From positions 1 to 36,639 of the forward strand of contig JAGXIO010000248.1 of assembly GCA_024635555.1 (NCBI GenBank): 36,639 nucleotides of DNA, written 5' to 3'. This document shows, piece by piece, positions 1 through 36,639 of the stretch. This DNA comes from Saccharicrinis sp. GTDB lineage: Bacteria > Bacteroidota > Bacteroidia > Bacteroidales > Marinilabiliaceae. Numbering within the stretch: position 1 is the first letter of the stretch; every line of letters begins with the position of its first letter. The position numbers were made by a program, and so were the translations under genes. The notes beneath the pieces are model-generated. The model made no database searches. It had not been told where the DNA came from and saw only the letters and a list, made by a program, of their open reading frames with translations.

Positions 1-1
1 A

Positions 2-31
2 GATGAAGAAGCTTTAAAAATGGTAGGGTGA
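2..31 (+). other. possible C-terminal tail of an upstream plus-strand gene
   Basis: The frame starting at base 2 reads DEEALKMVG and then a TGA stop at 29-31, so a gene from outside the window may end here. Nine codons are too few to identify it. A hairpin with arms GTAGGGTG (23-30) and CACCCTAC (42-49) overlaps the stop, but no T-run follows it. The frame may be open by chance. Confidence 0.2.
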
Positions 32-103
32 CACAGAAGGCCACCCTACGCAGGATAGTATTGGAAATACTTCCTTAAAAATATTAACAAAATTAATAAA
101 AAT

Positions 104-136
104 AAGATTCTAATTTGGATTTGGACATAGAATCTT
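104..136 (-). terminator. candidate terminator after xseA
   Basis: Inverted repeat AAGATTCTA (104-112) / TAGAATCTT (128-136), a 9-bp stem with a 15-nt loop. Read on the minus strand it lies 70 nt past the xseA stop and is followed by a T-rich run (ATTTTTATTAATTTTG). The stem is AT-rich and so weak; this is a plausible but unproven intrinsic terminator. Confidence 0.4.
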
Positions 137-205
137 GATACAGTAGGTCAGTTATTTTGTGGTACGATAAACTTTGATTTGTTTCCTGATTTTTAATCTA
201 TGGCT

Positions 206-1576
206 CTAATTTTCTACCCTACTATCCACTTTCCCATCACTCAGCCTGGTAGTAATTACATCACCTTGCGTTAATTGCTGTGCATCTTTTATCACTTTGC
301 CATTTAGGGTAGTGATGGAATATCCTTTTTTAAGGATGTTGGCAGGGTTTACAAGGTCATTGGTTTTTTTGGCAAGCTGAAGGCGAGATTGCTGTTGATT
401 AAAAAAGTGCCTTAGTCGAACCGAAAGGCGTGTGGATACCTGGTGTAATTGATTCTGCTGCTGCCGAATGGCATGGTGCGATATAGAATGAAGACTTTGG
501 GAGGTCAGGCTGAGTTTGTTTTTTCGTCCTTCCACAAAACGCTCCGAAGAATTTCCCAGCTGCCGAATCAAGCGATCCAAATGGTTCTTTTGAATCAATA
601 GGCCATTCTTTACGAGCGGCTTAAGTCGGTTTGAAGTTCGCTCAAAAACTGCTTTTTTGTCGGCCAATATTTCGCGTGTGATATCCACAAGCGCTTCTTT
701 GTTATACTTTAGTCTGTTATCGAAATCGGCCACCAAAGCAATTAGATGCTCAGCAACTGCTGTGGGTGTTTTTAGTCGGGTATGTGCCACCATATCCACC
801 ACTGTTTCGTCGCGCTCGTGGCCTATGCCGGAGAATACGGGCAAAGGAAACTGCGCTATATTGTAGGCTATCCAATAATTATCGAAACACATTAAATCAG
901 AGGTGGAACCTCCTCCACGAATAATAACCACCACATCAAACAGGCTTTCGTGTTGATATATCCTGTCCAGAGCAGCTGTAACAGATTGTTCGGTATGTTC
1001 GCCCTGCATTGTGGCGGCAAAAAGCTTAGTATAAAATTTATACCCTTGAGCATTGTTATTGAGTTGATTGGAAAAATCTTCGTAACCCGCGGCAGTTGGG
1101 GAGGATATAACGGCAATCTTTTGTGGCACGGGCGGAACTTGCAGCTCCTTGTTCATATCCATAACGCCCTCTTCACTTAGCTTGTTGAGGATCGCCTGCT
1201 TTTTTTGAGCCATGTCACCCAAGGTGTAAGTGGGGTCAATATCGCGTACATTCAAACTAAAGCCATATACATCCTGAAAATCGATACTCACCCGAACCAT
1301 CACCTTCAATCCCGAAACTAGCTGCTGACCTGTGGTAGAAGTAAAATAAGGTTTAATCATCCGATAGGTATAAGCCCAAATATTGGCTCGCGATTTGGCA
1401 ATGATTTGTTCTGTTTTAGTATCCTTTTCTATAAGCTCAAGATAACAATGCCCATTGCGCACTTCCCGTACCTCACTTATTTCGGCTACTACCCAATACG
1501 TATCCGCAAAAGCGGCGTGAATGGTATCTTTTATTTTATTGTTGAGTTCAAAAAGCGATAACGCAGATTCGGACAT
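206..1576 (-). CDS. xseA: exodeoxyribonuclease VII large subunit
   Basis: XseA is the catalytic subunit of exonuclease VII, which degrades single-stranded DNA from both ends into short oligonucleotides during repair. The 456-residue protein has the family order: an N-terminal OB-fold (about 10-115), the catalytic region (about 125-345) and a long helical C-terminal part. Family motifs visible are ISSPTAAGYEDF (157-168), RGGGSTSDL (220-228), SGIGHERDETVVD (249-261) and KTPTAVAE (269-276). The ATG lies 3 nt past the stop of the subtilase gene, so the two are probably co-transcribed although functionally unrelated. The small subunit gene xseB, often just downstream, is not seen in the remaining 205 bases. 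Full length with no sign of damage. Confidence 0.96.
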   Translation of the reverse strand: MSESALSLFELNNKIKDTIHAAFADTYWVVAEISEVREVRNGHCYLELIEKDTKTEQIIAKSRANIWAYTYRMIKPYFTSTTGQQLVSGLKVMVRVSIDFQDVYGFSLNVRDIDPTYTLGDMAQKKQAILNKLSEEGVMDMNKELQVPPVPQKIAVISSPTAAGYEDFSNQLNNNAQGYKFYTKLFAATMQGEHTEQSVTAALDRIYQHESLFDVVVIIRGGGSTSDLMCFDNYWIAYNIAQFPLPVFSGIGHERDETVVDMVAHTRLKTPTAVAEHLIALVADFDNRLKYNKEALVDITREILADKKAVFERTSNRLKPLVKNGLLIQKNHLDRLIRQLGNSSERFVEGRKNKLSLTSQSLHSISHHAIRQQQNQLHQVSTRLSVRLRHFFNQQQSRLQLAKKTNDLVNPANILKKGYSITTLNGKVIKDAQQLTQGDVITTRLSDGKVDSRVEN

Positions 1577-1579
1577 GTT

Positions 1580-3202
1580 TTACTTTTTAATGATTTTAAA
1601 AGTTTGGGTATTACCCGACTGCTCCACTTTAAGTAAAAATATCCCTTTGGGCAAAATATCCAAGCCTTTAATCTGCAAAGGCAGACTTTGATTCCCTTGT
1701 TCCTGATAGACTTTATTGCCTGTCAAATCGTAAATGCTTATGCTACTTATCGAAACATTCTGAGAACTTGTAATAGCCAAATAATTATCGAAGGGATTGG
1801 GATAGATTTTTAATTTATCATACTTATCACTCACTATGTTATTTACTCGACCTAGTGCTTTTTTAAAATCGGGGATGCCATAGCCAAAGGAATAATTGGG
1901 CTGCGAATAGATATGTCCACTTTGGCGCACCAGCTGCAGCAATTCAGTATTTTTTAGTTGGGGATTGGCCTGCCAAAGGCAAGCTACAAAACCCGCAATC
2001 ACAGGTGACGAAAAGCTAGTGCCATCGCCAAATACAATCGATCCCAAGGTGTTTTGCAAAGCAGTGCTTTTACCCATTGCTGCTATATCAGGTTTTATCC
2101 GTTGATCGTAAGTTGGGCCGTAGCTGCTAAAGGACGCTCTTGTACTGTCGGAAGCCATGGCGGCTATCGTTAGTACATCATAGCCATCGGCGGGAGCGGT
2201 AATTTTATTCCACGTTTTTGCACCCTCATTGCCGGCACTGCAAACCACTAACATACCTTTGCTAAAAGCAATTTGGGCACCGCGAGTAACAACCGTAGTT
2301 TTGCCGTCCATATCCTGATAAGTGTAGTTCTTAAAATCACCATCAAAGGTAGAGTAGCCCAAGGATGAATTTATAATGTCGGCACCTATGCTATCGGCAT
2401 ATTCGGCTCCAATTACCCAGTTGTACTCTTCTATGGGGTATTCGCTGGCGTTGTCCTCGGTGCGTATCAGATGATAGGCAGCCATTGGTGCGCTCCCCTT
2501 AAATTCGCCGTTTAAAAACCCTCCCATGATGGACAAAACGTTGGCTCCGTGCTCATCTGTTTCATAAACATCATTCCCGGGATTCACAATGTCCCGTTGG
2601 CTTAGGATACGTCCTGCGTTCCTAAGGTGAGCAAACGACGAGAGGCTGTTGACGTTTTTAAACCCGTTATCCAAAACGGCAACCACCATATTTTGGCCTT
2701 CATAATTGTTTTGGTGGAGATATTGTCCATTAACCGTTTGGGTCTGATTCCAGGCAGCACCGTAAATAGCCGAGTTCTTAAGCTGACTAGGGCTGCCTTG
2801 GGGCTTGTTAAATTTTGAGGCAGTACTACCCAAACTTTGTTTCCAGATAAGTGTGACATCGGATATAAACGATATCCGGCTTATGGTATCCATGAGCTGT
2901 TGGTTGCTGCTTTCAACAATAAGTCCGTTTAACCATTTCGATGCCCAATAAATCTTAAGTCCCATGCTTTTAACACTGTCCACGTAGGTTTGTGAAACGG
3001 GTAAATCCTGCGATGTGATGGCAATATTCTGCCTGGCTCTGCGGTCAATGGAGCGTTGACTTAAAAAATCGGATGGAGAATGGATGGAATAGGCATTGTT
3101 ATTTTTATCTGCAAAGGATACAAAATATTTTTGTGCATTCAGATTAATGCCGGATACCAGCATAAAAACGAGGGCTATATGTAGGTGTATCCTTTTGTTC
3201 AT
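1580..3202 (-). CDS. S8 family subtilisin-like protease with T9SS sorting domain
   Basis: A secreted serine protease of 540 residues. Residues 1-23 are a signal peptide ending near LNAQ. The catalytic triad is recognisable: Asp178 in VAVLDNG, His218 in DEHGANVLS and Ser396 in GDGTSFSSPVIAG, with oxyanion Asn325 in SAGNEG. The last 75 or so residues (from about 465) form a type A T9SS C-terminal domain starting IYPNPFDNYLAI and ending in a basic KIIKK tail. That domain directs export through the type IX system and release or anchoring at the cell surface. Residues 25-115 look like an N-terminal inhibitor-type propeptide region. Substrate unknown; a nutritional or processing role is inferred. 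porQ, part of the same export route, lies about 4 kb away. The upstream gap is 199 nt, so the gene probably heads its unit with xseA. Confidence 0.93.
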   Translation of the reverse strand: MNKRIHLHIALVFMLVSGINLNAQKYFVSFADKNNNAYSIHSPSDFLSQRSIDRRARQNIAITSQDLPVSQTYVDSVKSMGLKIYWASKWLNGLIVESSNQQLMDTISRISFISDVTLIWKQSLGSTASKFNKPQGSPSQLKNSAIYGAAWNQTQTVNGQYLHQNNYEGQNMVVAVLDNGFKNVNSLSSFAHLRNAGRILSQRDIVNPGNDVYETDEHGANVLSIMGGFLNGEFKGSAPMAAYHLIRTEDNASEYPIEEYNWVIGAEYADSIGADIINSSLGYSTFDGDFKNYTYQDMDGKTTVVTRGAQIAFSKGMLVVCSAGNEGAKTWNKITAPADGYDVLTIAAMASDSTRASFSSYGPTYDQRIKPDIAAMGKSTALQNTLGSIVFGDGTSFSSPVIAGFVACLWQANPQLKNTELLQLVRQSGHIYSQPNYSFGYGIPDFKKALGRVNNIVSDKYDKLKIYPNPFDNYLAITSSQNVSISSISIYDLTGNKVYQEQGNQSLPLQIKGLDILPKGIFLLKVEQSGNTQTFKIIKK

Positions 3203-3360
3203 CTCATTTTTTTAAGAATTATGACCTTATAAAATATAGGAAAGGCTCAAAACCACCCCGTCTGATATTGAGGTACGAAATAAGTTTATGTAGTACTTCC
3301 CACGAGGTCGGGATGAGGACATTATGATTACTGAACACTGATTACCGCCATCCGTCAAAG

Positions 3361-3390
3361 GCTATCAGCTAACAGCTAACAGCTAACAGC
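3361..3390. repeat. 7-bp tandem array after the YwqK-family gene
   Basis: Three near-perfect copies of the heptamer CAGCTAA (GCTGTTA when read in the direction of the minus-strand gene) plus flanking partial copies. The array begins about 11 nt past the stop codon of the gene at 3402-4262. It resembles the arrays at 32316-32385 and 34531-34586, whose units are also CAG + YWAR-like. Confidence 0.7.
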
Positions 3391-3401
3391 CTCTAGCCAT
3401 T

Positions 3402-4262
3402 CTACTTTCCTCTCAAATACATATCTGGATCGTGCTTAAATTGTTCAGGATCTTTTAAGGTACCTTTATTTCTCTCAAACTCCTCAAATATTTTACGTTG
3501 CTTCTCGTCAAACATACCCGTATTTAATGTCTTTCCGTCTTTGTAATCTATTTTGTAGTCTACTTTGCCTGCCGGGGTGTAAACAAGCCAGGTTCCATTT
3601 TCTAAGCCATTCGTAAAAAGACCTTTAACCTCCATCTTTCCATTAGGAGAATAAATAATATATTCTCCTTCCATCTTATCATCTTTGTGTGCAGATTTCA
3701 TTTTTAATTGACCATTTTCATGATATTTATTCCAAATACCATCTTTAGCATCGTCCTTCCATTCTATCTCCTGAGCCATACTGCCATCTTTGTAATAATA
3801 TGCAGAAATACCATGCTTTAAACCATTTTTGTAATTTTCGGTGGAGTACAGAACGCCTTGTGGCGAAAAATAACTCCATAGGCTATCCTTAGCCGTTTCT
3901 ATATAAAAGCCTTTAGCTGTAAGCTTTCCGTCCTCGCCAAAGGTTTCTGCTTTACCATATTGATTTTCATCGTACTCGATAACTACCTGTTTGTTGCCGT
4001 TAAAATAATAACGCGTCATGGTTCCCACCGGTTTATCATCAATAAAAGTAACGGTGTAAGCAGGTTTACCATTGCTAAAACGCTTTTCCCAATAGCCCTG
4101 TTTTAATCCTTTTTCATCCTTACGATTATAATTTGCGGAAACACCTTTTGTACTGGATTCTTTTTTATCAGGAATGCTGTTGCCGAATACATCCTTTGTT
4201 TGGGCATTGAAGGGTTGAAGAAAAAAAGTGAATAGGAAAATAGTGGATAGTAAAATTCGCAT
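3402..4262 (-). CDS. secreted YwqK-family MORN-like repeat protein
   Basis: A 286-residue exported protein with a signal peptide (MRILLSTIFLFTFFLQPFNA, residues 1-20). Residues about 50-255 are repeats of 20-24 residues built on patterns such as YYKDGSMAQ, YHENGQLKMK and YSPNGKMEVKG alternating with G-W-Y elements, typical of the YwqK/MORN_2 family. Databases call this family 'toxin-antitoxin system YwqK antitoxin' from a Bacillus locus, but nothing here suggests a toxin partner. Such repeats form extended beta sheets, and a surface or periplasmic structural role is more likely. The gene stands alone between the thiamin receptor terminator (4428-4465) and the heptad array at 3361. A -7 element at 4325-4332 may be its promoter. 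Function unknown. Confidence 0.82.
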   Translation of the reverse strand: MRILLSTIFLFTFFLQPFNAQTKDVFGNSIPDKKESSTKGVSANYNRKDEKGLKQGYWEKRFSNGKPAYTVTFIDDKPVGTMTRYYFNGNKQVVIEYDENQYGKAETFGEDGKLTAKGFYIETAKDSLWSYFSPQGVLYSTENYKNGLKHGISAYYYKDGSMAQEIEWKDDAKDGIWNKYHENGQLKMKSAHKDDKMEGEYIIYSPNGKMEVKGLFTNGLENGTWLVYTPAGKVDYKIDYKDGKTLNTGMFDEKQRKIFEEFERNKGTLKDPEQFKHDPDMYLRGK

Positions 4263-4324
4263 GGCTTTTATTAATGTTTGCTATTATTGTTTCTATAAGA
4301 TATTAGTGCTCATAAATTAAATGA

Positions 4325-4332
4325 CAAATTTA
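4325..4332 (-). promoter_or_regulatory. candidate -7 promoter element of the YwqK-family gene
   Basis: On the minus strand this is TAAATTTG, an exact match to the Bacteroidota -7 consensus TAnnTTTG, 62 bp before the start codon at 4262. No good TTTG -33 element is seen 19-20 bp further up, so support is partial. Confidence 0.4.
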
Positions 4333-4427
4333 TAAGTAATAGTTTAAAAAACAGTAGGATTACCTTCGATTTAAGCTAAACTATTGATTATTTAGCAAAG
4401 ATAGGAATAAAGTCTGGCTTAGCTCAA

Positions 4428-4465
4428 TATAAAAAATCCCCTCCATCAAACGACGGAGAGGATTT
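4428..4465 (-). terminator. intrinsic terminator of the thiamin receptor gene
   Basis: A 14-bp stem with a few G-U pairs: on the minus strand AAATCCTCTCCGTC pairs with GATGGAGGGGATTT around a 4-nt loop, followed by TTTTTTAT. It lies about 50 nt past the stop codon at 4513 and ends the riboswitch-controlled unit as a single gene. Confidence 0.85.
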
Positions 4466-4512
4466 AGAGGCTTTTTACTATTCGGGTGGATTTATTTTTA
4501 TAAAATCAATCG

Positions 4513-6930
4513 CTAAAACAAAAATCTAGCTCTTAAAAAGGCATGGGTGCCGGCTTGTGGGTAATAGGCAGCCTCAAACTTTTCAACATTATTCTCAAAC
4601 CAAATATAACCATAAGCATTACTCACATATTTGGTGTTAAAAAGATTATTGACACTAAGTTGTAGCTCAATTTTCTTCATCCAGGTAGGGTTAAACTCTT
4701 GCGTTACAATCGCATTAAAAACGGTATAATCGCTAAGTTTTCTTTGCGCATTTTCTGTATTGTCGAAATACTGCTCGCCCACATGTTTGGTTATCAGCTT
4801 TAGATTAGTCTTTCTAAGCGCATCAAAGCTAAAAGTACTATTGGCAATTATGTTAGGCGAATAGGCAATTTGATTATCGCCATGATAAATATGCACATTA
4901 TTGTTATTGCTAGGGTCTTCATCGGGATCGTAGGTCTGCACAAAATCCTTTATGATGTTTTTGCTAAAGGTGGCATTCCCATCCCATCTGAGCTTGGGCA
5001 ACAGCTGAACGCCCAAATCCAACTCTATCCCTGTGCGGTAACTTTTTTCTACATTGGTCATGATGGTATAGCCCACACTGCTTTTTTCGCCCGTGGGTAT
5101 CAACTGATCTTTGTAAAACATGTAGTAAAAGTTGATGTTGGCAGCAATCTTGGACGATTGAAAATGATAACCCACTTCAACATCGTTAAGTCTTTCCGGT
5201 TTAGGGTTAGCTTCGGTGTCACCTTTTGCTTCCTTAAAATCGGCACGGGCTGCCTCTCTGTTTGCTACCGCATACGAGGCATACATTTGGTGTTTTGGGT
5301 TTAATGTATAAAAAACACCAGCCTTAGGATTGAAAAAATCGTATTGATGATGCTGATCTAAACTTACCAAATCATCATCGGGTCCCTCCATGGTATACTC
5401 GATTCCTCGGTATTGTAAATCTCCAAAAACATTAAGCTGGGGGCTGAACTGATAATTTACTTTGGCATACACGTTATAATCCTTTTTTACACCCTTGTTG
5501 CGATACCATTCATCCTCCTGTTCCGAAACACCGGCATAACGCGCCCAAACAACCATTCCGTAGTGGTCGCCATCGTGTTTGTTCCATCCTCCGCCAAAGT
5601 TCATTTGCAGGTTTTCGTAGTTATAGTTTAAAGATGCCGTAAAACCATAAAAATCGCTCTCCAACCATTTTTGACGGATCATATCAGTCAACTTAAGCGT
5701 GTCTAGTCGTGGCAGTATTACTTCTTCCCATCCGTATTGCTGGAACTCTTTATTTTCTTTGTATTCCTCATAAAAACCACCACCATCTGTATAATGTAAC
5801 GCAGTGTTCATTAGCCATTTGTTGCCAATTTTTTGACTGTAGAACAACTGATAATGGGTTTGGATGTAATTATCGGTTTGGTTTTTATAATAACGTGAGT
5901 TACCATTTTCATCTGTGTACTGACCTGCTGGATTATACGTTCTATTCGTTTTCAGCGAATCTTTGTGAATACCTTCCCAACTAATACCAGTGCGCTGTTT
6001 ACCGTGAATAATATTGGCTTTTAAAAAACTATTCTGCAAGTGCATCGTACCGCTTAAATACAGCGATTGATGGTCGGAAAAAGTGTAATCAACATACCCA
6101 TCCGACTGGAGATCGCTGTATCTGACGTCGAACGAAAATTTATCTTTTAAAAGACCTGTGCTGGTATTTATGGAATTTTTGAAAGTATTAAAAGAGCCCG
6201 CGGTAGAGCTTATCTCGGTAAAGGGCTCGGCGTGGTAGCCGGTAGTATTAAAGTTGATACTGGCACCAAAAGCGGCTCCTCCATTGGTAGAGGTACCCAC
6301 GCCGCGTTGCACCTGCACCTCATCCACCGACGAGGAGAAATCGGGCATGTTGACCCAATAAACGCCTTGGCTCTCGGAATCGTTCAGCGGGATGCCGTTA
6401 ACCGTAATGTTGATTCTGGTGGCATCGGTGCCTCTTATTCGCAAACTGGTGTTGCCAACACCTATGCCCGATTCTGTTGCGTAAACCACCGATGGCGTCA
6501 TGCTCAGCAGCAGTGGCATATCGTCGGCTGCGTTCAACGTCTTTAGCTCCTCTTTTGTAATATTGGTTTTGGCCACCGGAGTCTTGTCCCCGGCCTTAAT
6601 AGAGGTAACAACCACTTCGCCCGTGAGTACGGATTTCTCAATCAGAACAATCTGGAGTTTCACGTCCCGCTGAACCGTAATTTGGCTGCTTTTTTTGTTA
6701 AATCCTAAATACGACACTTTCAGTTCGTAATCATTGGGTTTGATGTTATGGATGATAAAATGACCATTAACATCGGTAACTGTGCCTGTGTTACCCGAAT
6801 CTAAAAGTATGGTGGCACCAATTAAAGGATTGTTTTGCGCATCGGTAACCTGACCGCTTACGCTGTATTGCGCCCATGCAAATTGAAGGGAAGCAATACT
6901 CATTAAAATTGAAAAGAAAATTTTTTTCAT
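4513..6930 (-). CDS. TonB-dependent receptor, probable thiamin transporter
   Basis: An outer-membrane active transporter of 805 residues. It has a signal peptide (MKKIFFSILMSIAS...QFAWA), a carboxypeptidase-like regulatory domain (about 22-105, starting YSVSGQVTDAQNNPLIGATI), a plug domain containing LRIRGTDATRINITVNGIPL, and a beta barrel ending in Phe (RARFLF). The reading frame is open up to 7071, but that stretch is the riboswitch. MKKIFF at 6930 is the only start giving a signal peptide. The upstream TPP riboswitch (6974-7058) points to thiamin or a thiamin phosphate as substrate, matching the TPP-regulated outer-membrane receptors predicted for Bacteroidota. No inner-membrane thiamin transporter (pnuT) or thi gene is adjacent; the unit ends at the terminator at 4428. 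Receptor identity is certain; the substrate is inferred from regulation. Confidence 0.93.
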   Translation of the reverse strand: MKKIFFSILMSIASLQFAWAQYSVSGQVTDAQNNPLIGATILLDSGNTGTVTDVNGHFIIHNIKPNDYELKVSYLGFNKKSSQITVQRDVKLQIVLIEKSVLTGEVVVTSIKAGDKTPVAKTNITKEELKTLNAADDMPLLLSMTPSVVYATESGIGVGNTSLRIRGTDATRINITVNGIPLNDSESQGVYWVNMPDFSSSVDEVQVQRGVGTSTNGGAAFGASINFNTTGYHAEPFTEISSTAGSFNTFKNSINTSTGLLKDKFSFDVRYSDLQSDGYVDYTFSDHQSLYLSGTMHLQNSFLKANIIHGKQRTGISWEGIHKDSLKTNRTYNPAGQYTDENGNSRYYKNQTDNYIQTHYQLFYSQKIGNKWLMNTALHYTDGGGFYEEYKENKEFQQYGWEEVILPRLDTLKLTDMIRQKWLESDFYGFTASLNYNYENLQMNFGGGWNKHDGDHYGMVVWARYAGVSEQEDEWYRNKGVKKDYNVYAKVNYQFSPQLNVFGDLQYRGIEYTMEGPDDDLVSLDQHHQYDFFNPKAGVFYTLNPKHQMYASYAVANREAARADFKEAKGDTEANPKPERLNDVEVGYHFQSSKIAANINFYYMFYKDQLIPTGEKSSVGYTIMTNVEKSYRTGIELDLGVQLLPKLRWDGNATFSKNIIKDFVQTYDPDEDPSNNNNVHIYHGDNQIAYSPNIIANSTFSFDALRKTNLKLITKHVGEQYFDNTENAQRKLSDYTVFNAIVTQEFNPTWMKKIELQLSVNNLFNTKYVSNAYGYIWFENNVEKFEAAYYPQAGTHAFLRARFLF

Positions 6931-6932
6931 TA

Positions 6933-6961
6933 TTACAGTTCTAAATAAATAAATACTGCAA
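6933..6961 (-). promoter_or_regulatory. hairpin just before the start codon, possible riboswitch expression platform
   Basis: In the mRNA, TTGCAGT (6961-6955) can pair with ACTGTAA (6939-6933) across a 15-nt A/T-rich loop. The 3' arm ends 2 nt before the AUG at 6930. Bacteroidota ribosomes favour unstructured A-rich leaders, so this helix would hinder initiation. Whether it forms only when TPP is bound cannot be told by eye. Confidence 0.4.
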
Positions 6962-6973
6962 TGAGGAAAATAG

Positions 6974-7058
6974 GAGATATCTCTTTCCCTTGGCAGCATT
7001 ACCTGCCCAGGTTCGAAGGGTATAATCTCAGCCCGCTTGTGCGGGCACCCCATTGTAG
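6974..7058 (-). ncRNA. TPP (THI-element) riboswitch
   Basis: The minus strand carries the conserved TPP-aptamer blocks in order: GGGGTGCCC (from 7051), GGCTGAGAT (centred at 7028), ACCC (7021-7018), GAACCTG (7014-7008), GGTAATGC (7003-6996) and AGGGAAAG (6990-6983). GCCCGC and GCGGGC (7031-7046) form the P3-like stem. The CUGAGA element recognises the pyrimidine ring and the GGTAATGC side the pyrophosphate in known structures. It sits 44 nt upstream of the receptor start codon with no terminator in between, which suggests control of translation rather than transcription. The transcript predicted from the promoter at 7069-7100 would begin only a few bases before the aptamer. Confidence 0.95.
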
Positions 7059-7068
7059 AAAACGTTGG

Positions 7069-7100
7069 CAAATTTAAGACCTTTAAGTCTTATTTGCAAG
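7069..7100 (-). promoter_or_regulatory. promoter of the TPP-riboswitch leader
   Basis: On the minus strand CTTG (7100-7097) and TAAATTTG (7076-7069) are 20 bp apart, matching the Bacteroidota sigma consensus TTTG-N19/20-TAnnTTTG with one mismatch. The predicted start lies near 7062, right before the aptamer. The spacer contains the palindrome TAAGAC-N6-GTCTTA (7075-7092), which might be an operator or chance. Confidence 0.6.
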
Positions 7101-7205
7101 CGTTATAAAAATATTGGCAAAAAAAATAGCTGATACAAAAATTGGCTTATCGGAAAATAAAGTTTGCTATCTAAAAATACTCCAATGCTATTTTAATTGA
7201 GCCAT

Positions 7206-8231
7206 CTACTTAAAACTGGAAAAATTAGTTGCAATAGAAAAGTGATTTGAAGAGCCACCAAGATGGTAACGGGCAGAGCCATAGGAAAATAGAAATTTAT
7301 AAACTTTAAATCCAAATCCCCATGAAAATCCGGCGGTCGACATACGTTCGGCGTATCCCAACTCCTTTCGCCTACGATGGTTATAGCCAAAATCGACATG
7401 GAAACTTTTGGTGGGCATAAACTCAACACCCACCACCATGTGCCGCATCAGCTTGTCGCCAAATCCACTTGCATCCTTTTCTGTGCCAAAGGTTGAGCCA
7501 CCGGCATTTTCGGCATCATAAAGCTTGTAGGTCAAATCCCAATTTAAAAGATTTTGGGCAGTCAGCGAAAAACGAAACGGAGCATGAGCCAGTTTTTTAC
7601 TTAAACCAATCTGTAAATCCGAGGGCATAGTTTCTTGAAAATCATTGTACGATGTTATTTGCGAACCTACATTTTTTAGCACAAGACCCATGGAAAACTC
7701 ACTCAAAGTATTGTGATAGTTTATCCCAAAATCAGCCGCCAAGCCAAAGGAAGTATACACATCGAACTTGGAATAAATAGGTTTAGCGGTAATTCCCATG
7801 GAAAACCTGGGCGACAATGGACGGGCATAGGTGAGGTTAAACGAATATTCGGCAGCAGTCGCAATACCGATATCCTCGCCAATATCGTTGGTACGATCAA
7901 AATTTCCATAATTTATATTGTGCACACCAAGGCTAAACGAACCAATATTTTCGAAGTGTTTTGCATATCCTACGTAACCATAATTAATATTGGCCATATA
8001 GGGCACGTAATTGAGTACCAGTGTATTGTCCATTTCCTTTTGCAAAAGCGCGGGATTATGGTAGGCCATATTCATATCATTATCGGCAATGGATACGTTA
8101 GTTCCTCCTAGGGCTGCAACCCTGGCCGAGTTGGTCAGGTTTAAAAATTCGTAGGTGCTTTCGCCGCCACGCTGCGCACTAACGGTTTGTACCATAACCA
8201 CCATCCATGCTATATATAAATACTTATGCAT
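7206..8231 (-). CDS. porQ: type IX secretion system protein PorQ
   Basis: A 341-residue outer-membrane beta-barrel protein of the PorV/PorQ family. A signal peptide (residues 1-19, ending TVSAQ) is followed by the family hallmark start GGESTYEFLNLTNSARVAALGG and then YHNPALL (about 57-63). The rest alternates beta strands rich in Tyr, Phe and Gly, as expected for a FadL-like barrel. PorQ belongs to the T9SS machinery that exports proteins with C-terminal sorting domains such as the subtilase at 1580-3202. The gene is monocistronic: a -7 element at 8266-8273 precedes it, and the thiamin-receptor promoter lies about 105 bp past its stop. Full length. Confidence 0.9.
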   Translation of the reverse strand: MHKYLYIAWMVVMVQTVSAQRGGESTYEFLNLTNSARVAALGGTNVSIADNDMNMAYHNPALLQKEMDNTLVLNYVPYMANINYGYVGYAKHFENIGSFSLGVHNINYGNFDRTNDIGEDIGIATAAEYSFNLTYARPLSPRFSMGITAKPIYSKFDVYTSFGLAADFGINYHNTLSEFSMGLVLKNVGSQITSYNDFQETMPSDLQIGLSKKLAHAPFRFSLTAQNLLNWDLTYKLYDAENAGGSTFGTEKDASGFGDKLMRHMVVGVEFMPTKSFHVDFGYNHRRRKELGYAERMSTAGFSWGFGFKVYKFLFSYGSARYHLGGSSNHFSIATNFSSFK

Positions 8232-8265
8232 ATAGTTTTCTTATTCTTTGACTTACTTTAAACGA

Positions 8266-8273
8266 CAAATATA
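8266..8273 (-). promoter_or_regulatory. candidate -7 promoter element of porQ
   Basis: The minus strand reads TATATTTG, an exact TAnnTTTG match, 34 bp before the porQ ATG. No clear -33 TTTG is found at the usual distance. The octamer array at 8341-8512 lies directly upstream. Confidence 0.45.
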
Positions 8274-8340
8274 AAATTTTAGTGCGCAAGTTCGTTGAAT
8301 TGGGGTAGATAATGTGGAGAAGGATAGATAAGGGATGATG

Positions 8341-8512
8341 TGCTGATGTGCTGATGTGGGGATGTGCTGATGTACTGATGTGCTGATGTACTGATGTACT
8401 GATGTGCTGATGTGCTGATGTGAGGATGTGAGGATGTGAGGATGTGCTGATGTGGGGATTTATGGATGTGCTGATGTGGGGATGCGGCGATGATGTGGGG
8501 ATTTGGGGATGT
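8341..8512. repeat. octanucleotide tandem repeat array (TGCTGATG)
   Basis: Nineteen consecutive 8-bp units from 8341 to 8492, most often TGCTGATG, with variants TACTGATG, TGAGGATG and TGGGGATG, then a degenerate tail to about 8512. Variation sits at unit positions 2-4 while GATG is nearly constant. It lies between the EamA transporter gene and the porQ promoter. The minus strand is open through it (HISTSAHP-like residues), but this is only translated repeat and is not called a gene. Confidence 0.9.
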
Positions 8513-8551
8513 GTATTCATCTATCAGCTTACCAGCTTTTTGGGTGGCTAC

Positions 8552-9460
8552 TTATATCCTTTTGAATTGAGTTTCAGACTTTTTGAATTTTATCTGCGAC
8601 ACAAACAATCCGCTTACCACTATTACAATACCCAATATTTTTTGTAGGTCGATGGTGTCACCAATAATCCACCACGCAAACAATGCTGTGAACACCGGGA
8701 TAAGGTTGGTGAACATATTTGTTTTGGCCACGCCCAAAAACTTAATGGCCTTGGTAAAAAAAACAAAAGCCAGCGACGAGGCAAAAACCGCCAACTGAAG
8801 CACGGCTATCCACGACTCCTTGGTAATAGTTGTCGTCATCAAACCTTTAAATTCCCAAATAAAAAAGAAAGGGGTAAACATAAAAATGCCTATGAAGTTT
8901 TGATAAGCGACAATATTTATGGCAGAGTAATTTTGCGAAAGTTTTTTTAACGACAATGAATATCCTATAGTGCTGAAAACGGCAACCAGCATAAGCATGA
9001 TACCCAATAAGGATGCTTTGAGCTCAAAACCATTTTCCAATACCATAATACCTATGCCAAAAAACGAAATAAACATGCCTAAAACAGCCCATGCCGTTAT
9101 CTTCTCCTTTAAAAATAAAAAGGCAAACAGTGTGGCAAATAAAGGTATGGTGGATACAATGACAGCCGCAAGGGTACTGGACACCAATTTAACACCAAAA
9201 CTTTCGCCCATAAAATATAAAAAAGGCTCAAAAAAAGCCACCAACAACATCAGTTTAAAATCCTCCCTTTTTATCACTTTCAATCTGCGCGTAAGCACTA
9301 AGAATAAAAACAAAAGAACAGCACTTATTATCAATCGGAAAATAACAGTGGTAATAGGGTTAAGCGATTCGTAGGCCACTTTTACCCACACAAACGAAAG
9401 AGCCCAAAAAATCATGGACAGCACAATGTAAATTACCGACGACAAACTTGTTTTAACCAT
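8552..9460 (-). CDS. EamA-family (DMT superfamily) transporter
   Basis: An inner-membrane permease of 302 residues with about ten hydrophobic helices in two EamA repeats (about 5-135 and 148-285), the usual size and layout. The first helix has the family pattern FWALSFVWVKVAYE and the second repeat ends WWIIGDTIDLQKILGIVIV. EamA proteins export metabolites such as amino acids or nucleosides; the substrate here cannot be told. The open frame reaches 9490, but the start MVKTSLSS at 9460 is preferred: a -7 element at 9479-9486 would place the transcript start downstream of the longer alternative. Gene alone on its strand. Confidence 0.88.
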   Translation of the reverse strand: MVKTSLSSVIYIVLSMIFWALSFVWVKVAYESLNPITTVIFRLIISAVLLFLFLVLTRRLKVIKREDFKLMLLVAFFEPFLYFMGESFGVKLVSSTLAAVIVSTIPLFATLFAFLFLKEKITAWAVLGMFISFFGIGIMVLENGFELKASLLGIMLMLVAVFSTIGYSLSLKKLSQNYSAINIVAYQNFIGIFMFTPFFFIWEFKGLMTTTITKESWIAVLQLAVFASSLAFVFFTKAIKFLGVAKTNMFTNLIPVFTALFAWWIIGDTIDLQKILGIVIVVSGLFVSQIKFKKSETQFKRI

Positions 9461-9478
9461 AGCAAAAAATTTGTGCGG

Positions 9479-9508
9479 CAAAAGTAACATTTTTACAGGT
9501 ATTGCAAC
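9479..9508 (-). promoter_or_regulatory. promoter of the EamA transporter gene
   Basis: On the minus strand GTTG (9508-9505) and TACTTTTG (9486-9479) are 18 bp apart, close to TTTG-N19-TAnnTTTG. The predicted transcript start is near 9472, 12 nt before the chosen ATG. Confidence 0.45.
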
Positions 9509-9512
9509 ATGA

Positions 9513-9544
9513 TTTGCAGTTCCTTATATTTTTATCTAATTTAG
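9513..9544 (+). promoter_or_regulatory. promoter of the gene at 9576
   Basis: TTTG (9513-9516), 20 bp, then TAATTTAG (9537-9544), which differs from TAnnTTTG at one base. It lies 31 bp before the ATG. It is divergent from the EamA promoter; the two share about 30 bp. Confidence 0.4.
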
Positions 9545-9575
9545 GTGCGAATGCTTCATCTTAAAATTTTTATAG

Positions 9576-10277
9576 ATGCCCTACAGACGACTCCCAAATA
9601 CTGATTTGGCACGGTTACGTGCGTTAAAGGCTGCCTTTGATAAGGGTAAGGTTAATTATCCTTATGATATCGCTTATTCGCAAAAGCTTTATCTTAAAAT
9701 TCAAGCTGTATTATCGCAATTTGAGCAAACCTTATCACAGTATAATTTTAGCAAGGAACGGCAATTCAGTTGCAGTAAACTGCTGTCCGAACACTTTAAA
9801 GCTGCACGCCTGTACGTATCGCATTTTATTCAGGTTTTAAATTTTTGCATTATCCGCAACGAAATGAAACCGGCCGTGCGCTTACACTTTGGACTATCTA
9901 TTAACGATAAAACGGTACCTGATTTAGGCACAGAGCCACAATTGTTAATTTGGGGGAAACGAGTGCTTGAGGGCGAACAAAAAAGAACCATGGAAGGCGG
10001 TTCACGAATTTACAATCCATCCATAGCCATGGTCAGCATCCGATTCGAGAAATTTGTGGAGCATTACAATAACCACAAAGACTTACTTGGCATCACCCAA
10101 AAAATGCACGAAAAAGTTCTGCATATGCGCACTAACGTAGATGCACTTATTGTGAACTTATGGAACGGAATAGAAGAGAACTTCAATCATCTTGACGCAC
10201 CCGAAAAAAGAAAGGCTTGTGCCGAATATGGCGTTGTTTACGTGACGCGTTCCGACGAAAAAGAGGAGATAGAATAG
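9576..10277 (+). CDS. conserved-looking protein of unknown function
   Basis: A soluble protein of 233 residues that I do not recognise. There is no signal peptide, membrane helix or known catalytic motif. The N-terminus is basic and helical (MPYRRLPNTDLARLRALKAAF). Residues 40-110 look like long amphipathic helices. The middle has a striking SRIYNPSIAMVSIRF stretch preceded by GKRVLEGEQKRTMEGG. The C-terminal 90 residues are again helical and end acidic (RSDEKEEIE). The even composition and a plausible promoter support a real gene. It converges on the CPBP protease gene with only 20 bp between stops and shares a short divergent promoter region with the EamA gene. No function is offered. Confidence 0.8.
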   Translation: MPYRRLPNTDLARLRALKAAFDKGKVNYPYDIAYSQKLYLKIQAVLSQFEQTLSQYNFSKERQFSCSKLLSEHFKAARLYVSHFIQVLNFCIIRNEMKPAVRLHFGLSINDKTVPDLGTEPQLLIWGKRVLEGEQKRTMEGGSRIYNPSIAMVSIRFEKFVEHYNNHKDLLGITQKMHEKVLHMRTNVDALIVNLWNGIEENFNHLDAPEKRKACAEYGVVYVTRSDEKEEIE

Positions 10278-10297
10278 CTTGCCGCACTATGTTTTAT

Positions 10298-11218
10298 TCA
10301 CAATGCTTGATTCACAATGTTTGCTTTATTTAATCGCTTGCACAGCACCAATATAAGCACTATAGTGACTCCACTCGTAACAACCCAAATAACATCAGGG
10401 TATTCGCTACCGGCTTCTAAGGGGTTTACTCCCGCTGCACTATCGCTCATATACCATTGATAAAGTACAAATGCCATAAAGTTATTGGTAAAATGTGCCA
10501 ATATGGGCAGCCAGATGTTACCGCTGAACACCATCAAATACCCGAAGATAACGCCCAACACAAAGCGTGGCAAAAACCCAAAAAACTGAACGTGGATGGC
10601 ACTGAATAAGGCTGCTGTAACAAAAACCGCCCAATGTGGATTTTTAAAAGTAGATTGAAATATCTTTTGTAGCGCACCCCTAAACATGAGCTCTTCTCCA
10701 ATGGCCGGCAAAACAGCAATGATAATAACATTAATAATGTGCTGCGACCAATGCGTGGAAACCAAAAATAATTCGGTGATTTCCTTCGCGGCAAGTTCCT
10801 TTTCGTGCATCCACGTTTCTAAACCTGCCAAATAATCGGGTAAAACCAAACTGTTATTGAAAACTCCTAAAAAAGTAATAAAAGGTTGTGAGGCAACAAC
10901 CACCATCACCGATATGAGTAGGTAAATCCCTGTCCTATTTTTTAAATCTCTATCGCCAGGCAATATGGAACCACTGGTAAGCACTTCAAAAAGCACGGGC
11001 GGCAGAATAAACAAACCTATACTCTGGAATATCTGAAAAAACTTTAAAAATGCAATATTGGCCATTAAAGCATTGGGATCCATCAGTGCCCCGCTGCCCC
11101 AAAATAATATGGCCACTGCGATGCCCAAAATGGTAATAACGAGCCACGATGCAAGCGTTAATATAATAAGCAGCAATAATTGCTGCACGGGGGCAATGTT
11201 ACTGAAATACTGTTTCAC
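10298..11218 (-). CDS. CPBP-family intramembrane metalloprotease
   Basis: A polytopic membrane protein of 306 residues with about eight hydrophobic helices. It carries the three motifs of the CPBP (Abi, CAAX-processing-like) family: EELMFR (175-180), FSAIH with His209, and HFTNN with His242 and Asn246, whose side chains form the metal and active site in Rce1-type proteases. In bacteria these proteins process or sense membrane substrates, and some give immunity to self-made bacteriocins; nothing nearby suggests a bacteriocin. The start at 11218 gives a short cytoplasmic N-terminus before the first helix. Single gene, convergent with the gene at 9576. Confidence 0.9.
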   Translation of the reverse strand: MKQYFSNIAPVQQLLLLIILTLASWLVITILGIAVAILFWGSGALMDPNALMANIAFLKFFQIFQSIGLFILPPVLFEVLTSGSILPGDRDLKNRTGIYLLISVMVVVASQPFITFLGVFNNSLVLPDYLAGLETWMHEKELAAKEITELFLVSTHWSQHIINVIIIAVLPAIGEELMFRGALQKIFQSTFKNPHWAVFVTAALFSAIHVQFFGFLPRFVLGVIFGYLMVFSGNIWLPILAHFTNNFMAFVLYQWYMSDSAAGVNPLEAGSEYPDVIWVVTSGVTIVLILVLCKRLNKANIVNQAL

Positions 11219-11742
11219 GTGATTGTTTATATTTGAGCGTACAATATAAATGCAATTTTTGATGAAGCAAACAGGAAGGGGGGCTATTGGATTAGGGCTA
11301 CGATTAAGCCATCAACCCGTACCATTTTATTGTATTCTTTTTAGTTTAAGTAGTTCATCTAAGAAAACCCTCTTTTTTATTATTACCTCTTCGTGATTAC
11401 CCCTAACCCCTAAAGGGGAATTGGCTTTTGCCGGAGAGTTCTGGTTCTCCTTTTAGGGAGTTAGAGTGTTTTTAGAAGAGAGATTGTTCCGTTTTCTTAT
11501 AGCCACTAAGTAGTTTTATTTCCATACAAATTCATTTTTACGAATGAATGGATTGCTCAATATCAGATTCAATAAGCACGACATAAAATGTTGCTCAAAG
11601 ATTGTTGGGTGAGCCAATTTGATTTTTACCAATAAAAACCAACTCCATCCATGATGCATAAATCAGTAGGGCTTAAATGTATTTATAGGTTAAGCCTTAA
11701 AGTATATTGATTGGAGATGTCGAACCTATGAAAAAAAAGCAA
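11219..11742. other. 524-bp intergenic region with no gene found
   Basis: Both strands lack a convincing ORF. The region holds an imperfect inverted repeat at 11401-11468 (listed separately) and the upstream region of the CPBP gene. The rest is AT-rich sequence in which I see no further structure. No tRNA-like cloverleaf was recognised. Confidence 0.6.
11401..11468. repeat. imperfect palindromic intergenic element
   Basis: Left arm CTAACCCCTAAAGGGGA (from 11404) and right arm CTCCTTTTAGGGAGTTAG (to about 11465) are imperfect reverse complements around a 25-nt centre. The left arm also contains its own small palindrome CCCCTAAAGGGG. It may be a dispersed palindromic repeat or a stem at a transcript end. 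Confidence 0.5.
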
Positions 11743-12120
11743 CTATACTTCCGCAGTTTGTCTGGATGTGAGCCACTCCAAAGCCTTTTCTTTAGAATCA
11801 AAGGCTCTAACATCACGTCCGGTTAATCTAGTTACACCGTTGTAAACCACACGAAGCAAGCCATTTACACCATATATAGCACTAATCTTCATGTATTCTT
11901 TATTGCCACCGATAAAATCTGCAATCATATTTCGGATGTCTTTATTAAAGTGCATCCCTTCCATGCTGGTTAATGCAACTACTGATTTAGGTGGTTGACT
12001 TCGAATATGCTTTATACTAGCGTCAATCAAATATTTGAAATCTTCAAGGGTTTTTAACCCTTCGAAATCCATAAAATAAATTGACTCTCCTTTGTGCTTA
12101 ATAAATACAGGCGTTCTCAT
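11743..12120 (-). CDS. SpoIIAA/STAS-SEC14-like small protein
   Basis: A soluble protein of 125 residues. It alternates strands and helices: VFIKHKGESIYFMDFEGL, a helix LKTLEDFKYLIDASIKHIRSQ, the strand SVVALTSMEGMHF, then an amphipathic helix, a second strand ISAIYGVNGL and a C-terminal segment AFDSKEKALEWLTS. This order fits the SpoIIAA-like (CRAL-TRIO/STAS-related) fold, and the ending 'FDSKEKALEWL' is typical of that group. No enzymatic residue stands out; lipid binding or signalling is only suggested by the fold. It lies 142 bp before the rapA stop on the same strand, in an AT-rich gap, so it probably has its own transcript. Moderate confidence in the family, low in function. Confidence 0.72.
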   Translation of the reverse strand: MRTPVFIKHKGESIYFMDFEGLKTLEDFKYLIDASIKHIRSQPPKSVVALTSMEGMHFNKDIRNMIADFIGGNKEYMKISAIYGVNGLLRVVYNGVTRLTGRDVRAFDSKEKALEWLTSRQTAEV

Positions 12121-12262
12121 AGAGTTAAGTTTTTGTTGAATGCTTTAACAGTTAAACATAGGTTTATTTTGGCGACGCAATATAATAAATAATTATAAAA
12201 TAATAAATAACTTTTTCACCATCTGATAATTATTAAGATACATTTATCAATCAAACACTAAA

Positions 12263-15091
12263 CTACTCTTTCCGAATAATCTGCAAGGCATCCAATCGAA
12301 CACGTGCTTTTTTTATTATTGTTGATAATGTTTCACGTTCTTCAATTGCTGTCTGAATTTCGTCAGTTCGAATGTGTTTGTTCTTTTTTTGTAATGCGGC
12401 AAGCCGATCTATTTCATGATTCAGCGTGAGATTCATTCGTTGCAAACCCTTTGTTATTTCTTTCTCGCCCAATTCTTTTGCGATTTTTGTTGCGGATGAA
12501 ATCATATTCGGCAGTATAGCATCTACGAATGCATCATTTTCGAGCAAAGTGTCTATACTGCTTGGTTTTAAATTTTTATTGAGCATTTCAACAGAATAAC
12601 TGTCTGTTACCTCATTTCCGGCATGATCGATTACAATGCGCAATGGTGTATGCGGAAGGAAGCGGTCTATATCAATACTTTGTTTGCCTCCTGTTTCAAG
12701 CACAAAAAGCAATTCAAGTAATAGGGCAGGATTGCCGGTTCCTCTAATAACTCCACAGCTGGCGCTCCCAACTGTTGAGCTTAGCACCATGTCGATAGCT
12801 CCTGTTGCCATGGGATGATCCCAACTGAGGAAACTAATATCTTCTCTACTAAGTGCTCGTTTCCTGTCGAATGTAACTTGTATTCCTTCGCGTGGAATAG
12901 ACGGAAACACCTCCGTGTTCATCGAAGAAGGATGTAACAGGTAGGTTCGGGCAGCAAGATCTTCCATCTCTATGTCAAAATGCTGAAAGACTTTTGTCAA
13001 GTAGATTTCCAGTGCGCTATCTTTATCTTCGCTTTGAATTTGTGCTATCAATTTTTTGGCTACTTTCGGGCGAAATGAATTCATTTCCAGTAATCGATCA
13101 CGTCCTTCGGCAAGGTTTTTCTTCAATTCCTTTTGAAAGTTAGCTGTTTCTGCAATCAATGTTTCCAGTTGGAAACTTGCATCTTTAAATGACGGTGTTT
13201 TGGCAATATTTAGAAGTCGCTTACTAAATAATTTAGAAATAATATTCCCTCCTTCAAGATTGGTATTAAAAGCATCCAAGCCCTCATGAAACCATCTAAC
13301 CATGATTTGCTGTGGGCTGCCAACCAAATACGGAATATGAATATGGATGTCCTTTTTTTGTCCTATGCGGTCGAGGCGACCTATTCGCTGCTCCAATAAT
13401 TCGGGATGAAATGGCACATCAAATAATATGAGATGATGGGCGAATTGAAAATTGCGACCTTCACTTCCTATTTCTGAACAGAGGAGTATTTGGGCACTAT
13501 GAGAGTCTGCAAACAATGCGGCGTTTCTATCCCGTTGCACCAGCGTGAGGTCTTCGTGAAAAACGCCTACTTTAATATTGATAAACTTACTTAAGGCCGA
13601 TTCTAACGCCAAAACCTTTTCTTTAGAAGTGCATATGAGCAGGATTTTTGCAGGATACAATTCCTTCATCTTCTTTACAAGCCATCCTAGACGAGGGTCT
13701 TCATCAAACCAAAATTGTTGTACACCTTTGATTTCTGAAGCAATTTCCCTATCATAAGAAAACTCATTCGTTACCCGTTCAATCCAAAGCTTATGATTTT
13801 CTTCTGCCTGAATGGGAATTACATGTGCTATTCGTTTAGGGAATCCGCTCATAGCCAATCGGGTATTCCGAAATAAAACTCTACCCGGCCCATGTTGATC
13901 AAGCAAATCTTCAATAAGGTTGTGGGTTGCTATTTCATCCTTATTGTCTAGTGAAGCAATTCTTTGTTTCGGAAAAATAGCCTCTAATAGCTTTACATCT
14001 TTCGTTGTAAGGTCTTTACCTACAGATAGTTTTTCGACAAGATTAGCAATTTCTTTATTGCCCTCCGATTCGTTTATAAAATCATTGTAATTATTATATC
14101 GAATTGGATCGAGTAATCGAAGTCGTGCAAAATGACTCTCTACGCCTAATTGTTCCGGGGTAGCCGTTAGGAGTAGTAATCCTTTTGCTACCTGGCTTAA
14201 TAACTCCACAATACTATACTCAGGGCTTACCTCGTTAACAGACCATTCGAGGTGATGCGCTTCGTCCACCACCAGCATATCCCAGCTAGCAGAAATGGCT
14301 TGCTGACTTCGTTTTTTTGAAGCTGCCAAAAACTCGACACTACAAATTATCAATTGATCATCGAGAAAAGGATTTCCATCGGGTGCATTATCCTCCAGAG
14401 CCATACATCGTTCTTCATCGAAAATATTAAACCACAGGTTAAATCTTCGCAAAACCTCTACAAACCACTGGTGTATGAGCGAATCGGGAACAAGAATGAG
14501 CACCCTTGATATTCGTCCACTCACCAATAAACGATGTAGAATCAGACATGCCTCAATGGTTTTTCCAAGTCCCACCTGATCCGACAACAAAACACGAGGA
14601 GCAAAACGCGAACTCACCTCATGTGCAATATAAAGTTGATGTGGAATTAAATCTATTTTTCCACCCACAAACCCATGTACCGGAGATATTCTTCTTCTGT
14701 AATTGTGATAAAGTGTTTCTCTGCGCAAGGCAAACATTTCAGGCGAATCAACATCACCCATAAAAAGTCGATCATCCACACTATGTGTAATAGACATAAC
14801 TCCAAGCTCCGACTCATGCAACTTTCTGTTTTTGCCATAATACACATAAAGGGCATCTTTGAGTTCAATTTGTTCAATCAGCATGGATTGTCCTTGCTTA
14901 TCCACGATGGTATCTCCGAGTTTAAAAATAACTCGGAGCAAAGGAGCACTTTCTATGGCATACAGTCGCATTTCGTCGGATACCGGAAAATATATCTTCA
15001 CCTTTCCTTTGCTCACTTCTGTTACATGACCAACTCCGAGTTCAGGTTCTCCAGAACTGGAATATCTTTGGTCAGGAAAAAAATCTCCCAT
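12263..15091 (-). CDS. rapA: RapA-like SNF2-family ATPase
   Basis: A 942-residue Swi2/Snf2 ATPase close in size to E. coli RapA (968), which binds RNA polymerase and recycles stalled complexes. Residues 15-100 look like the Tudor-like N-terminal domain. Helicase motifs follow: DQVGLGKTIEA (171-181, Walker A), DEAHH (276-280), LLLTATPEQLG and, in the second lobe, GSEGRNFQFAHHLILFDVP and QRIGRLDRIGQ (motif VI). The 250-residue C-terminal region is partly coiled and ends with basic helices, as in RapA. The start codon is 1 nt past the stop of the VF530 gene, and GGAGA across that stop acts as its ribosome site, so the two are translated together. Recycling activity in this organism is inferred. 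RapA is best known from gammaproteobacteria. Confidence 0.88.
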   Translation of the reverse strand: MGDFFPDQRYSSSGEPELGVGHVTEVSKGKVKIYFPVSDEMRLYAIESAPLLRVIFKLGDTIVDKQGQSMLIEQIELKDALYVYYGKNRKLHESELGVMSITHSVDDRLFMGDVDSPEMFALRRETLYHNYRRRISPVHGFVGGKIDLIPHQLYIAHEVSSRFAPRVLLSDQVGLGKTIEACLILHRLLVSGRISRVLILVPDSLIHQWFVEVLRRFNLWFNIFDEERCMALEDNAPDGNPFLDDQLIICSVEFLAASKKRSQQAISASWDMLVVDEAHHLEWSVNEVSPEYSIVELLSQVAKGLLLLTATPEQLGVESHFARLRLLDPIRYNNYNDFINESEGNKEIANLVEKLSVGKDLTTKDVKLLEAIFPKQRIASLDNKDEIATHNLIEDLLDQHGPGRVLFRNTRLAMSGFPKRIAHVIPIQAEENHKLWIERVTNEFSYDREIASEIKGVQQFWFDEDPRLGWLVKKMKELYPAKILLICTSKEKVLALESALSKFINIKVGVFHEDLTLVQRDRNAALFADSHSAQILLCSEIGSEGRNFQFAHHLILFDVPFHPELLEQRIGRLDRIGQKKDIHIHIPYLVGSPQQIMVRWFHEGLDAFNTNLEGGNIISKLFSKRLLNIAKTPSFKDASFQLETLIAETANFQKELKKNLAEGRDRLLEMNSFRPKVAKKLIAQIQSEDKDSALEIYLTKVFQHFDIEMEDLAARTYLLHPSSMNTEVFPSIPREGIQVTFDRKRALSREDISFLSWDHPMATGAIDMVLSSTVGSASCGVIRGTGNPALLLELLFVLETGGKQSIDIDRFLPHTPLRIVIDHAGNEVTDSYSVEMLNKNLKPSSIDTLLENDAFVDAILPNMISSATKIAKELGEKEITKGLQRMNLTLNHEIDRLAALQKKNKHIRTDEIQTAIEERETLSTIIKKARVRLDALQIIRKE

Positions 15092-15092
15092 A

Positions 15093-15338
15093 TTATCTCC
15101 TCTTCTTTGCTAAATCAAGATAAAGGTGTTCAACTTTATCTCTTGCCCATTGTGTTTTTCTTAAAAACTTTAGGCTGGATTTAATTGAAGGGTTATCTTT
15201 AAAACAATTGATATTTATTTTCATTGCCAATCTTTCCCAACCATACGCTTCCACTAGCTCCTCTAGTATCGTTATCAATTTCACCCCGTGCAAGGGGTTG
15301 TTGGGTTGTTCTTTTTCTTGAATATTTTCTTTGTCCAT
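15093..15338 (-). CDS. VF530/DUF2132 family DNA-binding protein
   Basis: A small basic protein of 81 residues. It contains the signature order [41 protein letters not shown] and [11 protein letters not shown], which identifies the VF530 family; the member from Vibrio fischeri was reported to be a helical double-strand DNA binder. The gene leads a two-gene unit with rapA (1-nt gap, shared ribosome-binding region), implying related work on nucleic acids. Residues 1-14 are an acidic, disordered leader. Start chosen as the only in-frame ATG. No promoter match was found upstream. Confidence 0.88.
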
Positions 15339-15676
15339 TTTCTATTTAACTTGAATTCAATCGGAACAGTATACTGGATTACTCCGCCTATACACAGCAA
15401 TCCCGAACTTACGAATTTATTCGACTAATATATACTTTTTCACTATTGTCCGGTAAAATGTTAATGAGGAAGATGAGGAACTCTTTTATGTAGAGAGCTA
15501 AGGGTGAAATATCTGGGATTGCAGAGCCACATTCGCATCTGCTGTTACAGACTTTAATGAGCGAATATAGTAATTGGCTATGAAAAAACAAATAGTTAAC
15601 TGTAAAGGAGAAATACTACTTTAGTTAGATTGTATTGCTAGAATTTGACTCTTTGCGTTTGAGAGGGGTAAAAATC
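15339..15676. other. 338-bp intergenic region with no gene found
   Basis: The only ORF here is a 60-codon minus-strand frame (15409-15591) whose translation looks random and which lacks a promoter or ribosome site. The side near 15338 must hold the promoter of the VF530-rapA unit and the side near 15677 the end of the DUF4249 transcript, but neither a consensus promoter nor a terminator is visible. Confidence 0.5.
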
Positions 15677-16552
15677 TTAATCGGAGGTAATTTTTATCAA
15701 TGGTGCAATACCAACTCCTGTCCAACGACCCAATCCCCCTTGGATATTGGTTTCAATTCGGTTTCCATTAAAGGCGAATGGATTTTCATTTCCTGATAAA
15801 TCGGTAAAAAGACTTTTTAATACGCGGTAAGATATTGAATCTACTGCCCCAGGAACCACCCAAATCGTATCACGAAGATCGTATTGAAATCTGGGATAGA
15901 CGTCATAAAAAAAAGCTTTTGGATTGGCTGAATAATTACGCATTTCACGAACACGAAGTATTCTTTTCCAAGCCAAACCCTGATTATCTGCTGAGGCAAA
16001 ACCAACTCCCTGAAGGGTCGGATGAAAGCTCTCCTTGGAGAAAGCACTTTTAACCAATGGGAATAAATAAACTTTTCCGGCTTGAGGAGGTGCAACTATA
16101 TATTCTGGATAACCAGTTGAATCCGTTTGAGGTATGAAACGTGTATCAACAACCTCTGGCTTAGGCGGAATTGTAGTGGAAGCTGTCAGTACCTGTTGAT
16201 TTACCTCTATAATTAAATCATATTTAACACCCTCTTCTCCTTTCAATTGTACACTCTTATATATAAAAGGAGGGAAAAATCGATTTTCTCGATAAATAGT
16301 AAGAACCTCTTCCTCTCCCTTAGATGAAAGCAAAGTGATTTTGGCATGATTTAAAAAAGTGCGAAGAATAGATACCGAATCATAATGAATTAGGTAGGGA
16401 GAACTCAGCGTCAAATGTATATGCGCCGAACGACCTGTCTCTATATAACCATCTACCACCACTTTTGATTCATAGTGAGGCTGATCCAGCTCCACCTCTT
16501 TTGAGCAAGAAAAAAGTACAAGTGCTAAAACCAGTATAAATAAAACCTTCAT
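15677..16552 (-). CDS. DUF4249 lipoprotein
   Basis: A 291-residue lipoprotein starting MKVLFILVLALVLFSCSKE, with lipobox Cys16. The body matches the DUF4249 pattern: a first strand region KVVVDGYIETGRSAHIHLTLSSPY, then strands and TASTTIPPKPEV, and a C-terminal region with NENPFAFNGNRIETNIQGGLGRWTGVG. The last motif is common at the end of this family. DUF4249 proteins are almost always paired with a TonB-dependent receptor, and here the start is 4 nt past the receptor stop (16557). It is probably an outer-membrane lipoprotein working with that receptor, for an unknown substrate. The frame is open further upstream to 16633, but MKVLF gives the signal peptide. Confidence 0.85.
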   Translation of the reverse strand: MKVLFILVLALVLFSCSKEVELDQPHYESKVVVDGYIETGRSAHIHLTLSSPYLIHYDSVSILRTFLNHAKITLLSSKGEEEVLTIYRENRFFPPFIYKSVQLKGEEGVKYDLIIEVNQQVLTASTTIPPKPEVVDTRFIPQTDSTGYPEYIVAPPQAGKVYLFPLVKSAFSKESFHPTLQGVGFASADNQGLAWKRILRVREMRNYSANPKAFFYDVYPRFQYDLRDTIWVVPGAVDSISYRVLKSLFTDLSGNENPFAFNGNRIETNIQGGLGRWTGVGIAPLIKITSD

Positions 16553-16556
16553 CCTA

Positions 16557-18893
16557 TTAAAATTTAAATCTCCAACTGATAGAGGGCAATATGGGAAATA
16601 GTGAAACCTGCGCTGCTTGCACATCCAAATCATACCTACTGCTTCCCTGAAAAACCTTAAAATACAAAAAGTAAGGATTGGGTCGATTATACAAGTTCAC
16701 CAATGAGAAATTGAGAACCGACTCAGCAAAGAAATCACTTTTTAAATGATAGTTTACCGATAAGTCCAACCGATGGTAAGGAGGCATTCTGAAATTGTTA
16801 TAACCATCATAATCATTCATTACCGTGCCCATTAACCACATGCGTCCAGAAGGCAGCGTCATATTATTACCAGTAGCATAGACAAAGAAGGCAGACAAAT
16901 CCCATCTCTCATTGATTTTCCATTGCGTTGTAACGGAAAGATCGTGGGTTCGATCAAATTTATCAGAATACCATTCTCCTTCATATATTTCAGGAAACGA
17001 ACGTTCAGATCGCATCAAAGTGTAATTAAGCTCACCCCTAATCGTTCCAAGTTCTTTTCGTGCTGTAATTTCCAAGCCAAAAACTCTTCCTTTTCCAATG
17101 AAAAAATGGTTCTCAAAACTCTTCTCATCTCCTTCTAAGTTTATATTAAAAACAGACTGATGAAATAAATATTTGGCAAATAGTTCTGATGAAAAAGAAA
17201 ATCCTTCCAGTTGCTTATAATAGCCCAAAGAAAACTGATGTCCTGTTTGAGGTTTTAAATGAGGAGTTGCCATCATCCACATATCATTGGGTAAGGGCAT
17301 GGAGCTTATACTGGCTACATGAATCATCTGAACATTTCGAGACCATGCCAACTTCATTTGGTCTTTAGCTCCCATGCGATATTGCATAGAAATAGAAGGC
17401 GAGAAGTGAAAATCTGCTAAAGATGAATCTCCTTTTTTAATAAGTGTGCTAGATTCATTGCTTCCAACAAAGTCATAGGGCCCCAAAGTTTTATAAAAAT
17501 GAGTACGCAATCCCCCGTATAAAACCAATTTCTCAGTTAACCTATAACTATCTTCAAGAAACAATTCTGCTTGGGCATTTTCAAATTTATTGTAGAAGGT
17601 GGAAGTATCCGATTCCATAATCAAAAACATATCTTGCGGAAGTGTAGAATATCTACTAATTTTTGATCCTACAGACCATGAATGACGATTATTCTCACCT
17701 GAAAGCTGAATTCCTGTATAGAGCTTTCGGTGATTACTATTAAATCCGATATCATTATCAATGATCATTCCTGAAAACCCTGCCCATGCTTGTGTGTATC
17801 CCACTTCGCACATTAATTTCACACGCTTAGTTATACTTTGATTCCAAACGAAGGAGACCACACCATTTCCAAAATCAGTTTCCGTAAAATAATTAATCTT
17901 TTGATTTTTCATTTTGAAGAAGTCTTTTCCTTGATACCAGTTTAGGGCAAAAGAAGTAGTTGCTTTGGGTTGGTAAACTAAACGCCCGTTAAAATCATAA
18001 AAATAATAACTGTTACTTTTGAAAAAATCATCTTCAGCCGATAAAAACAATGAGGTTATGGGTTTATAGAGCTCTAAGAAACTCCGACGAAGTCCCATCA
18101 CTATACCCCATTTTCCATCCTGCGATTTTTGCGTAAGTCCCAAACTAGTAGCCACATTTCCTATTGAACCAGAAAATCCTGAAGGAACAATGGTTGGCTC
18201 CGTTGAAGAGACAGATATAACTGAAGATAAGCGGCTCCCTAAAGATGCGGGAGCATGGCCTTTAAAAAGATCTACCGAATGTGTAGTGAATGGATTAAAG
18301 ATTGAATAAATCCCCATTAAATGAACGGGATTCATCAACTCCATTCCATCCAAAAGAATCAGGTTTTGACCGGGTGATCCGCCACGTACAAAAATATCGC
18401 CCACTCCTTCGCTCACAGTTTGCACACCTGCCATGGTTTGAAGAGAACGCACAACATCCGGCTGCCCTAAAAATGAGGGAAGTTGAATTATATCCAAGCT
18501 AGAAAGCTTGCCCCGTCCTGGCATCATGTCTTTTGAAAGGTTACCAGATATACCTTTTATTATCACCTCATTAGTCATCACTCCCTTTTCTTTCAATGAT
18601 AAGGAGATAAACGCACGGGTAGAGTCACTAACATAGATAACCCGAGAAGAATAGGCTAAGTGATTAATTTCTAAAAGAACATTCTCAAGAATACCACAAA
18701 TTTTAAACGCTCCTTTATCATTTGTCACTGTCCCACGATCACTCAATGGACAATATATGTGCACATCGGAAATGGGGAAACCAGTTTCTTCATCCAATAT
18801 TTCACCTTCAATGCATCTATTCTGAGCCAGACCATTAAAACAGAATGATTCAATCAGCAAACCCAACAGCAAATAGAAAATCCCATTTCGCAT
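16557..18893 (-). CDS. TonB-dependent receptor (DUF4249 partner)
   Basis: An outer-membrane receptor of 778 residues. From MRNGIFYLLLGLLIESF there is a signal peptide to about residue 24 (NGLAQ), then a carboxypeptidase-like domain (about 25-105: CIEGEILDEETGFPISDVHIY). The plug (about 125-240) contains DIFVRGGSPGQNLILLDGMEL, and the barrel ends ISWRFKF. Plugs of this type with 'RGGSPGQNLILLDG' belong to the group usually followed by DUF4249 proteins; the substrate is unknown. A longer frame starts at 18944, but it would run through the hairpin at 18921-18950. The gene overlaps nothing and is followed at 4 nt by its DUF4249 partner. A terminator-like hairpin ends 28 nt before the start codon. 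Confidence 0.92.
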   Translation of the reverse strand: MRNGIFYLLLGLLIESFCFNGLAQNRCIEGEILDEETGFPISDVHIYCPLSDRGTVTNDKGAFKICGILENVLLEINHLAYSSRVIYVSDSTRAFISLSLKEKGVMTNEVIIKGISGNLSKDMMPGRGKLSSLDIIQLPSFLGQPDVVRSLQTMAGVQTVSEGVGDIFVRGGSPGQNLILLDGMELMNPVHLMGIYSIFNPFTTHSVDLFKGHAPASLGSRLSSVISVSSTEPTIVPSGFSGSIGNVATSLGLTQKSQDGKWGIVMGLRRSFLELYKPITSLFLSAEDDFFKSNSYYFYDFNGRLVYQPKATTSFALNWYQGKDFFKMKNQKINYFTETDFGNGVVSFVWNQSITKRVKLMCEVGYTQAWAGFSGMIIDNDIGFNSNHRKLYTGIQLSGENNRHSWSVGSKISRYSTLPQDMFLIMESDTSTFYNKFENAQAELFLEDSYRLTEKLVLYGGLRTHFYKTLGPYDFVGSNESSTLIKKGDSSLADFHFSPSISMQYRMGAKDQMKLAWSRNVQMIHVASISSMPLPNDMWMMATPHLKPQTGHQFSLGYYKQLEGFSFSSELFAKYLFHQSVFNINLEGDEKSFENHFFIGKGRVFGLEITARKELGTIRGELNYTLMRSERSFPEIYEGEWYSDKFDRTHDLSVTTQWKINERWDLSAFFVYATGNNMTLPSGRMWLMGTVMNDYDGYNNFRMPPYHRLDLSVNYHLKSDFFAESVLNFSLVNLYNRPNPYFLYFKVFQGSSRYDLDVQAAQVSLFPILPSISWRFKF

Positions 18894-18920
18894 ACTGGTA
18901 AATTCATCAGTTAAATTATA

Positions 18921-18950
18921 AAAAAATGGAGGTTGCATTTGCAACCTCCA
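18921..18950 (-). terminator. terminator-like hairpin between the lipoprotein and receptor genes
   Basis: TGGAGGTTGC (18927-18936) and GCAACCTCCA (18941-18950) form a perfect 10-bp stem with a 4-nt loop. Read on the minus strand it is followed by a run of T residues (TTTTTTATAA). It lies 48 nt past the lipoprotein stop and 28 nt before the receptor start, so it can end the first transcript or act as an attenuator for the second. Confidence 0.8.
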
Positions 18951-18998
18951 AGCTGTATCTCATTGTTCAATAAGTAAGTTCAAGTTTACATCTTAAGC

Positions 18999-20219
18999 TT
19001 ACTCTTCCTCAACATCCATTATCTCACTAAGCATAGTCAAATACTCGGCAAATCCATCTTCTAAAAAACTTTCGTTCATATAAGAACCATCTGCAAACAG
19101 CATTCGCATATAAGGTTTCCAATAAATTTCGTCATAATCGTCATATGAATCTGCATAAAACTGACTCTTTGCTATCACCTTATTGTTGTCATTATAGCGA
19201 AGATATATTTTTACATTATTGTCTAATGCTTTAGCCATTGCTTTGGCTTCTGCTTCTGTTAAACTTTCCTCACTGTCTTCATCGATATTAGGAATCTGCT
19301 GAGCCAAATCTTTCCAATTGGCAAAACCGTGAAATTTAAAATTCCCCAAAGCAATCCATATGTTTGAACTTTCAAGCACATCTTGTTCCATCATAGCGTC
19401 TTCCATATCCGTTTCGAATGTATCCTCAAACTTCTCAAGGTCAAAATCCCCTTTACTATCAAAATGAGCAGAAAGAATATTCGCATTAGAAAACTTGTAT
19501 GAATAATCCAATGCAACTGAAGATGCACTTCTACTTGCTTTGAAACTCATTGCATATTCTTCCATAGTAATGGATTGCTCTAAAGATGTTGGTATGTCCT
19601 CTTTATCGTAGGATGCTGAGAATGCAATGGTCATCAAAGATTTTCCATCTGCAGTAAGAGAAACCTTTGCTGATGTCAGTAAATCAGAAAATTCAGGAGT
19701 AAACTCAGGATTTGAAGTACCTTGTGCTTTAAAGTCAGAAACTAGGATTACAATGTCCCCATTTTCCTCGGAGCTAAACATATATTTTAATTCAGAAGAA
19801 CTGGATTTTTTATCCCATTCATCAGTTTCTTCATTATAAGTATAAATACCTGTTTGCTCTTTATACCAATCGTTGAATGAAAATGCGTTATCTTCAAAAC
19901 TAGATACGAACACAGCTTTAGCTCCACTTTTTAATGCAACAGCAGATTTTAGCGTATTCTCAATAGCAGAATAAGGTTCATTGGAATCCTCCATCAGATC
20001 CATAAACTCTTCCATAACAGCCATTGCTGTTAGGTTTTGCATACCATCTAACTTCGCAGCAACGTCCGTCGCATCATTTTGCATAGCAATCTTATGATCA
20101 CCAGGGGTTCCTTTACTGAAGCTCTCTCCAGAATTTTCATCCTTTTTGCATGATCCCAATATGATAACTACCATCACCATAAGGAATAAACTTGTTTTTT
20201 TCATAACGCTCTTTTTCAT
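18999..20219 (-). CDS. acidic lipoprotein of unknown function
   Basis: A 406-residue lipoprotein that I cannot assign. Start at 20219 gives MKKSVMKKTSLFLMVMVVII with lipobox LGSC at Cys24; a second in-frame ATG at 20204 would work as well. Translation upstream of 20219 is unlikely because the -7 promoter element is at 20274-20281. The mature part is rich in Asp, Glu, Ser and Met, starts with a low-complexity linker (KKDENSGESFSKG) and ends DVEEE. It has several helical segments (AMAVMEEFMDLMEDS, AEAKAMAKALDN) and a repeated strand-like pattern. Its place before the TonB receptor/DUF4249 pair could mean a shared role, but the hairpin at 18921 separates them. The family may be restricted to near relatives. 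Confidence 0.82.
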   Translation of the reverse strand: MKKSVMKKTSLFLMVMVVIILGSCKKDENSGESFSKGTPGDHKIAMQNDATDVAAKLDGMQNLTAMAVMEEFMDLMEDSNEPYSAIENTLKSAVALKSGAKAVFVSSFEDNAFSFNDWYKEQTGIYTYNEETDEWDKKSSSSELKYMFSSEENGDIVILVSDFKAQGTSNPEFTPEFSDLLTSAKVSLTADGKSLMTIAFSASYDKEDIPTSLEQSITMEEYAMSFKASRSASSVALDYSYKFSNANILSAHFDSKGDFDLEKFEDTFETDMEDAMMEQDVLESSNIWIALGNFKFHGFANWKDLAQQIPNIDEDSEESLTEAEAKAMAKALDNNVKIYLRYNDNNKVIAKSQFYADSYDDYDEIYWKPYMRMLFADGSYMNESFLEDGFAEYLTMLSEIMDVEEE

Positions 20220-20273
20220 TTGGATTTTGTGTTTGTTTAAAATAAAGTAACTTATTAATATTTCATAAGGTGG

Positions 20274-20281
20274 CAAAATTA
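20274..20281 (-). promoter_or_regulatory. candidate -7 promoter element of the acidic lipoprotein gene
   Basis: The minus strand reads TAATTTTG, an exact TAnnTTTG match, 54 bp before the start codon at 20219. A GTTG lies 17 bp further up. It argues against the longer frame beginning at 20276. Confidence 0.45.
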
Positions 20282-20430
20282 AAATATATTTTTTTATTCA
20301 ACACTGTTTTTTTTGAATAAAAAGAGTTTTTTTGTTTAAAGGCTCCAATGCAGAATCGTATAATTATTTAACTTTTCTTTTTCATATTCAACCTTAAACC
20401 TGTCTCCCAAAACAACATTCAATTAACAAT

Positions 20431-20458
20431 AAAAACCCAACCGACTTAGCCGGTTGGG
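20431..20458 (-). terminator. intrinsic terminator of the gene at 20490
   Basis: CCCAACCG (20436-20443) and CGGTTGGG (20451-20458) form an 8-bp GC-rich stem with a 7-nt loop. On the minus strand it is followed by TTTTTATTG. It is 31 nt past the stop codon at 20490. Confidence 0.85.
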
Positions 20459-20489
20459 CCTCAAAATGTGTGTTTTGATAGTTAAAAAA

Positions 20490-20945
20490 TTATGCCATTT
20501 TTTGATGTATAAGCTTTCGCATAAGTGGAACTTTTATCAATTCGTCAACTGCATTTGCCGTTGATTGGTTTGCACTTTTATTAATGCACGGATAATTTAA
20601 AAACGCCTCATAAAACTTTACTTGTTCAAAGTAATTCAATTTTACTTTAGTAGGCGTAGTCAGATAGGCTTTTACCCAAAAATTAAGGGGCTGGCTTATG
20701 CAAAGTACTTGCAAACCTTTGATTTTATAAAAATAGTCTATCGCTATTTCGTCGCTCAACCTATGATTGGTTAAACTATGGATATTTTGTAATATCTTTT
20801 CCTTCTTCCGCTCATCCTGTGCAAATAATACTTTTTCAATTTTCGGGAGAGCTCTTTTTTCTGCAACCATCCGAATGATTTGTTTATACTTACAAAGCAA
20901 AACACTTATCAATGTAATTGCGAAAGCTATTAATATATAGGTCAT
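20490..20945 (-). CDS. small membrane-anchored protein of unknown function
   Basis: A 151-residue protein with one N-terminal membrane helix (TYILIAFAITLISVLLCKY) and a cytoplasmic, basic, mostly helical domain. The helix is followed by KQIIRMVAEKRALPKIEKVLF, so the domain most likely faces the cytoplasm by the positive-inside rule. No known domain, catalytic motif or cysteine cluster is recognised. The gene has its own terminator (20431-20458) and 171 nt of AT-rich sequence upstream, so it appears monocistronic. Probably real: length, composition and a clean terminator support it. Confidence 0.7.
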   Translation of the reverse strand: MTYILIAFAITLISVLLCKYKQIIRMVAEKRALPKIEKVLFAQDERKKEKILQNIHSLTNHRLSDEIAIDYFYKIKGLQVLCISQPLNFWVKAYLTTPTKVKLNYFEQVKFYEAFLNYPCINKSANQSTANAVDELIKVPLMRKLIHQKMA

Positions 20946-21116
20946 CCTCTTTAGTTTTGTTAAATTATTTAGGGTAAAAGCCCTTGTATCATCAATTGTT
21001 TTGTTTTACCTATTTGAGGATAAAATGTTACGATTAATTGACGAATATTACTTAAAACTAAACTAAAGATGTAAAAGTTACACTGAACCTCTTTAAGCTA
21101 GGAACAAATGTTTGAA

Positions 21117-22127
21117 TTAAATAGAAGCTTGGAGGAGTGCAGGTAAGCGCAGCACTATATCTGCCTGTTTTACTGCTACATACCTATGGTTCAGATGCCG
21201 AGCAAGATACTCCTGTTCGGTTTGTCCAGGCGTTGGTATGAGAATTACCTTGGCTTTAAAATGTTCTAAATCCATGAGGGAGCTGTATCCCGAGCGGCAG
21301 ATAATGGTAGTTGCTTTATGCAAAACGCCACTCAGTTCCCAGGTGCTCAAATGCGACACCGTGCTCACTTTACCTTCTGTGGTGTACTTGATTTTCTCGG
21401 AGGGTTTTCCTTGTACAATCAAAATTGGTATTTGGGTAGCCGAAAGCACCTCCCTCAACTCTCTCTCCAAATGGCTGCGCAAAGGTTCAGGACCCGATAA
21501 AACAACGACTACCTCATACATGGAGTCAACTACTGCTGCTCTCACAAGGTCGAACCTACTGAGAGGGCCAATAAAAACAGTGTTGTACGGAGCTTTGTAT
21601 TTATGACTTAGGTCGCCACTTAAAGAATTTTGCTTGTCGGCATAATCGGGTATCCAACACTCATCAAATTTTGTTGAGATAGTTTTTATGAGTAGATGAA
21701 CCGGATATTCCAATACTTTTATGGGTTTGGGTAGTTTCACCATTAATTGATGTGTCACCAAAACCGATTTTATTTTTTTATTCCGCAGCCCATATCGGTT
21801 GTCGGAGATAACAACATCTATGTCGGCTGTCTTTAGCAAACGCTTTAGCAAATAATGCTCACGGATGGCGGAGTACATTATTTTTGGCACGAGCCCCAAG
21901 ATGTTCCAAAGCATTTTATGGTGGCCCAGCTTTACTTTAATATCTTGGATGTGCAAGGTTTGCAGCTCCGGAAATTCCTTGGAGAGAAGCATGAGTGCGT
22001 CTCCATCTCCACCCAAAATAACGTGATGACCTTGTTGCAGCAAATCATAAACCACCGGAATCATCCTACTGGCATGTCCTAAGCCCCAATTTAAAGGGCA
22101 AACCAAATATGTAAGTGGTGTTTTCAA
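21117..22127 (-). CDS. MurG-like GT-B glycosyltransferase
   Basis: A 336-residue glycosyltransferase of the GT28/MurG-like kind. The N-terminal Rossmann domain opens with VCPLNWGLGHASRMIPVV, the glycine-histidine loop typical of these enzymes. VVISDNRYGLR follows at about 105-115, and the C-terminal donor domain has VLSGPEP, CRSGYSSLMDL and IPTPGQTEQEYLA, the nucleotide-sugar site. No membrane helix is present; such enzymes act at the inner face of the inner membrane on lipid acceptors. Donor and acceptor are unknown. It is not part of an obvious polysaccharide cluster: neighbours are an unknown membrane protein and, across a palindrome-rich gap, a radical SAM protein. Confidence 0.85.
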   Translation of the reverse strand: MKTPLTYLVCPLNWGLGHASRMIPVVYDLLQQGHHVILGGDGDALMLLSKEFPELQTLHIQDIKVKLGHHKMLWNILGLVPKIMYSAIREHYLLKRLLKTADIDVVISDNRYGLRNKKIKSVLVTHQLMVKLPKPIKVLEYPVHLLIKTISTKFDECWIPDYADKQNSLSGDLSHKYKAPYNTVFIGPLSRFDLVRAAVVDSMYEVVVVLSGPEPLRSHLERELREVLSATQIPILIVQGKPSEKIKYTTEGKVSTVSHLSTWELSGVLHKATTIICRSGYSSLMDLEHFKAKVILIPTPGQTEQEYLARHLNHRYVAVKQADIVLRLPALLQASI

Positions 22128-22150
22128 TAAGTATTTTTAGATATAAGTTT

Positions 22151-22231
22151 CGGTTACCCGCCTGCGTCGGGCAGGAAACCGATTCACGCTGCGCAATGTG
22201 ATTTATTATAATTAACATCGGGCTTTAGCCC
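22151..22231. repeat. two palindromic elements between the glycosyltransferase and radical SAM genes
   Basis: First, CGCCTGC...GGCAGG inside flanking arms CGGTT and AACCG (22151-22182) makes a nested hairpin. Second, GGGCTTTAGCCC (22220-22231) is a perfect 12-bp palindrome. On the minus strand the second lies 19 nt past the radical SAM stop codon and is followed by an AT-rich stretch, so it may help end that transcript. The first resembles the palindrome at 34354-34374. Confidence 0.55.
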
Positions 22232-22249
22232 AACTTATCACTTCATCAA

Positions 22250-23029
22250 TTAACCCGATACTTGTGTGGGAAAGCCCATCTCCTCAACCTTTTGGGCGAT
22301 TTGCTTAAGCACTTGCAACGGAACTTTAACCAGTCCTTCCACCGGAGTGTCACGCTCAATGGTGTAAATCATCACGCTCTTGGGGCCAATTTCTTTTAAT
22401 AGTTTAAGCCATGCTGCCACATCTTCGTTGGTGGTGTTGTCCACTTCCTTGCCATTGTATAAACCGCGCACAAACATGGTTTGAATAATTAGCTGCCCTT
22501 CAAATTTACGCAGGTTATCCACCAAACCAGCTAAAGTAAAAGCACCCTGTGGCCTATCCAGCAAACGAATGGTTTCTTCCAAGCCCGAATCCAGTTTCAG
22601 GATATTGTCATCCACTTTTTTTAGTGCTTCAAAAACCAATTGTTTGTGTGTCATGGTGGCATTTGAAAGCACTGCTATGCGAGCATCCGGAAAATACTTA
22701 TTTCGCAAAGCGATAGTATCGTCAATTATAACCGCAAAATCCTTATGGATGGTTGGCTCCCCGTTCCCGGCAAAGGTAATTACATTGGGTGCCTTGCTTT
22801 TGAGTTGCATGTCCATTAAAACCTCTTCGAGTTCGCGGCTCACTTCTTCGCGTTTAGGCATTTGAGGTATGGCCGTGGCATGGTCGCCGTTAAAACCACA
22901 TTCGCAATAAATGCAATCGTAAGTACATATTTTTTTGTTGATGGGCAGCAAGTTAACACCCAACGAAACACCCAGTCGGCGACTATGCACCGGACCAAAA
23001 ATTATTTTATCGAAAAGAAAAGTTGACAT
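22250..23029 (-). CDS. radical SAM protein, COG0731/TYW1-like
   Basis: A 259-residue radical SAM enzyme. After IIFGPVHSRRLGVSLGVNLL it has the cluster motif CTYDCIYC (Cys35, Cys39, Cys42), a CxxxCxxC ligand set for a [4Fe-4S] cluster that cleaves S-adenosylmethionine. TFAGNGEPTIHKDF is the GGE-like motif. The order GP-V-SRRLG-SLGV-L-P directly before the cysteines is that of COG0731, which includes relatives of the wyosine enzyme TYW1. Bacteria lack wyosine, so the substrate here is unknown. The open frame extends to 23344, but MSTFLFDK at 23029 is the family start and has a -7 element 21 bp upstream. Confidence 0.88.
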   Translation of the reverse strand: MSTFLFDKIIFGPVHSRRLGVSLGVNLLPINKKICTYDCIYCECGFNGDHATAIPQMPKREEVSRELEEVLMDMQLKSKAPNVITFAGNGEPTIHKDFAVIIDDTIALRNKYFPDARIAVLSNATMTHKQLVFEALKKVDDNILKLDSGLEETIRLLDRPQGAFTLAGLVDNLRKFEGQLIIQTMFVRGLYNGKEVDNTTNEDVAAWLKLLKEIGPKSVMIYTIERDTPVEGLVKVPLQVLKQIAQKVEEMGFPTQVSG

Positions 23030-23049
23030 GCGCAGATTTATTGAAAACA

Positions 23050-23057
23050 CAAAGGTA
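23050..23057 (-). promoter_or_regulatory. candidate -7 promoter element of the radical SAM gene
   Basis: The minus strand reads TACCTTTG, an exact TAnnTTTG match, 21 bp before the start codon at 23029. No clear -33 element. It supports the short start over the longer open frame. Confidence 0.4.
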
Positions 23058-23174
23058 CTGGAAAACTTAAAAGACACACATTTTACTGGGAAATTCTTGC
23101 AAAGCATTGTCAATCTAACCAAACCAAAATGATTATTAATCGTTGACTTTGTAAAGAGTAAAACAATGTTGATT

Positions 23175-23378
23175 ATGAACCTACAGACAAAAAAACTGGA
23201 ATTGGTACAGATGATTTTAAATACAGACTGTCCGTTGTTACTTGATAAAGTAAGGGACTTTGTTCGCAAAACAGAGGAAACTATAAGAACAATAACTATC
23301 AATGTAAAAGAAATCGTTCTTCTAAAAACATCTCCCCAAAACATTACAAATCAGGCACCTAAAACAATTTCGTTTTAA
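23175..23378 (+). CDS. orphan antitoxin-like small protein, possibly decayed
   Basis: The first 30 or so residues (MNLQTKKLELVQMILNTDC, then PLLLDKVRDFVRK) match the N-terminal helix pattern seen in many small Bacteroidota antitoxins that precede RelE/ParE-type toxins. The remainder (from about residue 33, ETIRTITINVKEIVLL) does not fit the usual acidic C-terminus and looks like a frame change or random sequence. No toxin gene follows: the next gene, holB, starts 98 bp on. An in-frame ATG exists 9 bases earlier at 23166. Best read as a remnant of a toxin-antitoxin pair; it may still be translated. Confidence 0.45.
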   Translation: MNLQTKKLELVQMILNTDCPLLLDKVRDFVRKTEETIRTITINVKEIVLLKTSPQNITNQAPKTISF

Positions 23379-23438
23379 TTCTTTTATCTTGATACTTTGT
23401 ACTCGATACGCTATCCTTAAAATCTTTAGCGATTTTAT

Positions 23439-23446
23439 TATCTTTG
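23439..23446 (+). promoter_or_regulatory. candidate -7 promoter element of the holB-ricT-gldH unit
   Basis: TATCTTTG, an exact TAnnTTTG match, 29 bp before the holB ATG. No TTTG is found at -33. Confidence 0.45.
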
Positions 23447-23475
23447 GCACATTACAAAATTAACGGGTTAGATAG

Positions 23476-24612
23476 ATGTTATTCAAACAAGTTGTAGGTC
23501 AAGAGGATATAAAAAAAAGATTGGTTCGCATGGTTAAAGAAAACCGGGTGAGTCATTCATTATTATTCACAGGTCCCGAGGGAAACGGGAAACTGGCTCT
23601 GGCTGTTGCTTTTGCGCAATACCTTAACTGTTTAAACCCCAGCGAAACGGACTCTTGTGGCGCATGCTCATCCTGTAAAAAATATGCTAAGCTGGTTCAT
23701 CCCGACCTTCACTTTGTATTTCCGGTTATCAAAAGCACCTCGGCAAGCGCCCCTGTAAGCGATACTTTCATTACCGAATGGCGGGCGCTTGTAAACCAGT
23801 CTCCCTATTTTGATTTGCCCACTTGGCTTTCACAAATACGTAAAGAGGGCGACAATAAACAAGGTGCTATTTTTACTGCCGAGAGTTCAGAAATTATCCG
23901 CAAGCTGAGCCTTAAAACTTTTGAGGGCAAACATAAGACGATGATTATTTGGATGCCCGAAAAAATGAACGAGGCCACAGCCAACAAGCTGCTCAAAATT
24001 CTGGAGGAACCCTCCCAAAGCACCGTTTTTATTCTGGTTTCCAATAAGCCCGATGATATGATTGGCACCATTCTTTCGCGCACGCAGCAATTAAAAATAC
24101 CTGCCCTTCCACAAACAGATATTGAGGCGTACCTCATGGATAAGTTTGGTATCTCACAGCAAGAAGCACAGGGAGCTGCCAAAGTGGCCAATGGAAACTT
24201 GATTTATGGGCAGCAACAAGTGGAGATGAGTGAAGAAAATGAGTTTTTCTTTGACCGTTTTATTACCATGATGCGCCATAGCTACGGCCGCAAAGTAACC
24301 GATTTACTCAAATGGGTAGAAGAAATGAGCCGTCATCCGCGCGAAAGACAACGTAATTTCCTAAATTACGCCATTAACATGATACGCGAAAATTATATCA
24401 TGAACTTTAAACAGGATGATATTGTTTATCTCACGCCTAAACAATTGGAGTGGTCTAAGAAATTTTCGCCCTTCATCAACGATAAAAATGCGATGACAAT
24501 AGCCGAGGATTTTTCTTTGGCTGACTCGCACATAGGACAGAACGGAAACAGTAAAGTGATTCTGTTCGATTTAGGACTCAAATTGATTATTTCAATCAAG
24601 GAGGGCAATTAA
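23476..24612 (+). CDS. holB: DNA polymerase III delta' subunit
   Basis: Part of the clamp-loader complex that places the sliding clamp on primed DNA. The 378-residue protein starts LFKQVVGQEDIKKRLVRMV, the common clamp-loader opening. It has the P-loop-like GPEGNGK (33-39), then a zinc-binding set of cysteines (Cys52, Cys61, Cys64, Cys67) in the usual place, and ANKLLKILEEPSQSTVFIL followed by SRTQQ. The last replaces the SRC arginine-finger motif of most clamp-loader subunits. The C-terminal 130 residues are helical. It leads a plus-strand unit with ricT (37-nt gap) and gldH. Confidence 0.92.
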   Translation: MLFKQVVGQEDIKKRLVRMVKENRVSHSLLFTGPEGNGKLALAVAFAQYLNCLNPSETDSCGACSSCKKYAKLVHPDLHFVFPVIKSTSASAPVSDTFITEWRALVNQSPYFDLPTWLSQIRKEGDNKQGAIFTAESSEIIRKLSLKTFEGKHKTMIIWMPEKMNEATANKLLKILEEPSQSTVFILVSNKPDDMIGTILSRTQQLKIPALPQTDIEAYLMDKFGISQQEAQGAAKVANGNLIYGQQQVEMSEENEFFFDRFITMMRHSYGRKVTDLLKWVEEMSRHPRERQRNFLNYAINMIRENYIMNFKQDDIVYLTPKQLEWSKKFSPFINDKNAMTIAEDFSLADSHIGQNGNSKVILFDLGLKLIISIKEGN

Positions 24613-24649
24613 TATATACCCAAGGCCACGGCCTTTTAAAAAAGTAGAG

Positions 24650-25816
24650 ATGGAAGAAGAAGTACAGTCAAAGTGCACCACGTGCGCTGACAGGTGCGGC
24701 AAACTAGAAGTTTTCGATTGGTTAGCCGATTTACCCGACAGTGGCAACGTTTCAGATATAGTTGAAGTACAGTTTAAAAGCACCCGCAAAAGTTATTATA
24801 AAAACAGCAATGGTCTGCGCCTGATTAAGGGCGATGTGGTAGCTGTTGAGGCCTCTCCTGGGCACGATATTGGAACCGTGGCCTGCACTGGAGAAATTGC
24901 CGTGATGCAAATGAAAAAAAATCGTTTGAACATCAAAGAATATGAATTTTTTAGGGTGTATAGACATGCCCGCCCGGTTGATTTTGAGAAGTGGGAAGAA
25001 GCAAAAAAAATGGAGCATGAAACCATGATTGAAAGCCGTCGTCTCTCTCTAAATCTTAATTTGAACATGAAGATTGGCGATGTGGAATATCAAGGAGATA
25101 AAACTAAAGCCATATTTTACTACATCGCCGACGAAAGGGTTGACTTTAGGCAATTGATTAAAGTGCTAGCCGATAGATTTAAAGTGCGTATAGAAATGCG
25201 CCAGATAGGTGCCCGCCAGGAAGCTGGACGCATAGGTGGCATAGGCCCCTGTGGTCGCGAACTGTGCTGCTCTACCTGGATTACCAACTTTGTATCGGTA
25301 ACTACCAATGCGGCACGCTACCAGGAAATATCCCTTAACCCTCAAAAACTTGCGGGACAATGTGGAAAGCTGAAATGCTGCTTAAACTATGAGCTAGATG
25401 CTTATATTGATGCGCAAAAAGATTTCCCAAAAACAAATATACCCCTCGAAACAAAGGACAATACCTACTATCATTTCAAAACGGATATATTTAAGCGCAT
25501 TATGTGGTTTTCTACCGACAAACACATGGCAGCCAACGTGACAGAAATCCCTGTAGACCGCGTAAAAGAAGTAATCCGTTTAAATCGCAAGGCCACAAAA
25601 CCCGAAAATTTGGCAGATGAAAAAGCCATCGCACTTAAAGAGGTAAAACCACTCGATTACGAAAATATTGTAGGAGAAGACAGCATATCGCGCTTTGACG
25701 AGCCTAAAAAAGAAGGTGAAAATAAAAACCGAAAAAAACGCCGTAAAAAGTCGAATAACAAAAACAACACCAGGCCCAGTGGCAGAACAAATAACAGTGG
25801 TGATAATGCAAAATAA
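24650..25816 (+). CDS. ricT: PSP1-domain protein, RicT-like
   Basis: A 388-residue member of the PSP1/YaaT (RicT) family. In Bacillus RicT works with two partners, carries Fe-S clusters and affects RNA maturation and sporulation. The PSP1 core spans about 35-290. Cysteine groups are conspicuous: CTTCADRC (9-16), CGRELCC (201-207) and CGKLKCC (238-244), the last two being family hallmarks. The C-terminal 60 residues are a low-complexity basic tail (KKRRKKSNNKNN), possibly RNA-binding. The gene overlaps the gldH start by 11 nt. A holB-ricT-gldH order fits what I know of Bacteroidota, but its functional meaning is unknown. Confidence 0.88.
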   Translation: MEEEVQSKCTTCADRCGKLEVFDWLADLPDSGNVSDIVEVQFKSTRKSYYKNSNGLRLIKGDVVAVEASPGHDIGTVACTGEIAVMQMKKNRLNIKEYEFFRVYRHARPVDFEKWEEAKKMEHETMIESRRLSLNLNLNMKIGDVEYQGDKTKAIFYYIADERVDFRQLIKVLADRFKVRIEMRQIGARQEAGRIGGIGPCGRELCCSTWITNFVSVTTNAARYQEISLNPQKLAGQCGKLKCCLNYELDAYIDAQKDFPKTNIPLETKDNTYYHFKTDIFKRIMWFSTDKHMAANVTEIPVDRVKEVIRLNRKATKPENLADEKAIALKEVKPLDYENIVGEDSISRFDEPKKEGENKNRKKRRKKSNNKNNTRPSGRTNNSGDNAK

Positions 25817-26285
25817 TAAATCGGTTCTTTTTTGTGCAGTCATTTTGATGACAGCTCTGTTATCGTGTGAGCCAAATGTGGTTTACGAAAACACCGTGAG
25901 CATACCTCAAAATGGTTGGCACAAGGATACCGTGGCAATATTTAAAAGTGAAGTTTCGGATTTAAAGCAAGCCTATCATCTTTTGTTGGAGGTTGAAAAT
26001 ACCGATACCTACGGATATAACAATATTTGGTTTTTTGTAGATGCCGTGTCGCCATCGGGTCATAAGCAGCGCGACACCTTAGATTGCCAGCTGGCAAACA
26101 ATGCCGGACAGTGGTTCGGCAAAAAGAGTTGGGGTTCCGAAAGCTTTACAAGTACGCATCCCTATAAACTTAACATCCGTTTTCCGGAAACTGGCTTGTA
26201 TAAATACTATGTGGTACAAGGAATGCGCGATACCGTTTTAACAGGTGTGGCAAGTGTGGGTATAAAGATAATAGAGGTTGAATAG
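25806..26285 (+). CDS. gldH: gliding motility lipoprotein GldH
   Basis: A 159-residue lipoprotein. MQNNKSVLFCAVILMTALLSC is a lipoprotein signal with the modified Cys21. The mature part has the GldH pattern: NTVSIPQNGWHKDTVAIFK, YHLLLEVENTDTYGYNNIWFFV and LYKYYVVQGMRD near the end. GldH is required for gliding in Flavobacterium and is kept in many non-gliding T9SS-bearing Bacteroidota. The start lies inside the end of ricT (11-nt overlap), so translation is probably coupled. The frame is open further upstream, to 25695, but only within ricT. It is followed by a degenerate heptad array (26291-26367). Confidence 0.87.
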   Translation: MQNNKSVLFCAVILMTALLSCEPNVVYENTVSIPQNGWHKDTVAIFKSEVSDLKQAYHLLLEVENTDTYGYNNIWFFVDAVSPSGHKQRDTLDCQLANNAGQWFGKKSWGSESFTSTHPYKLNIRFPETGLYKYYVVQGMRDTVLTGVASVGIKIIEVE

Positions 26286-26290
26286 CGTAT

Positions 26291-26367
26291 AGCTAATGGC
26301 TGATAGCCAGTGGCGACTAATGCTATTTGCCAACAGTCATAAGCTATTAGCTAATCGCCATCAGCCA
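26291..26367. repeat. degenerate 7-bp repeat array after gldH
   Basis: Eleven successive 7-bp units can be laid out (AGCTAAT, GGCTGAT, AGCCAGT, GGCGACT and so on, ending ATCGCCA, TCAGCCA). Units vary, but most keep GC/GCC or GCT at a fixed phase. The block begins 5 nt past the gldH stop and ends 16 nt before the trmB start. It looks like an old, diverged relative of the clean heptad arrays elsewhere in the window. Confidence 0.5.
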
Positions 26368-26383
26368 AAAATTTTAAAGAAGA

Positions 26384-27151
26384 ATGGGAAAGAATAAACT
26401 ATATAAGTTCGCAAAGCTAGAAACATACGAACATGTATTTCAGGCTAAGATTGATGAAGCTAAGCGGGAAGATTATTATATGAAAGGCAAATGGAATAAG
26501 TCGTTTTTTAAAAATGACAATCCAATTGTGCTTGAGTTGGGCTGCGGAAAAGGTGAATATACGGTTGGTTTGGGTGAGCTATTCCCCAATAGAAATTTTA
26601 TCGGCATAGATATTAAAGGTGCCCGAATATATTCCGGAGCCACACAATCTCTGCAAAAAGGAATGGATAACGTAGCTTTTATCCGTACCAAAATTGAATT
26701 GATTACTTCTTTTTTTGCCGAGGGCGAAATTGATGAAATATGGCTCACCTTCCCGGACCCGCAAATGAAAAGAACACGCAAGCGACTAACATCCGCTCGT
26801 TTTCTGAATTATTACAGACAATTGTTAAAGCCGGATGGCATCATTCATCTTAAAACCGACAGTAATTTTTTATACACCTACACCAATGCCGTTGTTAAAG
26901 AAAACAAACTAATGGAGGAGGTAAACACCACAGATTTATACAACAGTGTAATTGCCGACAAGGTATTGAGCATTAAAACTTTCTATGAGGGACAGTTTTT
27001 TGAGCAAGGCATCCCCATCAAGTACATTCGATTTTCCATCCCCCAAGGATTAGAACTAATCGAACCAGATATCGAAATTGAATTCGATGAGTACAGAAGC
27101 TACAACCGCGGCAGTAAAATGCCCGAAGAATCCAAGACCCCAAAAAGCTAG
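26384..27151 (+). CDS. trmB: tRNA (guanosine(46)-N7)-methyltransferase
   Basis: Makes 7-methylguanosine at position 46 in the variable loop of tRNAs using S-adenosylmethionine. The 255-residue protein has SAM motif [16 protein letters not shown] (49-63), the acidic strand end [12 protein letters not shown] (72-83) and the family signature [17 protein letters not shown] (121-137), where the usual WPK is replaced by QMK. The N-terminal 40 residues and a short acidic, basic-ended tail (about 235-255) extend beyond the core. The ATL gene follows after 11 nt on the same strand, so the two may be co-transcribed. Confidence 0.93.
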
Positions 27152-27162
27152 CAAGTTGTATT

Positions 27163-27495
27163 GTGGAGCATGATTTTTTTCAGCAAGTACATCAGGTAGT
27201 CCGATTAATTCCTTACGGCAAAGTAAGCTCTTACGGCGCTATTGCCAGATATATTGGATCGGCAGGAGCCAGCAGAATGGTGGGCTGGGCATTGCATAAA
27301 AGCGGCACAAATCACGAATATATCCCTGCCCACCGTGTACTCAACCGCAATGGCCTGTTAACAGGCAAAGCATCCTTCCCCGGCGAAAACACCATGCAGC
27401 AACTGCTCGAAAGCGAGGGCTTGACCATCGTAAATAATCAGGTGCAGGATTTTGAAAAATACTTTTGGGATCCTAAGGAGTTGGATGATTTGTAA
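27163..27495 (+). CDS. alkyltransferase-like (ATL) MGMT-family protein
   Basis: A 110-residue protein with the DNA-binding domain of O6-alkylguanine-DNA alkyltransferase. YGKVSSYGAIARYIGSAGAS and the arginine in ASRMVGWAL (Arg38) are the flipping and binding elements. The acceptor motif PCHRV is here PAHRV (55-59), so Cys is Ala56 and the protein cannot accept alkyl groups. Alkyltransferase-like proteins bind such lesions and hand them to nucleotide excision repair, usually with PWHR; Ala is a variant. No in-frame ATG fits: translation starts at GTG (27163), 11 nt past the trmB stop, in a likely two-gene unit. Confidence 0.9.
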   Translation: MEHDFFQQVHQVVRLIPYGKVSSYGAIARYIGSAGASRMVGWALHKSGTNHEYIPAHRVLNRNGLLTGKASFPGENTMQQLLESEGLTIVNNQVQDFEKYFWDPKELDDL

Positions 27496-27520
27496 GTATG
27501 TTGGTGGAATACAGAATCTG

Positions 27521-27551
27521 TTTCAACCTAAAATAAAATTCAGTATATTTG
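27521..27551 (+). promoter_or_regulatory. promoter of the antitoxin gene
   Basis: TTTC (27521-27524), exactly 19 bp, then TATATTTG (27544-27551): a near-perfect Bacteroidota promoter with one mismatch in the -33 box. It starts transcription about 13 nt before the ATG at 27571. Confidence 0.6.
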
Positions 27552-27570
27552 AATAAAATTCATAAGTATA

Positions 27571-27798
27571 ATGACAGTTGCCGAAAAATATATAGTTAAT
27601 ACATATTCAAATCTTTTTGATGGACTAAATTCTATTAGTAAGATTGAATTATTAGAAAACCTTGCGAAGTCTTTAAAAAAAGAACGCAAGAGCAGGGATG
27701 AAGATTTCTTTAAATCCTTCGGTGCTTTTGGCTCTGAAAAGTCAGCAGAAACAATCTCGAAAGAAATTAAAGAGAGTAGAAAGTTTAATCGTAAATAA
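27571..27798 (+). CDS. antitoxin of a PIN-domain (VapC-type) module
   Basis: A 75-residue protein of a Bacteroidota antitoxin family. The pattern EKYIVNTYSNLFDGLNSISK, then ELLENLAKSLKKE, FFKSFGAFGSEKSAE and a final SRKFNRK is familiar from genes that precede PIN-domain toxins, where the C-terminal part is thought to wrap around the toxin. Here the stop is followed directly by only the last 26 codons of such a toxin (27800-27880), so the antitoxin is orphaned. A strong promoter (27521-27551) is kept. Family recognition is by pattern, without a search. Confidence 0.72.
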   Translation: MTVAEKYIVNTYSNLFDGLNSISKIELLENLAKSLKKERKSRDEDFFKSFGAFGSEKSAETISKEIKESRKFNRK

Positions 27799-27799
27799 T

Positions 27800-27880
27800 T
27801 TGACTTTAGTAACTGATAACCTAAAAGAATTCAAGTATCTGAATAAACTAAAAATTGAAAATTGGTTTATACGAAAGTAA
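27800..27880 (+). pseudogene. 3' remnant of a VapC-type PIN-domain toxin gene
   Basis: In frame to the stop at 27878-27880 the translation is LTLVTDNLKEFKYLNKLKIE followed by NWFIRK. This is the C-terminal signature of PIN toxins (T-x-N-x-x-E-F-x-x-x-x-L-K-x-E-N-W), including the last conserved acidic/polar site. About 100 N-terminal residues, with the other catalytic acids, are missing. The remnant starts 2 nt past the antitoxin stop, as if an internal deletion joined the end of the antitoxin to the end of the toxin. No start codon or ribosome site serves it. Confidence 0.7.
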
Positions 27881-27929
27881 TTACTGCTATCAACCTTGCT
27901 CAAAAATAATCTACAGAAGTATTCTGCAC

Positions 27930-27966
27930 TATAAAAATAAATTCCCTGTCCGTCACAAACAGGGAA
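27930..27966 (-). terminator. intrinsic terminator of the carboxylase operon
   Basis: TTCCCTGT (27942-27949) and ACAGGGAA (27959-27966) form an 8-bp stem with a 9-nt loop; read on the minus strand it is followed by TTTATTTTTAT. It lies 59 nt past the stop at 28025. Confidence 0.8.
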
Positions 27967-28024
27967 TAACAAGTCCTAGCGGGATGTGATAATTATTTTA
28001 TTATCAATGCCTTAAAAACAGATA

Positions 28025-29560
28025 TTATAACGGCATGTTGCCATGTTTTTTAGGCGGATTTGTTTCGCTTTTGTTTTGCGTCATATCCAAAGCCTGTATC
28101 ACTTTTTTACGTGTTTCGCGCGGCATAATTATTTCGTCGATATAACCCAGCTCGGCAGCGCGATAGGGGTTGGCAAAATTCTCCTTATAATCATCCACTC
28201 GTTTGGATTTATCCTCTTTATTTTCGCCACGGAAAATAATATTTACCGCTCCTTCAGCTCCCATAACGGCAATTTCGGCCATGGGATAGGCAAGGTTTAC
28301 ATCCGCCATCAAATGCTTGCTCGACATCACATCATAGGCCCCACCATAAGCTTTACGGGTTATCACCGTTATTTTGGGCACGGTTGCCTCGGCATAGGCA
28401 TACAACAATTTGGCGCCGTGTTTAATAATACCACCATACTCTTGTGTTGTGCCAGGCAAAAATCCGGGAACATCAACAAAAGTAACCAAGGGTATGTTAA
28501 ACGAATCGCAGAACCTTACAAACCGTGCCGCCTTAACGCTGGAATCGATATCAAGCACCCCAGCCAAAAAGGCAGGCTGATTAGCTACAATGCCCACCGA
28601 TCGTCCATTGAAACGGGCAAAACCGATAATCATATTTTTTGCATAGAGTGGCATTACCTCAAAAAAATGTTTGTCATCCACCACCGTTGTAATCAGCTCC
28701 AGCATGTCGTAGGCCTTATTGCTATCGGCAGGTATCAATTCCTGAAGTTTATCGTCCGAACGGTCGGCTTTATCACCTGTGGGCACAATGGGTGTTTCTT
28801 CCATGTTATTGGAAGGCAGGAAACTAAGCAGCTCACGTATCATTAATAAAGTGTGCTCATCGTCGTCGCCTAAAAAATGGGCTACACCACTTTTTGCATT
28901 GTGGGTTACCGCTCCACCCAAATCCTCCTTGCTCACATCTTCATGCGTAACCGTTTTTATAACTTCGGGACCGGTAACAAACATATAGCTCGACTCCTTC
29001 ACCATAAAAATAAAATCGGTGAGTGCGGGCGAGTAAACGGCTCCTCCGGCGCAGGGTCCCATTATGGCTGATATTTGAGGAATTACCCCCGATGCCTTAA
29101 CGTTGAGATAAAATATATCGCCATAGCCGGCTAAACTTTGCACACCCTCCTGAATCCTGGCTCCACCGGAATCATTAAGTCCAATCAAGGGTGCTCCCAT
29201 CTTGAGTGCCAGCTGATTTACTTTTACAATTTTCTTGGCGTTGGTGATGCTTAACGAACCGCCAAAAACAGTAAAATCCTGCGCAAAAACATACACTAGT
29301 CGCCCATCCACCTTTCCGTAACCGCTCACTACCCCATCGCCGGGTATCTGCTGAGTTTCCATGCCAAAATTATTACAGGCATGGGTTATCATCTTATCCA
29401 ACTCTACAAAAGTGCCCTTATCCAAAAAAAGGCTTATACGTTCACGTGCGGTCAGCTTGCCTGCACTGTGCTGCTTATCAATTCGCGATTGTCCGCCCCC
29501 TTGTTCTGCAGCTCTGTTTTTATCTTCGTACAGTTTATATTTATCCTTTAATGATTGCAT
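28025..29560 (-). CDS. acyl-CoA carboxylase carboxyltransferase (propionyl-CoA carboxylase beta / MmdA type)
   Basis: The carboxyltransferase subunit (511 residues) that moves CO2 between biotin and an acyl-CoA. The two crotonase-like halves are clear: the N half with [19 protein letters not shown] and the oxyanion loop [16 protein letters not shown], and the C half with [17 protein letters not shown] and [16 protein letters not shown]. The segment [20 protein letters not shown] is typical of propionyl-CoA carboxylase/methylmalonyl-CoA decarboxylase rather than AccD. It is the last gene of a three-gene minus-strand operon with the biotin carrier (27-nt gap) and biotin carboxylase. A propionyl-CoA carboxylase or reverse methylmalonyl-CoA role, linked to the propionate branch of Bacteroidia, is inferred; the exact acyl group is not proved. 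Confidence 0.9.
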
Positions 29561-29587
29561 GATATAAAGTTATAGATTGAACAATTT

Positions 29588-30106
29588 TTATAATTCCAAC
29601 GGATCAATTTCAATTAGCGTAACACCCCCGTCCACGGTATCGCCTTCGGCAACATGTATTTTGCGTACAATGCCGGATATGGGTGCTTTAAATTCGCTTT
29701 CCATTTTCATGGCCGAAACAACAAGGGCGGTATCCCCCTCGTTTATATGGCTGCCTTCGCTAACCAATATCCGCACAATCCGACCCGGCATAGGCGATAT
29801 AATAACCTGATCGGTGCTCTTGATGTTATTTCGCGAAGCCAAATTATAGCGGGTAGAAGGATCTATGATTTCCACTTTAAATTGGTCGTTAAGTGTATTT
29901 ACTCTGTAGTGATTTGGATTGCTGTCCTCAATCATCTCCAGGTTTATTGAATTTCCCTGGTACAAAATGGAATAAACAGACGATTCGACCTGCAATACAT
30001 CCAAGTGGTATTCCCTACCGTCGATGAGCACATGGTATAAATTACCCTCTTGTGTAAGCACCTCTACTTTTGCTTTTCGGTCTTTAATTTTTATTTCTAA
30101 AGGCAT
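29588..30106 (-). CDS. biotin carboxyl carrier protein of acyl-CoA carboxylase
   Basis: A 172-residue carrier with a C-terminal biotinyl domain (about 100-172). The biotinylated residue is Lys134 in VVSAMKMESEFKAP, with MPGRIVRILVSEG before it, the common biotinyl hammerhead. The N-terminal 90 residues form a domain with little similarity to AccB, as in propionyl-CoA carboxylase-type carriers. The frame is open to 30148, but MPLEIKIKDRK at 30106 is the natural start, 10 nt after the stop of the biotin carboxylase (30117). Partner of the flanking subunits. Confidence 0.9.
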   Translation of the reverse strand: MPLEIKIKDRKAKVEVLTQEGNLYHVLIDGREYHLDVLQVESSVYSILYQGNSINLEMIEDSNPNHYRVNTLNDQFKVEIIDPSTRYNLASRNNIKSTDQVIISPMPGRIVRILVSEGSHINEGDTALVVSAMKMESEFKAPISGIVRKIHVAEGDTVDGGVTLIEIDPLEL

Positions 30107-30116
30107 AATACAAGTT

Positions 30117-31622
30117 TTAAAATCGGAGCATATTTCGTTTTTTACCAAATTCTTTCCACGCCGATGGTTTATTGGTTACGTTGTCGCGCACTTTGTACTG
30201 CTGCTTTTTCATAAAATCCAGATAAGCCACAAACATGGCAATATCCTGACATTCAAGCTCGCAGGGCTCACCTATCTCTAGGTAATCTTTGTTTTTTTCG
30301 ATGAAGTGCGTATCGTATTTGCCATTTTTAAAATCCGGCGTGTCCATAATCTTTTCCAGGAAAGGTATTGAAGTCTTCACCCCTGTAATCTTGTATTCGT
30401 ACAAAGCTCTTTTCATTCGGGCTATGGCCTCATCGCGTGTTTTGGCCCAAATGATGAGTTTGGATATCATGGGATCGTAAAAAATAGGTATTTCGTATCC
30501 CTTGTACACGTAGCCATCAGTGCGCACCCCAAGACCTAATGGTTCGGTAATATGCTTTATCACACCCGGGCAGGGCATAAAATTATTTTGAGGATCTTCG
30601 GCATAAATACGGCATTCAATAGCATGACCGTGCATGATGACCTCATCCTGAGCGTAACTGAGCTTTTCGCCATCGGCAATTTTTATCTGCTCTTTAACGA
30701 TGTCGATACCTGTTATGCGCTCCGTTATGGGATGCTCCACCTGCAAGCGGGTGTTCATCTCCAAAAAGTAAAAGTTATGGTTGTCATCTACCAAAAACTC
30801 AATGGTACCCGCCCCAACGTAATTTACAGATTGGGCTGCCTTAACGGCGTATTGCCCCATCTTGTGCCTTAGTTCGGGGGTCATATGTGGCGATGGAGTT
30901 TCCTCCACCACTTTTTGATGCCGGCGTTGCACAGAGCACTCGCGCTCAAAAAGATGAATGGTATTACCATGTTGGTCGGCCAATATCTGAAATTCGATAT
31001 GGTGGGGCGATTCGATATATTTTTCTATATAAACCGTATCGTTACCAAAAGATGACAAGGCCTCGGATTTGGCCATATTAAAGGACGACATCAATTCTGA
31101 TTCGGCCTTCACCAGTCGCATTCCCTTGCCCCCACCCCCGGCCGATGCTTTTATCATGATGGGATAACCTATTTCTTTGGCAATGACACGCACATCATCG
31201 CCAATGGAAAGTGGCTTTTTGGTACCCGGAACAACCGGCACACCCGAGTTTTGCATCAACTCGCGGGCGGTTACTTTATCACCCATGGCCGAAATGGCGT
31301 AAGGACTAGGGCCCACAAATTTGATTCCGGCTGCCAATACTTTGCTGGCAAACTCTGCATTTTCGGATAAAAAACCATAGCCCGGATGTATGGCGTCGGC
31401 GTTTGTTTTTATAGCTACCTCCAAAATAGTGTCCATCTTTAAATAACTCTCGTTCGAAGGAGAAGGCCCAATGCAATAGGCCTCATCGGCATATCGTACG
31501 TGCATGGATGTCCGGTCTACTTCCGAAAATACCGCCACCGAGGTGATTCCCATTTCGCGACAGGAGCGCATAATACGCACCGCTATTTCACCACGGTTCG
31601 CAACTAAAATTTTTTTAATCAT
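30117..31622 (-). CDS. acyl-CoA carboxylase biotin carboxylase subunit
   Basis: Carboxylates biotin on the carrier protein using ATP and bicarbonate. The 501-residue enzyme starts MIKKILVANRGEIAVRIMRSC, the universal opening. ATP-grasp elements: MGDKVTAR with Lys116, the glycine loop KASAGGGGKGMRLV (158-171) and EMNTRLQVEHPITE (288-301). Residues beyond 450 form an extra tail rich in charged residues, longer than E. coli AccC (449), as in carboxylases with split subunits. First gene of the operon with the carrier and carboxyltransferase. The start lies in a 192-bp divergent region shared with ferritin; no exact -7 element was found on this strand. Confidence 0.93.
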   Translation of the reverse strand: MIKKILVANRGEIAVRIMRSCREMGITSVAVFSEVDRTSMHVRYADEAYCIGPSPSNESYLKMDTILEVAIKTNADAIHPGYGFLSENAEFASKVLAAGIKFVGPSPYAISAMGDKVTARELMQNSGVPVVPGTKKPLSIGDDVRVIAKEIGYPIMIKASAGGGGKGMRLVKAESELMSSFNMAKSEALSSFGNDTVYIEKYIESPHHIEFQILADQHGNTIHLFERECSVQRRHQKVVEETPSPHMTPELRHKMGQYAVKAAQSVNYVGAGTIEFLVDDNHNFYFLEMNTRLQVEHPITERITGIDIVKEQIKIADGEKLSYAQDEVIMHGHAIECRIYAEDPQNNFMPCPGVIKHITEPLGLGVRTDGYVYKGYEIPIFYDPMISKLIIWAKTRDEAIARMKRALYEYKITGVKTSIPFLEKIMDTPDFKNGKYDTHFIEKNKDYLEIGEPCELECQDIAMFVAYLDFMKKQQYKVRDNVTNKPSAWKEFGKKRNMLRF

Positions 31623-31768
31623 CCCATTGTTTTTTAACAGTGGCTTAATATATTAACTTATTTTTGAAATTAAATACTTGTAAGTCTTTTAATCGATTTT
31701 ATCTCATTTATTTTCTATTTCTCTCGATTACTGATAAGCATAGATTAGTGTTTCTAGCCAAATTATCT

Positions 31769-31776
31769 TATTTTTG
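31769..31776 (+). promoter_or_regulatory. candidate -7 promoter element of the ferritin gene
   Basis: TATTTTTG, an exact TAnnTTTG match, 38 bp before the ATG at 31815. No -33 match at the right distance. No recognisable Fur box is seen near it. Confidence 0.4.
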
Positions 31777-31814
31777 ATTCTTAGAAAAAAATTAAACCAT
31801 TAAAATATGAAATT

Positions 31815-32321
31815 ATGTTGAAAAAAGCAGTAGAAGATATTCTAGTAACTCAGATAGAAAAAGAGGGTTATTCGTCGAACCTATATTTATCAATGGCTTC
31901 GTGGGCCGAAACCAACGGATTGGAAGGTGTTTCGAAATGGATGTATGCCCAGGCTGAAGAAGAAAAAATACACATGCTCAAGTTTATGAAATTTGTAAAC
32001 GAACGTGGAGGTAAAGCGGTTATTCCAGCTATAAAGCAGCCACCTACAAATTACAAAAACGTAAAGGATGTTTTTGAAGAAACCTTGAAACACGAACGTT
32101 CAATTACGGCGAGCATCAACGAAATTGTTGGCGTGTGCCTCGATGAAAAAGACTTTACTACCCATAACTGGATACAATGGTTTGTGACCGAGCAAACGGA
32201 AGAAGAAGCTTCGGTGATGGCCATCATCGACAAGCTTAAATTGCTGGACGGACACAACCTTTACATGTTCGACCGCGATATTGTTGGACTCAGAGGCAAC
32301 GTGCCGGCAAGTCAGCAGTAA
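31815..32321 (+). CDS. ftnA: bacterial ferritin
   Basis: A 24-mer iron store of the non-heme FtnA type, 168 residues. The ferroxidase ligands align at the very numbers used for E. coli FtnA: Glu17, Glu50, His53, Glu94, Gln127 and Glu130. Three of them lie in AEEEKIHM and FVTEQTEEE. Residues 1-140 form the four-helix bundle and LDGHNLYMFDRDI the fifth helix. Length and motifs are normal. The end is unusual: the last codons CAG CAG and the TAA stop coincide with the first unit of the 7-bp array at 32316-32385. The start is confirmed by MLKKAVEDILVTQIEKEG. Divergent from the carboxylase operon. Confidence 0.95.
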   Translation: MLKKAVEDILVTQIEKEGYSSNLYLSMASWAETNGLEGVSKWMYAQAEEEKIHMLKFMKFVNERGGKAVIPAIKQPPTNYKNVKDVFEETLKHERSITASINEIVGVCLDEKDFTTHNWIQWFVTEQTEEEASVMAIIDKLKLLDGHNLYMFDRDIVGLRGNVPASQQ

Positions 32322-32385
32322 GCAGTAAGCAGTAAGCAGTAAGCAGTTAACAGTAAGCAGTTAACAGTAATCAGTAAGCAGTAAA
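32316..32385. repeat. 7-bp tandem array starting at the ferritin stop codon
   Basis: Ten consecutive heptamers: mostly CAGTAAG, with CAGTTAA, CAGTAAT and CAGTAAA variants. The ferritin stop TAA (32319-32321) is inside the first unit. The array ends before the terminator at 32423-32466, so it is transcribed in the 3' part of the ferritin mRNA. Confidence 0.9.
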
Positions 32386-32422
32386 CTGTCTTAACGGCAA
32401 AAATTGTTTATAAATTTGAACT

Positions 32423-32466
32423 CAAAAAAAGCCAGAAAGGAGAACACACTCTTTTCCGGCTTTTTT
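32423..32466 (+). terminator. intrinsic terminator of the ferritin gene
   Basis: AAAAAAGCC (32425-32433) pairs with GGCTTTTTT (32458-32466), with further pairing inside (AGAAAGG with CTTTTCC, one mismatch). The T-run follows on the plus strand. It is about 100 nt past the ferritin stop because the repeat array lies between. The A-run before the stem could make it work in both directions. Confidence 0.85.
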
Positions 32467-32504
32467 ATTTATTTAATACGCAGAAAACGTTTACTTTTAG
32501 GCCG

Positions 32505-32993
32505 ATGAAAAAAATTGTCAATCCATTCGTAAACAACCCGCAGCATGAGCATGAGTGTTTTGGTTGTTCTCCCCTAAATAAAATTGGTTTACAATTACAG
32601 TTTTGGGATGCAGGAGATGAGATTATCTGTAAGTGGCTCCCTAAAAAACAATTTGAAGGTTACCTGAACGTGGTGCACGGCGGCATACAAGCCACGCTGC
32701 ACGACGAATTAGCCAGTTGGACGGTATATACCAAGTGCCAGACCATGGGCGTAACTTCCAATATTGATGTCCGTTATAAAAACCCTTTGATGATAAACGG
32801 TAAAGAAATCACCATACGAGCCCGCATTGAAAGCCACAACAGACGTTTTGCCGTTATAAATACAACCATCGAAGATGACCAAGGTAATATATGCTCAATG
32901 GCAAAAGTAACCTACTTTTTATTTTCACAACAGGATTCCATAGAGAAATACAACTACCCAGGTATTGACGCATTTTACGAAAAACAGTTTTAA
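32505..32993 (+). CDS. PaaI-type hotdog thioesterase
   Basis: A 162-residue acyl-CoA thioesterase of the 4HBT/PaaI group. The helix of the hotdog fold is NVVHGGIQATLHDELASW (about 56-73), where HGG and the acidic residue (Asp or Glu in HDE) are the catalytic features of this family. The N-terminal ECFGCSPLNKIGL (18-30) is a common opening in this subgroup. Substrate unknown. The stop overlaps the CLC gene context as TAAATG, with the ATG directly after the stop codon, so the two genes form one translationally coupled unit. The leader from 32466 to 32505 is very short and no riboswitch is seen in it. Confidence 0.88.
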   Translation: MKKIVNPFVNNPQHEHECFGCSPLNKIGLQLQFWDAGDEIICKWLPKKQFEGYLNVVHGGIQATLHDELASWTVYTKCQTMGVTSNIDVRYKNPLMINGKEITIRARIESHNRRFAVINTTIEDDQGNICSMAKVTYFLFSQQDSIEKYNYPGIDAFYEKQF

Positions 32994-34277
32994 ATGGGTC
33001 TTAAAAGTCGCCTAAAGCAAAACATACCTTTGGGTATTATCCCCTCCTTATTGTATCTTGGGAAATGGATTTTGCTATGCGGCATAGTTGGTTTGTTGGC
33101 GGGTTCGGCTTCCGCGGTATTTTTGATTGCCCTGGAGTGGGCCACAAACTTTCGGGAATCCAACATCTGGATGATAGCGCTGTTACCCTTGGGCGGACTA
33201 TTGATTGGCTTGAGCTACCACTATCTAGGAAAGTCGGTAGTGAAGGGCAATAACCAGATTTTGGAAGAATTCCATAGCCCCAAAAAAATCATCCCCTTAA
33301 AGATGGCTCCGCTGGTATTGTTCAGCACCGTGGCCACGCATTTGTTTGGTGGATCGGCCGGACGTGAGGGCACAGCTATACAAATGGGCGGCGCTATTGC
33401 CGACCAGTTTACAAAGCTATTCAGGTTAAATCCTGCCGACCGGAAAATTTTATTGATAACCGGGGTGAGCGCCGGCTTTGCCTCCATCTTTGGCACTCCC
33501 TTGGCGGGAGCCGTATTTGCCTTAGAAGTTTTTGTAGTAGGCAGAATGCGTTACGATGCTATTGTACCCAGCTTTTTGGCCGCTATTTTTGCCAACGAGG
33601 CAGCACATCTCTGGCCCATACATCACACCGTTTATTCCATTCCTTTTGTACCGGACTTATGGGCTCCCCAGCTTTTATGGGCCTTGGTAGCCGGCATCTG
33701 TTTTGGTTTGGCAGGGATGCTTTTTTCAAATGCCACGCATTTTTGGGGCGCTCTTTTTAAAAAGACTATTAAATATCCGCCTTTACGTCCGTTAGTTGGT
33801 GGCGTTTTTATCGCTTTGGCGGTTTGGGGAGTGGGCACCCGCTGGATTGGTTTAGGTATTCCGGTTATTGTGGAGTCTTTTAATCATCAATTGCCTTTCG
33901 GCGATTTTTTACTGAAAATATTATTCACCTCCTTCACACTCGGCGCTGGTTTTAAAGGTGGCGAGGTTACTCCTCTGTTTTTTACAGGAGCGGCACTTGG
34001 AAGCGCACTAACTCTATTTATCCCATTGCCCGTAGCTTTGCTGGCAGGCATGGGATTCGTGGCCGTTTTTTCGGGTGCCACCAATACGCCTATCGCTTGT
34101 ACCTTAATGGGCATTGAGCTTTTTGGAGCAGATGCTGGCGTGTTTATAGGGATAGCTTGCGTTACAGCGTATCTCTTCTCGGGCCATACCGGTATTTATG
34201 GCGAGCAGATAATCGGAAGCCCTAAAAACCTATTATTTGGTTCGGATAAAGGCAAAAAGTTAAATCAGTTGGAGTAG
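32994..34277 (+). CDS. CLC-family antiporter, probable fluoride/proton exchanger (CLC-F type)
   Basis: An inner-membrane CLC protein of 427 residues with about 10-12 helices. The gating glutamate Glu125 lies in GSAGREGTAIQMGG (120-133). FGTPLAGAVFALEVF (166-180) is helix G and GFKGGEVTP (319-327) is helix N. Canonical chloride CLCs have GREGP and GGIFAP; here the residues are GREGT and GGEVTP, as in the fluoride-exporting CLC-F branch. Relative to the known Enterococcus CLC-F the pattern matches with near-constant offset: Glu125 (E118), Glu324 (E318), Thr326 (T320), Tyr402 (Y396). Position 86, next to Gly85, is Asn, where that protein has Met79. The gene starts right at the thioesterase stop. 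Fluoride export is inferred from these residues. Confidence 0.88.
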   Translation: MGLKSRLKQNIPLGIIPSLLYLGKWILLCGIVGLLAGSASAVFLIALEWATNFRESNIWMIALLPLGGLLIGLSYHYLGKSVVKGNNQILEEFHSPKKIIPLKMAPLVLFSTVATHLFGGSAGREGTAIQMGGAIADQFTKLFRLNPADRKILLITGVSAGFASIFGTPLAGAVFALEVFVVGRMRYDAIVPSFLAAIFANEAAHLWPIHHTVYSIPFVPDLWAPQLLWALVAGICFGLAGMLFSNATHFWGALFKKTIKYPPLRPLVGGVFIALAVWGVGTRWIGLGIPVIVESFNHQLPFGDFLLKILFTSFTLGAGFKGGEVTPLFFTGAALGSALTLFIPLPVALLAGMGFVAVFSGATNTPIACTLMGIELFGADAGVFIGIACVTAYLFSGHTGIYGEQIIGSPKNLLFGSDKGKKLNQLE

Positions 34278-34583
34278 AGTTGAAAGTTGAAAAGTTGAAA
34301 GTTCTAACTCAAAAAGCAATATGCTATAAATAGTATAATTGCACATTTGAGTTCCCTGCCTACCCCAGGCAGGGATTATTGGAAGTGCTCTTTTTTGCGG
34401 GTAAGCTGATTGCTGTTAACTGTTAACTACTTTCCCGTCAAAAATAAATTAAGTTAATGTGACGGGATGTTGAGTGAAACGAAATCCCGATGCTTCCAAT
34501 TTATTTTACTTCGGGGTCACTTCGTTCCAACTGTTAACTGCTTACTGTTGACTGCTTACTGTTAACTGACCACTGCTTACTGC
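34278..34583. repeat. 306-bp intergenic region made mostly of repeats
   Basis: No gene. In order: a GTTGAAA-type heptad run right after the CLC stop (34278-34304); palindrome CCCTGCCT/AGGCAGGG (34354-34374); two CTGTTAA heptads (34413-34426); inverted repeats CCCGTCA/TGACGGG (34434-34466) and CGGGAT/ATCCCG (34463-34489); and the clean heptad array 34531-34586 leading into the yebC stop. The CLC and yebC genes are convergent, so this is the end region of both transcripts; no T-run terminator is obvious. Confidence 0.7.
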
Positions 34584-34586
34584 TTA
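34531..34586. repeat. 7-bp tandem array starting at the yebC stop codon
   Basis: Eight heptamers (CTGTTAA, CTGCTTA, CTGTTGA, CTGCTTA, CTGTTAA, CTGACCA, CTGCTTA, CTGCTTA). Read in the direction of yebC this is TAAGCAG repeated, and the stop TAA (34586-34584) is the first three bases of the first unit. The unit equals that of the ferritin array (CAGTAAG) in the same orientation relative to its gene. Confidence 0.9.
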
Positions 34587-35300
34587 AAGTCCTGCGGCGG
34601 TATGGCAAATATTGGTCACATCTTCGTCTTCCTCAAATTTGGCCAGCATTTTTTCAAACACCACCGTCTCTTCTTTGCTTAATTCCTTAGTAATAGTAGG
34701 CAATCGTTCAAACTCCGAACTTATAATTTCAAAGTCGTTATCTTCCAAGTAGGCTTGTATGCCACCATAGCTTTCAAACTCGCCATATATAATTATATTG
34801 CCATCTTCTTCAAAAATCTCATTAGCGCCAGCATCTATCATCTCCAGTTCAAGCTCCTCTAGGTCGAGTCCTTCTTTGCCCTCCACCTCAAAATGACATT
34901 TACGCTCAAACATATACTCAACACTTCCAGTAGTCCCTAGGGAACCCCCGGCTTTATTAAGATAGCTTCGGACAGCTCCCACAGTGCGCGTATTGTTATT
35001 GGTAGTTGTTTCCACCATTACTGCAATACCAAAGGGACCGTAACCTTCATAAACCACTTCCTTCCAATCATCATGGTTTTTTTCGGTGGCTTTTTTAATG
35101 GCTCTTTCCACATTTTCCTTAGGCATGTTAGCCGCTTTGGCATTCTGGATTAACATCCTCAATCGAGGATTGGCCTCCGGATCAGCTACGCCTTCTTTTA
35201 CAGCTACGGTTATCTGCCTTCCTAATTTGGTAAATATTTTTGCCATGCTCGCCCATCTTTTGAGCTTTGTGGCTTTACGGTATTCAAATGCGCGTCCCAT
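34584..35300 (-). CDS. YebC/PmpR-family regulatory protein
   Basis: A 238-residue member of the YebC/TACO1 family, proteins first seen as transcription regulators and later shown in some species to help ribosomes through proline-rich stretches. The start MGRAFEYRKATKLKRWASMAK and KIFTKLGRQI are diagnostic, followed by NPRLRMLIQNAKAANMPKENVERAIKKA and YEGYGPFGIAVMVETTTNNNTRTV. The C-terminal acidic domain (about 140-238) is typical. Full length; no neighbour suggests a specific target. A -7 element lies at 35338-35345. The stop codon is part of a 7-bp repeat array. Confidence 0.94.
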   Translation of the reverse strand: MGRAFEYRKATKLKRWASMAKIFTKLGRQITVAVKEGVADPEANPRLRMLIQNAKAANMPKENVERAIKKATEKNHDDWKEVVYEGYGPFGIAVMVETTTNNNTRTVGAVRSYLNKAGGSLGTTGSVEYMFERKCHFEVEGKEGLDLEELELEMIDAGANEIFEEDGNIIIYGEFESYGGIQAYLEDNDFEIISSEFERLPTITKELSKEETVVFEKMLAKFEEDEDVTNICHTAAGL

Positions 35301-35337
35301 TATGTATTTTTTTTATTGCTCTGAAATTTTGAGCACA

Positions 35338-35369
35338 CAAATTTATCATTCCTAAGCAAAATAATCAAT
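35338..35369 (-). promoter_or_regulatory. promoter of the yebC-family gene
   Basis: The minus strand has ATTG (35369-35366), 20 bp, then TAAATTTG (35345-35338), the last an exact -7 match, 37 bp before the ATG at 35300. Confidence 0.45.
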
Positions 35370-35457
35370 AGTGCGCAAAGATTAATTTTATTGATAGCAA
35401 ACAATAGTAAGTTATCCCTGTATTTATATCTTTATCGATAATAAATAATTGATTGTA

Positions 35458-36639
35458 ATGAAAAACAAATTAAAGTGGTTGCCCTTATTTAGTACAAATT
35501 TTGCCGGGGTTTTAAACGATAATTTATTAAAAACACTCATTGGCTTTGTTTGTGTGCTATGGATAGGTCCCGACAGCAAAGCCACTTTAGTTTCGGCAGC
35601 CGCCGCCTTATTGGTGCTACCCTATATATTCCTATCACCTTGGGCAGGCAAACTGGCCAAGGAACATCCCAAAGCTACAATAATAAAGGCTGCTAAACTG
35701 GCCGAAATACCCATTATGACTCTTGCAGCCCTGGGTTTTATTTTCACCAATATATATATCGTCATGACTGCCATGTTTTTAATGGGCGCACAGAGTTGTA
35801 TATACTCGCCCAGCAAATATGGTATCATCCGCGATATAGGCGGTGAAAAAGGAATTTCGTTTGGCACCGGAGCCATGGAGATGTTAACCTTTGTGGCCGT
35901 GCTAACCGGCACCTTCTTAGGTGGTTACATTTCGGATTTGGGTCAGTATTTCGGCAGTAACATGCCTTTAATTATTCTCTGTGCTTCCTTTATAGTATTG
36001 GCTATTGTAGGCTGGCTATCCAGTTTGAGAATACAAGTGCATGAAACGGAGCCCGAAGACGATTCGGATGACACCTTGAATCCATTTTTATTTCCGTTTA
36101 GATGGTTCAAGTGGAGCAAGCAAATTAAAGGACTTAACTACACCGTCCTGGGCTTATCCATATTTTGGCTCATTGGCTCCATGGTTCAGATGAATTTGTA
36201 TATATATTGCGAAGAGTTTTTACGCTTATCCAACACCGCAACAGGCACCATTATGGCACTGGTAGCCGTAGGTATTGGTGCAGGATGTTATGCTGCCGGG
36301 GTAATTTCGGACCATAAGGTGAACACAAAACTGGTTCCGATAGGTGGCATGGGAATGGCCTTGAGCATGTTGATTATCCTTGTGGCCAAACCAGACGTCA
36401 TCCCTTTCACCATTCTGATTATTCTTTTTGCCTTTTTTGCAGGACTATTTAAAATACCGCTTAACGCATTTATGCAAGATAGGGTTAAAGGTAGAGAGCT
36501 GGGCCCCGTGATAGCTTACAATAACCAGATGGTGTTTGTGGCCATTTTGCTGTCTGCCGGAATATTTTCGCTGGTGGAAGCGGCATTTGATGCTCGCATG
36601 GTATTTTTAACCGTGTTACTCATCACTCTCATAATCACT
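35458..36639 (+). CDS. MFS transporter, LplT-like, cut at the window end
   Basis: The first 394 codons of an inner-membrane major facilitator with about 11 hydrophobic helices; the frame is still open at the last base. NFAGVLNDNLLKTLIGF (14-30) holds the N-D-N pattern seen in LplT-type lysophospholipid flippases and in the transporter half of Aas fusion proteins. SPSKYGIIRDIGGEKG (about 120-135) fits the same group. Substrate is not certain: a fused acyltransferase domain could follow outside the window. The start ATG follows an AT-rich leader; a 157-bp divergent region separates it from the yebC-family gene. Confidence 0.85.
   Translation, partial: MKNKLKWLPLFSTNFAGVLNDNLLKTLIGFVCVLWIGPDSKATLVSAAAALLVLPYIFLSPWAGKLAKEHPKATIIKAAKLAEIPIMTLAALGFIFTNIYIVMTAMFLMGAQSCIYSPSKYGIIRDIGGEKGISFGTGAMEMLTFVAVLTGTFLGGYISDLGQYFGSNMPLIILCASFIVLAIVGWLSSLRIQVHETEPEDDSDDTLNPFLFPFRWFKWSKQIKGLNYTVLGLSIFWLIGSMVQMNLYIYCEEFLRLSNTATGTIMALVAVGIGAGCYAAGVISDHKVNTKLVPIGGMGMALSMLIILVAKPDVIPFTILIILFAFFAGLFKIPLNAFMQDRVKGRELGPVIAYNNQMVFVAILLSAGIFSLVEAAFDARMVFLTVLLITLIIT

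Follow-up and report, generated by a model that had tools for sequence, protein, structure and literature searches.

The heptanucleotide arrays that lie behind several genes of this Saccharicrinis genome, together with the palindromic cores that some of them enclose, are on balance probably a mosaic repeat family of the REP/BIME kind, which spreads just past stop codons and changes in unit number. The arrays came to attention in a window, i.e., the whole stretch of 36,639 nucleotides analysed here, where the first-pass annotation had placed heptads beside stop codons, and this observation is real. The stops of the ferritin gene (PF00210) and of yebC (PF01709, minus strand) had been said to lie inside unit 1, with unit and phase in common; TRF and direct reading confirm that the CAGTNAN heptads are in register with each gene’s own stop codon, which occupies the same place within the unit (CAG-TAA-N) in both. 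The ferritin gene ends in CAG-TAA-GCAGTAAG... and TRF reports its array as a 7-mer of 10.7 copies at 32310–32384 (matches 85%), while the yebC stop runs on into TAAGCAGTAAGCAG. The heptads described close behind the stops of CLC and the “YwqK” gene (MORN_2, PF07661) were recovered by TRF as well. Those behind gldH (PF14109, stop at 26285) can be seen by eye and are missing from the TRF list, and this fifth case therefore depends on a by-eye reading. The features concerned are as follows.

32316–32384, plus strand: CAGTAAG/CAGTTAA heptad array 3′ of ferritin, a copy without palindromic core (TRF, reading).
32319–32321, plus strand: TAA stop of ferritin, aligned with the unit register, its position common to 9/9 genus genomes examined.
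32435–32456, plus strand: terminator-like hairpin 3′ of the ferritin array (consensus match).
34530–34586, minus strand: CAGTAAG/CAGTTAA heptad array 3′ of yebC, unit 1 containing the stop TAA at 34586–34584 (TRF).
34432–34529, minus strand: palindromic core behind yebC, TGGAACGAAGTGAC...CCCGTCAC...TTTTTGACGGGAA, a nested palindromic module absent from the copy in sister genome G005.
34405–34431, minus strand: further CAGTTAA heptads past the yebC core, orientation unchanged (TRF, reading).
34278–34303, plus strand: AGTTGAA heptads immediately 3′ of the CLC (PF00654) stop TAG at 34275–34277 (TRF).
3361–3390, minus strand: GCTAACA heptads (GCTGTTA outward from the gene), 11 nt beyond the stop of the MORN-repeat gene (TRF).
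26286–26330, plus strand: degenerate TATAGCT/AATGGCT/GATAGCC heptads immediately 3′ of gldH (by eye).

A period of seven is characteristic of the intergenic DNA of this genome. Across 239,415 intergenic bases sampled from it and at a tract score threshold of 14, 39 tracts were found at lag 7, against 0–7 at each of the lags 5, 6, 8, 9, 10, 11 and 13 and 1.0 per shuffle (mean of 3), which upholds the earlier judgement that chance is unlikely. The same lag is preferred in 80 loci from other Bacteroidota (11 vs 0–4). Tandem arrays of 7 bp above chance are shared with LSSR and STRR, and the heptanucleotides of cyanobacterial STRR are known as plain tandem repeats.

The placement of these tracts is not random, at least for the CAGT type. 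Among 48 tracts collected at a lower threshold and counted as being at a stop if they overlapped one or lay within 12 nt of it, 18 are at stops, whereas tracts scattered at random over the same spacers yield 7.9 when a 12-nt overlap is allowed (0 of 2000 trials as high) and 9.4 with a 20-nt overlap (2 of 2000), the latter null being the better fit to the detector’s reach. Gene boundaries here and throughout are those of our own ORF model, not of curated annotation. After removal of 4 arrays inside predicted ORFs from 33 CAGT arrays, 26 of the remaining 29 are preceded by a same-strand stop and 3 by a start, and 18 of these 26 overlap the stop or lie within 13 nt of it. In spacers between genes on the same strand, CAGT tracts face away from the stop in 20 cases and toward it in 1, and this polarity persists when the window is left out and one array is taken per spacer (17 vs 1, P 1.4e-4). 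The stop is in the CAG-TRA-N register in 11 of the 18 CAGT tracts at stops, and in 4 of the 9 among them that lie entirely 3′ of the stop, where 1 in 7 is expected. These counts refute, for CAGT tracts, the notion of random intergenic litter with no link to stops, which overall we find hardly credible, the rarer unit types being excepted; CAGT tracts did not show the random placement that the first-pass annotation had named as fatal to its proposal. The tie of position and orientation to stops, as originally claimed, holds for this type and otherwise depends on the unit. Tracts of some other unit types also occur at starts, and the excess there of tracts as a whole that the TRF-based first detector gave (10 vs 4.4 expected) would allow that gene ends in general are favoured; a second detector gave 5 vs 4.1, and because the two disagree, no enrichment is claimed for starts.

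One might suppose that the tract is retained as a backstop with stops in every frame, because a 7-bp period cannot be divided by three. The register just described would suit such insurance, as would two genes whose present stop is supplied by the tract; however, the sense strand of 18 tracts is no richer in stop triplets than the other (10.2 vs 9.5 per 100 nt, P 0.5), and the tract at C30:16853 has 13 open codons on its sense strand, which weakens an idea that we now consider very improbable. With the strands so nearly equal, no part of stop triplets in the choice of strand is apparent either, and their excess was rejected as a cause of orientation.

The hairpin core within the yebC tract was overlooked in the first-pass annotation. 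It has the form TGGAG...CCCGTCA...TGACGGGA, and the general layout is TGGAGCRAAGYGACAT-CCCGNC, an AT-rich loop and GNCGGGA. At least 69 copies occur in this genome, and two sister genomes have 44 and 12; six other congeners yielded none (150 candidates scored per genome), and as far as searched the core is restricted to one clade. The two variable stem positions pair in 21/21 copies collected by a pattern with no pairing requirement (TC/GA 13, CC/GG 7, TT/AA 1), although the loci behind this count were partly fetched with the 3′ side fixed as GA and the 5′ side free. Of all 113 copies, 104 could be parsed, of which 88 pair, with five pair types, and 16 do not. Compared with shuffles, one core with its flanks folds at z −4.1, others at −2.9 and −2.6, and the ferritin heptads alone at −1.9. 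The nearest gene boundary is 5′ of TC-stem cores in 23/29 cases in genome G000 and 14/16 in G005. CC-stem cores have no common direction (12 vs 9 and 4 vs 10), and GCT-type cores face the opposite way, the stop following the core in 9 of 12 that lie within 40 nt of a boundary.

The fold at z −4.1, its covarying stem, the orientation of CAGT tracts after stops and the position of the ferritin tract between stop and terminator-like hairpin are all consistent with functional 3′-UTR elements, i.e., protein sites or structures under selection that make mRNA 3′ ends more stable or adjust termination. We nevertheless regard such a role as unlikely, given that a DNA hairpin would produce equal covariation, that GCT-type cores are reversed, that tract length and content differ between sisters, and that ferritin and yebC have no clear tract in 7/9 genus genomes. 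Terminator consensus matches in the stretch show no excess (4 vs 3.2 expected from shuffles), and no Rfam 15 match at gathering score was found in the window. A hairpin similar to that behind ferritin is seen by eye in G005 and the outgroup G006 too.

Cores and heptads of some unit types are joined in register. When the core is excised, identity between the flanks of 44 copies in G000 is 0.66 at lag 7 and 0.14–0.38 at lags 4–6 and 8–11, and for 23 copies in G005 it is 0.63 at lag 7 vs at most 0.28 at other lags. This register is clear for CAGT and GCT heptads; it is ambiguous for GAGA heptads (lag 5 0.72 vs lag 7 0.62, 15 copies) and likewise for the few CTCAA copies. Unit type and core type go together: among 65 of 113 copies, CAGT heptads accompany a TC stem in 29 and a CC stem in 3, and GCT, GAGA or CTCAA heptads a CC stem in 28 and a TC stem in 5. 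Clear heptad flanks were present at 9/15 sampled cores and 75/113 copies overall, compared with 12.8% of random places.

Pure replication slippage would account for the arrays by expansion of a chance 7-base near-duplicate behind a stop, with a polymerase favouring the 7-bp step; stop adjacency would then reflect tolerance alone, and the cores would be unrelated repeats that landed in tracts. The preference for period 7 over the other lags tested, in this genome and in the other Bacteroidota loci, favours this account, as do the yebC tract, which is 28 nt (four units) shorter in G005, and the 41 of 48 sampled tracts without a core within 60 nt. Slippage alone does not predict that identical unit families, few in number, recur at unlinked loci, that unit and core types co-segregate and keep the CAGT/GCT register, or that orientation is 20 to 1, and we hold it to be a possible explanation that falls clearly short of probable. 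In its pure form the earlier proposal of slippage at TAA/TAG leaves unexplained those tracts that enclose a dispersed palindromic core common to unrelated loci, yet it may apply to other tracts, because just 7/48 have a core nearby.

Another conceivable process would deposit heptads at gene ends, with units that start in register with the stop and read outward and with cores inserted cleanly between whole heptads, the AG-rich strand pointing outward both after stops and before starts. The relevant AG-against-CT polarity score was picked post hoc, after inspection of the data; it gives 15 vs 2 for tracts whose closest boundary is a stop no more than 15 nt away, and 19 vs 11 (P 0.20) at any distance. 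At starts in G005 it holds in 6/6 within 60 nt, with a weak result for stops (5 vs 3 within 20 nt), and arrays in the 80 other Bacteroidota loci are too few to judge. We consider such deposition rather doubtful. If true, this would amount to an element of a new kind, one that targets the gene boundary itself, and it would be common to Bacteroidota and to the heptamers of Beggiatoaceae and Cyanobacteria.

Comparison of sisters bears on the preferred reading as a REP/BIME-like family. At ferritin, C30:18195, C30:19220, C51, and GCT and TCTA heptad sites, one sister has heptads only where the other has heptads with a core, and such presence in one and absence from another point to a repeat family that spreads and not to a switch of genes. 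The outgroup G006 has no tract at ferritin or C30:19220, yet its stops are at the same codons, and the ferritin stop, common to nine genomes, is older than its tract. With an old stop and a tract that begins in register, both loci fit the suggestion that arrays are seeded at TAA/TAG, and the original interpretation of stop-seeded slippage or targeting is partly supported.

According to this reading, the family would consist of dispersed, non-coding mosaic repeats, some of whose heptad arrays enclose an in-register palindromic core. Their numbers would have grown recently, within a single clade of the genus. The elements would settle mainly in the first bases behind a stop, in an orientation typical of the heptad type, which would lengthen mRNA 3′ ends and leave coding mostly intact. 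Through slippage or unequal exchange, arrays may grow or shrink by complete heptads, and cores may enter or leave between them. We infer that the core moves, i.e., that it is gained and not lost, although gain and loss are indistinguishable at most sites. Proximity to stops would reflect tolerance combined with a preference for in-register stops, and the elements are presumably mostly selfish or neutral. The reading is weakened by the 41/48 sampled tracts with no core within 60 nt, by cores that lack clear heptad flanks, by the ambiguous register of GAGA and CTCAA heptads and by CC-stem cores that share no direction.

Both components have known relatives. TAACTGA heptamer repeats were described from Beggiatoaceae, Cyanobacteria and five Bacteroidetes as mostly intergenic, with possible stop-codon overlap and related sister units (MacGregor 2015, PMC4679880). 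The CAGT unit is the same unit up to strand (TCAGTTA/CAGTTAN), and CAGTNANCAGTNANCAGT has 155 matches vs 0 for a reversed-pattern control. One set in Flexibacter litoralis lies directly behind a stop, with the sense that CAGT tracts have too, whereas BOGUAY repeats, which differ in this from the Saccharicrinis arrays, are mostly upstream of start codons; this upstream position does not apply to all genomes of that study (PMC4679880). The sections of PMC4679880 drawn on here mention no palindromic core, such as some of our tracts have; in the present genome, further heptad families have the same layout. PMC4679880 also summarises LSSR, in which the heptanucleotide period is commonest in most surveyed genomes, as plain tandem repeats. 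To these, and to STRR, the present arrays add polarity and hairpin cores.

REP/BIME, for their part, are many-copy short palindromes between convergent or same-strand genes, often less than 20 bp from 3′ ends, with termini that often provide the stop codon, and they occur as singletons, dimers and tandem groups (Di Nocera 2013, PMC3733652). The present cores are likewise high-copy short palindromes near 3′ ends outside genes, a placement that is clear only for the TC-stem type. From REP as portrayed in the consulted part of that paper they differ in their long AT-rich loop and their setting within heptad arrays, and perhaps in their tag. REP has GTAG or CGTC at one end of the palindrome; here a GGAG is separated from the stem by some 10 nt, and CGTC occurs inside the TC-type stem only and is missing from the CC type. 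REP also has an associated Y1 transposase. Around three of our own ten Y1 matches, whose surroundings were read, no core lies within 600–700 nt; one lies 1.4 kb from the Y1 gene on C209, and no mobilising enzyme could be linked to the element. Y1_Tnp genes are present in 9/9 genomes, including those without cores, but a Y1 transposase may still be the mover. The terminal inverted repeats of a MITE are not seen on reading, the core ends TGGAG.../...CGGGA not being inverted repeats and the outer heptads being direct; no target-site duplication was seen beyond the heptads, where a 7-bp duplication would be masked by the array.

A search of the literature at title and abstract level, with subscription papers largely excluded, found no in-register palindromic cores in heptad arrays. 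Heptads and palindromes are each known; to judge from that search, their in-register union and the polarity appear to be new. Bacterial heptanucleotide repeats have so far had no agreed account of their origin or placement. In the sister pairs, old stops occur both bare and followed by a tract, tracts occur both with a hairpin and lacking it, and one tract has changed by whole units; with such paired sites, the origin of heptads and their link to REP-like palindromes become answerable by strain sequencing.

Two heptad tracts (tandem 7-bp units) in the window overlap a stop codon, as the first-pass annotation had described. The ferritin gene (PF00210) ends in CAG-TAA and then enters the tract CAGTAAGCAGTAAG..., and yebC (PF01709, minus strand; closest named genes in Saccharicrinis sp. 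LH_M89, 94%, and Plebeiobacterium sediminum, 86%) has its stop at 34586-34584 and reads on into TAAGCAGTAAGCAG.

32310-32384: heptad tract at the end of the ferritin gene (TRF, 10.7 copies)

Heptads had also been proposed after three other genes. They are present, as non-CAGT types, 0 nt past the stop of CLC (PF00654) and 11 nt past that of the MORN-repeat gene (PF07661); the degenerate run at gldH (PF14109) is detectable by eye only. An eight-base array of the GATGTGCT type (window 8336-8513, about 18-22 TRF units) also follows a stop, that of a minus-strand gene ending at 8552.

Period and placement were sampled in 99 stretches of the genome carrying the window (G000), each the opening 20 kb or less of a contig (contigs 1-101, with 91 and 99 left out), amounting to 1,428,142 bases. 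Genes were called by our own ORF and hexamer model (80% coding; predicted starts uncertain), and the intergenic set comprised 756 spacers of at least 30 nt (239,415 bases). The proposed scan for 7-bp arrays against shuffled intergenic DNA returned, at a score of at least 14, 39 lag-7 segments in these sampled spacers versus 1.0 in shuffles; lags 5, 6, 8, 9, 10, 11 and 13 gave 0-7 segments each. Lag 8 was the second commonest in the lag scan. At a lower threshold, 18 of 48 tracts overlapped a stop or lay within 12 nt of it, whereas placing tracts at random within the same spacers gives 7.9 if 12 nt of overlap is permitted (0/2000 as high) or 9.4 if 20 nt is permitted (2/2000 as high), so that the suggested tie of position to stops extends to the sample. 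The same detector found 5 tracts at starts versus 4.1 expected (P 0.37), and an earlier TRF-based count of 42 intergenic tracts gave 15 versus 8.6 at stops and 10 versus 4.4 at starts; stops are therefore favoured by both detectors and starts by one.

Orientation was analysed for the CAGT type, of which 33 tracts were gathered, a subset of those in the genome, as the pattern search covered the first 100 of 155 matches; four within predicted ORFs were set aside, leaving 29. Read in the CAGT direction, a same-strand stop precedes 26 of them and a start three. Between same-strand genes, 20 of 21 point away from the stop and one towards it (binomial P 2e-5), which upholds for this type the claim that orientation is tied to stops. 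Among these tracts some occupy a common spacer, and two come from the window itself; counting one per spacer with the window excluded, the ratio is 17 to 1 (P 1.4e-4). Six tracts lie between two stops and two between two starts, classes about equal among all sampled spacers (97 and 107). Eighteen of the 29 overlap a stop or lie within 13 nt of one, and in 11 of these a unit supplies the stop as its TRA (CAG-TRA-N); among tracts wholly past the stop, 4/9 keep this register, against an expectation of 1 in 7. Stop triplets as the cause of strand choice were rejected, with 10.2 per 100 nt on the sense and 9.5 on the antisense strand (P 0.5; 18 tracts of several types).

Some tracts enclose a palindromic core, first seen as the inter-heptad sequence common to the yebC tract and the ferritin tract of the sister genome G005. 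Searches confirmed a dispersed element composed of heptads, TGGAGCRAAGYGACAT, a stem CCCGNC...GNCGGGA round an AT-rich loop, and heptads again. A covariance model built from 17 short copies, with the 150 best candidates scored per genome so that copy numbers are lower bounds, found at least 69 cores in G000, at least 44 in G005 and at least 12 in the second sister, G006, and none among the best 150 candidates of each of the other six congeners. Under stricter filters, with the best 19 candidates scored in each, any core appeared in 4 of 295 genomes drawn from the order. Among copies chosen without a pairing demand, all 21 that keep GACATCCCG and GGGAA pair at the variable stem positions (TC/GA 13, CC/GG 7, TT/AA 1). 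Of the 113 copies from G000 and G005, retrieved by a model whose score favours pairing, 104 were parsed, and 88 pair (TC/GA 42, CC/GG 36, CA/TG 5, TT/AA 3, TA/TA 2) while 16 are unpaired. Such pairing does not separate an RNA from a DNA hairpin. Another palindrome, CCTGCC...GGCAGG, recurs in spacers (window 34350-34377; loci L362 and L375), with a variant inside the core at the G005 ferritin gene, and a run similar to the eight-base array, CAGCACAT, follows the core at C137:21391 (L239).

When TGGAG...CGGGA is cut out, the heptads remain in register, clearly so in the CAGT and GCT families. In the 67 of 113 copies with a full core and both flanks, lag-7 identity across the cut is 0.66 in G000 (44 copies; 0.14-0.38 at lags 4-6 and 8-11) and 0.63 in G005 (23 copies; at most 0.28 at those lags), the exact edge being fitted, as it was set to the base where families agree. 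Lag 3 reaches 0.52 and 0.54, respectively, over few compared positions. By family, lag-7 identity is 0.73 in both genomes for CAGT and 0.67 and 0.64 for GCT; in G000 the GAGA family has 0.72 at lag 5 and 0.62 at lag 7, in G005 0.60 and 0.64, respectively, and CTCAA, with four copies, tends towards lag 8. Core type and heptad type also go together: CAGT heptads accompany 29 TC and 3 CC stems, and GCT, GAGA and CTCAA heptads 28 CC and 5 TC stems, among the 65 of 113 copies that were typed, the heptads being classed by plain word counts in the left flank; the others carry a different stem or a nested module, or fall into no type clearly. The nearest gene boundary precedes TC-stem cores in 23/29 cases (G000) and 14/16 (G005). 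CC-stem cores have no common direction (12 versus 9 and 4 versus 10), and for those with GCT heptads at most 40 nt from a boundary the stop lies after the core in 9/12. These flank analyses cover the G000 and G005 copies. Cores are nonetheless the smaller part of the picture: one lies within 60 nt of 7/48 sampled tracts, and the flank clearly consists of heptads in 9/15 sampled cores, versus 12.8% of random places.

Single sites were followed in a subset of 38 site pairs. In all nine genus genomes the ferritin gene terminates at one shared codon; past it, clear heptads occur in G000 only, with degenerate heptads and a core in G005; the tract was thus added behind an old stop. It precedes a terminator-like hairpin common, by eye, to G000, G005 and G006, which a terminator-pattern scan also lists in the window, where such sites are no commoner than in shuffles. 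At C30:19220 the outgroup G006 stops at the same codon with no tract, G000 has heptads alone, and G005 has heptads and a core. G000 heptads alone against a G005 core inside heptads also characterize ferritin, C30:18195 and C51, and the same G000/G005 difference recurs with GCT (L173, L184) and TCTA heptads (L048); C30:978 shows the reverse. At C270 an element is present in G005, with none seen at the G000 site. Unit number, suggested as a comparison between sisters, does vary: at yebC the two sister tracts are 28 nt, or four units, apart in length. Nested palindromic modules within the core differ at yebC, C115 and C175, and at C30:16853 and C30:18195 the tract took over the reading-frame end, giving tails such as TVISEQLPVSSYQ.

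Y1 transposases are present in all nine genus genomes. Around three of the ten matches in G000, no core was found within 600-700 nt on each side; for one of these, on C209, a core lies at a distance of 1.4 kb, and two of the three surroundings carry other palindromes. At L342 and L137, Y1 genes have their own sort of palindrome on either side (CCACAGGCTTTAGCCTGTGG; AACTCC...GGAGTT) and look like ordinary REP-transposase pairs, distinct from the heptad cores.

An exploratory polarity was seen with an AG-versus-CT measure and a distance cut both picked after the data were inspected. In same-strand-gene spacers, AG exceeds CT on the sense strand in 12/14 tracts at most 23 nt from a stop, and among 25 at least 49 nt away 19 show the opposite, 5 the same and 1 a tie (Fisher P 1.5e-4). 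Near starts this amounts to AG outward from the gene, and G005 follows this pattern in all 6 tracts lying up to 60 nt from a start but in only 5/8 lying up to 20 nt from a stop. The direction near starts is that of BOGUAY, in which most TAACTGA sets are described as facing the downstream start, Microcystis sets being of mixed direction (MacGregor, PMC4679880). This exploratory polarity is ground for a less likely reading, in which a process at gene ends would deposit the heptads, not for the main claim. By eye, some spacers are nearly all heptad-periodic, the unit shifting from CAGTTAA past a stop to TTAATCT before the following start (L140 19216-19360, L036 17119-17400), and in three unlinked spacers GAGATAA/TTATCTC tracts stop 12 nt short of a predicted, uncertain start (L143 688-728, L142 14944-14986, L149 5438-5469).

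Parts of this picture have precedents. PMC4679880 reports heptamer repeats of a CAGTTAN/TAACTGA unit, some of them overlapping stop codons, and PMC3733652 reports REPs close behind stops, which may also supply the stop, a placement like that of the tracts here. For three features we found no precedent in the open-access literature: a palindromic core set in register within heptads, the match between core type and heptad family, and the 20-to-1 bias of tracts to face away from stops. What was observed directly is the anatomy of the element, its copy numbers, the register (for two families), the co-segregation of core and heptad types, and the differences at single sites; the element is most likely a REP/BIME-like mosaic repeat with heptad-array flanks. 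Such a repeat would spread within one clade, probably moved by an enzyme, and settle past stop codons; its arrays would change length in whole sevens, and its cores may be gained, not merely lost. The 3'-end position would then reflect mainly tolerance, with some preference for in-register stops.
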